Source: Lachnospiraceae bacterium MA2020 (GTDB lineage: Bacteria; Bacillota; Clostridia; Lachnospirales; Lachnospiraceae). Taken from it: a stretch of 64,000 bases of DNA. The stretch lies in assembly GCA_000746015.1 (NCBI GenBank), contig JQKK01000012.1, forward strand, positions 1-64,000, given 5' to 3'. Shown here one piece after another: positions 1-64,000 of this stretch (positions are counted from its first letter, which is position 1; every line of letters begins with the position of its first letter). Below the pieces are notes generated by a model. The model saw nothing but the letters and a program-made list of their open reading frames with translations, did not search any database and was not told the origin of the DNA. Both the position numbers and the translations under genes were made by a program.

Positions 1-40
1 TAAGGTTCGATGTTCGGTTTTTGATGTTCAACATCAATAT

Positions 41-112
41 TCCTCGATAGCTCAATGGTAGAGCACTCGGCTGTTAACCGAGGGGTTGTTGGTTCGAGCC
101 CAACTCGGGGAG
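41..112 (+). tRNA. tRNA-Asn(GTT)
   Basis: A complete cloverleaf reads out of the sequence. The acceptor arm TCCTCGA pairs with TCGGGGA, the anticodon GTT lies at 73-75, and the T-loop is GGTTCGAGCC. The 3' CCA is not encoded. It is the first of four tRNAs on the same strand that probably form one transcript. Confidence 0.95.
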
Positions 113-128
113 CTTAAAAAATTATTCC

Positions 129-200
129 GGCCCGGTGGTCAAGAGGTTAAGACATCGCCCTTTCACGGCGGTAACACGGGTTCAATTCCCGTCCGGGTCA
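129..200 (+). tRNA. tRNA-Glu(TTC)
   Basis: Acceptor GGCCCGG pairs with CCGGGTC and the discriminator is A200. The anticodon loop CTTTCAC carries TTC at 162-164. CCA is not encoded. It lies 16 nt after tRNA-Asn. Confidence 0.95.
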
Positions 201-260
201 CTCTTGGAGTTCTGCTTTTACAGGGCTCTATTATTTTCTAGAGTAGCTACAATTAAATAT

Positions 261-334
261 GGAGCTTTAGCTCAGTTGGTTAGAGCAACCGGCTCATAAC
301 CGGTCGGTCCTGGGTTCGAGTCCCCGAAGCTCCA
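261..334 (+). tRNA. tRNA-Met(CAT), elongator type
   Basis: Acceptor GGAGCTT closes with AAGCTCC and the anticodon CAT is at 295-297. The G1-C72 pair argues for an elongator rather than an initiator tRNA. A lysidine-modified tRNA-Ile2 also carries a genomic CAT anticodon and cannot be excluded by eye. Confidence 0.88.
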
Positions 335-342
335 TTATATTT

Positions 343-416
343 GGCCCAGTGGCTCAGTTGGTTAGAGCGCCGCCCTGTCACGGCGGAGGTCGTCGGTTCA
401 AGTCCGTCCTGGGTCG
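343..416 (+). tRNA. tRNA-Asp(GTC)
   Basis: Acceptor GGCCCAG pairs with CTGGGTC, and the anticodon GTC is at 377-379 in a CTGTCAC loop. It is the last tRNA of the cluster, directly before an intrinsic terminator. Confidence 0.95.
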
Positions 417-426
417 TTCATCAATG

Positions 427-455
427 GTATTAGCTTTTGCTAATACTTTTTTTTT
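427..455 (+). terminator. Rho-independent terminator of the tRNA cluster
   Basis: An 8-bp perfect stem, GTATTAGC/GCTAATAC, with a TTTT loop is followed by nine T residues. It ends the tRNA transcript. Confidence 0.9.
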
Positions 456-465
456 ACATATTTAT

Positions 466-494
466 TTGTTAAGTTACATTTTTTTTGTTATTAT
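466..494 (+). promoter_or_regulatory. Putative sigma-A promoter for the YesN/YesM pair
   Basis: TTGTTA and TATTAT are separated by exactly 17 nt, about 35 nt upstream of the response-regulator start. The region is very A+T rich, so chance matches are possible. Confidence 0.5.
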
Positions 495-529
495 ATTAAA
501 AAAAATATAATATTTGATGGGGTATAGGT

Positions 530-2155
530 ATGGTTAAGCTTTTTTTGGTGGAAGACGAGATCATTATGCGGGATGGTATAAAAAAGCATATTGACTGGAA
601 GGGAGAAGATATTGATTTTTGCGGAGAGGCGAGTGATGGAGAGCTTGCATTTCCGATGATATTGAAGTTAAAACCGGATATTCTGGTTACTGATATAAAA
701 ATGCCATTTATGGATGGCTTGGAACTGTCTAAGCTGGTAAAAAAAGAGTTGCCTAATATTAGGATTATTATTCTTTCGGGATATGATGAGTTTACGTATG
801 CACAGGAAGCTGTTTCTATAGGTGTTGAGGAATATTTATTAAAACCAATTTCTCCGGCTAAGCTGTTGAGTTCAATCAAAAAAGTAAAGGAAAAGATTGA
901 ATTATCGAGAGAAGAAGCAGGAATAGCCGATTGGACCAAGGAAGAATTACTTGAAAAAAACACAATAGAGCAACAAAAGCTCTTTAGGGCAATGGTATCA
1001 GGAAGTATGACCATGACAGAGCTTTTGGAAGCGGGAAAGAAACTTGATATAGAACTTACGGCAAGATTTTATCAGGTTACATTGTTTAATCTTTCTTTTG
1101 TAGGAGAAACAGGAGATATTTTTTCTGAGAAGCAGAATACTTTTTGGAAACAGGTAAATGAATATCTTGAAACAGTAGATAATTGCTATATATTTGATCG
1201 TGGAACAGAAGGACTTGCGCTTTTGGCACTTGACGAGACAGAAGAAGGCGTTGCCGATAAGATAAAGCAGGTTGTTGAGAAAATGATATCTATATCAAAG
1301 AATATTGTTGACGGAACATATTTTGTTGGTATAGGCAGCATTGTGAACAGGCTTAGCGAGATAAGTAAGTCATATGATAATGCAAATAGAGCTTTTTCAT
1401 ATAGATATTTTAAGAAACCAAACCAGATAATTGATTATAAAGATCTCAGTGTACCAAACAGTGGTACTATGGAAGTAGATGTAAATGCGGTAACATTTAA
1501 TGAAAAAAATAAGCAGGCATTTGAGAAGTTTTTGAGAAGCGGTTCTGCTGATGAGATAACACATTTTCTTGATGAGATTTTTTCTTCGTTTGGGGAAAAG
1601 AATGTAAAATCATTGCTTTATCTGAATTACATTACAATGGATCTTTATTTTGCAATAGTAAGTTTCATACATGATATTGGATATGAAATGAATGATCTTG
1701 GCGGAGATTTTGCTGATATAAATATTGCGATAAAGGGAATAAGCAATTCTGATGATGCCAAGAAGTACCTTGAAAAAGGACTTCGGAATGCTATAACACT
1801 GCGCGACAGTAATTCGGTTAAAAAGTATAGCGTGATACTTAAAGAAGTACTGGCATATATTGATGAAAACTTTGATAAAGATGATATTTCGCTGAATACG
1901 GTAGCATCTATTGCAAATATTAGTCCAAATCATTTTTCTACGATTTTTTCACAGGAAATTGGGGTGACTTTTATTGAATATCTTATTAGTAAGCGAATGG
2001 AGAAGGCAAAAGAACTTCTTATGACGACAAATCTGAGGAGCTCGGAGATTGCTTATAAGGTAGGATATAAAGATCCTCATTATTTTAGTTTTATGTTTAA
2101 AAAGACTCAGGGGATAACAACAAGAGAGTATAGAAGCAGGGGAAAAATTAAATAA
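530..2155 (+). CDS. YesN-type response regulator with AraC DNA-binding domain
   Basis: This 541-residue transcription factor belongs to a two-component system. Residues 1-120 are a receiver domain: acidic residues E8/D9, phospho-acceptor Asp55 in VTDIKMP and the conserved Lys in YLLKP. A middle region of about 300 residues has no recognisable enzyme signature. The last ~100 residues are a double helix-turn-helix of the AraC family ending in the typical GITTREYR motif. It is followed 13 nt later by its sensor kinase. Such YesM/YesN pairs usually sense oligosaccharides and switch on neighbouring ABC sugar transporters, and a sugar transporter starts 1.8 kb downstream. That regulatory link is inferred from position only. 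Confidence 0.9.
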   Translation: MVKLFLVEDEIIMRDGIKKHIDWKGEDIDFCGEASDGELAFPMILKLKPDILVTDIKMPFMDGLELSKLVKKELPNIRIIILSGYDEFTYAQEAVSIGVEEYLLKPISPAKLLSSIKKVKEKIELSREEAGIADWTKEELLEKNTIEQQKLFRAMVSGSMTMTELLEAGKKLDIELTARFYQVTLFNLSFVGETGDIFSEKQNTFWKQVNEYLETVDNCYIFDRGTEGLALLALDETEEGVADKIKQVVEKMISISKNIVDGTYFVGIGSIVNRLSEISKSYDNANRAFSYRYFKKPNQIIDYKDLSVPNSGTMEVDVNAVTFNEKNKQAFEKFLRSGSADEITHFLDEIFSSFGEKNVKSLLYLNYITMDLYFAIVSFIHDIGYEMNDLGGDFADINIAIKGISNSDDAKKYLEKGLRNAITLRDSNSVKKYSVILKEVLAYIDENFDKDDISLNTVASIANISPNHFSTIFSQEIGVTFIEYLISKRMEKAKELLMTTNLRSSEIAYKVGYKDPHYFSFMFKKTQGITTREYRSRGKIK

Positions 2156-2168
2156 GAGGGTATTGGGG

Positions 2169-3638
2169 ATGAAAACTTTAAGGCTGGATAAATTTTCTAT
2201 TAGAAGAAGATTGTATATCATGGGAGCGATTTTTTTGATTCCGATGATCATGATAACATGCTTTTTTCTATACACGCTTAACAGGTTTTGTAAATCATAT
2301 GATGATATTGTGCAGAATGTAACGCTGGCAAATCGCTATAATACTGTATTTAAGCCGGATATGGATGCTGTAATGTATCAGATGGTCATCAAGGCTGTTA
2401 GCAAGGAGAATACTCAGGCAGAGCTAAATTTAGAGAGCCCGGATTCTATGATAGCAGGGGCAAAAAATACTTTTCTGCTGCTGAGCTCAACTTCTACATC
2501 TAATAGAGCAAAAAATCAGCTTAAAATTATAGGAAAACTTCTAAATACCTTACAAAAAAATGTAAATAATATCGATGAAAGCATACTTGAAGATGGAACG
2601 TATGATGAAAATGTTTCCATGCTTGAAAATGATATATATATTCTGACTGAGCTTATACAGGAAAATATTTCCAAGTATATATATTATGAAGCGGCAAACA
2701 TGGAAAATATCAGTGACGCGATGGAAAACGAGAAAAATCGTGTCATGGTCATGTCGGGAATAATTATTGGAACGATAGTTATTTTTGTTACTGTACAGTC
2801 ATATCTGATATCTGTCAGTATCACTGAGCCTATTAAGCAGCTTGTACATGCTACAGAGCAGGTTGGAAAGGGGAATTTTGAAGTTATCTCGTATACGGAC
2901 GAAGGCGAGGAAAATGAGATAATCAGGCTAAACACAAGCTTTAACAAAATGACAAAGCGGATAGGTGATCTGGTAGAAAATATCCGGACAGAGCAGGAAA
3001 ATTCTAAAAATCTGGAATTGAAGCTGCTTCAGTCACAGATAAATCCGCATTTTTTATATAATACACTTGATAATATCGTGTGGCTTTCTGAGGATGACAG
3101 GAAGGAAGATGTAGCCGGGCTTGTGACGTCATTGTCTCAGTTTTTCAGGACAACACTCTCGGGTGGAAAGGATTTTATATCAATAGCTGCAGAAATATCT
3201 CATATTGACGCATATCTGCAGATACAATCATTTAGGTATAGAGATATACTTTCATATGATATTAAGGTTTCGGATAAGTTTGATGGATATAAAATCATAA
3301 AAATGACTCTGCAGCCAATCGTAGAAAATGCACTTTATCATGGTATAAAGAATAAACGTAGTGGTGGCAAGATAATAATCGATGCGGTTGATCTTGGAGA
3401 AAGCATCAAGATCATAGTTTCTGATAACGGTATGGGAATGACCGAAGAGCAGCTTCAGCAATGCAGAGACCTGATAGATGGTAAAGCTGTTCCGGATGAA
3501 AATAATGGTGGATTTGGAATGGCTAATGTTGCTGAAAGGCTTAGGCTTAATTATGGGGATACATATGGAATAAAGATATTCAGTAATTATGGAGAGGGAA
3601 CGAGTGTAGAAGTAGTAATACCAAAACAGGAAGTTTAA
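2169..3638 (+). CDS. YesM-type sensor histidine kinase
   Basis: This membrane sensor kinase is about 489 residues long. It has a transmembrane helix near residues 14-34, an extracytoplasmic helical sensor region and a second helix near 195-217. A HAMP segment follows, then the His_kinase signature with phospho-acceptor His294 in NPHFLYN. The C-terminal ATPase has N-box and G-box motifs (VENALYHG, DNGMGM, GFGMANV). The ATG at 2169 is preferred because AGAGGG sits 8 nt before it; a TTG two codons earlier lies too close to that ribosome site. It should phosphorylate the response regulator encoded just upstream. The inferred ligand is an extracellular sugar. Confidence 0.9.
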   Translation: MKTLRLDKFSIRRRLYIMGAIFLIPMIMITCFFLYTLNRFCKSYDDIVQNVTLANRYNTVFKPDMDAVMYQMVIKAVSKENTQAELNLESPDSMIAGAKNTFLLLSSTSTSNRAKNQLKIIGKLLNTLQKNVNNIDESILEDGTYDENVSMLENDIYILTELIQENISKYIYYEAANMENISDAMENEKNRVMVMSGIIIGTIVIFVTVQSYLISVSITEPIKQLVHATEQVGKGNFEVISYTDEGEENEIIRLNTSFNKMTKRIGDLVENIRTEQENSKNLELKLLQSQINPHFLYNTLDNIVWLSEDDRKEDVAGLVTSLSQFFRTTLSGGKDFISIAAEISHIDAYLQIQSFRYRDILSYDIKVSDKFDGYKIIKMTLQPIVENALYHGIKNKRSGGKIIIDAVDLGESIKIIVSDNGMGMTEEQLQQCRDLIDGKAVPDENNGGFGMANVAERLRLNYGDTYGIKIFSNYGEGTSVEVVIPKQEV

Positions 3639-3655
3639 TTGAATTTATATTATAC

Positions 3656-3692
3656 AGGTCATGTAATTGTGAGAAAATTACATGACCTTTTT
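3656..3692 (+). terminator. Intrinsic terminator after the kinase gene
   Basis: A 13-bp perfect stem (AGGTCATGTAATT with its complement) has a 7-nt loop and is followed by TTTTTG. It separates the two-component operon from the transporter operon. Confidence 0.9.
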
Positions 3693-3861
3693 GTATACTT
3701 TTTCTAAAAATGAATAGTGTATTCAATATCACTAAAAGTAAAGTAAAAAAACATACTATTTTGGATAAAATAATCAAAATTATTAATTTGGTGTTCATGA
3801 ATCGGTAAAAAATACCACTAAACAATGAAATTTATGCATGGATGTTAGAACAATTTCACTA

Positions 3862-3942
3862 TATAATTTTCATTGTAACGGGGAGTGGTAATCAAACCAC
3901 TAGAGTACAAGAATAAGGATAAACTTATTCAAATTAAGGAGG
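3862..3942 (+). promoter_or_regulatory. Putative promoter and hairpin-rich leader of the sugar transporter operon
   Basis: A consensus TATAAT lies at 3862-3867, but the -35 position (TGGATG) is poor, as in activator-dependent promoters. Two hairpins follow in the leader: AGTGGT/ACCACT at 3884-3901 and GAATAAG/CTTATTC at 3911-3930. A strong AAGGAGG ribosome site sits at 3936-3942. Control by the upstream AraC-type regulator is an inference. Confidence 0.45.
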
Positions 3943-3953
3943 ATATTTAAGGT

Positions 3954-5183
3954 ATGAAAAGGAAAGCATTAGCATTATTCATGTGCACAGCAATGGCAGC
4001 TGGTCTTATGACAGGTTGTGGTTCATCAGGCGCAAAGAGTGAGGCACCTGCAGCAAGTGAAGCTCCAGCAGCAAGTGAAGCAGCAGAGGCACCTGCAGCA
4101 AGCGAAGCTCCGGCAGCTAGTGAGGCAGCAGCAAGCGAAGCTCCAGCAGCTAGCGAGGCAGCTAGCGAGGCAGCAGCAAGTGAAGCACCTGCAGCTGATA
4201 CACCAGCAAATGAAATTGCAAAGAATGATGGTGAGGCAATCTCAGTTGGTTTTGCACAGGTTGGTGCTGAGTCTGACTGGAGAACAGCTTCTACAGAATC
4301 TGTAAAGTCAGCTTTCTCTGAGGAGAATGGATATAATCTTATCTTTAACGATGCACAGCAGAAGCAGGAGAACCAGATTAAGGCTATCCGTGATTTCATA
4401 AGCCAGGATGTTGACTACATCATCCTTGACCCAGTAACAGAGACAGGTTGGGATCAGCCACTTCAGGAGGCATTTGATGCAGGTATCCCTGTTATCATAG
4501 TTGACCGTATGGTTGATGTTAAAGATCCTTCACTTTACACAGCTTGGATCGGTTCAGACTTTGAGCTCGAAGGAAAGAAGGCTTGTGGATATCTCAAGGC
4601 TTATCTTGATGCAAAGGGATATACAGGCGATGTAAATATTGTTGATATTCAGGGTACTATCGGTGCTTCAGCTCAGATTGGACGTACAAAGGGATTTGAT
4701 GATGCAGCTAAGGCTAATGGCTGGAATGTAGTTGCTCAGCAGACAGGTGAGTTCACACAGGCTAAGGGACAGGAAGTTATGGAGTCTATCCTTAAACAGT
4801 CTGACAACATCAATGTAGTATATTGTGAGAACGACAACGAGGCATTTGGTGCAAGAGATGCTATCGAAGCAGCTGGTAAGAAGGTTGGTTCTGATATCGC
4901 TAATGGCGACATCCTCCTTATGTCATTTGACTGCACAAAGGCAGGTCTTACAGATACACTTAACGGCTCAATCCTTGTAAACACAGAGTGTAACCCACTT
5001 TATGGTCCAGTTCTTACTCAGATGATCCAGAAGCTTAAGGCTGGTGAGACACTTGATCATGATACATACATCGAAGAGGCTCAGTTCTCAGCAGATGATT
5101 CTGTAACAAGCATCAACGTTGATGGAACAGATTATCCTGTAACAATTCTTACACAGGAAGTTCTTGATGCAAGAGCATATTGA
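3954..5183 (+). CDS. ytfQ: Sugar ABC transporter substrate-binding lipoprotein (YtfQ-like)
   Basis: This is a periplasmic-binding-protein family lipoprotein of 409 residues. A signal peptide ends in the lipobox MTGC (Cys21), so it should be anchored outside the membrane. Residues ~24-82 are a low-complexity linker built from repeats of ASEAPA. The rest is a type-1 sugar-binding fold with hallmarks of E. coli YtfQ, such as VGFAQVGAESDWR, QQKQENQIKAIRDF and VDRMVDVKD. YtfQ binds galactofuranose. Relatives take up other furanose sugars such as fructose, so the exact substrate is uncertain. It is the first gene of a ytfQ-ytfR-ytfT-yjfF operon. The abundant GCA/CTT-type codons suggest high expression. 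Confidence 0.88.
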   Translation: MKRKALALFMCTAMAAGLMTGCGSSGAKSEAPAASEAPAASEAAEAPAASEAPAASEAAASEAPAASEAASEAAASEAPAADTPANEIAKNDGEAISVGFAQVGAESDWRTASTESVKSAFSEENGYNLIFNDAQQKQENQIKAIRDFISQDVDYIILDPVTETGWDQPLQEAFDAGIPVIIVDRMVDVKDPSLYTAWIGSDFELEGKKACGYLKAYLDAKGYTGDVNIVDIQGTIGASAQIGRTKGFDDAAKANGWNVVAQQTGEFTQAKGQEVMESILKQSDNINVVYCENDNEAFGARDAIEAAGKKVGSDIANGDILLMSFDCTKAGLTDTLNGSILVNTECNPLYGPVLTQMIQKLKAGETLDHDTYIEEAQFSADDSVTSINVDGTDYPVTILTQEVLDARAY

Positions 5184-5231
5184 TCAGTAATTCGTTCACT
5201 ATAATGCCGGGGTAATCGGCGTGATCAAGAG

Positions 5232-5259
5232 GGGCGGGACATATATGTTCCGCCCTTTT
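5232..5259 (+). terminator. Intra-operon hairpin between binding protein and ATPase genes
   Basis: A G+C-rich stem, GGGCGG/CCGCCC extended by GACAT/ATGTT, has a short loop and is followed by TTTTA. It sits between the binding-protein gene and the rest of the transporter operon. Such partial terminators or mRNA-stabilising hairpins commonly keep binding-protein levels above those of the membrane components. Confidence 0.75.
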
Positions 5260-5278
5260 ACAAAGAAAGGGAGATCAA

Positions 5279-6787
5279 ATGAAAGAAGAAGTCGTACTGG
5301 AGATGAAGAATGTCAATAAGACTTTCCCCGGCGTAAAAGCTCTGACAGATGTCAGTTTCAAGCTTCGCAAAGGCGAAGTTAATGCACTTATGGGCGAAAA
5401 CGGTGCAGGTAAGTCTACATTGATAAAGGTGCTTACAGGCGTTTATGAAATGGATGAGGGTGAAGTATATATAGAGGGTAAACCTGTTGTGATAAAGTCA
5501 CCTCAGGATGCTCAAAAACATGGCATCAGTACTGTTTATCAGGAGGTTAACCTCTGTGCCAATCTTACAGTTGCAGAGAATCTCTATGCAGACAGAGAGC
5601 CAATGAAGTTTGGATTGATTGATTGGAAAACAATGAACCGCAAGAGCCAGGAGCTGCTTGCAGGTCTGGATATAAATATTGATGTTACAAAGGTACTTTC
5701 AAATTATTCAATAGCTATCCAGCAGATGGTAGCTATTGCAAGAGCGGTAGACATGGATTGTAAAGTACTTATCCTCGATGAGCCTACCTCATCATTGGAT
5801 GACCAGGAAGTTGAAAAGCTCTTTATGCTGATGGAGCGACTTAAGAAAAAGGGTGTAGGTATAGTCTTTGTTACACACTTCCTTGAGCAGGTATATAGGA
5901 TAACAGAGCATATTACAGTACTTAGGAACGGAACACTGGTAGGAGAGTACGAGACAGAAAATCTTCCAAGAGTTGAGCTTGTTGCAAAGATGATGGGCAA
6001 GAGCTTTGACGATCTTGCTGATATCAAGAATGAAAATGCATCTAATGTTAAGGATAATGAAGTAATTCTTGATGCAAAGGAGCTTGGCCATACAGGAACT
6101 ATCAAGCCATTTAATCTCGTAATGCATAAGGGTGAGGTTATCGGACTTGCAGGACTTTTGGGATCAGGCCGTTCTGAGCTCGTAAGAAGTATTTATGGTG
6201 CTGATAGGGCAGATACAGGTACACTTGATTTTAAGGGCCAGAAAGTCCTCATAGGGGCCCCTATCGATGCGATAAAGCATGGTATGGCATATCTTCCGGA
6301 AGACAGAAAGGAAGAAGGAATCATCGCAGATCTTTCTGTAAGAGAAAATATCATTATTGCACTTCAGGCAAAAAGGGGAGTATTTAATCTTATATCAAGA
6401 AAAGAACAGGAAGAATTTGCAGACAAATACATTGATGCGATACAGATTAAGACAGCAAGCCGTGAGACACTTATAAAGCAGCTTTCCGGTGGAAATCAGC
6501 AGAAAGTTATCATTGCAAGATGGCTTCTTACACAGCCGGATTTCCTTATCCTCGATGAGCCTACAAGAGGAATTGATGTAGGAACAAAGACAGAGATACA
6601 GAAGCTTGTCCTTAAGCTTGCATCAGAGGGAATGACAGTAATGTTCATTTCATCTGAAATTGAGGAAATGATCCGCACATGTTCAAGGATGATAGTAATG
6701 CGTGATGGAAGAAAGGTCGGGGAACTTGATGAAAACGAACTTGACCAGATGAGCATTATGAAGGCTATAGCCGGGGGTGACAAGTGA
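5279..6787 (+). CDS. ytfR: Sugar ABC transporter ATP-binding protein, duplicated ATPase (YtfR-like)
   Basis: This cytoplasmic ATPase of 502 residues powers furanose-sugar import. It contains two fused ABC domains, as in RbsA/MglA/YtfR. The first has Walker A GENGAGKS at residues 39-46 and Walker B VLILDEPT. The second has the degenerate Walker A (GLLGSGRSE) typical of this family, signature LSGGNQQKV and Walker B FLILDEPT. A good ribosome site (AAAGGGAG) precedes the ATG. Its TGA overlaps the start of the first permease gene, so translation is coupled. Confidence 0.93.
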   Translation: MKEEVVLEMKNVNKTFPGVKALTDVSFKLRKGEVNALMGENGAGKSTLIKVLTGVYEMDEGEVYIEGKPVVIKSPQDAQKHGISTVYQEVNLCANLTVAENLYADREPMKFGLIDWKTMNRKSQELLAGLDINIDVTKVLSNYSIAIQQMVAIARAVDMDCKVLILDEPTSSLDDQEVEKLFMLMERLKKKGVGIVFVTHFLEQVYRITEHITVLRNGTLVGEYETENLPRVELVAKMMGKSFDDLADIKNENASNVKDNEVILDAKELGHTGTIKPFNLVMHKGEVIGLAGLLGSGRSELVRSIYGADRADTGTLDFKGQKVLIGAPIDAIKHGMAYLPEDRKEEGIIADLSVRENIIIALQAKRGVFNLISRKEQEEFADKYIDAIQIKTASRETLIKQLSGGNQQKVIIARWLLTQPDFLILDEPTRGIDVGTKTEIQKLVLKLASEGMTVMFISSEIEEMIRTCSRMIVMRDGRKVGELDENELDQMSIMKAIAGGDK

Positions 6788-7854
6788 TGACTAATAAAGC
6801 TGTTTCATTAAAAGAACTTCGTAAGCACAGATTGTTCATGCCGATAGTCTGCCTTATAGTGGTACTTTTGATAAATTTGATAAAGACGCCTAACTTTTTT
6901 GCAGTATCTATAAATCACGGTGTGCTTTATGGATACATAATCGACGTAATAAACAGAGGATCAGAACTTGCGATACTTGCAATAGGAATGACACTCGTTG
7001 CATCAAGCTCAGGTGGTACTGATATCTCGGTAGGAGCAATTGCAGCTGTGTGTGCCGCTGTGATCACAAATATCCTTTCAGGTGGTACAGATTCAGTAAA
7101 TGAGTTTCATGCTCCATTTTTACTTGCTATAATTGCAGGTCTTTTGGTAGCAGTGCTCTGTGGTATGTGGAATGGATTTTTGGTAGCAAGTCTTAAGATA
7201 CAGCCAATGGTTGCAACACTTATCCTTTATACAGCAGGAAGAGGAATCGCACAGCTTATAACAAGAGGACAGATCACTTACATAAGAGTTGATGCATATA
7301 AAGTTTTGGGATCAACGATAGGAAATAATCCGGTTCCTACACCAATATATGTGGCAATCTTTATGATAATAATTGCTTCACTGTTTCTCAGATACACAGC
7401 ATTCGGACTTTATGTACAGACCGTTGGTATCAATGCAAAGGCTGCAAGACTTGTAGGACTTAATCCGGTAAAGATACAGTTCATCACATATATGATATGT
7501 GGACTTATGGCTGGTATTGCAGGTGTTATATATTCTTCAAGAATTTACTCCTGTGATGCAAATAATATTGGTCTTAACGTAGAAATGGATGCCATATTGG
7601 CAGTAGCACTTGGTGGTAACTCATTGGCAGGCGGAAGATTTTCACTTCCGGGCTCTTTGATCGGAGCATATACAATTCAGGCACTTACAACAAGCCTTTA
7701 TGCAATGGGTGTTTCAGCCGATCAGTTACCTGTTTACAAAGCAATAGTCGTAGTGATAATCGTAGCGCTGCAGTCTCCAGAGCTCTATAAGATGCTCAGG
7801 AAGAAGACTGGGGCTCAAAAAAAAACTGTAATTAAGGAGGTAACACAGGCATGA
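6787..7854 (+). CDS. ytfT: Sugar ABC transporter permease (YtfT-like)
   Basis: This is a polytopic inner-membrane permease of about 355 residues in the RbsC/BPD_transp_2 family. It has about eight to ten hydrophobic helices and the family motif GGTDISVGAIAA near residues 75-87. The ATG at 6787 overlaps the ATPase stop codon (TGATG); an in-frame GTG one codon upstream is the alternative start. It pairs with the next gene product to form the heterodimeric channel, as in E. coli YtfT/YjfF. Confidence 0.9.
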   Translation: MTNKAVSLKELRKHRLFMPIVCLIVVLLINLIKTPNFFAVSINHGVLYGYIIDVINRGSELAILAIGMTLVASSSGGTDISVGAIAAVCAAVITNILSGGTDSVNEFHAPFLLAIIAGLLVAVLCGMWNGFLVASLKIQPMVATLILYTAGRGIAQLITRGQITYIRVDAYKVLGSTIGNNPVPTPIYVAIFMIIIASLFLRYTAFGLYVQTVGINAKAARLVGLNPVKIQFITYMICGLMAGIAGVIYSSRIYSCDANNIGLNVEMDAILAVALGGNSLAGGRFSLPGSLIGAYTIQALTTSLYAMGVSADQLPVYKAIVVVIIVALQSPELYKMLRKKTGAQKKTVIKEVTQA

Positions 7855-8864
7855 AAAAATTCAAAGATATTGATACAAACAAGTTCCTCCTGGGAATAAC
7901 CATTGTGATGTTCTTTGTAATGTATATCATCGGAATGATCGTTTTCAATAAACAGGGATTTGCAAAGCCGCAGGTATTTCTTAATCTCTTTGTAAATAAC
8001 GCAGGACTTATAGTTATAGCTACTTCTATGACAATGGTAATGATAACCGGTGGTATTGATATTTCAGTTGGTTCACTTGTAGCAATGGACTGCATGATCT
8101 TAGGTGATCTCATGATGAATAAGGGCTGGGGAGCTTGGAGCGCAATGCTTGCAGTGCTTGTTATCGGCCTTGTATATGGCTCAGTTCAGGGATTTTTGAT
8201 CTCTTACCTTAATATTCAGCCATTCATCATAACACTGGCAGGTATGTTCTTTGGCAGAGGAATGACAGCAATAATAAGCACAGAGATGATATCAATAACT
8301 AACGAGACATTCTCATCAATTGCTCAGTGCAAGATCATACTCCCTATAATGGGTACAATGAATAAGCATGGTAAGATGATGTATCCTTTCATCTATCCAT
8401 CTGTAATAATCGCATTGGCAATCCTTATTATCATGTTTGTTGTTCTTAAGTTTACAAAATTTGGCAGAAGCATATATGCTATCGGTGGTAATGAGCAGTC
8501 AGCAATGCTCATGGGACTTAATGTAAAGAAAACAAAGTTTATCGTTTATGTACTTGATGGTTTCCTTGCTTCAATCGGCGGAATACTTTTCTGCATGAAT
8601 ACTATGGCAGGATTTGTTGAGCAGGCAAAGGGATTTGAGATGGATGCTATTGCCGGAGCAGTAATCGGAGGAACACTTCTGACAGGTGGTGTTGGTAATG
8701 TATTTGGCTCACTGTTTGGATGTATGATCAGAGGTACTATTGAGTCATTTATCTCATTCCAGGGTACTCTTTCTTCATGGTGGGTAAGAATTACCATAGC
8801 ATTGCTCCTTACATTCTTTATCGTACTTCAGAGCATTTTCTCAAAAATCAAGGCTAAGAAGTGA
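7851..8864 (+). CDS. yjfF: Sugar ABC transporter permease (YjfF-like)
   Basis: This is the second RbsC-family permease, 337 residues, all helical, with the motif ITGGIDISVGSLVA near residues 62-78. Its ATG overlaps the preceding stop by 4 nt (ATGA) and is preceded by AGGAGG. Two non-identical permeases after a binding protein and a double ATPase match the ytfQRT-yjfF arrangement. This supports a furanose-sugar importer rather than a ribose one. Confidence 0.9.
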   Translation: MKKFKDIDTNKFLLGITIVMFFVMYIIGMIVFNKQGFAKPQVFLNLFVNNAGLIVIATSMTMVMITGGIDISVGSLVAMDCMILGDLMMNKGWGAWSAMLAVLVIGLVYGSVQGFLISYLNIQPFIITLAGMFFGRGMTAIISTEMISITNETFSSIAQCKIILPIMGTMNKHGKMMYPFIYPSVIIALAILIIMFVVLKFTKFGRSIYAIGGNEQSAMLMGLNVKKTKFIVYVLDGFLASIGGILFCMNTMAGFVEQAKGFEMDAIAGAVIGGTLLTGGVGNVFGSLFGCMIRGTIESFISFQGTLSSWWVRITIALLLTFFIVLQSIFSKIKAKK

Positions 8865-8926
8865 TTTTATTGTATTTTATTTAGAACGGTATGCAAGCGA
8901 TATTGCTACTTTACCTATGTTATAAT

Positions 8927-8966
8927 AATGAGTGCTAACACTGTTTGTGCTGGCACTCATTTTTTT
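8927..8966 (+). terminator. Intrinsic terminator of the sugar transporter operon
   Basis: The outer stem AATGAGTGC/GCACTCATT is followed by a run of seven Ts. A GTG inside this hairpin could start the next reading frame but is unlikely to be used; see the GGDEF gene. Confidence 0.75.
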
Positions 8967-9018
8967 CGGTATATGGAATTTCTTCGAATTAATTCTAAAA
9001 AGATTGGTTAGAGGGAAA

Positions 9019-10167
9019 ATGGTTAATAACATAATTATAGTGGCAAGGGAAGAAGTGGTGTGCCTTGTTTCTCTGATATTTATCTTTGCATATTGCATGA
9101 GAACGGCTCACACTGCCAAGGACAAACATTTTGTAAGGATATGCTTCTGTGCCATAATGCATTCTACATTTGATTTAATAACGGTTGTTACAGCCAATCA
9201 TCAGGATATTGTTCCATCTGTTCTGAATAAGGCATTGCATTTGGCATTGTATATTTTTGCAGTTCTTTTCACTTGTGAAGTCTTTACGTATATTTTTTCA
9301 ATAGTTTATTCAAAAAGATCATTAAAAAAGGTCAGAATAGCAGCTTATATCATAGTTGCTGCAGGAGCTATCGTCGCTCCGTTTTTTGATTTAAAGATTA
9401 TCAAAGGTGCGGTCACATATTATAGTGAAGGCACAGCTGTCATACTGTGTACATGTATAGCCTTGGTCTTTATTGTATCAAGCATAATCATAATGATCTT
9501 GAGGAGAAAAACCATCCCCAAAAACTATATGTGCATATTGCTTCCGGCTATGGTTTTTGTTCTTTTAGAAACCTTGTGTGAAACGGTTTTTCCGGAAATG
9601 ATATTTACATCAGGATGTGGTCTGATAATTACTTTGGGATTCTTCCTGGCACTTGAAAATCCGGTTGATCTATATAGACAGAGGGCTTATATGGATCTGG
9701 TTACAGGTGTAAGAAATAAGAATTCGTATGAGGATGATCAGAAAAGATTTGTTTATGAGAAATACGAAATCGGAGTTGTTCTGTTTGACTGTAATAATTT
9801 AAAAACTGTAAATGATAATTATGGCCATATCAAAGGAGACGATTTTATTGTAACATGTGCGCAGCTTATAGCTAAGTATATGCAGGGCGCCTGGAGAATT
9901 TACAGGATCGGAGGAGACGAATTTGCTGCAATCTATAAACAACCCGACAGAGATGTGGTAAGATTGGAGATGCGGCAGCTTGATCTTGCAGCGGAGGAAA
10001 TGGACAGGACGAAGGAATATCCTTTTGGCATTGCGCTTGGATATGCTGAAGGACTTGTAAGAAAAACCGGATTCGAAGAGATAGTCCGCAGGGCAGATAA
10101 GGAAATGTACAAAAATAAAAAAGCAAAGAAAGAAAGACTTAAATATGCAGATAGAAGAAACAGCTAG
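9019..10167 (+). CDS. Membrane-anchored GGDEF diguanylate cyclase
   Basis: About 382 residues. The N-terminal half holds some six or seven hydrophobic helices forming a membrane sensor of unknown ligand. The C-terminal ~170 residues are a GGDEF domain. It has the substrate motif DCNNLKTVNDNYGH and an intact IGGDEF catalytic loop, so it should make cyclic di-GMP from two GTP. No RxxD inhibitory site is visible in front of GGDEF. The reading frame stays open to a GTG at 8932, but that lies inside a terminator hairpin. The ATG at 9019 with GAGGG just upstream is the better start. The last 23 nt overlap the next gene. Confidence 0.85.
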   Translation: MVNNIIIVAREEVVCLVSLIFIFAYCMRTAHTAKDKHFVRICFCAIMHSTFDLITVVTANHQDIVPSVLNKALHLALYIFAVLFTCEVFTYIFSIVYSKRSLKKVRIAAYIIVAAGAIVAPFFDLKIIKGAVTYYSEGTAVILCTCIALVFIVSSIIIMILRRKTIPKNYMCILLPAMVFVLLETLCETVFPEMIFTSGCGLIITLGFFLALENPVDLYRQRAYMDLVTGVRNKNSYEDDQKRFVYEKYEIGVVLFDCNNLKTVNDNYGHIKGDDFIVTCAQLIAKYMQGAWRIYRIGGDEFAAIYKQPDRDVVRLEMRQLDLAAEEMDRTKEYPFGIALGYAEGLVRKTGFEEIVRRADKEMYKNKKAKKERLKYADRRNS

Positions 10168-10885
10168 AGCACAGTTCAGACTTGATACCAACTGCTCACC
10201 GGAGTGTGAAGACAATTATAGAGTTATGATAAACAAGCGTGCATTTCATGAGGGTGCACGCATTTTTGAAAATCTGTCGGATGAATTTAAGGTAATCATA
10301 TTTAAGGGAGATGCCTATATAATGGCATCTGAAGAACTCTATGACTGGGTACATGAGACGTATCAAAAATATAAGCCGGAATGGTTTTGTGAGTTTTCCA
10401 ATCTTAGAAGATTGGATAAAAAGCTGTCAGAGCATGGCTTAAAGATCCATGATACCCATGTTTTCTTCCTTCCTGATGAATATTTTGAAGAAGATGAGAT
10501 GGAATGCCCATACGAAATAAAGTGGTATGAAAGGGAAAGTATTGATGAAATAAGGGATAAAAAAAGATTTCCTCATGCACTTCCTGACTCAAAGACACAG
10601 CCGGATGTCATTGCTGTAGCTGCATTTGATGAAGGCAGACCTGTAGCGGTAGCCGGTGCATCGGAAGATGGAAAATATATGTGGCAGATAGGTATTGATG
10701 TAGATGAAGATTATGAGCATCATGGACTTGCGGTTTATCTTGTGACTGTTTTGAAAGAAAGAATTTTAGAAAAAGGATTTCTACCGTATTACGGTACATC
10801 TGAGAGCCACACCATATCTCAGGATGTGGCAATCAGATCAGGTTTCATCCCTGCATGGGCTGAAGTATTTACAAAAAAGATATGA
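10145..10885 (+). CDS. GNAT-family N-acetyltransferase-like protein
   Basis: A 246-residue protein. The last ~120 residues show an acetyl-CoA-binding GNAT pattern: a strand VAVAGASED, then QIGIDVDEDYEHHGLAVYLV where the pyrophosphate loop (R/QxxGxG/A) would be, and a final GFIPAWAEVF strand. The N-terminal ~130 residues are acidic and not recognised. The substrate is unknown. It overlaps the GGDEF gene by 23 nt, which suggests co-transcription, but the ribosome site is weak. No functional link to cyclic di-GMP is evident. Confidence 0.65.
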   Translation: MQIEETARAQFRLDTNCSPECEDNYRVMINKRAFHEGARIFENLSDEFKVIIFKGDAYIMASEELYDWVHETYQKYKPEWFCEFSNLRRLDKKLSEHGLKIHDTHVFFLPDEYFEEDEMECPYEIKWYERESIDEIRDKKRFPHALPDSKTQPDVIAVAAFDEGRPVAVAGASEDGKYMWQIGIDVDEDYEHHGLAVYLVTVLKERILEKGFLPYYGTSESHTISQDVAIRSGFIPAWAEVFTKKI

Positions 10886-10897
10886 TCAGATAACGGA

Positions 10898-11389
10898 TCA
10901 TCTGTTATCTACTTTTTCCGGGTACATATCGTGGTGAGTAAGTCTGTCAAAGGCTATTGCTTCCCACTTTGTACCCGGTTTTCCATAATTGCAGTAAGGA
11001 TCGATGGAGATGCCTCCTCGTGGTGTAAACTTGCCCCAAACTTCGATGTATTTAGGATCCATGAGCTTGATGAGATCCTTCATGATTATATTTACGCAAT
11101 CCTCATGGAAGTCACCGTGATTTCTGAAGCTGAAAAGGTAGAGCTTGAGTGACTTGCTTTCAACCATCTTTTCGCCGGGAATATATGATATATAGATTGT
11201 TGCAAAATCAGGCTGGCCTGTTATAGGGCAAAGTGATGTAAATTCCGGACAGTTGAACTTTACAAAATAATCATTATCCGGATGCTTATTTATAAATGTC
11301 TGGAGCATTTCAGGAGCATAATTATCCGGGTATACGTTCTTTTTGTTACCGAGTAGTGTTATTGTTGATTCGTTTTCTCTTGTACTCAT
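10898..11389 (-). CDS. queF: NADPH-dependent 7-cyano-7-deazaguanine reductase QueF
   Basis: Reduces preQ0 to preQ1, the last free-base step of queuosine precursor synthesis. At 163 residues it is the short unimodular QueF. Seen are the catalytic Cys region [13 protein letters not shown], the NADPH-binding [13 protein letters not shown] and [10 protein letters not shown], and [12 protein letters not shown] near the C terminus. It is the last gene of the leftward queD-queE-folE-queC-queF operon, starting 3 nt after the queC stop. Confidence 0.95.
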
Positions 11390-11392
11390 TTT

Positions 11393-12079
11393 TTATTCCT
11401 CATATTCTATAGGATCTTCGACTCCATTTGCTTTGAAAGCAGCGAGTCTGTCAATACATGTTCCGCATTTGCCGCATGCTTTTTCATTTCCTTCGTAGCA
11501 GCTCCAGGTAAGGTGATATGGGGCATTTAATGAAAGACCGATGCGCACAACTTCTTTTTTAGGTATGCCAATAAATGGAGCTTCTATATTGAGCTGGTGT
11601 CCGCTTCCTTCGTAGATAGCCTTGTTCATAGCTTCATTGAAATCCTGAGAGCAGTCAGGATAAGCATTGCCTGCAGCGTCATCACTGTGAGCTCCGTAGT
11701 AGATCTTTGAGCATCCCTTGGAAAGTGCAATAGCACTTGCACTTGAAAGGAAAAGACCATTTCTGAAAGGAACATAGGTGCTTACAGGATTACCATCAGT
11801 CTTACTGATCTGCTCAGCGTATGACTCTTTTGGAATCTCCTGATCAGAATGCTCTAAAAGTGTGCAATCGCTAAACTTAAACATTGTTGAAAGGTCAAGT
11901 GTGATATGCTCAACGTCGTAGTATTTTGTTACTGCATTTGCGGACTCGATCTCTTTTTTATGACGCTGACCGTAGTATATTGAAAGTGCAACTACATTTT
12001 CATGTCCATATTCTTTTACTGCCATTGCAAGGCAGGTAGTGCTGTCTACGCCACCGCTGACTAATACTAAAGCTTTCAT
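11393..12079 (-). CDS. queC: 7-cyano-7-deazaguanine synthase QueC
   Basis: This ATP-dependent ligase converts 7-carboxy-7-deazaguanine plus ammonia to preQ0. The 228-residue protein begins with an N-type ATP-pyrophosphatase loop, SGGVDST (residues 8-14). It ends with the zinc site CYEGNEKACGKCGTC. Length matches the family (~220-230). AAGGAGC lies before the ATG. It sits between folE and queF in the operon. Confidence 0.96.
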   Translation of the reverse strand: MKALVLVSGGVDSTTCLAMAVKEYGHENVVALSIYYGQRHKKEIESANAVTKYYDVEHITLDLSTMFKFSDCTLLEHSDQEIPKESYAEQISKTDGNPVSTYVPFRNGLFLSSASAIALSKGCSKIYYGAHSDDAAGNAYPDCSQDFNEAMNKAIYEGSGHQLNIEAPFIGIPKKEVVRIGLSLNAPYHLTWSCYEGNEKACGKCGTCIDRLAAFKANGVEDPIEYEE

Positions 12080-12089
12080 ATTTTGCTCC

Positions 12090-12665
12090 TTATCTTAATC
12101 TTGCTAAAAGTGTACTGTCTGTTTTGAACCTTCCACGTAAAGTCTGTGTAAGAGTGCGTGAAGGGAAATTCTTGATGCCGCGTGCTGTCATGCAGGAGTG
12201 AGAACCTTCAATAAAGACTGCAACGTTGGGTGAATCAGTGACCATTTCGATGATCTCAGCTATATCGCTTCCGAGACGCTCCTGCAACTGCAGCCTTTTT
12301 GCAGCCATATCTGCGATACGTGCAATTTTGCTGAGACCGATGACCTTTCCGTTTGGAATATATGCAACTGATACTTTCATATCATACATAAGTGCAAGGT
12401 GATGCTCACAATAGCTGAAAACCTCGATATCTTTTACAAATACAAGGTCATTTGAGGAATTTGTGCTGTCGCAGTCTTCTTCAAAGGTCTTGTCAAACAT
12501 TTCGGCTATTTCTTTGTTTGAGTAATTCATACCCTCAAACACTTCTTCATACATATTGGCAACGCGCTTGGGAGTATCTTTAAGTCCTTCTCTGTCAGGA
12601 TTATCACCGAGTGCGATAAGTATGTTTCTAATACTTTCTTCAATCAATTTTTTATCTATGGCCAA
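12090..12665 (-). CDS. folE: GTP cyclohydrolase I FolE
   Basis: Converts GTP to 7,8-dihydroneopterin triphosphate, the common precursor of folate and queuosine. About 191 residues, with zinc ligands in YCEHHLALM and HSCMTARG, and the family motifs [14 protein letters not shown] and QERL. The TTG at 12665 is chosen because AGAGAGG lies 8 nt upstream. An in-frame GTG at 12674 overlaps that ribosome site. Its location within the queuosine operon suggests it supplies this pathway. Confidence 0.93.
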
Positions 12666-12666
12666 C

Positions 12667-13335
12667 TTAAACACCTCTCTTTTCAGGATCCCAGATAAAT
12701 TTATGCATCTGGAGCTGAAGTCTTATATCATTTCTTTTGTGTTCTATCAGATATTCTACCATTTGCTTTGGATCGATCTTTCCGAATACCGGACTGATAA
12801 GTAAAGAGCATTTATCTGAAAGTGAGTATTTATCAGTGATATCACATACTGTGTCGAGCTCTGAGATGTCAGAACACACAAACTTTACGGTATCGATATC
12901 TGTTAAATATTCATAGTTTGCGGTATCCATAGCACCTTCCATTCCGCTTCCCGCAAGCTTATAGTCGAGAGTAAATGCCGGACGGTTAGGGATATTTGTA
13001 AAAGGCAGGATTGATATACTTCCGTTTGTCTCGATCTCGACTGATATGTCGCTCAGAGCACACAGGCGTCGAAGAAGGACGTCTATATCATCAGAGATAA
13101 GCGGCTCACCGCCTGTCAGGGTGACGCGATTTACCCCTGTGCTGATCACATATTCAGCTAATTCATCCTCTGTCATAACATCGGCAGGTGCATCATCGGT
13201 GCATGCCCATGAGGTATCACAGTAACTGCATGCAAGATTGCATTTTCTGAGGCGGATAAAGACGGCAAGCTCACCGGCGTGCTGACCTTCGCCATTTATA
13301 CTTACAAATCGTTCTACTACGTTAAAATGAGCCAT
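12667..13335 (-). CDS. queE: 7-carboxy-7-deazaguanine synthase QueE (radical SAM)
   Basis: This radical SAM enzyme rearranges 6-carboxytetrahydropterin to 7-carboxy-7-deazaguanine. 222 residues. The [4Fe-4S] cluster motif is C32-x3-C36-x2-C39, preceded by [18 protein letters not shown], the QueE hallmark. LTGGEPL provides SAM binding. The ribosome site AGAGGTG precedes the ATG. Third pathway step, second gene of the operon. Confidence 0.95.
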
Positions 13336-13348
13336 TGTTCACCTCTGA

Positions 13349-13768
13349 TCACAAACTATATGAAGCGCAGTTGTTTGGCGTTTCATATACGCATACTTCG
13401 GATACTGTAAATCCGGCAGCGGTTATCTTATCAAAAAAGTATTTAGAAAAATTCTCGGCTGTAGGTCTGAAAGGTACTTCTCTAAGGAGAAAATCTTCGG
13501 ATAGAAGAGCTGAGAGCGTAGTACTTTTGAGTGAACCTGTTTCATATATAAATGAATGATCAAAAAAGTCTACTTCCTTTTTGAGGATTTCTTTAATATT
13601 TCCAAAGTCAGTGATCATACCTCTTTCCTGACCATCTTCGATAAGTGTTTCTGATTTTATCTTAACCAGTACACGCCAACGATGACCGTGAAGATTAGAA
13701 CACTTCCCATCATAATCTTTTAAGAAATGAGCTGCATCAAAGGCGCCCTCAGTTGTTAAATAGTACAT
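13349..13768 (-). CDS. queD: 6-carboxy-5,6,7,8-tetrahydropterin synthase QueD
   Basis: Converts dihydroneopterin triphosphate to 6-carboxytetrahydropterin. 139 residues, PTPS/QueD fold, with zinc-binding His in FDAAHFL and NLHGHRW, and the conserved CVYETPNN near the C terminus. It is the first gene of the operon, directly behind a regulated leader (riboswitch-like aptamer plus terminator). Confidence 0.94.
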   Translation of the reverse strand: MYYLTTEGAFDAAHFLKDYDGKCSNLHGHRWRVLVKIKSETLIEDGQERGMITDFGNIKEILKKEVDFFDHSFIYETGSLKSTTLSALLSEDFLLREVPFRPTAENFSKYFFDKITAAGFTVSEVCVYETPNNCASYSL

Positions 13769-13777
13769 GGTAATTCC

Positions 13778-13794
13778 TTTCTGGAAACCAGAAA
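13778..13794 (-). promoter_or_regulatory. Small hairpin touching the queD ribosome-binding site
   Basis: On the minus strand TTTCTGG-TTT-CCAGAAA forms a 7-bp hairpin whose 3' arm runs into the AAAGG ribosome site of queD. It could modulate translation initiation. No partner sequence was identified. Confidence 0.4.
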
Positions 13795-13811
13795 TGACAG
13801 AAAAACAGAAT

Positions 13812-13855
13812 AAAAAAGACTATGGTATGGGATAAATAAAAAACCATACGCATAG
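13812..13855 (-). terminator. Leader terminator upstream of queD
   Basis: Read leftward, GCTATG(C)GTATGG pairs with CCATACCATAG with one bulged C, then six Ts follow. Its position between a consensus promoter and queD makes it a likely transcription attenuator. Confidence 0.8.
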
Positions 13856-13869
13856 CTTAAGAAAGTCAG

Positions 13870-13912
13870 TCCTGGTTTTGTTTAGGGACAGGATGGTACA
13901 AACGAACTGTCC
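13870..13912 (-). promoter_or_regulatory. preQ1-I-like riboswitch aptamer
   Basis: On the minus strand, stem GGACAG/CTGTCC encloses a 15-nt loop beginning TTCG. It is followed by the A-rich tail CTAAACAAAACCAGGA. Loop GTTT can pair with tail AAAC to make the H-type pseudoknot expected of preQ1-I. The tail resembles the AACAAAAC segment of the Thermoanaerobacter preQ1-I aptamer. The tail CAGGA can alternatively pair with TCCTG of the 3' stem arm, giving a mutually exclusive fold. It lies between promoter and terminator of the preQ1 biosynthesis operon. The class assignment is by eye. Confidence 0.62.
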
Positions 13913-13938
13913 TATTTAATTATTAATGACAAATACTC

Positions 13939-13967
13939 ATTATATTTGTGCGTGTGAACAATGTCAA
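13939..13967 (-). promoter_or_regulatory. Consensus sigma-A promoter of the queuosine operon
   Basis: Read leftward, a perfect TTGACA and a perfect TATAAT are separated by 17 nt. The predicted transcript starts near 13932, about 20 nt before the aptamer. Confidence 0.88.
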
Positions 13968-13995
13968 GCATAAATGGGATGAAGGAAATATGATC

Positions 13996-14061
13996 TCTCG
14001 GAACCCTATATTTTATAATGGGTTTCGAGACTTTTATCTTAATTAGCCGTTTTTAGCGGCT
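13996..14061. terminator. Pair of hairpins between the queuosine promoter and the AraC gene
   Basis: TCTCGGAACCC (13996-14006) pairs with GGGTTTCGAGA (14020-14030) and is followed on the plus strand by CTTTTATCTT. A second stem, AGCCG/CGGCT, spans 14045-14061. Together they probably insulate the leftward AraC transcript from the queuosine promoter. Neither has an ideal T-run in the leftward sense, so the assignment is tentative. Confidence 0.4.
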
Positions 14062-14085
14062 TGCACCCGTCACAATAGGCAAACG

Positions 14086-14928
14086 TCAACGAAGTTTGTT
14101 ATGGCCATATCGCATCCTGCACTGCTTTGGGGTCATGTCGAATTCTTTGCGGAATTGCTGTGTGAAGTAGCCTTGATCACTGTATTTTAATATATTTGAA
14201 ATATCTGTTATGGACAGATTTTTATTTAACAGAAGCTCTCTGGCTTTCAGAAGCTTCTGTTTTTGTATATAGGCCGAAATTGTAATTCCCATATCTTTTT
14301 TGAAATATCTGGAAAGTGAATTTCGATTGAGACCAATATGAGAACAAATATCTGACACGCTTATATTTTCATATATATAATCCTGAATATATACAATTAC
14401 AGAGTAAGTATATTTGCTGCAGAGAGAAAAATCTGTACCTTCAAGAGGCACAATTTCAGCTTTTTTATCCGGGGCACGAAAATAATTTATATTTGGTGAT
14501 ATATTATCGCAAAATATACTCTTTATAAGACACAAGACATTAGCGAGTTTAGGAATCTCAACAGCAGATACATTTTTTATAAGATAAATATACTCCTCTT
14601 TTTTATCAGGGACGATGAACTGCGAGATATATCCCCATGGAAGCAGTTCCGGGAAAGATGCTCCAATGGGAGGCGTTTTGATGTAGTAGTTTTCGTCTAT
14701 TTTTGCCACAGCCATGTAGCATCCGTCATACATTTCGATAATGGTCGTACCATCCGGATCTTTTCCCTTTTCGCCTATGGTATCCGGAGGGCTTGCAAAA
14801 GCCATCGGAATATAAACATCCCTGAATTCATCAGGAAAGACGTGTTCTAAAGTTCCGTTATAGTTGATTATTAAAAATGGAATATTCGTTAGCTTGTATA
14901 TTTGTGACAATACAGTTTTTGTGTTCAC
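14086..14928 (-). CDS. AraC-family transcriptional regulator
   Basis: 280 residues. The C-terminal ~100 residues are a double helix-turn-helix (ISVSDICSHIGLNRNSLSRY, then ITDISNILKYSDQGYFTQQF) ending in MTPKQCR, typical of AraC. The N-terminal ~170 residues, with the central WGYISQFIVPDKKEEY, look like a ligand-sensing region that I cannot name. The GTG start is preceded by TTGAGG with good spacing. It is transcribed divergently from a secreted esterase-like lipoprotein gene 132 bp away, its most likely target. Confidence 0.85.
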   Translation of the reverse strand: MNTKTVLSQIYKLTNIPFLIINYNGTLEHVFPDEFRDVYIPMAFASPPDTIGEKGKDPDGTTIIEMYDGCYMAVAKIDENYYIKTPPIGASFPELLPWGYISQFIVPDKKEEYIYLIKNVSAVEIPKLANVLCLIKSIFCDNISPNINYFRAPDKKAEIVPLEGTDFSLCSKYTYSVIVYIQDYIYENISVSDICSHIGLNRNSLSRYFKKDMGITISAYIQKQKLLKARELLLNKNLSITDISNILKYSDQGYFTQQFRKEFDMTPKQCRMRYGHNKLR

Positions 14929-15060
14929 AGTTTTTCCTCAAATATAAATGACAAAAACAATAATTTTATGACAATTATAACATATTCGAAATTACAGAAG
15001 TGATATTATCATTTTAATCTTGAAACAAAAATTTGTAAATAAAGGAAATGAGGAAAAAAT

Positions 15061-16137
15061 ATGAAGAAAAAATTTATAGGAATGATAATGGCAGCAATGA
15101 TGATCATAACCGCATGCGGTAATGGCCGGCAGGCGCCAGAGGTTAAAGAAATATCTGAGACTGCCGATATGCAGAGTGAGGCTCAGGACGATGCTGAGGC
15201 ATCTGTAGTTTCGGAAGCAGGGGAAGAGGACAATGCAGATAAAGCAAAGTCTGAAGGCAAAATGACAGGTGGCGGAATGGGCATGGCAAAGAAAAATGAC
15301 GAGGAACTTACAGCTATGCTGAGTGAAACAGTTGATAAGTTTTCAAAAGATGAATACTCTGATGAAGAGACAGGACTTACAGTTCCTTATAATATTTATC
15401 TTCCTGAAAACTATGATGAGAGTAAGAGTTATCCTATGATCGTCTTTATCGGAGATATGACGACTGTGGGTACTGATATGGAGTACTCTCTAACCCAGGG
15501 ATGGGGTGGAATTGTATGGGCTACGGAGTCTGAACAGGAAAAAAATGAAAGTATAGTGCTTGTACCGGTATACCCGGAAACTATTCTTGATGATCACGAT
15601 GGATATGTAACAACGGATTATGTCGGTCTAACACCAAGAATGATCGAATCTGTCGCTGAAAAATACAGTGTTGACACTGATAGAATATATGGAACAGGTC
15701 AGTCTATGGGAGCCATGACGACACTTTACCTGGCCGCAAACAACCCTGACCTCTATGCAGCTGTTTTGATAGTAGATGGACAATGGAATGTAAATGAAAT
15801 AAGGGGAATAGAAAATGTGAATATGATATATATTGCAGCCGGAGGCGACAAAAGTGCTTTTTCAGGACAGGAAGAAGTTAAAGCAATGCTCGAGACTGAC
15901 GGAGTAACGTATTCAGAAGTATCAGGTCTGGATGCACAGGCAGAACGAAGCGAACTTGAAGAGGCTGTCAGTACGATGCTGGATGAAGGCAGCAGCATTA
16001 ATTTCATTACATGGGAGGCAGGAACAGTTTTAGCTGAGGGTCAGTCTTCAGAGGGGGCAGGAGAGCATATGGCTTCATTTGACTATGGTTATAAGCTTTC
16101 GGCTGTTAGAGATTGGATTTTTTCAAAAACAAAATAA
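15061..16137 (+). CDS. Secreted lipoprotein with alpha/beta-hydrolase (esterase) domain
   Basis: 358 residues. A signal peptide ends in the lipobox ITAC (Cys19), followed by an acidic, low-complexity linker to about residue 75. The rest is a polyhydroxybutyrate-depolymerase/feruloyl-esterase-like alpha/beta hydrolase. It has YNIYLPENYDESKSYPMIVF and the nucleophile elbow GTGQSMGAM, with Ser about residue 220. A His for the triad may be in GEHMASFDYGY near the C terminus. It probably acts on an ester at the cell surface. The substrate is unknown. The divergent AraC gene suggests inducible control. Confidence 0.78.
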   Translation: MKKKFIGMIMAAMMIITACGNGRQAPEVKEISETADMQSEAQDDAEASVVSEAGEEDNADKAKSEGKMTGGGMGMAKKNDEELTAMLSETVDKFSKDEYSDEETGLTVPYNIYLPENYDESKSYPMIVFIGDMTTVGTDMEYSLTQGWGGIVWATESEQEKNESIVLVPVYPETILDDHDGYVTTDYVGLTPRMIESVAEKYSVDTDRIYGTGQSMGAMTTLYLAANNPDLYAAVLIVDGQWNVNEIRGIENVNMIYIAAGGDKSAFSGQEEVKAMLETDGVTYSEVSGLDAQAERSELEEAVSTMLDEGSSINFITWEAGTVLAEGQSSEGAGEHMASFDYGYKLSAVRDWIFSKTK

Positions 16138-16188
16138 ATTTTGATAATAGATTTATGTTGTGAGAGAGGAGTTTATCAGAATGACCAT

Positions 16189-16311
16189 ATGGAATTAAAG
16201 AAGATACCTTATGATTTTACAGTATGTAAATTAAAACAAGATTCATATATTGATGTCACAAAGAGTTTTTATTTTGTTGGGAAGACTGATGAGGAGCCTG
16301 CTAGTATTTAG
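16189..16311 (+). pseudogene. 5' fragment of an ACT-domain (ACT_7 type) protein gene
   Basis: A 41-codon frame starts MELKKIPYDFTVCKLKQDS and continues through FYFVGKTDEEP before a TAG. This resembles the N-terminal third of small clostridial ACT-domain proteins, which contain DFTVCKV and FxGKTDEExSLVC and are normally about 130 residues. The homology breaks off right after GKTDEE, and the stop codon lies inside a terminator hairpin. GAGAGGAG lies upstream, but 17 nt from the ATG, too far for good initiation. Recognition is from memory of the family. Confidence 0.55.
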
Positions 16312-16330
16312 CAGACTCCTTTTGTTTTTT
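16292..16330 (+). terminator. Intrinsic terminator overlapping the ACT fragment stop
   Basis: AGGAG and CTGCTA pair with TAGCAG and CTCCT around a C/A mismatch. The loop is 5 nt, and TTTTGTTTTTT follows. It probably ends the esterase transcript. Confidence 0.85.
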
Positions 16331-16434
16331 GATCAAATTCTTAGTATCACATATTCAACAACAAAGTTTTGGTAGTCAGCATGGCTGCCGCAATTAACAG
16401 GTAACATAGAAATCGCCCTCCGATTAAAAAACTA

Positions 16435-16493
16435 CCGGCTACGCCGGAACACTACGCTTCTTATTAACAAGGGCGCGAAGCGCCGCATTTTTT
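16435..16493 (+). repeat. Two G+C-rich hairpins in an A+T-rich gap (REP-like or terminator)
   Basis: CCGGC-TAC-GCCGG (16435-16447) is followed 24 nt later by GGCGC-GAA-GCGCC (16472-16484), then GCA and six Ts. Their base composition stands out from the surroundings. The second could be a terminator. The pair could also be a dispersed palindromic repeat. Apart from these hairpins, the truncated ACT frame and its terminator, I see no gene between 16138 and 16715. Confidence 0.45.
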
Positions 16494-16715
16494 GAGCGGA
16501 ATGTCAAGTGTTTTTGATAAAAAAGTGGGGGATTTTAATAAAAAAGGAATCTAAAAGCCTTGATTTTACTGGGTTAAAGATTTCGAGAGATTATAAATAT
16601 TTTTGGAGGTGAAAAAAATTGATGTTTTATCAAAAAAAGTGTTGACATGTATTTAAATCGGTGCTATTATTATCTTCGTTGCAGCGATGCAGCACAAAAC
16701 AACTAAATGTTGTAC

Positions 16716-16800
16716 GCGGAAGTGTCGGAATTGGCAGACGAGCAAGACTAAGGATCTTGTGCATACTACTTGCGTGCGGGTTCAAGTCCCGCCTTCCGCA
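16716..16800 (+). tRNA. tRNA-Leu(AAG)
   Basis: An 85-nt class II tRNA with acceptor GCGGAAG/CTTCCGC and a long variable arm. Anticodon stem CAAGA/TCTTG closes the loop CTAAGGA, giving anticodon AAG at 16750-16752. An A34 leucine tRNA is uncommon in bacteria and should need deamination to inosine. It suits the CTT-rich codon use of neighbouring genes. Confidence 0.92.
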
Positions 16801-16808
16801 TAAAAAAG

Positions 16809-16836
16809 GACTAAATCTTTGATTTAGTCTTTTTTT
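16809..16836 (+). terminator. Terminator of the tRNA-Leu gene
   Basis: A 9-bp perfect stem, GACTAAATC/GATTTAGTC, with a TTT loop is followed by seven Ts. Confidence 0.92.
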
Positions 16837-16841
16837 CGTTT

Positions 16842-16869
16842 GGAAGGGGCACTTGAACCCGTCTTCCGC
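16842..16869 (-). repeat. Inverted, collapsed partial copy of tRNA-Leu
   Basis: Read on the minus strand, the segment is GCGGAAG (the 5' acceptor arm of the tRNA-Leu) followed almost directly by GGGTTCAAGTGCCCCTTCC, a slightly altered T-arm and 3' acceptor. The D-arm, anticodon and variable arms are missing. It lies 42 nt after tRNA-Leu in inverted orientation, next to a recombinase remnant, so it may be a scar of an integration or excision event. Confidence 0.6.
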
Positions 16870-16920
16870 TTTCAGTTTCATGGGGACATCATAGACCTAT
16901 TAACAAACTTTACAAGTTCT

Positions 16921-17106
16921 TTACCTGATGCACATAATGATTTCTTTCTTTGCAAAGCTATAGAATTGCAAGTTGGTCTGAATTGAATGACCTAGCGTTG
17001 CTGCTATATCTGTAACAGAAATACATAATCGTCTAAGAAATGATTCGTATGCATCCTTTTTGATCAAGTCATTATTTTCATGGAAGAAAATGAATTCTGA
17101 ATCAAT
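16921..17106 (-). pseudogene. Remnant of a tyrosine recombinase/integrase (3' end, internally deleted)
   Basis: A stop-to-stop frame of about 61 codons on the minus strand. It reads through DAYESFLRRLC and TDIAATLGHSIQTNLQFYS to KKEIIMCIR. The LGHS-x-x-T-x-x-x-Y pattern is the C-terminal signature of tyrosine recombinases (His and catalytic Tyr). The HxLRH segment that should lie between these parts is absent, so a deletion has removed the core. No start codon or ribosome site is present. Confidence 0.55.
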
Positions 17107-17112
17107 TCAATA

Positions 17113-17580
17113 TTGCCGGAAAAGAATAATAATGCCAGATATGTGCAGGCAACATACCATACAAAGGCAGGTTCAGGTACAGGTATTATTGCCGACAGTG
17201 CTAATAATGGATTCCATGTTGTTGATATCATCGTGGATCCGACAGCAACACAGAAACAGTACAATCTTAACCATGATGAGACAAACAAGCTTCTCAAGGG
17301 TAAGTCACTCGGCTCTGTCACAATCAGACCTATCGTGACACAGGAGCTCCTTACATCACCTACAAAGACCTACTCAAAGGAAGGTCAGGTATATGTAAAA
17401 GCTAAAGGAGATAAAGCAAAAGCAGTTTATGTATATGTACCAAAGAAGGGCAAGTACTCTGATAGCAAGAAAGTAAAGAAGATCAAGCTCAAAAAGGGTA
17501 CATACACTTATGATTCTTCAACTCCTACAGTAATTTTCAACAGTGATCTCATCTCTGGTTCTGCTGTGGCAGGAAGATAA
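17113..17580 (+). pseudogene. C-terminal fragment of a secreted/surface-protein-like gene
   Basis: A 155-codon frame that opens with TTG right after an in-frame TGA at 17098, without a ribosome site. It abuts the recombinase remnant, so it looks 5'-truncated. The product is rich in Lys, Thr and Tyr (TKTYSKEGQVYVKAKGD, KKGKYSDSKKVKKIKLKKGT), like the beta-strand C-terminal modules of clostridial cell-surface proteins. I cannot name a family. It could still be expressed as a short protein, but there is no sign of a signal peptide. Confidence 0.45.
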
Positions 17581-17614
17581 ATATCGTGAAAACTGAATAA
17601 GGAACTCGTAGGTA

Positions 17615-17655
17615 AGAGCTGTCCGGTGTGTACTGGATGGCTCTTTGTATTTTAT
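17615..17655 (+). terminator. Probable terminator after the surface-protein fragment
   Basis: An interrupted stem, GAGC...GCTC with inner GTCC/GGAT pairing, is followed by the T-rich TTTGTATTTTATTTTG. Confidence 0.5.
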
Positions 17656-17773
17656 TTTGAACAAAAAATGTTGATATCAGAACAAATGTGTGGCATAGTA
17701 TAAAAGAACTGATATTCGCATTACAAATCTGTTGACAGTTCATGCTATAATATAAGTAACAGAAAGGCAATAC

Positions 17774-18757
17774 ATGAGTTTAGCTGACAATGTAACTAAG
17801 AAATACATGCAGGATAATGCGCATTTTGCAGACCTGTTTAACTACTACATCTACGACGGTAAGGCGGTTATCAATCCAGATGACCTAATTGACAAAGATC
17901 CGACAGAATTATGTATTCTTAGTAATGGAAAGAAAGCTTTTTCAAAACAGAAGATACGGGATATTTTGAAAAGCTGTAGTATAAAGACAGATGGACATAC
18001 GGTATTTGTACTGATGGGCATCGAGAATCAGTCCGATATACACTATGCGATGACGATTAAGAATCTGCTGTACGATGCATTGAATTATGCAGAGCAGGCG
18101 GATGTGATCACAAAGAAACATAGGGCAGATAAGGATATTGAAGGAGACGAATTTTTATCCGGGTTCGCAAAAACAGATACAGTAACACCTGTGGTTACGA
18201 TCACTCTCTATTGGGGAAGAAAATCGTGGGACGCAGCGACTAGGCTTAGTGATATGTTCCCAGAGGATACTCCTGAAGAAATCCGAGCTCTGGCAACTGA
18301 CTATAAACTTAATCTTGTGACTCCGGAAAATATAAGTGATTTTAAAAAGCTCAACACTGAGCTTGGAGACATGCTTGAATCTATCAAACGTTGTGATGAT
18401 TCTGAAATGTTTAAAAACATGATAGCTGAAAGAAACGGACATTGGATAATAAGCCGAGAGGGAGCTGATCTGCTAAATGTACTTATAAATGCAAAGATTG
18501 TGATTCCTGACGGGGAAAGGACGGTAGATATGTGTGTCGCAACAAAAGCATTAATTGAGCAGGGCAAGACTGAAGGACGCGCAGAAGGACTCGCAGAAGG
18601 ACGCGCAGAAGGACGTGCAGAGGGACGTGCAGAGGGAGCAGATAGAGTAACAAAGCTTTATCTTCACTTAATGAATAATGGACAGGATATCGAAATGAAA
18701 AAAGCCATGGAGGATCCTGACTATAGAGAGCAATTATTAAAAACCTTAAATATGTAA
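17774..18757 (+). CDS. Rpn-family PD-(D/E)XK nuclease (recombination-promoting nuclease/putative transposase family)
   Basis: 327 residues. The N-terminal ~230 residues match the Rpn/YhgA-like family, with a restriction-endonuclease-like core: a candidate catalytic Asp63 and E84-N-Q86 in GIENQSDIHYAM. The C-terminal part contains a repeated GRAE/GLAE tetrapeptide run before a short helical tail. Rpn proteins in E. coli cut DNA and stimulate RecA-independent recombination; related loci act in phage defence. Many Lachnospiraceae genomes carry several copies. The ATG follows AGAAAGG. The neighbourhood of gene debris fits an accessory spot. Confidence 0.8.
   Translation: MSLADNVTKKYMQDNAHFADLFNYYIYDGKAVINPDDLIDKDPTELCILSNGKKAFSKQKIRDILKSCSIKTDGHTVFVLMGIENQSDIHYAMTIKNLLYDALNYAEQADVITKKHRADKDIEGDEFLSGFAKTDTVTPVVTITLYWGRKSWDAATRLSDMFPEDTPEEIRALATDYKLNLVTPENISDFKKLNTELGDMLESIKRCDDSEMFKNMIAERNGHWIISREGADLLNVLINAKIVIPDGERTVDMCVATKALIEQGKTEGRAEGLAEGRAEGRAEGRAEGADRVTKLYLHLMNNGQDIEMKKAMEDPDYREQLLKTLNM
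18572..18637 (+). repeat. In-frame 12-bp tandem repeat inside the rpn gene
   Basis: Five near-identical 12-bp units of the form GAAGGACGCGCA plus a partial sixth encode E-G-R/L-A repeats. Because the unit is a multiple of three, copy-number slippage would change length without a frameshift. Confidence 0.85.
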
Positions 18758-18817
18758 AATATTTTTAAGGCTGAAAATCAGATAATGCATATACGAAAAA
18801 ATGGGAAACTGCAGACG

Positions 18818-18852
18818 AAGTGGATGGCTATGATAAAAGCCATCCACTTTTA
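18818..18852 (+). terminator. Terminator between rpn and the convergent STAS gene
   Basis: A 12-bp perfect stem, AAGTGGATGGCT/AGCCATCCACTT, with an 8-nt loop is followed by TTTTATG. It is palindromic enough to serve both convergent genes. Confidence 0.85.
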
Positions 18853-18855
18853 TGT

Positions 18856-19182
18856 TTACGGTATATCAAACAATGATGTAAAGTCGGTCTCATCTAAAAT
18901 ATTCATTACATCCGGAGATACGTTTATGAGGTAGATCTTCCATTGTGACAGGGCTTTTTTCATGACCATGAAAGCTCTAAGACCGCCTGAGGTGATCGTT
19001 TTAAGGTTTCGGCAGTCTACGGTGACGCAAGTGACCTCAGCGTTCTCAGCAGCCTTTTTGTAGGCATTGAGAAAGCTGGGGGCAGTGATGGCATTTATAG
19101 TTCCGCTTGGTGCGATAAAAACATGCTTTCCTTCACGCCAATAGGTAAAGGAGGCATTTTTTGCTTCTACAACATTGACCAT
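18856..19182 (-). CDS. STAS-domain protein (anti-sigma factor antagonist-like)
   Basis: 108 residues, a single STAS domain. It has a beta strand HVFIAPSGTI and the central DCRNLKTITSGGLRAF, which matches the phosphorylatable (S/T)SxGLR loop of SpoIIAA/RsbV-like antagonists. In that loop an anti-sigma kinase phosphorylates Ser or Thr. The variant TSGGLR keeps possible acceptors. The start is supported by AAGGAGC. No anti-sigma kinase or sigma gene is adjacent, so its partner is elsewhere or the domain serves another signalling role. Confidence 0.8.
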   Translation of the reverse strand: MVNVVEAKNASFTYWREGKHVFIAPSGTINAITAPSFLNAYKKAAENAEVTCVTVDCRNLKTITSGGLRAFMVMKKALSQWKIYLINVSPDVMNILDETDFTSLFDIP

Positions 19183-19405
19183 ATTTTTGCTCCTTCTTTT
19201 TACATAATTTCCCTATACTTATATCGACAAAGAGTAATAAATACTTTAGCTGTATACAATATTGGATAAAAATAATCAATAAAATAGATTAAATTTGTCC
19301 CTTTTAATTATGCTGATGCTATGCTAACATAACAAACATCAAGGTATTTGATTGAAAATGTTTAATGATTCTAGTTGTATATTATAGTCAAGCGAGGTCG
19401 GGGAT

Positions 19406-21397
19406 ATGTTTAATTCTAAAAAGTATCAGATTCCATATTTTATGCCAAAGAATCCCACTTATGAGTGGACAAAAAAAGATCATATAACAAAAGCGCCTAT
19501 ATGGTGCAGTGTTGACCTTAGAGATGGAAATCAGGCTTTGATAGAGCCAATGAGCTTAAATGAAAAGCTTGAGTTTTTCAGGATGCTTGTTGATATAGGC
19601 TTTAAGGAAATTGAAATTGGTTTCCCTGCAGCATCCGACACAGAATATAAATTTGCAAGAACCTTGATTGAAAATAACATGGTTCCGAGTGATGTTACAC
19701 TTCAGGTGCTTACTCAGGCACGTGATCACATCATCAGGAAAACTTTTGAAGCGGTAAAGGGAGCACCTCACGCTATTATTCATTTATATAATTCTACTTC
19801 TGTAGCTCAGCGTGAGCAGGTATTCCATAAAGATAAAAAAGAAATTAAAAAGATCGCTGTTGAGGGCGCAAAGCTTTTGAAGCAGCTTGCTGATGAGACT
19901 AAGGGTAATTTCTCATTTGAGTACTCTCCTGAGAGTTTCCCGGGAACAGAGGTTGAGTATGCTGTTGAAGTGTGCAATGCCGTTCTTGATGTGTGGAAGC
20001 CAAAGAAGGAAAATAAGGTAATCATAAATATTCCTACTACAGTTGAGAACGCTATGCCTCATGTATTTGCAACTCAGCTTGAGTACGTGAATAATAGTCT
20101 GAAATATAGAAATGCTGTTACTCTTTCTATCCATCCTCATAATGACAGAGGTACCGGAGTTGCCACTGCAGAGATGGGTGTACTTGCCGGAGCAGACAGG
20201 ATCGAGGGTACTCTTTTTGGAAACGGCGAGAGAACAGGTAACGTAGATATCGTGACACTTGCCATGAATATGTATTCACATGGTGTTGATTCCAAGCTTG
20301 ATTTTTCAAATATCAGTGGAATCGGTGAAACTTATGAAAAGCTCACAAGAATGCATATCTATGAGAGACAGCCTTATGCCGGTCAGCTTGTATTTACAGC
20401 ATTCTCAGGATCACATCAGGATGCAATCGCAAAGGGCTTCAAGTGGCACAAAGAGAACCCTGACAAGCCATGGTGTGTACCGTATCTTCCGGTTGATCCT
20501 CATGATCTTGGAAGAGAGTATGACGGTGATGTTATCAGAATTAACAGCCAGTCCGGAAAGGGCGGAGTAAGCTATATTCTTCAGCACAATTTTGGACTTC
20601 AGCTTCCTAAGGAAATGCAGGAAGATGTCGGATATACTATCAAGGGCATCTCTGATAAAGAGCATGCTGAGCTTTCACCGGAGAGAGTTTACCATATCTT
20701 TGAGGATAAGTATATCAACAATGACGGTGTATTTACTGTTGCAGAGTGCCACTTTGAGCAGGTTGATGGAATTCTGGCACGAGTCACATTTAACCGCAAG
20801 GGCAAGAACGTGATGGTGGCTGCAAACGGAAATGGTCGCCTGGATGCAGTGAGCAATGCGATAAAGTCATATTTTGATGTGAGCTATGAGCTTTCAGTTT
20901 ACACAGAGCATGCGTTGACACAAGGCTCATCTTCAAGGGCCTGCACTTATGTAGGTATCAACTGCGCAGGCAAGAGATACTGGGGTGTTGGAATTGATGA
21001 AGATATTATCAAGTCCTCTATTAATGCACTCACTGTTGCTGTAAATCAGATTGAAAGCATCAGAGATTCACATGATGACAAGGATCAGAGAATTACTGAG
21101 ATAATCAATTTTATCCAGGAGAAGTACCTGGCGGTTACGCTTGATGACCTTTCAAGAGAGTTTTATCTTTCAAAGCCTTATCTTTCAAAGTACATCAAAG
21201 AGAAGTCTGGTGCTACATTCAGCGAGAATGTGCAGAAGATCAGACTTAAGAAGGCATGTACATTGCTTAAGAATGGCAACATGAAAGTAGAAAAGGTTGC
21301 TGAAAATGTTGGTTATCCAAGTGTTGAGCACTTCAACAGGCAGTTTAAGAAACGCTATGGTATGACACCGGTGCAGTACAGGAATTCAGCTAAATAA
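19406..21397 (+). CDS. leuA: 2-isopropylmalate synthase (LeuA2 type) fused to a C-terminal AraC DNA-binding domain
   Basis: 663 residues in one uninterrupted frame. Residues ~1-400 are the catalytic TIM barrel of alpha-isopropylmalate synthase, the first committed step of leucine synthesis. It has WCSVDLRDGNQALIEPM and the metal-binding HPHNDRG. Residues ~430-550 are the leucine-responsive allosteric domain (YTEHALTQGSSSRACTYV). Residues ~558-663 form a complete AraC-type double helix-turn-helix: LDDLSREFYLSKPYLSKYI, then VEKVAENVGYPSVEHFNRQF and YGMTPVQYRNS. Ordinary enzymes of this class end near residue 560. GAGGTCGGGG precedes the ATG. No T-box, leucine leader peptide or clean -35/-10 pair is visible in the 220 bp upstream. 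I infer an enzyme that could also act as a leucine-sensing transcription factor. Confidence 0.93.
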   Translation: MFNSKKYQIPYFMPKNPTYEWTKKDHITKAPIWCSVDLRDGNQALIEPMSLNEKLEFFRMLVDIGFKEIEIGFPAASDTEYKFARTLIENNMVPSDVTLQVLTQARDHIIRKTFEAVKGAPHAIIHLYNSTSVAQREQVFHKDKKEIKKIAVEGAKLLKQLADETKGNFSFEYSPESFPGTEVEYAVEVCNAVLDVWKPKKENKVIINIPTTVENAMPHVFATQLEYVNNSLKYRNAVTLSIHPHNDRGTGVATAEMGVLAGADRIEGTLFGNGERTGNVDIVTLAMNMYSHGVDSKLDFSNISGIGETYEKLTRMHIYERQPYAGQLVFTAFSGSHQDAIAKGFKWHKENPDKPWCVPYLPVDPHDLGREYDGDVIRINSQSGKGGVSYILQHNFGLQLPKEMQEDVGYTIKGISDKEHAELSPERVYHIFEDKYINNDGVFTVAECHFEQVDGILARVTFNRKGKNVMVAANGNGRLDAVSNAIKSYFDVSYELSVYTEHALTQGSSSRACTYVGINCAGKRYWGVGIDEDIIKSSINALTVAVNQIESIRDSHDDKDQRITEIINFIQEKYLAVTLDDLSREFYLSKPYLSKYIKEKSGATFSENVQKIRLKKACTLLKNGNMKVEKVAENVGYPSVEHFNRQFKKRYGMTPVQYRNSAK

Positions 21398-21451
21398 CCA
21401 ACAAAAATATAGAAAGTTGTCTAAAAATTTTAAACTACATCAAAAGATAAC

Positions 21452-21482
21452 AAAGGAGTACGGAGGTTGTACTCCTTTTGTT
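21452..21482 (+). terminator. Terminator after leuA-araC
   Basis: AAAGGAGTAC pairs with GTACTCCTTT around a 7-nt loop, then TTTGTTGTG follows. Confidence 0.8.
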
Positions 21483-21524
21483 GTGCAAAAATACCTTAAA
21501 AAACGATTTTATTAATTATACATA

Positions 21525-21551
21525 TTGCAAAATAACTAATTGTGTGATAAT
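21525..21551 (+). promoter_or_regulatory. Putative promoter of the glycerol regulon
   Basis: TTGCAA lies 15 nt before GATAAT, and the -10 is extended by TGT. It is followed by a leader with a nested hairpin terminator and glpP. Confidence 0.45.
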
Positions 21552-21594
21552 CTATACATATCCAATTAAATAGAGGAGCCGATGAGATGAGAGA

Positions 21595-21644
21595 GCGTGG
21601 CTAAGAAACCAGCGGGAAGCTGCGTGACTTGCCATGCTTTTTTT
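21595..21644 (+). promoter_or_regulatory. Nested-hairpin attenuator in the glpP leader
   Basis: Outer stem GCGTGGC/GCCATGC ends in seven Ts and encloses an inner hairpin CAGC-GGGAA-GCTG, preceded by TAAGAAAC. It has the form of an intrinsic terminator in the leader of the operon that encodes the antiterminator GlpP. A similarly built element lies before the first flavoprotein gene (24638-24693). GlpP is known to bind leader RNA in Bacillus; binding here is inferred. Confidence 0.7.
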
Positions 21645-21670
21645 GCGCCTATTTTTGGGAGGTCACGACA

Positions 21671-22279
21671 TTGCCTAAAGACACTTTCATCTACGAAAAT
21701 GAATCAATGCAAAAATTTATTGAGCAGATTGAAGACACGCCGATCATAGCGGCAATTAAAGATGATAAGGGTCTTGAGACATGCCTGACAACCGATGTAA
21801 ATGTAGTTTTTGTCCTATATGGAGATGTATGTTCGATAGGCAGCATAGTTAAGCGATTGCATGATGCAGGACGCACAGCTATGGTGCATATTGATCTGAT
21901 AGGGGGGCTAAGCTCCAAGGATGCGGCAGTTGATTTTATTAAAAATTACACTGCGGCAGATGGGATAATCACAACGAAGAGTTCACTCATAGCTCACGCA
22001 AAGGATATCGGGCTTCATACGGTACTCAGATATTTTGTTCTTGACAGTATGGCACTTGTGAATATCGAGAAAGGTTCGCGGCGGGGGGTCGTACAACCGG
22101 ACTTTATCGAGTTTTTACCAGGGGTGGTACTTCCAAGTGTCATCAAAAAGATCAACTCTATCAGCAGAGTACCTATTATAGCCGGGGGGATGATAACCAC
22201 GCGTGAAGAAGTGATGAATGCCTTAAATAATGGTGCAATGGCGATCTCAACGACAAATGAGAAGGTTTGGAGAATGTAA
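21671..22279 (+). CDS. glpP: Glycerol-3-phosphate-responsive antiterminator GlpP
   Basis: An RNA-binding TIM-barrel-like regulator of about 202 residues. In Bacillus, GlpP with glycerol 3-phosphate prevents termination in glp leader transcripts. Family motifs seen are PIIAAIKDDKGLE, VHIDLIGGLSSKDAAVDF, IITTKSSLIAHAK, VQPDFIEFLPGV and PIIAGGMITTREEV. The TTG at 21671 is chosen because GGGAGG lies 8 nt upstream. An ATG 42 nt earlier would start inside the attenuator hairpin. It precedes glpK by 46 nt, and its own leader has a terminator, which suggests autoregulation. Confidence 0.92.
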   Translation: MPKDTFIYENESMQKFIEQIEDTPIIAAIKDDKGLETCLTTDVNVVFVLYGDVCSIGSIVKRLHDAGRTAMVHIDLIGGLSSKDAAVDFIKNYTAADGIITTKSSLIAHAKDIGLHTVLRYFVLDSMALVNIEKGSRRGVVQPDFIEFLPGVVLPSVIKKINSISRVPIIAGGMITTREEVMNALNNGAMAISTTNEKVWRM

Positions 22280-22283
22280 AAAA

Positions 22284-22305
22284 CAGTCGAGAAAAGACTG
22301 CTTTT
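22284..22305 (+). terminator. Weak hairpin between glpP and glpK
   Basis: CAGTC/GACTG with a 7-nt loop is followed by CTTTT. A short stem, so possibly only a partial terminator that lets glpK be set apart from glpP. Confidence 0.5.
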
Positions 22306-22310
22306 AATGA

Positions 22311-23825
<1,515 letters not shown>

Positions 23826-23878
23826 ATGTAGGTATGATCAATTAAATATGGATAGATTCTACGGGAGGTAATATATAA

Positions 23879-24601
23879 ATGTCAGTTTATGTTGGAGAAT
23901 TTATTGGCACTATTTTACTAGTACTTCTTGGTGACGGCGTTTGCTGTAACGTTTCCTTGGAAAAATCAGGATTTAAGGGCGGCGGTGCCGTACATATCCT
24001 TATTGGCTGGGGAATGGCCGTTATGGTTCCTGCATTTGCAATGAGCAACTTTGTTGGCTGCGGTTCAGCATTTAACCCTGCTGTTACTATTGGCGCAGCT
24101 TTAAGAAGCGGAGATTGGAGCACAGTTCCGGGACAGATAATTGCTCAGTTGCTTGGTGGATTTGTCGGTGCAGCAATACTTATCATTCTTTACGGTGATC
24201 ATATCAGGGCAACAGCTGATGATGCTACAGTAAGAGGCTGCTTCTGCACAGGACCTTCTATTCCAAATGTAGGATTGAATTTCCTTTCAGAGTTCGTAGC
24301 TACATTCGTTCTTGTATTTACTCTTGCACTTATTCCTGCAGGCGCAGATCGCGTTGTATGGGTACTTGTTTATGGCGTAATCGTTGCATGCGGAGCTTCT
24401 TTTGGAGGTCTTACAGGATATGCAATGAATGCAGCAAGAGATTCTGCTCCTCGTCTTGCTTATCAGCTTCTTGCGCCTAACTTTGGCAAGAAGAATGCAG
24501 ACTGGGGATATGGCTGGATCCCGCTTGTAGCTCCAATCTGTGGCGCTGTTGTTGCATCACTTCTATACAATGCACTTGCAGCAGCTCAGATGTTTGGTTG
24601 A
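23879..24601 (+). CDS. glpF: Glycerol facilitator (MIP/aquaporin family)
   Basis: A 240-residue six-helix channel for glycerol uptake. The first pore motif NPA lies in GSAFNPAVTIG. The second, usually NPARD, reads NAARD in GYAMNAARDSAPR. The Asp diagnostic of glycerol-conducting members is kept. A GGGAGG ribosome site precedes the ATG, 53 nt after glpK. Position between glpK and the glycerol 3-phosphate oxidising flavoproteins supports glycerol as substrate. Confidence 0.9.
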   Translation: MSVYVGEFIGTILLVLLGDGVCCNVSLEKSGFKGGGAVHILIGWGMAVMVPAFAMSNFVGCGSAFNPAVTIGAALRSGDWSTVPGQIIAQLLGGFVGAAILIILYGDHIRATADDATVRGCFCTGPSIPNVGLNFLSEFVATFVLVFTLALIPAGADRVVWVLVYGVIVACGASFGGLTGYAMNAARDSAPRLAYQLLAPNFGKKNADWGYGWIPLVAPICGAVVASLLYNALAAAQMFG

Positions 24602-24637
24602 TTTTTTGGTATCATAATTAAATAGTATTGCAGAGAC

Positions 24638-24693
24638 AGGAGTCGGGCATAATAACCGTGCGGGGAGCACGTCTATTGCCTGACTCCTATTTT
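24638..24693 (+). promoter_or_regulatory. Nested-hairpin attenuator between glpF and the flavoprotein genes
   Basis: Outer stem AGGAGTCGGGCA/TGCCTGACTCCT (12 bp with one G-U) encloses CGTGC-GGGGA-GCACG, preceded by TAATAAC. ATTTTA follows. It has the same plan as the glpP leader element: TAA(G/T)AA flank, short inner stem, GGG(A/G)A loop, and an outer terminator stem. Confidence 0.68.
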
Positions 24694-24720
24694 ACTTCAT
24701 ATGTAGGAGGGAGAATTAAA

Positions 24721-26172
24721 GTGGTATATGATGTTGTGATCATTGGTGCCGGAGTTACCGGCGCAGCAGTAGCGAGAGAGCTTTCTCGATATAAGGATTT
24801 AAATGTATGTGTACTTGAAAAAGAAGAGGACGTATGCTCAGGAACATCAAAGGCAAACAGTGCTATTGTCCATGCCGGATTTGATGCCGCTGAAGGTTCT
24901 CTTATGGCGAAACTCAATGTTGAAGGTAATGAGATGATGGATGAGCTGTGTGAAGATCTCGATATACCTTTCAAGCGCAACGGCTCGTTGGTAGTTTGTA
25001 TCCATAAAGAAGAACTTCCGGGGCTTAAGGATCTCTATGACAGAGGTGTAAAGAATGGTGTAAAGGATCTTAAGATCCTGAGCAAAGAAGAAGTAAAGGC
25101 TATGGAGCCTAATCTTTCAGATAATGCCCTGGGTGCGCTCTATGCACCTACGGGTGGAATTATCTGTCCGTTCATACTCAATATTGCCATGGCTGAAAAT
25201 GCCAATGTAAATGGAGTTGATTTCCGCTTTAATACAGAAGTGGAGAACTTAAGAAAAGATGAAAATGGAATCTGGCATATTCGCACAAATAATGGCGAAT
25301 ATCTTACAAAATATATTGTTAATGCAGCGGGTGTATATGCAGACAAGTTCCACAACATGGTAAGTGAGAAGAAGATACACATCACTGCAAGACGCGGAGA
25401 TTATTGCCTTTTGGATCATGAAATGGGAGAGTATGTATCTCATACTATTTTCCCTCAGCCAACAAAGCTTGGAAAGGGTGTACTTGTATCGCCTACAGTC
25501 CACGGCAATCTGATAGTAGGTCCGACTGCAGTTGATATAGAAGACAAAGAGGCAACAGCTACTACTGCTGATGGAATCAATGACTTAATGGAAAAATCCG
25601 GAATGAATGTAGATAACTTAAATGTTAGAAGAAAGGTTATCACATCCTTTGCAGGACTTAGGGCACATGAAGATGGTCATGAGTTCATTATCAACTGGGT
25701 AGATGATGCTCCGGGATTCTTTGACTGTGCAGGAATCGAGTCTCCGGGACTTTCAAGCTCACCTGCGATCGGCAGGATGGTTGCGAAAATGTTTAAGGAA
25801 AAGCTTTCTTTAAGCGAAAAGTCTGACTGGATATCAAAGAGGAAGGGAATAGTCATAACCAAGGAGCTCTCAATTGAAGAAAGAAACGAGCTCATAAAGA
25901 AAAATCCTGCCTATGGAACTATAGTGTGCAGATGTGAATCTATCACAGAGGGAGAGATCCTGGATGCTATACATCGTCCGCTTGGAGCACGCAGCCTTGA
26001 TGGAGTAAAACGAAGAGTAAGAGCCGGCATGGGAAGATGTCAGGCGGGATTCTGCTCACCGAAAACGATGGAAATATTAAACAGAGAACTTGGTATCCCT
26101 ATGGAGAAGATTACCAAGAGCGGTGGAAAGTCAAATATTGTGCTTGAGCGTACTAAAGGAGGCAGGGACTGA
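24721..26172 (+). CDS. FAD-dependent glycerol-3-phosphate dehydrogenase-like oxidoreductase (GlpA/LhgO-like) with BFD-type [2Fe-2S] domain
   Basis: About 483 residues. The N terminus is an FAD-binding DAO fold with the dinucleotide motif VIIGAGVTGAAVARELS. Family motifs such as CSGTSKANSAIVHAGFD and GLRAHEDGHEFII follow. The last ~90 residues are a BFD-like iron-sulphur domain (VCRCESITEGE, then GMGRCQAGFC). It probably oxidises glycerol 3-phosphate to dihydroxyacetone phosphate, passing electrons to the next gene product. The GTG at 24721 with GGAGGGAG 7 nt upstream is used. An ATG 93 nt earlier lies inside the attenuator hairpin. Confidence 0.88.
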   Translation: MVYDVVIIGAGVTGAAVARELSRYKDLNVCVLEKEEDVCSGTSKANSAIVHAGFDAAEGSLMAKLNVEGNEMMDELCEDLDIPFKRNGSLVVCIHKEELPGLKDLYDRGVKNGVKDLKILSKEEVKAMEPNLSDNALGALYAPTGGIICPFILNIAMAENANVNGVDFRFNTEVENLRKDENGIWHIRTNNGEYLTKYIVNAAGVYADKFHNMVSEKKIHITARRGDYCLLDHEMGEYVSHTIFPQPTKLGKGVLVSPTVHGNLIVGPTAVDIEDKEATATTADGINDLMEKSGMNVDNLNVRRKVITSFAGLRAHEDGHEFIINWVDDAPGFFDCAGIESPGLSSSPAIGRMVAKMFKEKLSLSEKSDWISKRKGIVITKELSIEERNELIKKNPAYGTIVCRCESITEGEILDAIHRPLGARSLDGVKRRVRAGMGRCQAGFCSPKTMEILNRELGIPMEKITKSGGKSNIVLERTKGGRD

Positions 26173-27440
26173 TGGAAAATTATGATATCGTGATTGTGGG
26201 CGGAGGCCCGGCAGGACTTGCAGCTGCAGTAAGTGCAAGAAAGAGCGGAATTGATAAGATACTTATACTTGAAAGAGATAATGAGCTCGGTGGAATCCTT
26301 AATCAGTGCATACACAATGGTTTTGGACTCCATACATTCAAAGAAGAGCTTACCGGACCTGAATATGCATATCGCTTTATGCAGCAGGTTTTTGATGAAA
26401 AAATCGAATATAAGCTTCATACTATGGTAATGGACATTTCTGATGATAGAATCGTGACCGCAATGAACCGCACTGACGGAATGTTTCAGATAAAGGCAGG
26501 GGCAGTGATACTTGCTATGGGATGCCGCGAGAGACCTAGAGGAGCTCTGAATATCCCGGGCTACAGGCCTGCAGGAATCTTCTCAGCGGGTACGGCACAG
26601 AGGCTTGTAAATATCGAAGGTTACATGCCGGGGCGTGAAGTTGTGATCCTTGGCTCCGGTGATATTGGACTTATCATGGCACGCAGAATGACTCTTGAGG
26701 GTGCAAAAGTAAAAGTTGTTGCAGAGCTTATGCCATACTCGGGCGGTCTTAAGAGAAATATCGTACAGTGTCTTGATGATTTCGGAATACCTCTTAAGCT
26801 TTCACATACTGTAGTTGATATAGAGGGTAAGGAGCACTTAAGCGCTGTTACTATTGCAGAGGTTGGAAGTGACGGAAAGCCAATACCGGGAACTGAGGAA
26901 AGATATACCTGTGATACGCTGCTGTTGTCATGCGGACTGATCCCTGAAAATGAGCTGTCTCGTGAGATGGGAGTAAACATGAGCCCTGTTACAAACGGTC
27001 CTATAGTTAATGAGAGCCTTGAAACCTCTATACCGGGCGTATTTGCCTGCGGCAATGTACTTCATGTGCATGATCTTGTTGACTTTGTTTCACAGGAGGC
27101 AACTTTGGCCGGTGAAAATGCTGCCGCATTTGTCAAGAATGGATGCAAGGATGTTTCTGACGAAAAGGGCATAGAGATAGTTGCTACAGAAGGCGCAAGA
27201 TATACGGTTCCTTCAACTGTATCACTTGACAGAATGAACGATCTTTTAACAGTAAGATTCAGAGTAGGTGCAGTTTATCAGGATTCTTATGTGAGTGTGT
27301 ATTTCAATGATACCCGTGTGATGCATAACTTAAAAAAGATAATGGCGCCGGGCGAGATGGAGCAGATCATATTGCAGAAAGAAAAACTTAAGGAATTTGA
27401 GGGACTTAATAAGATAACTGTAAAGATAGAGAAAGAATGA
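26172..27440 (+). CDS. NAD(P)/FAD-dependent oxidoreductase partner (GlpB/HcnB-like)
   Basis: 422 residues. Two Rossmann nucleotide-binding motifs are seen: VIVGGGPAGLAAAVSAR near the N terminus and VVILGSGDIGLIMARRM near residue 157. The active-site-like NQCIHNGFGLH and the late ACGNVLHVHDLVD motif are typical of the small pyridine-nucleotide-disulphide-like partners of anaerobic glycerol-3-phosphate dehydrogenase in Clostridia. The start overlaps the previous stop by one base (TGATG), so translation is coupled and a complex with the upstream enzyme is likely. Confidence 0.85.
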   Translation: MENYDIVIVGGGPAGLAAAVSARKSGIDKILILERDNELGGILNQCIHNGFGLHTFKEELTGPEYAYRFMQQVFDEKIEYKLHTMVMDISDDRIVTAMNRTDGMFQIKAGAVILAMGCRERPRGALNIPGYRPAGIFSAGTAQRLVNIEGYMPGREVVILGSGDIGLIMARRMTLEGAKVKVVAELMPYSGGLKRNIVQCLDDFGIPLKLSHTVVDIEGKEHLSAVTIAEVGSDGKPIPGTEERYTCDTLLLSCGLIPENELSREMGVNMSPVTNGPIVNESLETSIPGVFACGNVLHVHDLVDFVSQEATLAGENAAAFVKNGCKDVSDEKGIEIVATEGARYTVPSTVSLDRMNDLLTVRFRVGAVYQDSYVSVYFNDTRVMHNLKKIMAPGEMEQIILQKEKLKEFEGLNKITVKIEKE

Positions 27441-27464
27441 TAGGATAAGAGGTGGTACTGCAAA

Positions 27465-27830
27465 ATGGAAACAAGAGAATTAACCTGTATCGGCTGTCCT
27501 ATGGGATGCCAGATAACAGTAGAGCTTGATAAGGGCGAAGTGCTGAGCGTTACTGGAAACACCTGTAAAAGAGGCGATATTTATGCACGAAAGGAAGTCA
27601 CAAATCCGACAAGGATAGTTACTTCTACGATAATTATCAAGGATGGAGATAAACCAAGAGTATCGGTCAAGACTGCAAACGATATTCCGAAAGGAAAGAT
27701 CTTTGAAGTCATGAAAGATATAGATGCTGCTATTGCCATGGCGCCGGTTAAGATTGGCGATGTTCTTGTAAAGAATGTCGCCGGCACCGGTGTAGATGTG
27801 ATCGCAACAAGGAATATAACAAAAGTGTGA
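27465..27830 (+). CDS. DUF1667 cysteine-rich protein of the glycerol operon
   Basis: 121 residues. N-terminal TCIGCPMGCQ, then GNTCKRGDIYARKE, gives four Cys in a CxxCxxxC...C arrangement that may bind an iron-sulphur cluster. The family (DUF1667) regularly follows the two flavoproteins in clostridial glycerol operons and is thought to be an electron-transfer subunit. Last gene of the operon, followed by a strong terminator. Confidence 0.88.
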   Translation: METRELTCIGCPMGCQITVELDKGEVLSVTGNTCKRGDIYARKEVTNPTRIVTSTIIIKDGDKPRVSVKTANDIPKGKIFEVMKDIDAAIAMAPVKIGDVLVKNVAGTGVDVIATRNITKV

Positions 27831-27837
27831 TAAAAGG

Positions 27838-27875
27838 CTCTGACCGGGATGAAACAAAACCGGTCAGAGTTTTTC
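27838..27875 (+). terminator. Terminator of the glycerol operon
   Basis: A 10-bp perfect stem, CTCTGACCGG/CCGGTCAGAG, with a 12-nt loop is followed by TTTTTC. Confidence 0.92.
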
Positions 27876-27908
27876 TTTGTTATTAGGCAAAATAAGTGGT
27901 AAGATATA

Positions 27909-28025
27909 GATTATTGATTTTTATCGAAAAATCAATAATCGTATTGGACTAGCAATTCTGTTTAAGAATTGCGTATTCGCCAAAGGCGGATTTTCGCGGA
28001 TGTTTACCGAAATTATCCGCGAAAA
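27909..28025 (+). repeat. Array of three strong hairpins before the aldose epimerase gene
   Basis: GATTATTGATTTTT/AAAAATCAATAATC (14 bp, 27909-27940), GCAATTC/GAATTGC (27952-27972) and TTTTCGCGGAT/ATCCGCGAAAA (27991-28025) follow each other in 117 bp. A smaller GCC-AAA-GGC lies between the second and third. They may be a structured leader RNA or a mobile palindromic element. No known riboswitch was recognised. Confidence 0.6.
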
Positions 28026-28060
28026 GTCATAGGTTATTAAATATAGGGTGGTGTTTAAAT

Positions 28061-28948
28061 ATGAAGTTGGAAAATGAATATCTTATAGTGGAAATTGCAG
28101 AGCATGGCGCAGAGCTTACACGGATTTTTAATAAGAAGAATAATCGTGAGCTGTTGTGGAATGCAGACGAGAAATACTGGGCAAGACATGCGCCAATCCT
28201 CTTTCCTTTTGTGGGAAAAGTAAATGGAGGAGAATATCGTCATGCCGGCAAGACTTACAATATGGGGCAGCACGGCTTTGCGCGCGATATGGATTTTGAG
28301 TGTACAGCTGAAGGTGAAACAATTGCAGAGTACAGGCTTAAGAGCAGTGATGCCACTCTTGCAAAATATCCATTTCAGTTTGAGCTCTTTGTTAAGTATA
28401 TACTTAAGGATAATAAAATAGAAGTTTGCTGGAAAGTTGTAAATCCTTCAGATAGTGAAAAGCTTTACTTTTCTATAGGAGGACATCCGGCATTTAACTG
28501 CCCGGTAGAAGGCAGCGGATTTGATGATAAGTCTGAGTATTTTGTAAAGCTTACAGATAAGAATGATCTGTCTTACGTACTGATAGATCCGGCTACGGAG
28601 GCTGTAGCAGCAGATGAAGTACATACTTTGGAGCTTGATGGAGGATATGTAAAGACAACAGAAGAGCTTTTTGAAAATGACGCTCTTATTTTTGATGATT
28701 CTCAGATAAAAGAAGCTTCTTTGTGCTATCCGGATAAGACACCTTACATTACAATAAAGTGTGACAGCTTTAGTTCATTTGGACTTTGGTCAAAGCCAAA
28801 GGCAAATGCTCCTTATGTATGCCTTGAGCCATGGATTGGCAGATGCGACAACAGAGGCTTTGATGGTGAGCTTAAGGATAAGTATGGAGAGCAGTGTTTG
28901 GATGAAAATAATCAATTTGAAGTGGAATTTACTATAGTAGCAGAGTAA
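28061..28948 (+). CDS. Aldose 1-epimerase family protein (LacX/GalM-like)
   Basis: 295 residues, galactose-mutarotase superfamily, expected to interconvert alpha and beta anomers of an aldose or a phosphorylated sugar. Motifs seen are ILFPFVGKVNGGEY, MGQHGFARDMDF (catalytic-type His), GGHPAFNCP (second His) and a C-terminal Glu in CLEPWIGRCDN. The length fits the LacX/YeaD-like subgroup. It is preceded by AGGGTGG and stands alone between terminators, so its sugar cannot be told from context. Confidence 0.87.
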   Translation: MKLENEYLIVEIAEHGAELTRIFNKKNNRELLWNADEKYWARHAPILFPFVGKVNGGEYRHAGKTYNMGQHGFARDMDFECTAEGETIAEYRLKSSDATLAKYPFQFELFVKYILKDNKIEVCWKVVNPSDSEKLYFSIGGHPAFNCPVEGSGFDDKSEYFVKLTDKNDLSYVLIDPATEAVAADEVHTLELDGGYVKTTEELFENDALIFDDSQIKEASLCYPDKTPYITIKCDSFSSFGLWSKPKANAPYVCLEPWIGRCDNRGFDGELKDKYGEQCLDENNQFEVEFTIVAE

Positions 28949-29044
28949 ATTATATTATAAAAGGTCAAGAACAACATAAAAAGAATCTAAAGTTTATAAA
29001 ATTTTAGTGAAATTATTGGATAGACATTTTTTATAACAAAATGT

Positions 29045-29106
29045 AGAATAGTTACTGTTTGGAGATTTATTCATCTTATTCCAAACGGTAGCTATTCTTT
29101 TATTTC
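29045..29106 (+). terminator. Long-stem terminator between the epimerase and the permease
   Basis: An 18-bp stem with two G-U pairs (29045-29062 with 29081-29098) is followed by TTTTATTT. It lies only ~30 nt before the permease gene, so it could also act as an attenuator for it. No purine riboswitch aptamer was found ahead of it. Confidence 0.75.
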
Positions 29107-29132
29107 CAATTTATTTTCAGAAGGAGAAAACA

Positions 29133-30476
29133 ATGGAAGAACTGTTTCACCTCAAAGAGCATGGCACAACTGTTAAAAGAGAAATTGTTGCCGGCATCAC
29201 TACTTTCTTGTCAATGGCTTATATTCTTGCCGTAAACCCTAGCATTCTTGGTACTGTAATGAATCCAAGCGGTGTATTTGTAGCAACAGCCGTAGCTTCT
29301 GCTATTGCAACATTTATCATGGGCTTCATGGCAAACTATCCGATCGCCCTCTCTGCAGGACTTGGACTTAATGCATACTTTGCATATACAGTATGCCTTG
29401 GTGAGCTTGCTAATGAAGTAGATCCATTCAAGATCTGTCTTACAGCAGTATTTTGTGAAGGTGTTATATTTATAATTTTGTCTTTCTTTAAGTTCCGTGA
29501 GCAGATCATTAACGGAATTCCTCAGAATCTTAAGTACGGTATCTCAGCAGGTATCGGTCTTTTCGTAGCATTCATCGGACTTCAGAATGCAGGTATCATT
29601 GTAAACAGCGATTCAACACTTGTAGACCTTGGAAGTTTCAAAAGTGCTAATGTTACACTTGCACTTATCGGACTTCTTATAATCGTTATCCTTAGCCACT
29701 ATCAGGTCAAGGGTTGTGTTCTTATCGGAATTATCGTGACATGGGTTCTTGGTATGATCGCTCAGGTTACAGGCTGGTACGATGGAAACTGCTTCCCTGA
29801 TTTCTCAGCAGGTCTTAATCTTGGCGGTATCAGTGAGACAGCATTTAAGTTTAACTTTGGTTGGGCTGCATCACACATGGTTCAGTTCATCGCTATTCTT
29901 TTCAGCTTCCTTTTTGTAGACCTCTTTGATACAGTAGGTACTGTAGTAGGTGTTGCTGACAAGGCTGGACTTCTTGATGAGAACGGCGAGCTCCCAAGAG
30001 TTGGTAAGGTATTCATGTCAGATGCTATCGGTACAACACTTGGTGCATGCCTTGGTACATCTACAGTTACAAGCTTCGTAGAGTCAAGCGCAGGTGTTGC
30101 AGCAGGCGGAAGAACAGGTCTTACAGCTGTTGTTACAGGTGCTCTTTTCCTTGTTTCACTTGTACTCAGCCCGATTTTCCTTGCAATCCCTGGATTTGCA
30201 ACTTCTCCGGCACTCCTTTACGTTGGTATGCTCATGATCTCAAGTGCTAAGAAGATCAACTATGATGGTGATGTTGCTGATACTTGCGGTGCTTACCTTG
30301 CAGTAGTAATGATGCCACTTGCATACTCGATCGCAACAGGTATCATGTTTGCCGTTATTTCATGGGTAGTCATCAAGGTATTCACAGGTAAGTCAAAGGA
30401 CGTAAATCCTGTAATGTGGGTAATCTTCGTGCTTTTCGCAGCAAGAATAGTTACACTTGTTACTAACTTTATGTAA
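29133..30476 (+). CDS. NCS2-family purine (guanine/hypoxanthine/adenine) permease
   Basis: A 447-residue membrane transporter with about 12-14 helices, AzgA/PbuG branch of NCS2. The N-terminal TTFLSMAYILAVNP is diagnostic for this branch. FVDLFDTVGTVVGVADKAG and STVTSFVESSAGVAAGGRTG carry the substrate-site Asp/Glu motifs. It imports purine bases by proton symport. The choice among guanine, hypoxanthine and adenine is open. Monocistronic, with terminators on both sides. Confidence 0.92.
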   Translation: MEELFHLKEHGTTVKREIVAGITTFLSMAYILAVNPSILGTVMNPSGVFVATAVASAIATFIMGFMANYPIALSAGLGLNAYFAYTVCLGELANEVDPFKICLTAVFCEGVIFIILSFFKFREQIINGIPQNLKYGISAGIGLFVAFIGLQNAGIIVNSDSTLVDLGSFKSANVTLALIGLLIIVILSHYQVKGCVLIGIIVTWVLGMIAQVTGWYDGNCFPDFSAGLNLGGISETAFKFNFGWAASHMVQFIAILFSFLFVDLFDTVGTVVGVADKAGLLDENGELPRVGKVFMSDAIGTTLGACLGTSTVTSFVESSAGVAAGGRTGLTAVVTGALFLVSLVLSPIFLAIPGFATSPALLYVGMLMISSAKKINYDGDVADTCGAYLAVVMMPLAYSIATGIMFAVISWVVIKVFTGKSKDVNPVMWVIFVLFAARIVTLVTNFM

Positions 30477-30499
30477 TATAGAAACAAAAAAATTATTAT

Positions 30500-30533
30500 G
30501 CGGGCAGCTACATATTTGTGGCTGCCCGTTTTG
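30500..30533 (+). terminator. Terminator of the purine permease gene
   Basis: An 8-bp CGGGCAGC/GCTGCCCG stem, extended by AC/GT, is followed by TTTTGTG. Confidence 0.9.
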
Positions 30534-30587
30534 TGTTATAATTGAACCACTAGAACCATCCCCATGGTACAGGAGGATTTTGAAAAG

Positions 30588-31781
30588 ATGAATTTATCTG
30601 GAAAATGCGTAGTTCTTGGCGTTACAGGAAGTATAGCTGCATACAAGATAGCTGATGTTGCAAGTCAGCTCAGAAAAGACGGGGCTGATGTCCATGTGAT
30701 AATGACAAAGAATGCAACTAATTTCATTGGACCGCAGACTTTTGAGACACTTACAAATAACAGATGTATAGTTGATCAGTTTGACAGGGATTATAAGTTT
30801 GAAGTGACACATATTTCACTTGCGAAAGCTGCAGATGTGATACTTGTAGCACCTGCGACTGCAAATATCATCGCAAAAATGGCACATGGCATAGCTGATG
30901 ATATGCTCTCAACAGTTGTACTTGCAGCACGATGCAAAAAAATAGTATCACCTGCAATGAATACGGCAATGCTTGAAAATCCTATAACTCAGGACAATAT
31001 TTCTACATTGAAAAAATATGGAATGACAGTGATTGAGCCGGCGTGTGGAGTGCTTGCGTGCAAAGATGTGGGCTCTGGGAAGCTTCCCAAGCCGGAGGTA
31101 CTTCTTGAGTATATATATAAGGAAATCTCACATGAAAAGGATCTGGCAGGAAAGAAAGTCCTTGTTACTGCGGGACCTACAAGAGAGCCAATGGATCCGG
31201 TAAGATTTATCACAAACCACTCTACAGGAAAGATGGGATATGCTATAGCCAGGGCAGCGGCTATGAGAGGCGCGGAAGTATCACTCGTGCATGGCGATAC
31301 GGCGCTTGAGAGTGTAAGATTTACAGAGGATGTGCCGGTAATGACTGCTGAGGAGATGTTTAAGGCAGTGGAGGCACGCTTTGATGATACGGACATTTAT
31401 ATAAGTGCGGCGGCTGTGGCTGATTACAGACCTTCAGTAGTGGCAGATCAGAAGATCAAGAAAAAAGAAGGTGATATGTCTATATCTCTTGAGAGGACAA
31501 AGGACATCATAGGCACACTCGGGGCTAAAAAGACTAAGCAGTTTATCTGCGGTTTTGCTATGGAAACGGAAAATCTGTTAGAAAATGCAAAAGATAAACT
31601 TAAAAGAAAAAATATGGATATGATAGTGGCCAATTCGCTTCGTACAGAGGGAGCCGGATTTGGTGGAAGCACAAACGTAGTAACGATAATCACGCCGGAA
31701 AAGGCCGTAGAGTTGCCTATTATGGAAAAAAGTGAGGTTGCTGACAGGTTGCTTGACGCGATATTATCATATAGAGTATAA
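30588..31781 (+). CDS. coaBC: Bifunctional phosphopantothenoylcysteine decarboxylase/phosphopantothenate synthase
   Basis: Makes 4'-phosphopantetheine from 4'-phosphopantothenate, cysteine and CTP in coenzyme A synthesis. About 397 residues. The N-terminal CoaC flavoprotein domain has GVTGSIAAYK, the catalytic His in THISLAKAADV, PAMNTAML and the active-site Cys in EPACGVLACKDVG. The C-terminal CoaB domain has VTAGPTREPMDPVRFITN and the catalytic Lys in ADQKIKK. The ATG at 30588 has AGGAGG 11 nt upstream. An ATG at 30564 lies before that ribosome site and is rejected. Confidence 0.95.
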   Translation: MNLSGKCVVLGVTGSIAAYKIADVASQLRKDGADVHVIMTKNATNFIGPQTFETLTNNRCIVDQFDRDYKFEVTHISLAKAADVILVAPATANIIAKMAHGIADDMLSTVVLAARCKKIVSPAMNTAMLENPITQDNISTLKKYGMTVIEPACGVLACKDVGSGKLPKPEVLLEYIYKEISHEKDLAGKKVLVTAGPTREPMDPVRFITNHSTGKMGYAIARAAAMRGAEVSLVHGDTALESVRFTEDVPVMTAEEMFKAVEARFDDTDIYISAAAVADYRPSVVADQKIKKKEGDMSISLERTKDIIGTLGAKKTKQFICGFAMETENLLENAKDKLKRKNMDMIVANSLRTEGAGFGGSTNVVTIITPEKAVELPIMEKSEVADRLLDAILSYRV

Positions 31782-31850
31782 TATATTTCTGTATGGACTC
31801 ATATAAGAATATATTGACAGAGGAGTCCTATAGAAATGAGGGAAAGATAA

Positions 31851-32729
31851 ATGATCAGAAGCATGACCGGTTTTGGACGTTCTGAGATCCATGAAGATGA
31901 CAGACGCTATACGGTTGAAATCAAGACAGTTAATCATCGATATCTTGAAGCAAACATAAAAATGCCTAAGGCGCTTTCAATGTTTGAGTCATCTATAAGA
32001 ACTATCCTTAAGGAGTATCTTGAGAGAGGTAAGGCTGATATCTTTATCACTTTTGAAGATAACAACAAGGGTGCAGGAAGAGTTAAGTACAATAGTGACG
32101 TGGCTCATGAGTATGCTGCATATCTTAAGCAGATGAGCGAGGAGTTTGGTCTCGATAATGATATGAGGATATCAAATCTTGCTCGTTTTCCTGAGGTTTT
32201 CACAATGGAGGACAGCGAGGTTGATGAGGATGCACTTTGGAAAGGACTTGAAAAGGCTGTAAGAGGTGCGTTGACACAGGTTGTAGCCACAAGGACTGAA
32301 GAAGGCGAAAATCTTAAAAAGGATCTTCTTGGTAAGCTTGACGATATGAAGAAAGGTGTCTCATTTATAGAAGAGAGAGCTCCTTCAGTCGTAGAAGCAT
32401 ACAAGGAGAAGCTTAGAGGCAAGATCAGGGATATGCTTGGCGATGCTCAGATCGATGAGACCAGAATCGTAACTGAAGTTACGATTTTTGCAGACAAGAT
32501 CAGTGTTGATGAGGAAGTTGTACGACTTAAGAGTCACATCGATACTATGGCAAAGACTATTGAGAATGGCGGTCACATCGGACGTAAGCTTGATTTTATT
32601 GCACAGGAGATGAATCGTGAAGCAAATACGACTCTTTCCAAGGCAAATGATCTTGCAACAAGTGATGTGGCAATTGATTTAAAGACTTCTATTGAGAAGA
32701 TCAGGGAGCAGATACAGAACATTGAGTAA
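31851..32729 (+). CDS. yicC: YicC/YloC family endoribonuclease-like protein
   Basis: 292 residues. The N terminus IRSMTGFGRSE and the C-terminal DFIAQEMNREANTTLSKAND, with the RE-N and sK-D residues, are hallmarks of the YicC family. Members act on small RNA turnover in E. coli. It begins the conserved Firmicute cluster yicC-remA-gmk-rpoZ. The final bases overlap the remA start. Confidence 0.93.
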   Translation: MIRSMTGFGRSEIHEDDRRYTVEIKTVNHRYLEANIKMPKALSMFESSIRTILKEYLERGKADIFITFEDNNKGAGRVKYNSDVAHEYAAYLKQMSEEFGLDNDMRISNLARFPEVFTMEDSEVDEDALWKGLEKAVRGALTQVVATRTEEGENLKKDLLGKLDDMKKGVSFIEERAPSVVEAYKEKLRGKIRDMLGDAQIDETRIVTEVTIFADKISVDEEVVRLKSHIDTMAKTIENGGHIGRKLDFIAQEMNREANTTLSKANDLATSDVAIDLKTSIEKIREQIQNIE

Positions 32730-32988
32730 GCTGATAAATGTCGGATTTGGCAATATAGTTAATTCGGATAAGATCATTGCTATAATCATGCCGGATTCTG
32801 CACCTGCCAAAAGGCTTATGCAGAATGCCAAAAAACAGGGGACATCGATAGACGCGACACATGGACGTAAGATTCAGTCGTGTCTCATAATGGAGGGGAG
32901 TCAGGTAGTTTTCTCAGCGCTTACGCCTGAGACCATTATGGACCGTTTTCAGAACGGCATTGCACAAAGAGGAGATGTCAAGAAGTGA
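32722..32988 (+). CDS. remA: RemA (DUF370) matrix/biofilm regulatory DNA-binding protein
   Basis: 88 residues, DUF370/RemA family. INVGFGNIVNSDKIIAI and the conserved DATHGRKIQSCLIM are typical. In Bacillus, RemA activates matrix genes. Its place between yicC and gmk is strongly conserved in Firmicutes. The protein starts at TTG (MSKLINVG) inside the last codons of yicC, overlapping by 8 nt. Upstream in-frame codons do not match the family. Confidence 0.9.
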   Translation: MSKLINVGFGNIVNSDKIIAIIMPDSAPAKRLMQNAKKQGTSIDATHGRKIQSCLIMEGSQVVFSALTPETIMDRFQNGIAQRGDVKK

Positions 32989-33605
32989 AACAGAGAGGTA
33001 TCTTAGTAGTTGTTTCCGGTTTTGCAGGTGCAGGCAAGGGAACTCTCATGAAGAATCTTGTTGGTAAGTATGATGGCTATGCACTTTCAGTGTCTGCAAC
33101 ATCAAGAAAACCTCGTCCGGGCGAAGAGAACGGCGTAAGCTATTTTTTCAAGACCCGTGAGGAGTTTGAGGCGATGATAAGCGCAGATGAGCTCGTCGAG
33201 CATGCTGAGTACGTAGGTAATTACTACGGAACTCCAAAGAAGTTTGTAGATGAGCAGCTGGATAAGGGTAATGATGTCATACTTGAGATAGAGATACAGG
33301 GAGCTATGCAGATAAAAAAGAAGTTTCCTGAAGCTCTGTTGATGTTTGTTATGCCGCCTAGTGCAGAGATCCTCAAAGCAAGGCTTGTTGGCAGAGGCAC
33401 AGAGACAGCAGAAGTTATCGATAAAAGGATGAAGAGAGCTGTTGAGGAGTCAGAAGGCATAGAAAACTATGACTTTATTGTCATAAATGATGATATTGAT
33501 GAGTGCACTGAAAAGATGCACAATATGATCCAGTCATCAAAATATACCCCAGACAGGCAGAAAGCCTTTATCACAATGGTAAGGGAAGGACTTAAAAATC
33601 TTTAA
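32985..33605 (+). CDS. gmk: Guanylate kinase
   Basis: Phosphorylates GMP to GDP with ATP. 206 residues. The P-loop is GFAGAGKGT (one residue different from the usual GPSGxGKGT). GMP-binding motifs are SVSATSRKPRPGE, EFVEHAEY-like DELVEHAEYVGNYYGTP and EIEIQGAMQIKK. GTG start, overlapping the remA stop (GTGA), with GAGGAG upstream. Confidence 0.95.
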   Translation: MKQRGILVVVSGFAGAGKGTLMKNLVGKYDGYALSVSATSRKPRPGEENGVSYFFKTREEFEAMISADELVEHAEYVGNYYGTPKKFVDEQLDKGNDVILEIEIQGAMQIKKKFPEALLMFVMPPSAEILKARLVGRGTETAEVIDKRMKRAVEESEGIENYDFIVINDDIDECTEKMHNMIQSSKYTPDRQKAFITMVREGLKNL

Positions 33606-33628
33606 TTATTTTTTAGGAGGAATTTATT

Positions 33629-33874
33629 ATGTTACATCCGTCATACAGCGATCTTATGCAGGTTGTTAATTCAGAAGTTGAAGATGGTGAGGCACCTATC
33701 GTAAACAGCCGTTACTCAATCGTACTTGCAACAAGCAAGCGTGCACGTCAGCTTATCGATGGCGCAGAGCCACTTCTTATCCCAAAGGGAAAGAAGCCTC
33801 TTTCACTTGCAGTTGATGAGCTTTGGAAGGGCAAGCTCCATATTCTCAATAAGGACGAAGAAACAGAAGAATGA
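33629..33874 (+). CDS. rpoZ: RNA polymerase omega subunit
   Basis: 81 residues. MLHPSYSDLM, then SRYSIVLATSKRARQL, carry the omega-family NRYxLVxxxAKRARQL pattern, and KPLSLAVDELWKGKL closes the fold. AGGAGG lies upstream. It follows gmk as in most Firmicutes, and its stop overlaps rimO by 4 nt. Confidence 0.93.
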   Translation: MLHPSYSDLMQVVNSEVEDGEAPIVNSRYSIVLATSKRARQLIDGAEPLLIPKGKKPLSLAVDELWKGKLHILNKDEETEE

Positions 33875-35211
33875 AGATTTTATTTATTTCACTTGGATGT
33901 GATAAAAACCTTGTTGACTCTGAGCAGATGATAGCTCTCCTGGGCGAGAGAGGATATGAGTTTACTGATAATGATGACGATGCAGATATCGTTGTCATTA
34001 ATTCCTGTGCTTTCATAAAGGATGCCAAGGAAGAGAGTATCCAGACTATCATTGATGCAGGCGAGCTTAAAAGAACGGGTAATGCAAAGTGCATCGTTGT
34101 TGCAGGCTGCCTTGCTGAGAGATATTCAGAGAGCATTAAGGAAGAACTTCCGGAAGTAGATGCTATCGTTGGTACTACAGCTTTTGACAAGATCGTAGAT
34201 GTAGTAGAGCAGGTACTTGAGAAAAAGGGCGTTGTCGAGGCGAAGGAGAGCATCGACAAGCTTACATATGTTGCCGGCAAGAGAACTATTACGACTGCAG
34301 GTAACTATGAATATCTCAAGATTGCGGAAGGTTGTAATAAGAGATGTACATATTGTGCGATCCCTTATATCAGAGGTCATTACAGAAGTGTACCTATGGA
34401 GCAGCTTGTTTCGGATGCCAGACAGCTTGCTGAGCGCGGTGTCAAGGAGCTTATACTTGTAGCTCAGGAGACGACTGTTTATGGTATAGATCTTTACGGT
34501 AAAAAAAGTCTGCCGGAGCTTTTGAGAAAGCTCTGTGAGATAGATGGACTTGAGTGGATAAGGATCCTTTACTGCTATCCTGAGGAAATCGATAACGAGC
34601 TCATCGCAGTTATGAAGGAGCAGCCAAAGATCTGTAATTACCTTGATCTGCCTATACAGCATGCGTCAGATCGTATACTTAAAGCTATGGGCAGACGTAC
34701 ATCTAAGTCAGAGCTTGTTGATATAGTAAGCAAGCTCCGCAGGGAGATTCCGGATATTACACTCAGGACAACACTTATATCAGGATTTCCGGGAGAGACA
34801 GACGAGGAGCATGCCGAGCTTGTAGAGTTCGTTAAAGATATGAGATTTGACAGACTTGGATGCTTTACATATTCTCCTGAAGAAGATACTCCGGCAGCTG
34901 AGTTTGACGGTCAGGTGGAGGAAGCCGTCAAAGAGGAGCGCCGCGATGAGATAATGACTATTCAGCAGGAGATAGCTTTTGAAAAGTCAGAAGAAATGGT
35001 CGGCAAGACACTCGACGTTATGATCGAGGGCAGGATCCCTGAGGATCACGTATATGTTGGAAGGACATATAGGGATGCTCCGGGTGTCGATGGCATGATC
35101 TTTTTGGATGAGACTGGAATGGGAGAGTTGATGACCGGCGATTATGTGAGAGCGCTGGTTACAGAGTCCAGTGAGTATGATCTCATCGGAGTTAAGGAAG
35201 GGAGCAAATGA
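33871..35211 (+). CDS. rimO: Ribosomal protein S12 methylthiotransferase RimO
   Basis: A radical SAM methylthiotransferase that modifies an Asp of ribosomal protein S12. 446 residues. The N-terminal MTTase domain has Cys residues in LGCDKNLVDSEQ, NSCAFIKDA and VAGCLAERY. The radical SAM motif is CNKRCTYC, and a C-terminal TRAM domain is present (GRTYRDAPGVDGMIF). ELLRKLCEIDGLEWIRILYCYP favours RimO over MiaB. It overlaps rpoZ and pgsA by 4 nt each. Confidence 0.95.
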   Translation: MKILFISLGCDKNLVDSEQMIALLGERGYEFTDNDDDADIVVINSCAFIKDAKEESIQTIIDAGELKRTGNAKCIVVAGCLAERYSESIKEELPEVDAIVGTTAFDKIVDVVEQVLEKKGVVEAKESIDKLTYVAGKRTITTAGNYEYLKIAEGCNKRCTYCAIPYIRGHYRSVPMEQLVSDARQLAERGVKELILVAQETTVYGIDLYGKKSLPELLRKLCEIDGLEWIRILYCYPEEIDNELIAVMKEQPKICNYLDLPIQHASDRILKAMGRRTSKSELVDIVSKLRREIPDITLRTTLISGFPGETDEEHAELVEFVKDMRFDRLGCFTYSPEEDTPAAEFDGQVEEAVKEERRDEIMTIQQEIAFEKSEEMVGKTLDVMIEGRIPEDHVYVGRTYRDAPGVDGMIFLDETGMGELMTGDYVRALVTESSEYDLIGVKEGSK

Positions 35212-35753
35212 TGAATTTACCTAATAAGCTTACGGTAATGCGCGTTATTTTGGTGCCTGTTTTCGTTGCGGTACTGCTTACTAACTGCTTTCAGGATACA
35301 TCAAAGTGGGTTGCGCTTGCTATTTTTATCATAGCGAGCCTTACAGATCTGCTTGATGGAAAAATTGCAAGAAAGTATAATCTTGTGACTAATTTTGGAA
35401 AGTTTATGGATCCGCTTGCAGATAAAATGCTTGTATGCTCAGCACTTATCTGCCTTACAGCTATGGGAAAGATTCCGGCATGGATGGTGATCGTTATAGT
35501 TGTAAGAGATTTTGTAATAAGTGGTTTCAGGCTTGTTGCAGCTGAGACAGGTGTTGTTATAGCAGCAAACTATTGGGGCAAGTTTAAGACAGCTTCACAG
35601 ATGGTAATGATATGCCTTGTGATCGCTGATATCCAGATTGCACCACTTCCACTCATTACAGTAGCTTTCCAGTATATTGCAGTGATCCTTACAATTATTT
35701 CACTTGTTGTATATATTGCGGACAATAAAGATGTCATGAAGGATGCAGATTGA
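35208..35753 (+). CDS. pgsA: CDP-diacylglycerol-glycerol-3-phosphate 3-phosphatidyltransferase
   Basis: Makes phosphatidylglycerol phosphate in the membrane. 181 residues with four to five helices. The CDP-alcohol phosphotransferase signature runs SLTDLLDGKIARKYNLVTNFGKFMDPLADK. Start overlaps the rimO stop (ATGA), with GGGAGC upstream. Last gene of the yicC-pgsA transcript. Confidence 0.94.
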   Translation: MMNLPNKLTVMRVILVPVFVAVLLTNCFQDTSKWVALAIFIIASLTDLLDGKIARKYNLVTNFGKFMDPLADKMLVCSALICLTAMGKIPAWMVIVIVVRDFVISGFRLVAAETGVVIAANYWGKFKTASQMVMICLVIADIQIAPLPLITVAFQYIAVILTIISLVVYIADNKDVMKDAD

Positions 35754-35764
35754 TACAAAAGTTA

Positions 35765-35793
35765 AGCGCCAGCCTTGCGGTTGGCGCTTTTTA
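35765..35793 (+). terminator. Terminator after pgsA
   Basis: A 10-bp stem, AGCGCCAGCC/GGTTGGCGCT with one G-U, has a TTGC loop followed by TTTT. It lies between convergent genes. Confidence 0.9.
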
Positions 35794-35808
35794 TATCCGG
35801 TATATCTA

Positions 35809-37530
35809 TCAGACTGTGAAGTAGCTGATTGCGTCTGAGAGGTCATTCGACAGTAGATGAAGCTTCTCAGCAGCATCGGTTATAACTGTAAATGTTGAGT
35901 TGAGCTCCTGCATGGAAGCATTTGTCTGTTCTGCAGAAGCTGCATTTTCCTGGGCAACAGCCGAAAGATCTGAGATTATTGTTATTAATTCATTCTTAGC
36001 ATTATTAAGTTTTTCTATATGCTTAGAAATCTTTTCACTGCTGTTGGATACGTTCTCAACGTTTATTGACATTTCATGCATTGAATTCTTTGTAGTATCA
36101 AGCTGCTCTGACTGCTGAGTAAAGCTGTCATTAAGTCTTTGCATGACGTCTACGGAAGACTCAGCGTCGGAAACAAGGCGTGCAACAATCTTCTTTATTT
36201 CTTCTGCACTTTCGTTACTCTGTACCGCAAGCTGACCAATCTCGGTTGCAACAACTGCAAATCCTTTTCCTACTTCTCCGGCTCTTGCAGCTTCTATACT
36301 TGCATTTAGAGAAAGCAGATTAGTCTGGGATGCGATATCGGTGATAGCCTGTGAAAACTTTGAAATCTCTTTTGCGGAATAATTAGTAGATTCGATCGTC
36401 TGTCCTATGTCTTTTACAGAACTCTGCACGTCTGAGCTTTGAGATATAAGCTTGTTAAGCGCATCCATTGCAGATTCACATGAGGCTTTCATTTCTTCTG
36501 CGTATTCATCCAACTGCTTGACGTTTTCCGCAACTTCATCTACGTCTTTACCGATGAGATCTGTATTGCCTGCAGCAGTCTCAACACTATGCGCCTGGGT
36601 AACGGCGCCTTTTGCGATTCCGTCAACAGCATCACTTATCATGGAGGAAGCATCAGAAGCATGAACAGCAGATTCACTAAGCTCTGTGCCGGAATCCTTT
36701 AGATTGTTGGACATCTGCGTAGTAGTCTCTATTACTTCAGAGAGCTTTTCACTAAGCACACGCGCACCATCTGCTAAAAGCCCTATCTCATCATTTCTTT
36801 TAAGAGATGACTCGTCAATATCCAGGTTAAGCTCACCCTTGGCTAAAGTTGCCATTTCATCGGCAATTGCACGCATTTTGTTTGAAATCTTATTAGTAAA
36901 AAGTACTGCTATTATAGAAAGAAAAACAGTTATAAGTGTTGAAACTATTAAAAGAATGCCAAGGACTTTATTTACAGAAGCCTTAACATCACTCATGCGC
37001 CTGCCGGAGTAAACAAGACCTATAGCAGTACCATCGGGCTGCTCAAGAGGTACATAATAAGAAAAATACTTTTGATCAGCTCCGGCTGGCTGTGCGCCCG
37101 GCATATAGGAGCCCTCTTTCCTCCCGACAACCTTCTCATAAAGAGGATCTGAAACGTCGAAGCCTGTAATTTTCTTACCATTAACCATAAGAGTGGTAAG
37201 CTCTCTTGTCTTGCCGTAGAATATGGAATATTCAATACCTGTACGGGATTTGAGATCATCCATTACGTTTTGATATTCTTCCATAACATTTTGTTCACCT
37301 TTGTATATGGAAGTACCATCAAAAGACCAGTCACCATCCCAGGTTGAATTTATCTGGCTGCACAGCTGCTCAGCAGCAACTCTGAGCTCCTCTTGAATCA
37401 TGTTGTCGTAGATATGATTTATGAGGTTGCCGCTGATGATAACAAGCACGGCGACAAGTCCCACAATTCCACATATTGCAATGAATATAAGCTTTTGAAT
37501 AAGTTTCCCTTTCCGTGCTTTAATTTCCAT
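35809..37530 (-). CDS. Methyl-accepting chemotaxis protein
   Basis: About 573 residues. TM1 lies near residues 13-36, then a ~155-residue extracellular sensor of the single-Cache type ([17 protein letters not shown], then [17 protein letters not shown]). TM2 is near 190-213, followed by a HAMP domain and the coiled-coil signalling domain. The hairpin tip is [20 protein letters not shown], essentially invariant in chemoreceptors. The ATG at 37530 follows GGGGG at good spacing; an ATG 12 nt upstream overlaps that site. No other chemotaxis gene lies in the window. The ligand is unknown. Confidence 0.92.
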
Positions 37531-37608
37531 AAGAACCCCCATAAGTGTTAAGAAACATCCTTGTAAATAACTACGTACGAAATAATTATACTAAAAGATG
37601 TATTGTCT

Positions 37609-37629
37609 TATTGTATTTTTTGGTATAAT
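37609..37629 (+). promoter_or_regulatory. Putative extended -10 promoter upstream of truA
   Basis: TATAAT at 37624-37629 is extended by TGG; a weak TTGTCT lies 15 nt before it. About 115 nt of leader precede truA. Confidence 0.4.
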
Positions 37630-37748
37630 TCAGCATATGGTTAAAAAAATAAGCAGTATAATGTGTACGATACATATCGAGTTGATTTTGTAGGCATATT
37701 AGATATACTATATTTTATAAGGACATTTTTACAGCAGAGAGGATTTGA

Positions 37749-38495
37749 ATGAAGAATTACAGATTTGATATAGCTTATGATGGTACACGTTATTATGGGT
37801 GGGAGCACCAGCCAAATGTGGATACCATACAGGGAAAGATAGAGAATGTGCTGGCTGTTATGTGTAAATCCGATGTCAGCGCAATAGAAATACTTGCAGC
37901 AGGCAGGACAGATGCCGGAGTGCATGCTGAGGATATGACTGCAAGTGTCAGGCTTGAGACAGATATGACGGAAAAAGAGATCCGGGATTACTGTAATAAC
38001 TATCTGCCGGAGGATATTTCTATCACAAATGTAAAAGTTGCTGCAGACAGATTTCATGCAAGATACAACGCATCCGGAAAAACTTATAGATATACTATAT
38101 TTGATGGAGAAGTAAAGCCTGTTTTTGACAGACGTTACTACACTCCTTTGGATGGTCAGCTTGATATTGAAGCTATGAGAAAGGCCGCAGAATATGTAAA
38201 GGGAGAGCGTGATTTTAAGAGTTTTTGCGGCAATCCTAAGATGAAAAAGAGTACCGTCAGGATCGTTGACAGGCTTGATATCACAAGAAAAGGTGGATAC
38301 GTGTACATTACGATACACGGAACAGGCTTTTTACAGAATATGGTTAGGATTATCTCAGGTACTCTTATAGAGATCGGTCAGGGCAAGCGAAAAAGTGAAG
38401 AAATGGTGTCCATAATTGAAGCAAAAGACAGGCAGGCAGCCGGCTATACCGCACCGGCAAAGGGTTTGTGTCTTGTAAAAGTAGATTATGATTAA
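37749..38495 (+). CDS. truA: tRNA pseudouridine synthase A
   Basis: Converts U38-40 of tRNAs to pseudouridine. 248 residues. The catalytic Asp lies in AAGRTDAGVHAEDM, and the family motifs FDIAYDGTRYYGWEHQPN, FHARYNASGKTYRY and GTGFLQNMVRIISGTLI are present. It stands alone between the chemoreceptor gene and ftsH, with a weak ribosome site (AGAGAGG). Confidence 0.95.
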   Translation: MKNYRFDIAYDGTRYYGWEHQPNVDTIQGKIENVLAVMCKSDVSAIEILAAGRTDAGVHAEDMTASVRLETDMTEKEIRDYCNNYLPEDISITNVKVAADRFHARYNASGKTYRYTIFDGEVKPVFDRRYYTPLDGQLDIEAMRKAAEYVKGERDFKSFCGNPKMKKSTVRIVDRLDITRKGGYVYITIHGTGFLQNMVRIISGTLIEIGQGKRKSEEMVSIIEAKDRQAAGYTAPAKGLCLVKVDYD

Positions 38496-38527
38496 AAATT
38501 GTATAAAAGAAGTTTATATTAAATTTA

Positions 38528-38556
38528 TTTACATTTTGGGTTTTAATCTTTATAAT
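38528..38556 (+). promoter_or_regulatory. Putative promoter of ftsH
   Basis: TTTACA and a perfect TATAAT are separated by 17 nt, about 60 nt before the ftsH start. Confidence 0.6.
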
Positions 38557-38616
38557 ATATTGCGTATGCAAAATAGCGATGAAGAGTTGATTGTATAAAT
38601 CTATATAGAACGGGAT

Positions 38617-40839
38617 GTGAGATACTTGAACGAAAATAATGAGAATAAAAATAACAGAGGAAATAAGCGTAATAATCCTAAAAACAGACAGACACTATTC
38701 ATAATGATAGTTGCTACAGTCATAACATTCCTTTGTATGAATGCTATGAGCACTATCGTTTCACGAAGTACTACAAAAGAAGTCAGCTACAGCGAATTTT
38801 TACAGAAGGTTGAGAGCGGTCAGGTATCTAAGGTCGAGATCGACTCTGACAGGATAGTTTACTATCTGAAGTCGGATAAAGAGTCCTCTTTCCCATTGCA
38901 GGTGACATACTATACAGGTATAGTTGAGGACCCTAATCTGGTAGATAAGCTTAGTGCGGCAGGTGTTGATTTTTCAGGTAAAGTACCTGATCTTTCGGGA
39001 GTATTCCTTTCAATCTTTTTGAATTATATCCTTCCGATAGCTTTAGTAATAGGACTTTTGCAGATCCTCACAAGACGAATGGGCGGTGGCTCCGGCGGTA
39101 TAATGGGCGTAGGCAGAAGCAATGCAAAGGTGTATGTTCAGAAGGAGACAGGAGTTACATTTAAGGATGTAGCAGGACAGGATGAGGCTAAAGAGTCGCT
39201 GCAGGAAGTGGTTGACTTCTTGCATAATCCTGGAAAATATGTGCAGATCGGTGCCCGTCTTCCGAAAGGTGCGCTCCTTGTAGGACCTCCTGGAACAGGT
39301 AAGACACTTCTTGCAAAGGCTGTAGCCGGCGAGGCTCATGTGCCATTTTTCTCACTTGCAGGTTCTGATTTCGTAGAGATGTTTGTAGGTGTAGGTGCTT
39401 CGAGAGTAAGAGATCTTTTCAGAGAAGCAGATAAGAACGCACCATGTATCATCTTTATTGATGAGATTGATGCCATCGGTAAGTCAAGAGACTCAAGATA
39501 TGGCGGAAACGATGAGCGTGAGCAGACATTAAATCAGCTCCTTGCCGAGATGGATGGTTTTGATTCATCAAAGGGTATTCTTATACTTGGTGCTACAAAC
39601 AGACCTGAGACACTTGATAAGGCGCTTCTCAGACCTGGTCGTTTTGACAGACGTATAATTGTTGATAAGCCTGACTTAAAGGGAAGGATAGAAACACTTA
39701 AGGTACATGCAAAAGACGTAAAGATCGACGAAAGCGTTGACTTTGATGCGATCGCACTTGCAACAAGCGGTGCAGTAGGATCTGACCTTGCAAACATGGT
39801 AAACGAAGCTGCTATCAATGCGGTTAAGTCCGGAAGAGAATTTGTTAATCAGAAGGACCTTCTTGATGCGGTTGAGGTTGTGCTTGTAGGTAAGGAAAAG
39901 AAGGATCGTATCATGAGCCAGAAGGAACGACGCATCGTTTCCTATCATGAGATAGGACATGCCCTTCTTTCTGCTTTGCAGAAAAATACAGAGCCTATAC
40001 AGAAGATCACTATCATTCCAAGAACTATGGGTGCACTTGGCTACGTAATGAACGTTCCTGAAGAAGAGAAGTACCTTGAGAGTGAGGCTGAGCTTCATGA
40101 CAGGATAGTATCTTTGGTTGCCGGAAGAGCTGCTGAGGAGATCGTTTTTGATACAGTAACTACCGGTGCAGCTAATGATATAGAAAAGGCTACTAAGATC
40201 GCAAGAGCAATGATAACACAGTATGGTATGAGCAAGCGCTTCGGACTTATGGGCATAGCTTCTGTAGAGGATCAGTACCTCAGCGGACGTACAGTGATGA
40301 ACTGCTCTGATGAGACAGAGGCCGGTGTTGATGAAGAAGTAACCGAGATGCTCAAGGAAGCTTACGAGGAAGCAAAGAGACAGCTCCTTGAGAACAGACC
40401 TTTGCTTGATAAGCTTGCTGATTTCCTTATCGAAAAGGAAACTATCACCGGCGAAGAGTTTATGAAGATCTATCGTAAAGAGAAGGGCTTGCCTGAGCCT
40501 GAAGCTAAGGAAAAGGCTGAGGATAAGCATATTAATCTTACAGTTGATGATTCTTCTGAGACAGGCAGTGTTGTTGCTGCTTCAGCAGACAATAAAGCTG
40601 AGGAGATTAAGAAACCGGAAGAACCATACTCTCTTAAGTCTGGATTTACCGGAATTTCTATTGACACAGACAAGGTTCCTGATGCTGTGATCGACCCTGC
40701 AGAGGCAGAAAAGAAAAGAGAGCTTCCTCCAAGCTTTGGACTTGAGTCAGCACCATGGCTCAAAAATCAGAATAGCGAGGAAAGCAGCGCAAATACTGAA
40801 AATAAAGAAAACAATGATAATACAGGAAGTGTATTATAA
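38617..40839 (+). CDS. ftsH: ATP-dependent zinc metalloprotease FtsH
   Basis: This membrane AAA+ protease degrades membrane and regulatory proteins. 740 residues. An Asn-rich N terminus is followed by TM1 ([17 protein letters not shown]), a short outer loop and TM2 near residues 130-150. The AAA domain has Walker A GPPGTGKT, Walker [10 protein letters not shown] and [25 protein letters not shown]. The peptidase zinc motif is HEIGH. An unusually long acidic tail of ~110 residues ends the protein. GTG at 38617 is a possible start; TTG at 38626 with GTGAG before it is equally plausible. Monocistronic. Confidence 0.94.
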
Positions 40840-40845
40840 GCTAAG

Positions 40846-40872
40846 GGCGGCAGAGAAATCTGCCGTCTTTTA
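40846..40872 (+). terminator. Terminator of ftsH
   Basis: GGCGGCAGA pairs with TCTGCCGTC across a GAAA tetraloop, then TTTTATA. Confidence 0.9.
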
Positions 40873-40886
40873 TATGTCTTTCACAG

Positions 40887-40915
40887 TGGACATGGAAATG
40901 GTTTTGTTTTATAAT
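40887..40915 (+). promoter_or_regulatory. Putative promoter of the dlt-like operon
   Basis: TGGACA and a perfect TATAAT are spaced by 17 nt, about 70 nt before the first gene. Confidence 0.6.
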
Positions 40916-40984
40916 TCTGTAGATGTTGTATTGTAGGCGATGCAGGCTTTGGTTTGTTGTCGGGGTATAGAAAAATGGAGATAT

Positions 40985-41965
40985 ATGAAAAATATTGTAA
41001 ATGATCATATTAGAGCCTTTCAATGTTTGATATTTATGGGAGGCCTTTTTATTTTGCTGGTTGCGGCTTCTGTGATGGTCAATCCGGCAAGCGGTGAAGT
41101 ATACGATATCAATGCAGTAAGAATGAAAAGCTCGGCTGTGGCGGAAGAAAAGGAAGACACGATAGATGTGCTGTTTTTAGGCAACAGTGAGTCTTACAGA
41201 GCATTTTCACCATTGCAGCTGTATAGCGAGAGAGGCATCACTTCATATAATCTTGGCGCAAGTGCGCTGCGGGCATGCGATTGCAGGGAGATTCTTGGTG
41301 AGACACTTAAAAAGCAGTCTCCAAAGGTTGTGATGCTTGAGACAGATACTCTTTTTGAAGAGGGAAGTCCATATAGAGATCCGGAGGCAAACCTTACAAA
41401 TAAGGTTGAAAGCAAGCTCCCTCTATTTCATTATCATACGTTTTATAAGTCATACCTGCCTAAGTCAGTCAAGGCTAAGGATATGTACTATAAAGATGCC
41501 GGTGTTTTCAAAGGATTTCTTGTTGAAACCATGGTACGTCCTTATGAAGGCGGAGATTATATGAGTCTTGATGCACCAAAGGCTAAGATACGTGAGCAAA
41601 ATGGTAAAACTCTTAAAGACATTATAAAGATATGCGAAGAAAATGATGCTTCGCTCGTGCTTGTGTCGTCACCTAGTGCTACAAACTGGAATAAGTCCAA
41701 ACATGCAGCTGTTGAGAAGTGGCTTGATAAAAATTCACAGAGCATTGAATATATTGACTTAAATCAGAAGAATGATGAGCTTGGTATCGATTGGTCAAAA
41801 GATACCATGGACAATGGAAATCATATGAATCTGGAAGGTTCAAAGAAAGTTATGAGATATGTAGGAAGCTATCTTTCAGAGAATTTTGATCTTACAGATC
41901 ATCGTGGAGACGAGAAATATAGCTCTTGGGATGAAAATGAGAAGAAGGCGGAGTTGTACTTATGA
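40985..41965 (+). CDS. Membrane-anchored SGNH/DltD-like protein
   Basis: About 326 residues. One N-terminal hydrophobic segment (CLIFMGGLFILLVAASVMV) should act as signal anchor, with the rest outside. DVLFLGNSESYRAF resembles the SGNH block-I Ser motif, and DNGNHMNLEGSKKV resembles the block-V Asp/His motif. DltD and AlgX/J-like proteins with this fold assist membrane O-acyltransferases in moving acyl or aminoacyl groups to surface polymers. The ATG at 40985 is preceded by GGAG. Its stop overlaps the start of the MBOAT gene by 4 nt, a strong sign that the two work together. Confidence 0.75.
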   Translation: MKNIVNDHIRAFQCLIFMGGLFILLVAASVMVNPASGEVYDINAVRMKSSAVAEEKEDTIDVLFLGNSESYRAFSPLQLYSERGITSYNLGASALRACDCREILGETLKKQSPKVVMLETDTLFEEGSPYRDPEANLTNKVESKLPLFHYHTFYKSYLPKSVKAKDMYYKDAGVFKGFLVETMVRPYEGGDYMSLDAPKAKIREQNGKTLKDIIKICEENDASLVLVSSPSATNWNKSKHAAVEKWLDKNSQSIEYIDLNQKNDELGIDWSKDTMDNGNHMNLEGSKKVMRYVGSYLSENFDLTDHRGDEKYSSWDENEKKAELYL

Positions 41966-43551
41966 TCAGGGACTTTCTAGAATTTTTACAGAGCGGGATA
42001 GGCATATCTTATGCGATATGGCAGTATCCGGTGCTTTTCCTTCCGATAACTCTTTTGGTATACAGCATAGTGCCTCAGAAGTTTAGGAGATATGTGCTGC
42101 TTGCGGCAAGCTTACTTTTCTTCTATTTCTTTAGCGGAGTTTTGATAGTATTTGCTTTTCTTGCGGCAGCTGTCTGCTATATTGTCGGACGGCGCATGGA
42201 GATCATTTCGGCAGACAAGACCATAAAGCGTAAGGAGCGATCACTTAAAAAAAGAAAGGTGCTCGCTGCTGGTATCGTTTTTTTGATCATAGTGCTTGTT
42301 GTCCTTAAGTATACTGATTTTATCGGACTTTCAATACAAGGGGTAAGTCAGTTTTTCCATGGAAGTTTTCAGTGGAAACTATTGGATTTTGTCGTGCCTG
42401 TTGGTATATCATACTTTACATTGGAATCTGTCGCTTATATGACAGATGTATATAGAGACGATATAAAGGCAGAGCATGATTTTGTAAAACTTCTTTTGTT
42501 CATAACATTCTTTCCGAAGCTTATGGAGGGACCAATCTCGAGATACAATGAAATTGCGGACGATCTGTCAGCAGGAAATAAGATCCGGAGCGACAATGTT
42601 GCTGAAGGATATCAGAGGATATTGTGGGGGCTTTTTAAGAAGCTTGTGATTGCAGATCATCTTGCGCCGGCAGTAGATATCCTTTTTCAGAATAATATAA
42701 TGGACGGCTCGCTTTCTATCGCGGCCGCAGTGCTGTTTACTTTGCAGGAGTACATGGACTTTTCAGGCACGATTGATATAGTTATCGGAAGCGGAATGAC
42801 CTTTGGAATACACATGACAGAGAATTTCCGTCAGCCGTTTTTTGCCAAGAATGCATCTGATTTTTGGCATCGTTGGCATATTACGCTGGGAACATTTTTC
42901 AGAGACTATATTTTCTATCCTGTGACACTTTCAAAGCCGATAATGAAATTTACAAAAAAGGTCAGAGACCGTTTTGGAAAGTTTGTCGGAAATATAGCGG
43001 CTCCTATGCTTGCATTGTTTTTGGTATGGCTTTCCAATGGCCTTTGGCATGGACCACGTTGGACATATATTTTCTATGGCATGTATTATTTTGTACTTAT
43101 CGAGCTTGAAAATATTTTTGAAGATTCGTTCTTAGCGTTTATTGCTAAGCTTAACTTAAAAGAAAGTTCAATGCCGGTAAGGGTATTTAGGTTTGTTAAG
43201 CTTGTATTTATCGTGATAATCGGAGAGATGTTTTTTAGGGCTGACAACATTTCTATCGGTATAGAAATGTTTAGGCAGATATTCACCAATTTCCATATTG
43301 GTGTGTTGGCATCAAATCTTGGATATTTAGGGATGGATTTTTGGGATTACTGCACGGTGGCAGGTGGACTTTTTATAGTGCTTGCAGTAAGTGTACTCAA
43401 GGAGATGGGATATCCAATGAGGACAAGGCTTACTTCCTGTCCTATAGCGGTCAGGTTTGCTTTTTGGTATATCTGCATTTTTGCGGTAATACTTTTTGGA
43501 GCATACGGTAACGGATATGATGCGGCAGGAATGATCTATGCCAAGTTTTGA
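41962..43551 (+). CDS. MBOAT membrane O-acyltransferase (DltB/AlgI-like)
   Basis: A 529-residue polytopic membrane enzyme. Family motifs are TFFPKLMEGPISRYNE, SDFWHRWHITLGTFFRDYIFYP and the catalytic His in LSNGLWHGPRWTYIFYG. DltB and AlgI relatives take an acyl group from a carrier on the inside and pass it to a polymer outside. Here the genes for an adenylation enzyme and a carrier protein follow directly. This places it in a dltB-like role rather than in alginate acetylation. Confidence 0.9.
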   Translation: MIRDFLEFLQSGIGISYAIWQYPVLFLPITLLVYSIVPQKFRRYVLLAASLLFFYFFSGVLIVFAFLAAAVCYIVGRRMEIISADKTIKRKERSLKKRKVLAAGIVFLIIVLVVLKYTDFIGLSIQGVSQFFHGSFQWKLLDFVVPVGISYFTLESVAYMTDVYRDDIKAEHDFVKLLLFITFFPKLMEGPISRYNEIADDLSAGNKIRSDNVAEGYQRILWGLFKKLVIADHLAPAVDILFQNNIMDGSLSIAAAVLFTLQEYMDFSGTIDIVIGSGMTFGIHMTENFRQPFFAKNASDFWHRWHITLGTFFRDYIFYPVTLSKPIMKFTKKVRDRFGKFVGNIAAPMLALFLVWLSNGLWHGPRWTYIFYGMYYFVLIELENIFEDSFLAFIAKLNLKESSMPVRVFRFVKLVFIVIIGEMFFRADNISIGIEMFRQIFTNFHIGVLASNLGYLGMDFWDYCTVAGGLFIVLAVSVLKEMGYPMRTRLTSCPIAVRFAFWYICIFAVILFGAYGNGYDAAGMIYAKF

Positions 43552-43592
43552 TAATGCCGGAAAGAGACTTTTATCATTGAGGTAGATAATCT

Positions 43593-45107
43593 ATGAATAA
43601 GAATGTTTTAAGCTGGCTTGAAGAAGCAGCTGAGCGTTATCCGGATAAAATAGCATATAGCGATAGTAGCGATGAGATATCTTTTTCTGAAGTTTTGGAA
43701 AAGGCTAAAGCAATAGGCAGCGCTCTGGCAGAGAGGATCGATTCCAAAGAGGCTGTAGCTGTAATGATGGGAAGAAGTGTTTACACTATCGCAGCTATGC
43801 TTGGAGTAGTATACAGCGGTCATATATATGCACCGATCGATGCTTCCCTTCCGTCTGAAAGGATTCACAACATACTCGATACACTTAAGCCGTCAGCTAT
43901 TCTTACTGATGAAGAAAGCTATGATGCAGCTTGTGTATATGGTGATATCGCGAAGTGTGATGTCATAAAGCGTGAGGATATACAGGCTGGTGCATGCGAT
44001 GATGCAAGGCTTGATAAGATCAGAAGCAATATGGCGGAGACAGATCCTTTGTACATTATATTTACATCGGGATCGAGTGGACGTCCTAAGGGAGTGCTTA
44101 CAAGCCATCATTCTTTGATGTGCTATATTGATGCATATTCAGATATGATGGGGATAACATCTGATGATGTGATGGGATGCCAGTCTCCGCTTGATTATAT
44201 CGCAGCGATAAGAGATATCTATGTTCCGCTGAAAACCGGTGCAAGCGATCATCTTATTCCAAAGGAGTATTTCATGCAGCCGGATGAGCTGTTTGGCCTT
44301 TTGAATAAAAAGAAGATCACAGCTATCGGATGGAGTGCTTCAGCGTTGACAGTACTTGTACAGCTTGGGGCTTTTTCTGATATAGGGCTTGATACACTTA
44401 AAAAGATATGTTTCTCAGGTTCGGTTATCGGTGGGAAAGTATTGAGAAAATGGCAGGATAATCTTCCAGATGCAGATTTTGTAAATCAGTATGGTCCTAC
44501 AGAAGCGACAGCTTCATGCACATATTATAGGATAGATCATCCGGTGGAGGCTGATGAGATGATCCCTATCGGAGTGCCGTATGAGAACTATAAGGTATTT
44601 TTGCTTAAAGACGATAATACGGAAGCCCAGATAGGAGAAGAGGGAGAAATCTGTGTTGCAGGGCCTATACTGGCGCTTGGCTACTACAATGATCCTGAGC
44701 GTACAAAGAGCGCATTTACTATAAATCCGCTTGTTTCAGCTTTTGAAGAGAGAATGTACAGGACAGGCGATATAGGTAAGTATAGAAGCGATGGATGCCT
44801 TGAGTTTCATGGAAGAAAGGACAGGCAGGTCAAGCATATGGGGCATCGCGTCGAGCTTGATGAAATAGAGGTCGCAGCCGGAAGTACAGATGGAGTTGGA
44901 GAGTGTGCAGCGGTTTACAATGCTGATAAGGAAACACTCTGGCTCTTTTACAGCGGAGATGCTGAGAAAAGGGAGCTTGTTCTTAAGCTTAGGGAAAAGC
45001 TACCGGGATTTATGATTCCAAGGAAAATAAAGCAGCTTGATGAATTACCAAAACTTCCTAATGGAAAAACAGATTTTGGTTCACTTAAGTCATTGGCTGG
45101 TTTATAA
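43593..45107 (+). CDS. AMP-forming amino-acid adenylation enzyme (DltA-like)
   Basis: 504 residues, ANL superfamily. It has core motifs A3 IFTSGSSGRPKGV, A5 NQYGPTEATAS, A7 MYRTGDIG and A8 GRKDRQVKHMGHRVELDE. The catalytic A10 Lys lies in LPNGKTDFGSL. It should activate an amino acid with ATP and load it on the small carrier protein encoded 43 nt downstream. DltA proper uses D-alanine. The pocket cannot be decoded by eye, and the partner decarboxylase argues for a different substrate. Confidence 0.85.
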   Translation: MNKNVLSWLEEAAERYPDKIAYSDSSDEISFSEVLEKAKAIGSALAERIDSKEAVAVMMGRSVYTIAAMLGVVYSGHIYAPIDASLPSERIHNILDTLKPSAILTDEESYDAACVYGDIAKCDVIKREDIQAGACDDARLDKIRSNMAETDPLYIIFTSGSSGRPKGVLTSHHSLMCYIDAYSDMMGITSDDVMGCQSPLDYIAAIRDIYVPLKTGASDHLIPKEYFMQPDELFGLLNKKKITAIGWSASALTVLVQLGAFSDIGLDTLKKICFSGSVIGGKVLRKWQDNLPDADFVNQYGPTEATASCTYYRIDHPVEADEMIPIGVPYENYKVFLLKDDNTEAQIGEEGEICVAGPILALGYYNDPERTKSAFTINPLVSAFEERMYRTGDIGKYRSDGCLEFHGRKDRQVKHMGHRVELDEIEVAAGSTDGVGECAAVYNADKETLWLFYSGDAEKRELVLKLREKLPGFMIPRKIKQLDELPKLPNGKTDFGSLKSLAGL

Positions 45108-45150
45108 TAATATAAAGTTTTATTTTTTGTTTTAATAGGAGATTTTTGTT

Positions 45151-45381
45151 ATGAGAGAAAGAATACTTGAGATACTTGCTGATCAGAGACCTGATATTGA
45201 TTTTGAAGTCGAGACAGAGCTTGTTTCAGGTAAGATTTTGGAGTCGTTTGACATTGTTTCTATAGTATCAGAGCTTGATGATGAGTTTGACATCGAGATC
45301 ACTCCTAAGGATCTTAAGGCAGAGAATTTTGATTCTCTTGAAGCTATCGAGAACCTTATCATCAGATTGACAGAGGAATAA
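45151..45381 (+). CDS. Acyl/aminoacyl carrier protein (DltC-like)
   Basis: 76 residues, highly acidic four-helix carrier. The phosphopantetheine Ser is most likely in KILESFDIVSIVSEL, where carriers usually have D-S-L/F. The second half, DEFDIEITPKDLKAENFDSLEAI, is typical. AGGAGA lies upstream. It starts 43 nt after the adenylation gene and ends 3 nt before the decarboxylase gene, so all three are translated from one message. Confidence 0.88.
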   Translation: MRERILEILADQRPDIDFEVETELVSGKILESFDIVSIVSELDDEFDIEITPKDLKAENFDSLEAIENLIIRLTEE

Positions 45382-45384
45382 ATC

Positions 45385-46542
45385 ATGCAGTCCGGACCAA
45401 AGACACCATACTATGTATACAGCATGGAGGCTTTTAAAAACAGAGTGGATCAGGTAGGCAAGGCTCTCAGGGGTATTCCGCTTGTGTTTTCAATAAAAGC
45501 TAATCCATTTATACTTACCGAGTCTCTTCCGACAGAGATAAAAAGAGTCGAAGTATGCAGTCCGGGAGAGCTGTCTATCTGTGAGAGATTGAAGATAGAT
45601 CCTGAAAGCATTATATACTCCGGAGTCGTAAAAGAGATAGAGGATATATGTGAAGCTATCAGATATGGCGCCGGGATACTGACTGCCGAGAGTATAAGGC
45701 ATGCAGAGCTTTTGGAAGAAGGCGCGGTTAAAGAAGATATTTCTGACAAGATTAAAGTTATTCTGAGACTGTCGGCCGGAAGCCAGTTTGGTATGAGTGA
45801 AGATGACATTTGCAGTATTTTTTCTGAAAGGGAGAAATATGCTCATCTGGATATTATTGGTATCCATTACTATTCCGGTACAGGTAAATCTAAGGTCAAA
45901 AGAATCGAAAAAGATTTAAAGCAGTTAAGAGGTACTTTAAGTAAAATTAAAGAAGAGTTTGGGTTTGAGCCTGATATAGTAGAGTATGGTCCGGGACTTG
46001 CAGTTGAGTTTTTTAATGAGCCAAGAGAGGATGAAGATGTACGCGTCCTTGCTGAAACAGCTCCTTTGCTTAATGAATTTGCAAAGGAAGTTCCGCTCAG
46101 CATTGAGATGGGAAGATATATGGCAGCTACCTGCGGCGAATATCATACGCGGGTGTGCGATATAAAGACCACTGAAGATGTGACTTATGCATTGCTTGAT
46201 GGCGGTATGCATCATGTAAATTACTTTGGTCAGATGATGGCTATGAAGATGCCGCCGATAAGGCAGGCTTTGCAAAGACCGGGTGAGAAAAGACCTTATA
46301 CATTGTGCGGAAGTCTCTGTACTACCGCTGATGTACTCGCAAGAGATGCTGTTCTTTCTCCTCTTGAAATTGGGGATGAACTCGTATTTGAAAGGGTTGG
46401 AGCATATTCTGCAATGGAAGCACCTGCTCTGTTCCTTTCGAGACGTCTTCCTGAAATATGGATCAATGGCGCGGATGGTATGAAGATCATAAGAGGTAAT
46501 ACACCTGCAGATCTGATTAATGTGCCTAATCTTGAATCTTGA
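45385..46542 (+). CDS. PLP-dependent fold type III decarboxylase (Orn/DAP decarboxylase family 2, BtrK-like)
   Basis: 385 residues. The N-terminal alanine-racemase-like barrel has the PLP Lys in VFSIKANPF and IGIHYYSGTG. The C-terminal beta domain has CGSLCTTADVLARD and ERVGAYSAME, the cofactor/substrate Cys-Asp and Tyr motifs. DAP decarboxylase LysA belongs here, but position beside a carrier protein and adenylation enzyme recalls BtrK of butirosin synthesis, which decarboxylates glutamyl bound to a carrier. I infer decarboxylation of a carrier-bound (or free) amino acid feeding the MBOAT step. Confidence 0.82.
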   Translation: MQSGPKTPYYVYSMEAFKNRVDQVGKALRGIPLVFSIKANPFILTESLPTEIKRVEVCSPGELSICERLKIDPESIIYSGVVKEIEDICEAIRYGAGILTAESIRHAELLEEGAVKEDISDKIKVILRLSAGSQFGMSEDDICSIFSEREKYAHLDIIGIHYYSGTGKSKVKRIEKDLKQLRGTLSKIKEEFGFEPDIVEYGPGLAVEFFNEPREDEDVRVLAETAPLLNEFAKEVPLSIEMGRYMAATCGEYHTRVCDIKTTEDVTYALLDGGMHHVNYFGQMMAMKMPPIRQALQRPGEKRPYTLCGSLCTTADVLARDAVLSPLEIGDELVFERVGAYSAMEAPALFLSRRLPEIWINGADGMKIIRGNTPADLINVPNLES

Positions 46543-46568
46543 CATCAATTAAATAGAGTGATAATATG

Positions 46569-46608
46569 AAAAACGTTTCCAAATTGAAAATGGAAACGTT
46601 TTTCATTT
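46569..46608 (+). terminator. Terminator of the dlt-like operon
   Basis: AAAAACGTTTCC pairs with GGAAACGTTTTT (12 bp, 11-nt loop), followed by CATTTTTTG. It sits immediately before the zur gene. Confidence 0.85.
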
Positions 46609-46624
46609 TTTGTGGGGTGATTTT

Positions 46625-47038
46625 ATGCAGAAAGCTCAGTATAAAACAAGACAGATGCAGGAAATGCTCGATTTTATGAAGTCAGTTGAGGGAGAGCATT
46701 TCACGGTACAGGATATATGTTCCCATATGAAGGAGCAGGGCGTAAATATAGGTACAACTACGGTTTACAGGCATTTAGACAGAATGGTGTCTGAAGGACT
46801 TGTTGCCAAGTATGTTATAGAGGGTACAAACAGTGCATGCTTTGAGTATATCGGACATGAGCATTGTTGTGAAAATTCATGCTACCATTTGAAGTGTGAG
46901 CAGTGCGGCAAGCTTATACATCTGCACTGTGATGAGGTCAAGCACTTCATTGACCATATCAGCAAAGAGCATGATTTCCTTATGAATCCGGCGCGAACGA
47001 TTTTTTATGGCTTGTGCGGAGACTGCAGAAAGGCGTAA
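46625..47038 (+). CDS. zur: Fur-family metal regulator, probably Zur
   Basis: About 137 residues. A winged helix is followed by a metal-binding half with HEHCCENSCYHLKCEQCGKL, LHCDEV and CGDC, giving two CxxC structural-zinc motifs. The ATG at 46625 has GGGGTGA upstream. It is 3 nt from a znuC-like ATPase gene, which makes zinc the likely metal. It would repress zinc uptake when zinc is plentiful. Assignment to Zur rather than Fur or PerR rests mainly on the neighbours. Confidence 0.8.
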   Translation: MQKAQYKTRQMQEMLDFMKSVEGEHFTVQDICSHMKEQGVNIGTTTVYRHLDRMVSEGLVAKYVIEGTNSACFEYIGHEHCCENSCYHLKCEQCGKLIHLHCDEVKHFIDHISKEHDFLMNPARTIFYGLCGDCRKA

Positions 47039-47041
47039 TAG

Positions 47042-47746
47042 ATGTCTATAATAAGATGTGAAGATCTTACCCTCGGCTATGAGGGTACAGCTATAATAAA
47101 TGATTTGAATTTTTCAGTGAACACGGGTGATTACCTGTGCATTGTAGGAGAGAATGGCTCCGGTAAATCTACTCTTATGAAAACTTTGCTTAAGCTAAAG
47201 AATCCTATGAGTGGAAATGTGATCCTGGATGAAGGGCTTACTCAGAAAGATATAGGATATCTGCCGCAGCAGACTGTAGTACAGAAGGACTTTCCTGCAA
47301 AAGTTAAAGAAATTGTATTGTCAGGCTGTCAGAGCAGAGGCGCTTTTAAGCTCTTTTATAATTCTGAAGATAAAGCGCTGGCACATGAAAACATGGAGAG
47401 GATGAGTATCACTGATCTTGCAGAGCGCTCATATAAGGAGCTCTCAGGAGGACAGCAGCAGAGAGTTCTTTTGGCACGTGCACTATGTGCGGCAAGGAAA
47501 GTATTGCTTCTTGATGAGCCTGTTGCCGGGCTTGATCCTATGGTCACTGAGCAGATGTATGAGCTGATCGATGAGCTCAATAAAAAAGATGGGATAACTA
47601 TAATAATGATCTCACATGATATACATGCGGCAATGAAATATGCAAGCAATATCTTATATATTGCAGATGATATTTTTTTTGGCACAAAAGCAGAGTTTAA
47701 GAAACATGATATTTTTAAGCGTTATACGCTTGGACAGGAGGATTAA
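47042..47746 (+). CDS. znuC: Zinc/metal ABC transporter ATPase (ZnuC-like)
   Basis: 234 residues, one ABC domain. Walker A is GENGSGKST, the Q-loop is GYLPQQ, the signature is LSGGQQQRV, Walker B is VLLLDEPVAGLD and the switch His is ISHDIH. It energises the permease encoded 6 nt downstream. No substrate-binding gene (znuA) is adjacent, so it must lie elsewhere. Confidence 0.88.
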   Translation: MSIIRCEDLTLGYEGTAIINDLNFSVNTGDYLCIVGENGSGKSTLMKTLLKLKNPMSGNVILDEGLTQKDIGYLPQQTVVQKDFPAKVKEIVLSGCQSRGAFKLFYNSEDKALAHENMERMSITDLAERSYKELSGGQQQRVLLARALCAARKVLLLDEPVAGLDPMVTEQMYELIDELNKKDGITIIMISHDIHAAMKYASNILYIADDIFFGTKAEFKKHDIFKRYTLGQED

Positions 47747-47752
47747 GATAAG

Positions 47753-48589
47753 ATGATAGAAAAGCTGGCATTTTATTTTCAGTATCCTTTTGTCAGATAT
47801 GCGCTGATAGTAGGAGTGCTTATCGCACTCTGTTCGTCACTTCTTGGCGTCACACTTGTTTTGAAGCGTTTTTCTTTTATTGGTGACGGTCTTTCACATG
47901 TGGCTTTTGGTGCTATAGCAGTGGCATCGATAATGAACCTCACTAATCAGATGGTGCTTGTACTGCCGACAACAGTCATATGTGCGGTTGTTTTATTGCA
48001 TACGGGACAGAATGCAAAGATAAAGGGTGACGCAATGATCGCAGTGGTTTCTGTAGGAGCGCTTGCAATAGGTTATCTCCTGATGAATATTTTCTCTACA
48101 AGCAGTAATCTGTCGGGCGATGTCTGCAGTACGCTTTTTGGCTCTACTTCCATACTGACTCTTACAGTGTCTGAAGTATGGGTGTGCGTTATACTGTCTG
48201 CTGTGATAGTGGCGCTTTTTATACTGTTTTACAATAAAATATTTGCTGTAACCTTTGACGAGAATTTTGCAAGTGCTGTCGGTACTAATGCGAAGTTTTA
48301 CAATCTTATGATAGCTGTAATGATAGCAGTGATAATTGTTCTTGCAATGAATCTTGTAGGTTCTCTTTTGATATCTGCACTTGTGATATTCCCTGCTCTT
48401 TCAGCCATGAGAATGTTTAAGAGCTTTAGTTCTGTAACTATATGCTCGGCAGTAATATCAGTAATATGTGCAGCTGTTGGCATAATCATCTCTATACTTG
48501 CAAGTACTCCGGTCGGTTCAACTATCGTAGCAGTAAACATTGTTATGTTCGTCATTTCTTGTATAGTGAATACAATTAGAGGTGAATAA
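47753..48589 (+). CDS. znuB: Zinc/metal ABC transporter permease (ZnuB-like)
   Basis: 278 residues, ABC-3 family, with about eight helices. The motif LGVTLVLKRFSFIGDGLSHVAFGAIA is diagnostic, and NLVGSLLISALVIFPALSAM forms the conserved core loop. Third gene of the zur-znuC-znuB unit. Confidence 0.88.
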   Translation: MIEKLAFYFQYPFVRYALIVGVLIALCSSLLGVTLVLKRFSFIGDGLSHVAFGAIAVASIMNLTNQMVLVLPTTVICAVVLLHTGQNAKIKGDAMIAVVSVGALAIGYLLMNIFSTSSNLSGDVCSTLFGSTSILTLTVSEVWVCVILSAVIVALFILFYNKIFAVTFDENFASAVGTNAKFYNLMIAVMIAVIIVLAMNLVGSLLISALVIFPALSAMRMFKSFSSVTICSAVISVICAAVGIIISILASTPVGSTIVAVNIVMFVISCIVNTIRGE

Positions 48590-48640
48590 AGCTAATATGA
48601 CAAAAATTTGCGAAAATATGCGGTTTTTGCGTAAAAAATA

Positions 48641-48669
48641 TTGACGAATCCTTGTAAATGCGCTATTCT
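48641..48669 (+). promoter_or_regulatory. Sigma-A promoter of the HU gene
   Basis: TTGACG and TATTCT are separated by 17 nt. The transcript would have a leader of ~120 nt. Confidence 0.7.
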
Positions 48670-48687
48670 TTATTAGGAATGTTGAAT

Positions 48688-48765
48688 TTCCGCATGATTT
48701 AAGTGATAAAGCACGCGGAATGCTTTTAACGTGGGCACTTTGAGATTAAATTATTTATAAAGTGC
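48688..48765 (+). promoter_or_regulatory. Two hairpins in the HU leader
   Basis: TTCCGC/GCGGAA (48688-48720) and GCACTTT/AAAGTGC (48735-48765) lie in the 5' untranslated region of the HU gene. The first is followed by TGCTTTT. They may stabilise or attenuate the message. Confidence 0.45.
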
Positions 48766-48795
48766 GGTTATTTGGGGAAAGCGAGGATAATATTT

Positions 48796-49095
48796 ATGAA
48801 CAAGGCAGATCTTACAGCAAAGATTGCAGAGAAGGCAGGACTTTCAAAAAAGCAGGCCGCTGACGCTCTTGATGCTTTTACAAGCTCAGTTGTTGAGGCA
48901 GTTGCATCAGGTGACAAGGTTCAGCTTATCGGTTTTGGTACATTTGAAGTATCAGAGAGAGCAGCTCGTACAGGAAGAAACCCTCAGTCTGGTGAGGAGA
49001 TCAAGATTCCTGCTTCTAAGTCATTGAAGTTCAAGGTTGGTAAGGCAGCTAAAGATGCTGTAAACGCAGCTAAGAAAAAGGGCAAGAAAAAGTAA
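48796..49095 (+). CDS. HU-family DNA-binding protein
   Basis: A 99-residue histone-like protein. [20 protein letters not shown], then [29 protein letters not shown] with the conserved RNP arm, define HU. The C-terminal Lys-rich tail KKKGKKK adds a few residues to the usual 90. The ATG at 48796 has GAGGATAA upstream; an earlier in-frame start 24 nt upstream does not match the family. Confidence 0.95.
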
Positions 49096-49121
49096 GACAG
49101 ACATCAAGGGGTGAAAAAATC

Positions 49122-49322
49122 ATGGCAAAAGTAGAATTTAATCTTGAATTTGCAGATAAGCAGATCTCATATGACGATATTTTGAAACTCGCTAAGGACA
49201 ATTGGAAGGCTAATGGAAACAAGGCTGCTGATCTCAAGAAGATCGAGCTTTACATCAAGCCTGAAGAGAGCAAAACATATTATGTTGCAAATGGCGAAGT
49301 TAATGGTGAATTTGATATCTAA
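49122..49322 (+). CDS. DUF6465 family small protein
   Basis: A 66-residue acidic/basic small protein with the pattern ELYIKPEESKTYYVANGEVNG, which I recognise as the DUF6465 family of Clostridia. Function unknown. It is 26 nt after the HU gene with its own ribosome site (AAGGGGTG), so it is probably co-transcribed with HU and may be linked to nucleoid or growth functions. Confidence 0.75.
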   Translation: MAKVEFNLEFADKQISYDDILKLAKDNWKANGNKAADLKKIELYIKPEESKTYYVANGEVNGEFDI

Positions 49323-49346
49323 TAATTAAATTTTCATAACGAATAG

Positions 49347-49390
49347 TAGGGGAGTCTTGACGAATGGGCAGGACTCCTCTATTATTTTTA
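49347..49390 (+). terminator. Terminator after the HU-DUF6465 unit
   Basis: AGGGGAGTC pairs with GACTCCTCT (one G-U, 15-nt loop), followed by ATTATTTTT. Confidence 0.8.
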
Positions 49391-49419
49391 AACTGACTGA
49401 AAATAAAGAGGTAATTGTT

Positions 49420-50382
49420 TTGAAGAAGATCGATCTTATTACTGGATTTTTGGGCTCAGGTAAAACTACATTCTTAAAAAAATATGTAAGATATCTTTTA
49501 GACAAAGGTGAAAAAGTCTGTATCCTTGAAAATGACTTTGGTGCCATAAATGTCGATATGGTCCTGCTGCAGGACTTACTGTGTGAGAACTGTGAAATAG
49601 AAATGATCATTGGCGGTGATGGTGCAGAGGCTCATAAACGCAGGTTTAAGACTAAACTCATTGCGATGGGAATGAAAGATTACACCAGGATAATAGTCGA
49701 GCCATCAGGAATTTTTGATATGGATGAGTTCTTTGACCTGATGTATGAAAGTCCTATTGACCGGTGGTATGAGATCGGAAGTGTTCTTACAATTCTGGAT
49801 GCTACTTTGCCGGATGTGCTTTCAAAGCAGTCAGAGTATCTGATGGCCACAGAAGCTGCGAACTCCGGTAAGATCATAATCAGTAAAGCACAGCTTGTAG
49901 ATGAAATGAAGATCGAGAGCACGATAGCACATCTCAGATCTTCAATGGAAGAGTTTGATTGCAGTCGCAAGCTGAATGATAACAGTTTTTTAATAAAGGA
50001 CTGGGATGAACTTACAGAGGATGACTACAGAAAGCTTAGTAATTGCGGATATGTGCATTCGGATTATGTTAAACAGAGCATTACGGAAGATTTTTACAGA
50101 TCATTATTTTATTTTAATGTCAGTTTTGATGAGACAGAGCTTAAAAAAGTACTTAAAAAAATCTTCAGCGATGAAAAATGTGGTCTCGTCCATAGGATAA
50201 AAGGATTCATAAAAGGCGGGAAAGCCGGATGGCTTGAGATCAATGCTACAGGCGAAAGGATAGAGCTGAGTGATTCTGAGTATGGACAGGACGTTATAAT
50301 TGTCATTGGAGAATTGCTTGATGATGCGGTCATAAGACCTTATTTTGGAGAAAATACCAAAGTGCCTGAATGCGTCTCCTAA
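49420..50382 (+). CDS. CobW/G3E-family GTPase (metallochaperone-like)
   Basis: About 320 residues. The P-loop ITGFLGSGKTTFLKKY begins at residue 7, and EPSGIFD matches the G3E switch region. The usual CxCC metal motif is replaced by LLCENCEIEMIIGGDG, with only CENC. The C-terminal CobW_C-like part contains RIKGFIKGG. Such proteins deliver or insert metals (Zn, Co, Ni). The zur-znu genes 1 kb upstream make zinc plausible but do not prove it. The TTG at 49420 with AGAGG upstream is preferred over an ATG 63 nt earlier inside the preceding terminator. Confidence 0.78.
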   Translation: MKKIDLITGFLGSGKTTFLKKYVRYLLDKGEKVCILENDFGAINVDMVLLQDLLCENCEIEMIIGGDGAEAHKRRFKTKLIAMGMKDYTRIIVEPSGIFDMDEFFDLMYESPIDRWYEIGSVLTILDATLPDVLSKQSEYLMATEAANSGKIIISKAQLVDEMKIESTIAHLRSSMEEFDCSRKLNDNSFLIKDWDELTEDDYRKLSNCGYVHSDYVKQSITEDFYRSLFYFNVSFDETELKKVLKKIFSDEKCGLVHRIKGFIKGGKAGWLEINATGERIELSDSEYGQDVIIVIGELLDDAVIRPYFGENTKVPECVS

Positions 50383-50489
50383 TCACTGCTTGAATATGAT
50401 TGACATTTCTGATAAACTATTATAGTTATGTAAAATTTTGATATAAAATGGAACATAAAACCTGAAGGATAAAGGAAGGTATAAATACA

Positions 50490-53078
50490 ATGAGTATTTT
50501 TACAAAACTATTTGGTACGCATAGCGAGCACGAGCTCAAGAGAATACGACCAATTGTAGACAAAGTACTTTCATATAAGGACGCAATGGGGGCTTTGTCA
50601 GATGAAGAGCTTAAGGGGAAGACACGCGAGTTCAAAAAGAGGCTCGAAAATGGGGAGACACTAGATGATATCCTTCCAGAGGCATTTGCAACTGTAAGAG
50701 AAGCTGGCAGACGTGTTCTCAATATGGAGCATTTCCCAGTTCAGATTATTGGTGGTATCATTCTTCACCAGGGCCGTATCGCAGAGATGCGTACAGGTGA
50801 AGGTAAGACACTTGTATCAACATTACCTGCATACCTCAATGCACTTGAGGGCAAGGGTGTACATATAGTAACAGTTAATGACTACCTCGCAAAGCGTGAT
50901 GCTGAGTGGATGGGACAGATTCATGAGTTCCTTGGACTGACAGTAGGTGTTGTCCTCAACGGCATGACAAATGAGGAGCGTCAGAAGGCTTACGGATGTG
51001 ATATCACATACGTAACAAATAATGAGCTTGGTTTCGACTACCTTCGTGATAACATGGTCATCTACAAGAATCAGCTGGTTCTCCGTGGACTTCACTATGC
51101 TATCATCGATGAGGTTGACTCAGTTCTTATCGATGAAGCTCGTACACCTCTTATCATTTCCGGTCAGAGTGGTAAGTCTACAAGTATATATCAGGCATGT
51201 GATATCCTTGCTTCACAGCTCCAGAGAGGTGAGGCATCTATGGACGAGCTTTCCAAGATGGATGCCATCATGGGTGTTGAGATCGAGGAGACAGGCGACT
51301 TTATCGTAAATGAGAAGGATAAGGTAGTTAACCTTACAGAGCAGGGTGTAGAGAAGGTTGAGAAGTTCTTCCACATCAAGAATCTCGCTGATGCTGAAAA
51401 CCTTGAGATACAGCATTGTATCATCCTTGCACTCCGTGCGCACAATCTCATGTTCCGCGATAAGGACTACGTTGTTAAGGATGATGAGGTATTGATCGTT
51501 GATGAGTTTACAGGACGTATCATGCCGGGACGTCGTTATTCTGACGGTCTCCATCAGGCTATCGAGGCTAAGGAGCATGTAAAGGTTAAGAGAGAAAGCA
51601 AGACACTTGCTACTATCACTTTCCAGAACTTCTTCAACAAGTTTGAGAAGAAGGCTGGTATGACAGGTACTGCTGCTACTGAGGAGCGTGAGTTCCGTGA
51701 AATCTACAGCATGGACGTTATCACAATTCCTACAAACAGACCTATTCAGCGTCAGGATCTGCAGGATGCCGTATTTAAGACAAAGAGAGAGAAGCTCAAT
51801 GCTATCGTTGATGAGATAGTAAGGGTACATGCTACAGGACAGCCTATCCTTGTTGGTACTATCACTATTGAAGCGTCTGAGGAGCTTTCTGCACTTCTTA
51901 AGAAGCGCGGTATCGACCATAAGGTACTTAATGCCAAGTTCCATGAGCTCGAGGCTGAGATCGTTGCTGCAGCCGGTCAGCATGGCGCGGTTACTATCGC
52001 TACAAACATGGCTGGTCGTGGTACTGATATCAAGCTTGATGAGGAGTCAAGGAATGCTGGCGGACTTATGATCATCGGTACTGAGCGTCATGAGTCAAGA
52101 CGTATCGATAATCAGCTTCGTGGACGTGCAGGACGTCAGGGAGACCCGGGTGTTTCAAGATTCTATATCTCACTTGAGGATGATCTCATGCGTCTGTTCG
52201 GTTCTGACAGACTTATGGCAGCGTTTGAAGCGCTTAATGTACCAGAGGGTGAGCAGATCGAGCATGGTATGCTTACAAAGGCTATTGAGAAGGCTCAGAT
52301 GAAGATCGAGGATAACAACTTTGGTATCCGTAAGAATCTTCTTGATTATGATGCTGTAAACAACGACCAGAGAGAGATCATCTACGCAGAGCGTAATAAG
52401 GTTCTTGATGGTGAATCAATGAGAGACGCTATCTACAAGATGATCACTGACATCGTAGAGAGCGCTGTTGATACATGCATCGGTGAGGATCAGAATTCAG
52501 ATGATTGGGATCTCACAGAGCTTAATGAGCTTCTTCTTCCTATAGTTCCTATAGCTCCGATCAAGACTCCTGATGTGAGAGGCAAGAAGAAAAATGAGCT
52601 TGTACACGACCTTAAGGAAAAGGCTGTTAAGTTCTATGAGGGTAAGGAAGCTGAGTTCCCTCAGCCAGAGCAGCTCAGAGAAGTTGAGCGTGTTATCCTT
52701 CTTAAGGTAATTGACCGTAAGTGGATGGGACATATCGATGATATGGAGCAGCTCCGTCAGGGTATCGGTCTTCAGGCATTTGGTCAGAAGAACCCTGTAG
52801 TTGAGTATCGTACAGCAGGATTTGAGATGTTTGATGCTCTTATCAACGGTATCAAGGAGGATACAGTTCGTCTCCTTATGCATATCCGCATCGAGCAGAA
52901 GGTAGAAAGAGAGCAGGTAGCTAAGGTTACAGGTACTAACAAGGATGATTCTGTTCAGAAGGGACCTGTAAAGAACGCAGAAAAGAAGGTTTATCCAAAC
53001 GATCCGTGTCCATGCGGAAGCGGCAAGAAATTTAAGAATTGCCATGGCCGACCAGGTATGTCATGGCCTGAGAAGTAA
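50490..53078 (+). CDS. secA: Protein translocase ATPase SecA
   Basis: Drives protein export through SecYEG. 862 residues. Walker A is MRTGEGKTL, the DEAD-like box is [17 protein letters not shown], and motif VI is [10 protein letters not shown]. The C-terminal zinc module is [18 protein letters not shown], for SecB or ribosome contact. The length is normal. It is followed 12 nt later by prfB, a common arrangement. A ribosome site AGGAAGG lies upstream. Confidence 0.97.
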
Positions 53079-53090
53079 GAAAGGAATAAA

Positions 53091-54215
53091 ATGTTAGAGC
53101 TTGATAATATAAAGCTGGAACTCGAAACTTACAGGGAGCCACTTGCACAGCTCCATAAGTCACTTGATCTTGATGCAAAAGAAAACAGGATCGATGAGCT
53201 TAATCACCTTATGGCTGAGCCGAATTTCTGGGATAATCCGGAGAAGAGCCAGAAGCAGTCAATTGAGCTTGGCAACTTAAAGGATGATGTAAACACATAC
53301 AATAAGCTTGCAAGCCAGTTTACAGATATCTTCGACCTTATAGAGATGGCTAACGAAGAAAATGACGAGACTATGGTCGATGAGATCAAGGCTGAGTATA
53401 GTTCATTTACTGAGTCTTATGAGAAGATGCGTATCAAGACACTTCTTTCGGAAGAGTATGATAAGGACAATGCAATCCTTAGATTAAATGCAGGTGCCGG
53501 CGGTACTGAGTCTTGTGACTGGTGCGGAATGCTCTTCAGAATGTACAGCCGTTGGGCTGAGCGTCATGGATTTACAGTAGAGGTACTTGATTCACTTGAC
53601 GGTGATGAAGCAGGACTTAAGAGTGCTACATTCCAGGTAAATGGTGAAAATGCATATGGTTATCTCAAGTCTGAGAAAGGTGTACACCGTTTGGTTCGTA
53701 TATCTCCTTTCAATGCTCAGGGTAAGAGACAGACATCATTCGTTTCACTTGATGTAATGCCTGACATCGAAGAGGATATCGACATCGAAGTTAAGCCGGA
53801 AGATATCAGAGTAGATACCTATCGTTCATCCGGTGCCGGCGGACAGCACATAAATAAGACATCATCTGCTATCCGTATCACTCATTTCCCTACAGGTATC
53901 GTTGTTACCTGTCAGAATGAGCGTTCACAGTTCCAGAATCGTGACAAGGCTATGCAGATGCTCAAGGCTAAGCTCCTTATGCTTGCACATGAGAACAACG
54001 CTGAGAAGCTTTCTGAGATCCGTGGAGAGGTTAAGGATAATGCATGGGGATCACAGATCCGTTCATATTTCCTTCAGCCATATCAGCTCGTAAAGGACCT
54101 TCGTACAGGTGTCGAGATGGCACAGGCCGACAGCGTACTTGATGGAAATATTGATAACTTTATCAATGGATATCTTGTATGGAAGGCAAATGGCGGAAAG
54201 CCGGTCGGAGAATAA
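53091..54215 (+). CDS. prfB: Peptide chain release factor 2
   Basis: Recognises UGA/UAA stops. 374 residues. The tripeptide SPF anticodon-like motif lies in RISPFNAQGKRQTS, and the catalytic GGQ in SSGAGGQHINKTS. In most bacteria prfB has a programmed +1 frameshift near codon 25 (CTTTGAC). Here the frame runs straight through HKSLDLDAKENR without any stop. This gene therefore lacks the autoregulatory frameshift. Co-transcribed with secA. Confidence 0.96.
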   Translation: MLELDNIKLELETYREPLAQLHKSLDLDAKENRIDELNHLMAEPNFWDNPEKSQKQSIELGNLKDDVNTYNKLASQFTDIFDLIEMANEENDETMVDEIKAEYSSFTESYEKMRIKTLLSEEYDKDNAILRLNAGAGGTESCDWCGMLFRMYSRWAERHGFTVEVLDSLDGDEAGLKSATFQVNGENAYGYLKSEKGVHRLVRISPFNAQGKRQTSFVSLDVMPDIEEDIDIEVKPEDIRVDTYRSSGAGGQHINKTSSAIRITHFPTGIVVTCQNERSQFQNRDKAMQMLKAKLLMLAHENNAEKLSEIRGEVKDNAWGSQIRSYFLQPYQLVKDLRTGVEMAQADSVLDGNIDNFINGYLVWKANGGKPVGE

Positions 54216-54237
54216 TTAAACATTAAAGATATAAATA

Positions 54238-54267
54238 AAGCGCAGGATTTTGATTCCTGCGCTTTTA
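54238..54267 (+). terminator. Terminator between prfB and convergent cstA
   Basis: AGCGCAGGA/TCCTGCGCT (9 bp, 7-nt loop) is followed by TTTTATTATG. Confidence 0.9.
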
Positions 54268-54279
54268 TTATGTCTTTTG

Positions 54280-56019
54280 TTAAGCTTCTGCTTCTACTTC
54301 TTTTTCGCTCTTGTTTTTACCAGTAAGAACACTATAACCTTCTACTGCAAGTGCGAGAGCAAGGACGATAAGGAGGATACCGATGATAGCCTGTGCCCAT
54401 GGACCCCAGTCAGCACCGCCGGCTGCGATTGCTGAGAACTGATTTTTGGTATTGATCACAAGTGAGCTGATAGTTACGAGCATCATGAATACCATAGGGA
54501 TGATTAGCATTTTGTTTTCTTTACCAGCATTGGCGAGCCATGCAGCAATAGCTAAAAGACCTATAGCTGCAAGCAGCTGGTTAGCTGAGCCGAAGAGTGC
54601 CCAGATTTTTGCATATCCGTTAAGTCCAAGAAGGACACCGAGTACAACTGTAAGAAGAGTTGCAAATATAGGGTTTGAAAGTACTTTTTTGTAGCCGGTG
54701 ACGTTTTGAGGTGTTTCACCTTTCTGTCCGTCAAGCCAGAACTCCTGGAACATAAATCTTGCAAGTCTTGTAGCTGTATCAAGTGATGTCAGGCAGAAAG
54801 CTGAGTAAGCAAGTACAAGCAATGTATAAAGAATATTATATGTGCCAGGAATTACATCATCGATCATGTGAGCTATACCGCCGCCGAAGATTGCAGTAGC
54901 ACCTGTAAGAGCGTTGTCAGGATTAGCTGCATTCCACTTGTAAGCATAAGCGATAGCACAAAGTGTCAATATAGCAAGTACGCACTCAATAAGCATTGAT
55001 CCGTATGCGATAGGCTTGGCATCTGTTTCCTTATCAAGCTGCTTTGATGTTGTACCTGATGAAACGAGTGAATGGAAACCAGAAATAGCTCCGCATGCGA
55101 TCGTAGTGAAAAGAACAGGGAACATAAATGTCTTTCCGCTGGCACCTTCAACTGCAAAACTTGCTGCCTGCATGCTGTTCATGCTTGGGTGAGCAACTAC
55201 TACTGCAAAGAAAGCAACACCAAGCATTGCGTAAAGCAAAAATGATGAAAGATAGTCACGTGGCTGCAGTAAGATCCATACAGGAGTTACTGAAGCGATA
55301 ACGATATATATGCCAACGATCCACATCCAGGTATTTGTTGAGAGGTAGATCGGATGGAAGTTCATTCCAATTGCAATGATTGCCACGATAGCTGCGATAC
55401 CGACGACTGATGATGCGATCATTGGAAGATGCATACGGTAAACAAGTACACCGAAAACGATTGCTATAAGGATGAAGAGGATGGATACCATAGCAACGCT
55501 TGCGTGTGAATCTGAAGCAGCCTGATTTATAACACCATTTTCATCAACTACTGTACCGAATGTGCCGGCAACAATTGATGCAAAGGCAGCAACAACGAGG
55601 ATAAGTGTCAAATATGAAAAGCAAAGGAAAAGCATTTTTGCACGCTTTGACATATTTGCTGAGATTATTTCTCCGATTGACCTTCCTCCGTGCCTAAGTG
55701 ATGCAATAAGTGCTCCGAAATCGTGAACACCACCCATGAAGATTCCGCCGAGAATGATCCACAGTGCGCATGGAATCCAGCCGAAAGCTGCTGCACCAAT
55801 AGGACCTGTAATTGGTCCGGCACCTGCGATTGATGAAAAATGATGTCCCATAAGGATAGGAGCTTTTGCCGGAACATAGTCAACGCCGTCCTCCATTTTG
55901 TGTGCAGGTGTTTCACCACCTTCGCCAACTCCCCACTTTTTACAAAGCCAACCTCCGTAAAAAACGTATCCACATGCTAAAGCAACAAGTGAGATGATCA
56001 ATAGTACCAAACTGTTCAT
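54280..56019 (-). CDS. cstA: Carbon starvation protein A family transporter (CstA/BtsT)
   Basis: A 579-residue membrane transporter with about 15 helices. The family motifs VLMGHHFSSIAGAGPITGP, FGWIPCALWIILGGIFMGGVHDF and GFHSLVSSGTTSKQ are clear. CstA and BtsT import pyruvate or peptides when carbon is scarce. The start codon overlaps the stop of an upstream 188-residue gene by 4 nt, so the pair is translated together. GGAGGG lies before the ATG. Confidence 0.93.
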   Translation of the reverse strand: MNSLVLLIISLVALACGYVFYGGWLCKKWGVGEGGETPAHKMEDGVDYVPAKAPILMGHHFSSIAGAGPITGPIGAAAFGWIPCALWIILGGIFMGGVHDFGALIASLRHGGRSIGEIISANMSKRAKMLFLCFSYLTLILVVAAFASIVAGTFGTVVDENGVINQAASDSHASVAMVSILFILIAIVFGVLVYRMHLPMIASSVVGIAAIVAIIAIGMNFHPIYLSTNTWMWIVGIYIVIASVTPVWILLQPRDYLSSFLLYAMLGVAFFAVVVAHPSMNSMQAASFAVEGASGKTFMFPVLFTTIACGAISGFHSLVSSGTTSKQLDKETDAKPIAYGSMLIECVLAILTLCAIAYAYKWNAANPDNALTGATAIFGGGIAHMIDDVIPGTYNILYTLLVLAYSAFCLTSLDTATRLARFMFQEFWLDGQKGETPQNVTGYKKVLSNPIFATLLTVVLGVLLGLNGYAKIWALFGSANQLLAAIGLLAIAAWLANAGKENKMLIIPMVFMMLVTISSLVINTKNQFSAIAAGGADWGPWAQAIIGILLIVLALALAVEGYSVLTGKNKSEKEVEAEA

Positions 56020-56582
56020 ACTTTATTCCCTCCAATTTTGAAAAGTTTGTACTGCTTTTGTTCACCGCTTAGGCGCAAAAGCAGTTTTTTCATAAATTCA
56101 CCTGTCTGGCGACCTGAGAAATTACAGCATACGTTGGAATCATCCAAGATAACTGCGGCAGTATGTGCATCCAGCCAGCCCTTCAGTGAAAATAGAAAAC
56201 TTTTTATATATCGATATTTTTTAAGTGCTTTTAAGGCATCATCCGTAGCGTTGTCACAGATAAAAAGTGTAACTATATTAGTACACATGTGACCGAAAAC
56301 GGGATCGACAAGTTTATCACCTCTGCTGCGTGTATCCTCGATGCACTTATTGAAAGTTTCGATATCCAGTGTGGGAATTGAGTAGATAAATACATATTCG
56401 TGGCGGTCTGCAGACCACATTTCAGCCTTACGCACGAGGGCAAAACCCGTCTGGTGCTCATGAAATGAAGCAGTAGCCACAAGCGGAATGTTGATAGATG
56501 TTTTTCTCTCTATATCGTACCAGTTTGAATAAGCTTCGAGAGCTTTATCTAAAAACTGCGTACGTGAAAGTCCCTTTTCCAT
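56016..56582 (-). CDS. Uncharacterised protein translationally coupled to cstA
   Basis: 188 residues, not recognised. No signal peptide or membrane helix is evident, so it is probably cytoplasmic. It is mixed alpha/beta, with segments such as YVFIYSIPTLDIETFNKCI, FGHMCTNIVTLFI and HTAAVILDDSNVCCNFSGR. The latter could be a ligand- or metal-handling loop (Cys-Cys), though nothing proves it. The strong GGAGGGA ribosome site and 4-nt overlap with cstA suggest a regulator or accessory subunit of the transporter. Confidence 0.7.
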   Translation of the reverse strand: MEKGLSRTQFLDKALEAYSNWYDIERKTSINIPLVATASFHEHQTGFALVRKAEMWSADRHEYVFIYSIPTLDIETFNKCIEDTRSRGDKLVDPVFGHMCTNIVTLFICDNATDDALKALKKYRYIKSFLFSLKGWLDAHTAAVILDDSNVCCNFSGRQTGEFMKKLLLRLSGEQKQYKLFKIGGNKV

Positions 56583-56722
56583 AAAATCCCTCCATTGAGA
56601 TCATAGAAAGTTGTTAATAAAATTTTAATAATAACTGTATCACTTCAACGTGATAAATACAATAAGACAATTTTAACTATATTTTTGAATGATATTAAAA
56701 TAAATCAAGAAATTATCTTGGT

Positions 56723-56751
56723 TTGACGCTTACATATTAGTGGGGTATAAT
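56723..56751 (+). promoter_or_regulatory. Consensus promoter of the surface-polysaccharide locus
   Basis: TTGACG and a perfect TATAAT are separated by 17 nt. A small palindrome CAAGA-AATTA-TCTTG lies just upstream of the -35 (56705-56719) and could be an operator. Confidence 0.75.
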
Positions 56752-56815
56752 AAGGTGTTTGAGTTTGAGTTTTGATATAAATACAATTTTAGTTATATTT
56801 GGGTAATATATAAAT

Positions 56816-58753
56816 ATGGGAAAAATAGTAAAAAATAAACAGCTTTTTGTAAGGCGTGCAGGACTTATGGTATATGATGTACTTGCGGTTATGGCATCAT
56901 GTGCAATGGGAATCCTGTTAAGGTTTGACCTTAGCTATCAGAAATTGATATACACGGTAGGTGGCTTTAGATGGCAGGAGAATCTTTGGCAGTACCTTCC
57001 AATAAATGTCGTGACTACACTGATAGTATTTTATATGTTTCATTTGTACACGAGCCTTTGGACATATGCAGGAGTGCCTGAAATGACAGCGACGGTTTCA
57101 GCATGCCTCGTTGCATCAGTACTTCAGGCAGCAGGTATGCTCGCATTTGGTTTCAATATGCCTCGTGCCTACTATTTTCTTTATGCGATGTGCCTGACAG
57201 TGTTTGTAATGGTCAGCAGGTTTGCATATAGGCTTTTCCGTACTTTTATACAAAAGCGTACAGAGAGTGCAAAGACACGAAATGTAATGATAATCGGTGC
57301 CGGAGAGGCGGGGAATTCTCTTATCCGTGAAATGAATACCAGCAGATATATACAAAAGAGCGTTATGTGCGTGATAGATGATGACCGCTCCAAGGTAGGC
57401 AATTATATCCATGGTGTAAAGGTTGTCGGTGGTCGTGATGAGATAATTGAAAGTGCGGCAACATACGACATCGATGAGATAATCATAGCGATGCCGTCAG
57501 CACCGAGAAGTCAGCTCAGAGAGATACTTGATATCTGTAAAGAGACAAAATGCGAGCTTAAGACACTTCCGGGTATCTATCAGCTTGTAAATGGTGAGGT
57601 AAACGTCAGCCAACTTAGAAAGGTAGATGTAGAGGATCTTCTTGGACGTGAGCCTATACAGGTCGATCTTGATTCTATCATGAAGTATGTTACGGATAAG
57701 GTCGTGCTTGTCACTGGCGGAGGCGGTTCCATAGGGTCAGAGCTTTGCAGGCAGATTGCTACTCACAAGCCAAAACAGCTTATTATTTTTGATATATACG
57801 AAAACAACGCTTATGATGTACAGCAGGAGCTTGCTGAGAAGTTTCCGGAGCTTAATCTGAAAGTACTTATAGGCTCTGTAAGAAATACTGAGAGAGTAAG
57901 AGATGTATTTTCAACATACAGACCGGATATCGTATATCATGCAGCAGCACATAAGCATGTGCCGCTCATGGAGATAAGTCCTAACGAGGCTATAAAGAAC
58001 AATGTCATGGGTACATGGAAAGTTGCCCAGGCAGCGGTAGACTTTGGTGTTACAAAGTTTGTACTTATTTCTACGGATAAGGCAGTAAACCCTACAAATA
58101 TCATGGGAGCGACAAAGCGTATCTGCGAAATGATAGTGCAGTCGTATAATCATCGTGGTAATACATCATTTGTAGCAGTAAGATTTGGTAATGTTCTTGG
58201 TTCAAACGGCTCAGTAATACCGCTTTTTAAGAAGCAGATAGCAGCTGGAGGACCGGTTACGGTCACAGATCCTAACATCATCCGTTACTTTATGACAATA
58301 CCTGAAGCGGTATCGTTAGTATTGCAGGCAGGTGCTTATGCAAAGGGCGGAGAGATATTCGTCCTCGATATGGGTGAGCCGGTAAAGATACTTGATCTGG
58401 CAAAGAACCTTATAAGACTTTCCGGCTATGTACCGGGAGAAGATATCGAGATACATTTTACAGGACTCAGACCGGGTGAAAAGCTTTACGAAGAAATGCT
58501 CATGAAGGAAGAGGGCATGCAGGATACAGAAAACAAGCTTATCCATATCGGAAAGCCTATCGAGTTTGACGAAGAGGAGTTCTATACAAGGCTTCATGCA
58601 CTTGATATCGAGTCAAAGAAAGAAACAGCAGATGTAGGCAAATGGATCAAAGAGCTTGTACCTACATATAAATACACTCCCGGCAAGTATATACCGGGAG
58701 AACATCCTACAGAAGAAGAGATAATGAAGGCACCTACTAAGGTTGCGCAATAA
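56816..58753 (+). CDS. Membrane nucleoside-diphosphate-sugar 4,6-dehydratase (PglF/CapD/WbpM-like)
   Basis: 645 residues. Four N-terminal helices (to ~residue 120) are followed by a CoA-binding-like Rossmann fold (MIIGAGEAGNSL). The SDR catalytic domain has LVTGGGGSIGSELCRQ, STDKAVNPTNIMGATK (MxxxK in place of YxxxK) and FMTIPEAVSLVLQA. This family removes water from UDP-GlcNAc to give the 4-keto-6-deoxy sugar. The next genes encode an aminotransferase and a phosphosugar transferase, as in bacillosamine pathways. Confidence 0.92.
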   Translation: MGKIVKNKQLFVRRAGLMVYDVLAVMASCAMGILLRFDLSYQKLIYTVGGFRWQENLWQYLPINVVTTLIVFYMFHLYTSLWTYAGVPEMTATVSACLVASVLQAAGMLAFGFNMPRAYYFLYAMCLTVFVMVSRFAYRLFRTFIQKRTESAKTRNVMIIGAGEAGNSLIREMNTSRYIQKSVMCVIDDDRSKVGNYIHGVKVVGGRDEIIESAATYDIDEIIIAMPSAPRSQLREILDICKETKCELKTLPGIYQLVNGEVNVSQLRKVDVEDLLGREPIQVDLDSIMKYVTDKVVLVTGGGGSIGSELCRQIATHKPKQLIIFDIYENNAYDVQQELAEKFPELNLKVLIGSVRNTERVRDVFSTYRPDIVYHAAAHKHVPLMEISPNEAIKNNVMGTWKVAQAAVDFGVTKFVLISTDKAVNPTNIMGATKRICEMIVQSYNHRGNTSFVAVRFGNVLGSNGSVIPLFKKQIAAGGPVTVTDPNIIRYFMTIPEAVSLVLQAGAYAKGGEIFVLDMGEPVKILDLAKNLIRLSGYVPGEDIEIHFTGLRPGEKLYEEMLMKEEGMQDTENKLIHIGKPIEFDEEEFYTRLHALDIESKKETADVGKWIKELVPTYKYTPGKYIPGEHPTEEEIMKAPTKVAQ

Positions 58754-58773
58754 TTAGAGAAAGTGTGAGTATA

Positions 58774-59910
58774 ATGGCTGATAAGAAAAAAATCTATTTA
58801 GCATCACCTACAATGCACGGCGATGAGCTCAAATTTATCCATGAGGCATTTGATACAAACTGGGTGGCACCACTTGGCGCTAATGTAAATGGCTTTGAAG
58901 CAGATATGGAAAAGTATATCGGACACGGGATGCATGCGGCAGCTCTTGCTTCCGGTACGGCAGCAATCCATCTTGCATTCAGACTTATCGGGCTTCGTCC
59001 AGGCGATATCGTTTTTGGCTCATCACTTACATTTGCAGCAACTGTAAACCCTATAACATATGATGGCGGAGTACCTGTGTTTATTGACTCTGAGAGAGAC
59101 AGCTGGAACATGGATCCACGAGCTCTTGAGGCTGCTTTTGAAAAGTATCCGAATGTTAAGGCTGTAATATGTGCTAATCTCTACGGAACACCGGCTAAGC
59201 TTGATGAGCTTGAGAAGATCTGTGAAGATCATGGTGTAACATTTATAGAGGATGCTGCGGAGTCTCTTGGTGCGACATACAAAGGAGTTCCGACAGGTAC
59301 TTTCGGTAAGTTTGGTACACTTTCATTCAACGGAAATAAGATAATCACAACATCAGGCGGCGGTATGCTCCTTACACATGATGAGGAGTTTAAGAAGAAG
59401 GCAACTTTCCTCGCTACACAGGCACGTGAAAATGAGAGATGGTATGAGCATAAGGAGATTGGTTTCAACTACCGAATGAGCAATATCGTAGCAGGTATCG
59501 GACGCGGTCAGATGGAGTTCTTGGATGAGCACGTTGCACTTAAGAAAAAGCTTCGTGATAGATATGCAGAGGGCTTTAAGGATATTCCTGAGATCAAGCT
59601 TAATCCATATATTGAGGGTAGTGAGCCAAACTACTGGCTTACATGCATGACAATCGAGGAAGGCTCAAATGTATCTCCATTTGACGTAATGGACGCTCTT
59701 GCAGCAGATAATATCGAGACAAGACCTATATGGAAGCCAATGCATATGCAGCCGGTATATAAGGACAACGGTTTTGTGCAGGTAGAAGAGGGTATTTCAG
59801 TCAGTGAAGATATCTTTAACCGTGGTCTCTGCCTGCCTTCTGATATCAAGAATACAGAGGAAGATATGGACAGGATCATCAGCATTATAAGAAAGTGCTT
59901 TGGTAAATAA
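58774..59910 (+). CDS. DegT/DnrJ/EryC1 sugar aminotransferase (PglE-like)
   Basis: 378 residues, PLP enzyme. [16 protein letters not shown]-like [26 protein letters not shown] and the PLP Lys in [15 protein letters not shown] are family hallmarks. It probably aminates the 4-keto sugar made by the preceding dehydratase to a UDP-4-amino-4,6-dideoxy sugar. The ATG at 58774 with GTGAG upstream is used. A GTG nine nt earlier is the alternative. Confidence 0.9.
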
Positions 59911-59911
59911 T

Positions 59912-60538
59912 ATGCTGTATCGCAGATTTTTCAAAAGATTGTTTGATATAATCCTGTCACTTTTTGCGATAGTTGTTTTATCTCCTGTATTGATAATTAC
60001 GGCTATACTTGTAAGAGTGAAGCTTGGAAGCCCAGTCATATTCTGCCAGAAGCGCCCGGGACTCAATGGGAAGATCTTTAATCTTTACAAGTTCCGGAGC
60101 ATGAATGATGCGCGCGATGAAAAAGGTGAGCTTTTGAGTGATGAAGTGCGGCTTACATCATTTGGTAAAAAGCTTCGTGCAACTTCACTTGATGAGCTTC
60201 CTGAGTTTTTTAATATATTAAAGGGAGATATGTCTTTCGTAGGTCCTCGCCCACTTCTGGTGCAGTATCTGCCTCTGTATAATGAGGAGCAGGCGCATAG
60301 ACATGACGTATTGCCGGGACTCACGGGGCTGGCTCAGGTCAATGGAAGAAATGCGATCACCTGGGAGAAAAAATTTGAGTATGATGTTGAGTATGCTAGA
60401 AACGTATCTTTTTTACTTGACATGAAGATTATATTTGCCACCTTTGGAAAGGTATTTAAGCGTGACGGTATAAGTTCTGCTACATCAGCGACAATGGAGC
60501 CGTTCACAGGGACAAAAGTTGAGGGTAAAAATGACTAA
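59912..60538 (+). CDS. Initiating phosphoglycosyl transferase (PglC/WcaJ-like)
   Basis: About 208 residues. One N-terminal hydrophobic re-entrant segment ([20 protein letters not shown]) is followed by the polyisoprenyl-phosphate transferase core: [24 protein letters not shown], then [24 protein letters not shown]. It moves a phosphosugar from UDP onto undecaprenyl phosphate, the first membrane step of repeat-unit assembly. The short single-domain form is like PglC. It starts one base after the aminotransferase stop. Confidence 0.92.
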
Positions 60539-61529
60539 TATATTGATCTTATCAGCAGGACGCAGAGTTGAGCTGGTTACATGTTTTAAAAATGCCCGTG
60601 ACAGGATCGGGGTAAGAGGAAATATCATAGCAGCTGATTGCTCAGAGCTTGCACCTGCAATGTATTTTGCAGATATGAACGAGCTTGTGCCTCGCATATC
60701 AGAGGGCGAAGCATATATTGATGCAATAATCGATATCTGCAACAGACTTGATGTAGCACTGATAGTTCCGACAATCGATACAGAGCTTCTTCTGCTTGCT
60801 GAAAATAAAGAAAGAATTGAGTCTGTCACAAATGCAAAAGTACTTATTTCAGATTACAGAGTTATCGATATCTGCAGAAATAAGAAAAATACCCAGAAAT
60901 TCATGGAAGAGAATGGATTTCTTGTTCCGAGGATGATCACTGATGAGGAGATGGACAGAGGCGATGTGAAATTTCCATTATTTATCAAGCCTCTTGATGG
61001 AAGTTCATCGATCAATGCCTTTAAGGTAAACAATATCGAGGAGCTCGAGACATACAGAAAGCTCATAGATAAGCCTATAGTGCAGGAGTTCATGCAAGGA
61101 ACAGAGTATACTGTTGACGTATTTTTAGACTTTGACAGTAATATCATCACAGTTGTACCGAGGATCCGCCTTGCGACCAGAAGCGGTGAAATTGCAAAGG
61201 GTGTGATAGTACGTGATGAGGATATTGTAAAGGACATTAAGAGACTTATGTCTGTGCTTAAGCCGATCGGGCACATCACAGTTCAGTGCATGAAGACCGA
61301 AAGAGGCATTGAGTATATAGAGATCAATCCTCGTTTTGGCGGCGGTGCGCCGATGTCGATCATGGCAGGAGCAGATTCATGCGAGCATCTTTACAGACTT
61401 CTTGCGGGAGAGAAGCTTGAGTATAAAGATGATTACAGAGACAATGTAACTTTCCTTAGATTTGATCAGAGCATCATGCTCAATGAAAATATGGAGCGTG
61501 AATTAGAATATGAAGGCAGTAATTTTTGA
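60531..61529 (+). CDS. ATP-grasp ligase in the polysaccharide locus
   Basis: About 332 residues. The N-terminal Rossmann-like half starts [16 protein letters not shown], typical of carbamoyl-phosphate-synthase-like/PylC-like ATP-grasp enzymes. The ATP-binding core has [34 protein letters not shown] and [14 protein letters not shown]. It should join a carboxylate to an amine or thiol using ATP. Given the upstream aminotransferase, I infer acylation of an amino sugar by an amino acid or similar. The ATG at 60531 has GAGGG upstream and overlaps the previous stop. Confidence 0.82.
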
Positions 61530-62184
61530 CCTTGATGATACACTTTACCCTGAGATAGAGTATGTATTCAGTGGATACAGAGAAGTCGCAAAAAAGCTGG
61601 CTATGAGGCAGATAGATAGTGAGGACGCTCTGTATGAGCGCATGAAACAGCTCTTCAGGGAAGACTCAAAAATGGTATTTAACCGTCTTTTAGATGTTTA
61701 TGGTATCAAGTATGAAAAAGCTGATGTGATAGAGCTGATAGACATATACCGCAACCATCTGCCGGAGATACACTATCATGAGGATGCCATGTCTGCGATT
61801 GATTTAATTCGTGAAAAAGGTATTAAGACAGGCATACTTACAGACGGCTATGCAGTGACACAAAGGCAGAAGCTTAAGGCATTGAAGGCGGATGATATAT
61901 TTGATGTGATAGTTGTGACGGATGAGCTCGGTCGTGAAGCGTGGAAACCATCAAAAGTGGGATTCGAGAAGGCAGCGGAAGAGCTTGACTGTACGCTTAA
62001 AGACATGATATATGTCGGAGACAACCCAAACAAGGATTTTTATGTGAGCAGGACAGCGGGAGTCAGGACAGCACGTATCACACGTGAAAATGGAGTATAC
62101 ACGGATGCGCCTTATTACGAGGGCGTTCGTGAAGATTATAGATTGGAGACGCTGGGAGATATAGTTAAATACCTCAGCGATTGA
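61510..62184 (+). CDS. HAD-family hydrolase
   Basis: 224 residues. Motif I is [11 protein letters not shown] at residues 4-14, motif II TDGYA, the Lys of motif III lies in WKPSKVGFEKA, and motif IV is YVGDNPNKD. A cap domain covers ~15-90. A phosphatase of unknown substrate. It overlaps the ATP-grasp gene by 20 nt, and such ATP-grasp/HAD neighbours recur in surface-polysaccharide loci. A joint role in making the sugar substituent is inferred. Confidence 0.85.
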   Translation: MKAVIFDLDDTLYPEIEYVFSGYREVAKKLAMRQIDSEDALYERMKQLFREDSKMVFNRLLDVYGIKYEKADVIELIDIYRNHLPEIHYHEDAMSAIDLIREKGIKTGILTDGYAVTQRQKLKALKADDIFDVIVVTDELGREAWKPSKVGFEKAAEELDCTLKDMIYVGDNPNKDFYVSRTAGVRTARITRENGVYTDAPYYEGVREDYRLETLGDIVKYLSD

Positions 62185-62189
62185 ACAGT

Positions 62190-63380
62190 ATGAACGTTCT
62201 ATGTTTATTTCAAAAATTTAGCTTTAGTGCATCTACAATTTACCTGGATCTCGTAAATGAGCTATTTGCCAAGGGACATCAGGTATATGTGATAGCCGGC
62301 TCGTCAGATACCGGATTGGACTATACAAAGGTCCATGATAATGGCGGGATCAAAACTGCATATGTGGCACTGCCGGATCAGTTTCATACTGACAAGATCA
62401 GGAAAGGTCTTATACAGCTTACGATAGGATATAAGATGCTTTCCGTGATCAGAAAATTCTTCTGGAACGAGCATATCGATATAGTGATATATCCGACACC
62501 GCCGATAACTCTGGCGCCTATATTGCCAAAGCTTTCCAAGCATTATGGTGCGCTGAACTATCTTATGCTGAAAGATATTTTCCCGCAGAATGCAGTAGAC
62601 CTCAAAATGATGGGAGAAAAGGGACTTTTACACAGGTATTTTAGCCGTATGGAGAAAAAGCTCTATGCCGCATCAGATGTGATCGGCTGTATGTCTAATG
62701 CGAATATCGAGTATATTAAGCAGAATAACAAGGAAGTTCCGGCAGAAAAACTTGAGCTGTTTCCAAATACTGTAAGGATATTGCAGAAAGTCACTTATGA
62801 GAAGACTGAAAAGCCATATGTGACATTTATGTTTGGTGGTAATCTTGGAAAGCCGCAGGCGGTTGACTTCTTGCTTGATGGCATAAAACATCTTGAAGAT
62901 TATGATGCAGCAAAATTTGAAATAATAGGAGATGGTACGGAAGCTGATAAAGTGGTTGAGTTCATTGAGAAAAACGAGCTTAAAAATGTCAGATTCACTA
63001 AACAGCTTCCGCGTGATGAATATGAAAAAAGGCTGGCAAAGGCTGATATAGGTCTTGTGATGCTGAGCCCGGATTTTACGATTCCAAACTATCCATCAAG
63101 AATACTGTCATACATGCAGATGAGCAAGCCTATTTTTGCAGTTACAGACAGAGTTACAGATATTCATGCACTCGTAACTTACGAGGCAAGATGTGGTTGG
63201 TGGTGTGCGTCTGATGATGTGGAGTCATTTGCTGAGACGATAAAGAAGATCTGTGACGAAAAAGATAAGCTTACAGAATATGGTGAAAACGGTAGAAAAT
63301 ATCTTGAGGAGAATTTTGCTGTTGCAAGATCTGTTGAGCTTTTGGAAAATGCTTTGAGCAGAGCTAAAGAAAGGAAATGA
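62190..63380 (+). CDS. Glycosyltransferase family 4 (WbuB-like)
   Basis: About 396 residues, GT-B fold. The N-terminal LCLFQKFSFSASTIYLDLVNEL resembles WbuB-type amino-sugar transferases. The C-terminal half has FMFGGNLGKPQAVDFLLDG, GDGTEADKV and PNYPSRILSYMQMSKPI. Followed by a CapE/FnlA-type dehydratase, which together with WbuB makes and transfers N-acetyl-L-fucosamine in other species. The ATG at 62190 is preferred; a TTG three codons earlier overlaps the preceding stop. The ribosome site is weak. Confidence 0.85.
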   Translation: MNVLCLFQKFSFSASTIYLDLVNELFAKGHQVYVIAGSSDTGLDYTKVHDNGGIKTAYVALPDQFHTDKIRKGLIQLTIGYKMLSVIRKFFWNEHIDIVIYPTPPITLAPILPKLSKHYGALNYLMLKDIFPQNAVDLKMMGEKGLLHRYFSRMEKKLYAASDVIGCMSNANIEYIKQNNKEVPAEKLELFPNTVRILQKVTYEKTEKPYVTFMFGGNLGKPQAVDFLLDGIKHLEDYDAAKFEIIGDGTEADKVVEFIEKNELKNVRFTKQLPRDEYEKRLAKADIGLVMLSPDFTIPNYPSRILSYMQMSKPIFAVTDRVTDIHALVTYEARCGWWCASDDVESFAETIKKICDEKDKLTEYGENGRKYLEENFAVARSVELLENALSRAKERK

Positions 63381-63381
63381 A

Positions 63382-64000
63382 ATGAACGACGAAACAATGT
63401 TTGAGGGAAAAACCCTGATGATAACCGGTGGTACCGGCTCATTTGGAAATGCAGTACTTAGACGTTTTTTAAATACAGGAATCAAAGAAATAAGAATTTT
63501 TTCCAGAGATGAGAAGAAGCAGGACGATATGCGCCATCTCTACAACAACCCAAAGATAAAGTACTTTATCGGTGATGTACGCTATGCTCAGGGGCTTGAA
63601 GATGCTATGCGCGGAGTTGATTATATTTTCCACGCTGCAGCACTTAAGCAGGTTCCTAGCTGCGAGTTCTTCCCGGTTGAGGCTGTGAAGACAAACGTTA
63701 TTGGTACAGACAATGTGCTTACAGCAGCAATTCACGCAGGGGTTAAAAAGGTTATCTGCCTTTCAACAGATAAGGCTGCTTATCCTATCAATGCAATGGG
63801 AACATCTAAGGCAATGATGGAAAAGGTCTTTGTAGCAAAGAGCCGTACAGTAGAGCCGGAAGAGACACTTATCTGCGGTACAAGATACGGTAATGTTATG
63901 TGCTCAAGAGGTTCTGTTATCCCGCTCTTTATAGACCAGATAAAAGAGGGAAAACCTATCACTATCACTGAGCCTAAAATGACGAGATTTATCATGTCAC
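63382..64000 (+). CDS. UDP-GlcNAc 4,6-dehydratase/5-epimerase (CapE/FnlA-like), 3' end beyond window
   Basis: The first 206 residues are visible, and the frame runs off the right edge. The SDR nucleotide motif is MITGGTGSFGNAVLRRFL. Catalytic region STDKAAYPINAMGTSKAMM has the MxxxK arrangement of the CapE/FnlA/PseB group, and RYGNVMCSRGSVIPLF follows. It should start the UDP-L-FucNAc (or related) pathway. AAGGA lies before the ATG. The epimerase and reductase partners are expected just outside the window. Confidence 0.9.
   Translation, partial: MNDETMFEGKTLMITGGTGSFGNAVLRRFLNTGIKEIRIFSRDEKKQDDMRHLYNNPKIKYFIGDVRYAQGLEDAMRGVDYIFHAAALKQVPSCEFFPVEAVKTNVIGTDNVLTAAIHAGVKKVICLSTDKAAYPINAMGTSKAMMEKVFVAKSRTVEPEETLICGTRYGNVMCSRGSVIPLFIDQIKEGKPITITEPKMTRFIMS

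Follow-up and report, generated by a model that had tools for sequence, protein, structure and literature searches.

The leuA gene of Lachnospiraceae bacterium MA2020 encodes a 2-isopropylmalate synthase with an AraC-type DNA-binding domain at its C terminus, and upstream of it lies a predicted 35-bp operator that is new here. We consider it probable that this LeuA-AraC protein is a self-regulating trigger enzyme, a bifunctional LeuA that binds its own promoter with leucine as the probable signal. In many species of a major family of gut and rumen bacteria, the committed, allosteric enzyme seems to act as its own transcription factor. Below, the window denotes the whole 64,000-nucleotide stretch analyzed (contig JQKK01000012.1, positions 1 to 64,000), and features are on its plus strand.

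The fusion gene (19406 to 21397) opens with ATG, has no internal stops, and specifies 663 amino acids. The sequence-only reading had proposed a one-frame fusion of LeuA to an AraC domain, and Pfam confirms it across the 663 codons, with all five domains above their curated cutoffs: the HMGL-like catalytic TIM barrel (residues 31 to 307, 19496 to 20326; 232.9 bits), the IPMS_D2 post-catalytic subdomain (residues 328 to 393, 20387 to 20584; 110.6 bits), the LeuA_dimer allosteric domain (residues 422 to 549, 20669 to 21052; 84 bits), HTH_18 (residues 582 to 660; 71 bits), and HTH_AraC (residues 622 to 660; 51.8 bits). The last two, taken with an AlphaFold2 model, delimit an AraC-type DNA-binding domain at residues 561 to 661 (21086 to 21388). 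The protein passes the family test for 2-isopropylmalate synthase (NCBIfam NF002991, 792.9 bits versus a cutoff of 455) and scores 652.8 bits with the yeast-type equivalog TIGR00970, under its cutoff of 697.4. A fold search supports LeuA, with the LeuA structures 1sr9 and 3fig as best matches; no AraC-type chain was among the best 50 matches listed. R39, D40, E176, H243, and H245 align with R80, D81, E218, H285, and H287 of 1sr9, and H337 and Y360, which lie outside the HMGL-like domain, align with H379 and Y410. These residues, which we take to be catalytic, are invariant across 44 fused proteins, as are G475-N476-G477, L479, Y499, and I534 of LeuA_dimer; by alignment, the active-site residues and the leucine-loop motifs are intact.

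The AlphaFold2 model has a mean pLDDT of 81 and a pTM of 0.61, at which its domain arrangement is unreliable. It shows seven helices in the AraC-type domain, with recognition helices at residues 590 to 601 and 640 to 651; the last LeuA_dimer helix (534 to 547) is followed by a short linker and then by the first helix of the DNA-binding domain, from residue 561. Both Pfam and the predicted helices give the two HTH units of the AraC/XylS family, and where that family has an N-terminal effector/dimer domain the fusion has LeuA. The protein is, on these sequence features, an AraC-domain carrier, not a classical AraC regulator, and its enzyme part and DNA-binding part both look intact.

This genome has four HMGL-like genes, the fusion included. 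Because the other three look like other enzymes, namely, a citrate-synthase-like protein, an oxaloacetate decarboxylase alpha subunit (NF008985, 740.2 bits, above cutoff), and an aldolase-like protein amid apparent nucleotide-sugar genes, the fusion appears to be the sole leuA. leuB is found elsewhere (496.8 bits, above cutoff), with an ilvD-like gene behind it. At another locus (L244, 5218 to 8715; contig C21 of this genome, G000), two tandem pairs of small and large aconitase-family subunits, leuD/leuC-like by eye, adjoin an ABC transporter. Downstream of the fusion, positions 21629 to 26172 of the window have the look of a glycerol operon, with a GlpP-like antiterminator, glycerol kinase, aquaporin, and FAD dehydrogenase recognized by eye.

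The operator came from a model-free motif search of the regions upstream of fused leuA genes, which returned AAAATAaATCAAtAAAAaTGATTA with a log-likelihood of 1181 versus 125 for single-base-shuffled sequence with fewer starts. Some minus-strand loci stood in unturned orientation in that run; all were turned in the later run that extended the motif to 35 bp. The 35-bp motif was built on 81 upstream regions (90 collected, minus 8 near-duplicates and 1 short region) and exceeds 20 bits in 69 of them. Among 581,964 background positions, one exceeds 20 bits, and this match, at 39.2 bits, equals the peak of locus L087 at the citrate-synthase-like gene. In the window, site 1 (AAAATAaATCAAtnAAAnTGATTAAATTTaTCACT; 19268 to 19302) scores 43.6 bits, the highest value on either strand, and nothing beyond this promoter rises above 4.5 bits. 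The 12 upstream regions under 20 bits are mixed: the core is one base shorter in L005 to L007, the dyad is different in L038 to L040, L095 falls marginally short, and the site of L097 (G007) lies outside the 800 nt scanned and reaches 38.3 bits when scored there, while the upstream scan with the 35-bp matrix found little or no motif in L059, L063, L064, and L101. The motif contains AAWWWATCA twice, with a period of 22 bp (type I) or 23 bp (type II), and such repeated half-sites near the −35 region are a feature of AraC/XylS operators; the downstream half can alternatively be read as an inverted repeat. In L034, L042, L098, and similar loci, the operator doubles as a long inverted repeat, GGAAAGTGA...TCACTTTCC, with a T run behind it, an arrangement that resembles the terminator of the upstream gene.

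We also searched 397 genomes with an exact 23-bp pattern, which is strict, in that most fused genomes match by the matrix only. It gave 33 matches in 32 genomes, and the reversed-pattern control gave none. By coordinates, 27 of the 33 precede a fused leuA by ~70 to 800 nt, one lies upstream of a split leuA (in G061, described below), one precedes a citrate-synthase-like gene, and one precedes leuC (TIGR02083, 722.2 bits, above cutoff). The other three fall inside coding frames in three genomes without a listed fusion; they look like chance, and we rejected them as true operators. A looser pattern gave 45 matches in 38 of 50 genomes (reversed control, 1), mostly leuA sites already known.

Targets besides leuA are few. 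When a 28-bp pattern was allowed three mismatches at most, only two sites emerged in the 3.72-Mb genome, at leuA and at the citrate-synthase-like gene, where the operator lies 144 nt before the gene (L087, 7063 to 10570; contig C1). That gene is followed by a GntR/FCD regulator gene and then by an isocitrate/isopropylmalate dehydrogenase-family gene; its product passed no curated model, and family and operon lead us to infer a Re-citrate synthase. The site scores 39.2 bits in this genome and 39.4 bits in that of L005, and no operator precedes the corresponding gene in 27 other fused genomes (best score, 15.1 bits, in G785). We rejected it as a rule (1 of 17 fused genomes and then 1 of 12 further ones). 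We likewise rejected the idea that leuC is generally preceded by an operator: among 30 fused genomes only G207 has one there, in a survey where the contig of G001 offered no upstream sequence and just a distant homologue was present in four genomes, that of the window included. Within the genus of G207, leuC carries the operator in four of five genomes (30.5 to 35.1 bits), with an extended −10 at 51 nt by eye; a pattern search found none in the fifth, G819. An operator-like site of 24.5 bits, picked up with the looser pattern, precedes an amino-acid permease gene in one Butyrivibrio metagenome genome (L213, 1345 to 2873). In the genome of the window, the matrix found no operator at the leuB locus (L273) or at the leuC-like genes (L244). 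The regulon of leuA, ilv, and leuCDB genes that had been envisaged from the window therefore looks too wide, since the operator search gave only leuA and the citrate-synthase-like operon here. Because operators away from leuA occur in few genomes, self-regulation appears to be the common theme, and the sites at leuC and the citrate-synthase-like operon seem to be local additions.

Promoter architecture is nearly constant. The window has an extended −10 (TGC-TAACAT; 19322 to 19330), read by eye, whose hexamer begins 50 nt past the initial A of the site 1 ATCAA. A script places the extended −10 at 49 to 51 nt from this base in 67 of 69 promoters; in the remaining two, those of the window (TAACAT) and L106 (TAGGAT), it picked a neighboring hexamer, and the −10 is at 50 by eye. 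In 66 of the 69, a TG stands ahead of the hexamer that was chosen. With the transcription start assumed to be 12 nt downstream of the first −10 base, this spacing means that the operator spans about −69 to −35, the region where AraC-class activators bind. No canonical sigma-70 promoter was found on the plus strand between 19150 and the fusion gene. Fixed placement without a −35 box is a requirement of a promoter-proximal activator, and the leuA promoter geometry would fit one. The predicted 5′ untranslated region (19337 to 19405; start at ~19337, from the −10) contains a GAGG ribosome-binding site at 19394 to 19397.

A second candidate site adjoins the predicted transcription start: site 2, the dyad ATCAA-N5-TTGAT at 19338 to 19352, 63 bp 3′ of site 1. 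Dyads of the form RTCAA-N5/6-TTGAY, matching at least 9 of 10 positions and lying 57 to 100 nt from site 1, occur in 42 of 69 promoters, where single-base shuffles expect 1.4 and related genomes are not independent counts. All 42 lie 59 to 65 or 73 to 76 nt downstream, two groups about one helical turn apart, and in the 73-to-76 group the first half of the dyad reads RACAA. All 13 of the near relatives L008 to L020 have it at 62 to 64; L027, L028, and L030 lack a second dyad.

We propose the following mechanism. The fusion protein very probably binds the operator at its own promoter. Its LeuA part would be an intact isopropylmalate synthase, probably inhibited by leucine, and the LeuA homodimer would present two AraC domains that fill the 35-bp operator at about −69 to −35. 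On site 1, beside an extended −10 that lacks a good −35 box, these domains would recruit polymerase; activation from site 1 is rather likely, and leuA would most likely be activated when leucine is scarce. Because the allosteric domain of LeuA is intact, control of binding by leucine or by flux is plausible, and on balance we favor leucine as the signal. Leucine in the LeuA_dimer domain would act through the last helix and the short linker to alter how far apart the two AraC domains stand or how they are oriented; the leucine pockets of LeuA are at the dimer interface, and a loop closes over leucine, according to an excerpt of one study (PMC11057210). With leucine bound, the AraC domains would either release the operator or bridge sites 1 and 2 (59 to 65 or 73 to 76 bp) and so repress, in an AraC-like manner; AraC alternates between a loop and adjacent half-sites, as described in part of another report (PMC6018408). 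A loop between sites 1 and 2 has, in our estimate, somewhat less than an even chance. Slightly more tentative still is a leucine rheostat, in which catalyst, sensor, and transcription factor are one molecule, an activating site 1 is set against a repressing site 1-site 2 loop in helical phase, and the circuit has, in some lineages, been wired to further genes related to leucine and acetyl-CoA, namely, leuC, the citrate-synthase-like operon, and perhaps the permease.

The same contacts could serve repression instead. If the leucine-bound fusion occupied sites 1 and 2 and blocked RNA polymerase, leucine would be a co-repressor, and the position of site 2 at the predicted transcription start and the reach of site 1 into the −35 region are both in keeping with this. 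So is the citrate-synthase-like promoter, which would need no activator because a good TTGACA box (by eye) adjoins its operator. However, an activator accounts better for the constant spacing of 49 to 51 nt to the extended −10 and for the lack of a −35 box at leuA, and 27 of the 69 promoters have no good second dyad. We regard such an autorepressor as unlikely; it shares the DNA-binding step with the self-regulating trigger enzyme that we favor, and the odds of the two overlap.

That it is the fusion which binds the operator is suggested by where the operator occurs. Above 10 bits, it is absent on both strands from all 30 unfused leuA loci scanned (L065 to L084, with 130 nt of upstream sequence for L084; G112; G389; and eight loci of the family, L275 to L282). 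G112 and G389 are lineages nested within the fused clade that have lost the HTH, and neither has the operator. Fused genes of another family have it, at 33.2 bits in G657 and 32.5 bits in G521, the two examined. The DNA-binding half of the trigger-enzyme idea, first raised from the window alone, is well supported by an operator that accompanies the fusion and is absent from the two lineages of HTH loss. Part of this association is common descent, since both elements are inherited in one clade, and co-inheritance alone could link them if another transcription factor bound the operator and the AraC domain of LeuA bound elsewhere or nowhere. This alternative is nevertheless improbable, given that the operator disappears with loss of the HTH (2 of 2), is present with the fusion in another family (2 of 2 examined), covaries with a recognition-helix residue, and is not widespread in genomes.

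The covarying residue is K590 (codon at 21173 to 21175), the first of the first recognition helix. Among 79 distinct promoters, with 17 that fit neither type omitted and phylogeny ignored, K590 accompanies the type I operator in 40 of 41 cases and a residue other than K accompanies type II in 20 of 21; L243 (G022) disagrees, combining S590 with a type I operator. The link is mostly a single clade-wide switch. Most non-K590 sequences form one clade, and in another, G657 agrees and G022 disagrees. Compared with other columns of equal entropy, those of the HTH have more information in common with the operator, if modestly (P = 0.007; 51 pairs, phylogeny ignored).

In the locus that holds the operator of the window with 1.5 kb on each side (L091), no Rfam family matched, T-box included, in line with the sequence-only reading, which saw no T-box or leader upstream of leuA. 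Its further suggestion that the fusion replaces a T-box is right for the window and many lineages but not for all: Rfam detects a T-box in 11 of 20 loci, 10 of them fused and the other the unfused G112, and in the 10 fused loci the T-box sits between the operator-promoter and leuA. Because these loci hold both, operator and T-box control can coexist. The unfused loci L275 to L282 contain a T-box consensus word and lack the operator. A SAM riboswitch lies 3′ of one fused leuA (L121, 4779 to 4883).

The fusion is widespread in the family. In one-genome-per-species contigs, we found 365 relatives and kept the best 80, of which 60 match the whole fusion (to residue 658 or beyond, at 66 to 89% identity), unlike the other 20. 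By title, the 60 are Lachnospiraceae or genera that we take to belong to this family, such as Butyrivibrio, Roseburia, Dorea, and Agathobacter, apart from a few Eubacterium and a single Clostridiales record. A search for homologues, proposed when the fusion was first noticed, places it at full length in at least 89 of the 397 family genomes sampled, counting among the matches listed those with a query end at residue 659 or more. Two of these, G047 and G116, have one stop inside the match, yet the fetched frames are open (661 and 678 amino acids). In G163, additional to the 89, the fusion is cut by a contig end. In G061 the HTH is a separate frame that overlaps the 3′ end of leuA out of frame, with the operator upstream (L199, reverse complement 1691 to 3780), which may be a true split or an assembly indel. 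Outside the family, the fusion occurs in three (G657, G521, and G659) of 391 genomes drawn from the class. G657 and G521 each also have a second, unfused leuA, which suggests that their fusions were acquired by transfer.

A LeuA tree with 89 tips and L077 as its root points to a single beginning. All fused proteins fall within a clade of 74 tips (support, 0.843), the smallest that contains them, made up of 71 fused proteins, the split G061, and the unfused lineages G112 and G389. L041, L043, L072, and L073 stand outside the tree, as do L079, L081, and L082, which have a stop codon in the fetched range. One origin of the fusion and at least two losses of the HTH would be the simplest account that fits a tree to which the many more distant unfused LeuA proteins of the family are external. 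By tblastn, no HTH remnants were detected behind unfused leuA in L065 to L084, L201, and L202; none were detected in L275 to L282, eight unfused loci of the family picked for matches running past stop codons.

Where it is retained, the HTH is under strong purifying selection. Pooled dN/dS is 0.015 for the HTH (11 pairs), 0.026 for the catalytic part (14 pairs), and 0.037 for the dimer domain (15 pairs), from 17 pairs tried, with those of saturated or undefined synonymous distance dropped. At least two losses mean that the AraC domain is dispensable in some lineages, as might be expected if it were a vestigial or merely structural tail. Against such a tail, however, its dN/dS is not above that of the catalytic part and the recognition-helix positions of fused proteins are conserved, and we consider it highly improbable. 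A sequencing or assembly error that joined leuA to an araC gene, the artifact against which the sequence-only reading had cautioned, is refuted by the independent genomes, from isolates and metagenome bins alike, that carry the same fusion over its whole length (60 of the 80 relatives kept; at least 89 of the 397 family genomes).

In amino-acid pathways, feedback inhibition and gene control normally sit in different molecules. If our reading is true, one domain fusion can turn an allosteric enzyme into a gene regulator, and the fusion is a candidate leucine-responsive part for Clostridia. Fused LeuA proteins deserve annotation as regulators too, and the defined operator makes the idea of self-regulation directly testable. 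We found no description of a LeuA-AraC protein in the open-access literature at the title and abstract level, a scope to which subscription papers are mostly, and bioRxiv wholly, external.

Among known systems, the nearest are trigger enzymes with a fused DNA-binding domain, such as PutA, BirA, and NadR. Like them, the fusion is a metabolic enzyme with its own DNA-binding domain, expected to couple expression to metabolite levels; they use other DNA-binding folds and serve other pathways, and to our knowledge none of the enzymes of this type combines an allosteric synthase of an amino-acid pathway with an AraC domain. In Ada, too, an enzyme, here a methyltransferase of DNA repair, is joined to an AraC-type HTH, and Ada activates its own gene; however, the switch of Ada is an irreversible self-methylation, whereas the enzyme in LeuA-AraC is biosynthetic, turns over repeatedly, and has a leucine site that works reversibly. 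AraC binds repeated half-sites about two helical turns apart that extend to the −35 region. The fusion resembles Escherichia coli AraC in its two-HTH domain, in the half-site arrangement of its predicted operator, and in a possible second site for looping and differs in that the whole of LeuA, as sensor and dimer part, replaces the arabinose domain. Its candidate loop would be ~63 or 74 bp, versus ~200 bp for AraC in the portion of PMC6018408 consulted. With LeuA of the NF002991/PRK03739 type (1sr9 and 3fig), it shares the catalytic, linker, and leucine-binding domains, which align over residues 26 to 548 (the final 29 residues weakly), and it differs by ~105 additional residues, the DNA-binding domain. 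T-box-controlled leuA genes are matched by those fused leuA genes that also have a T-box leader between promoter and gene; the gene of the window differs, with no T-box match and with predicted control of transcription initiation by the enzyme. LeuA-AraC belongs with the gene-regulating enzymes, and what is new is the combination of an allosteric amino-acid synthase, an AraC domain, and an operator.
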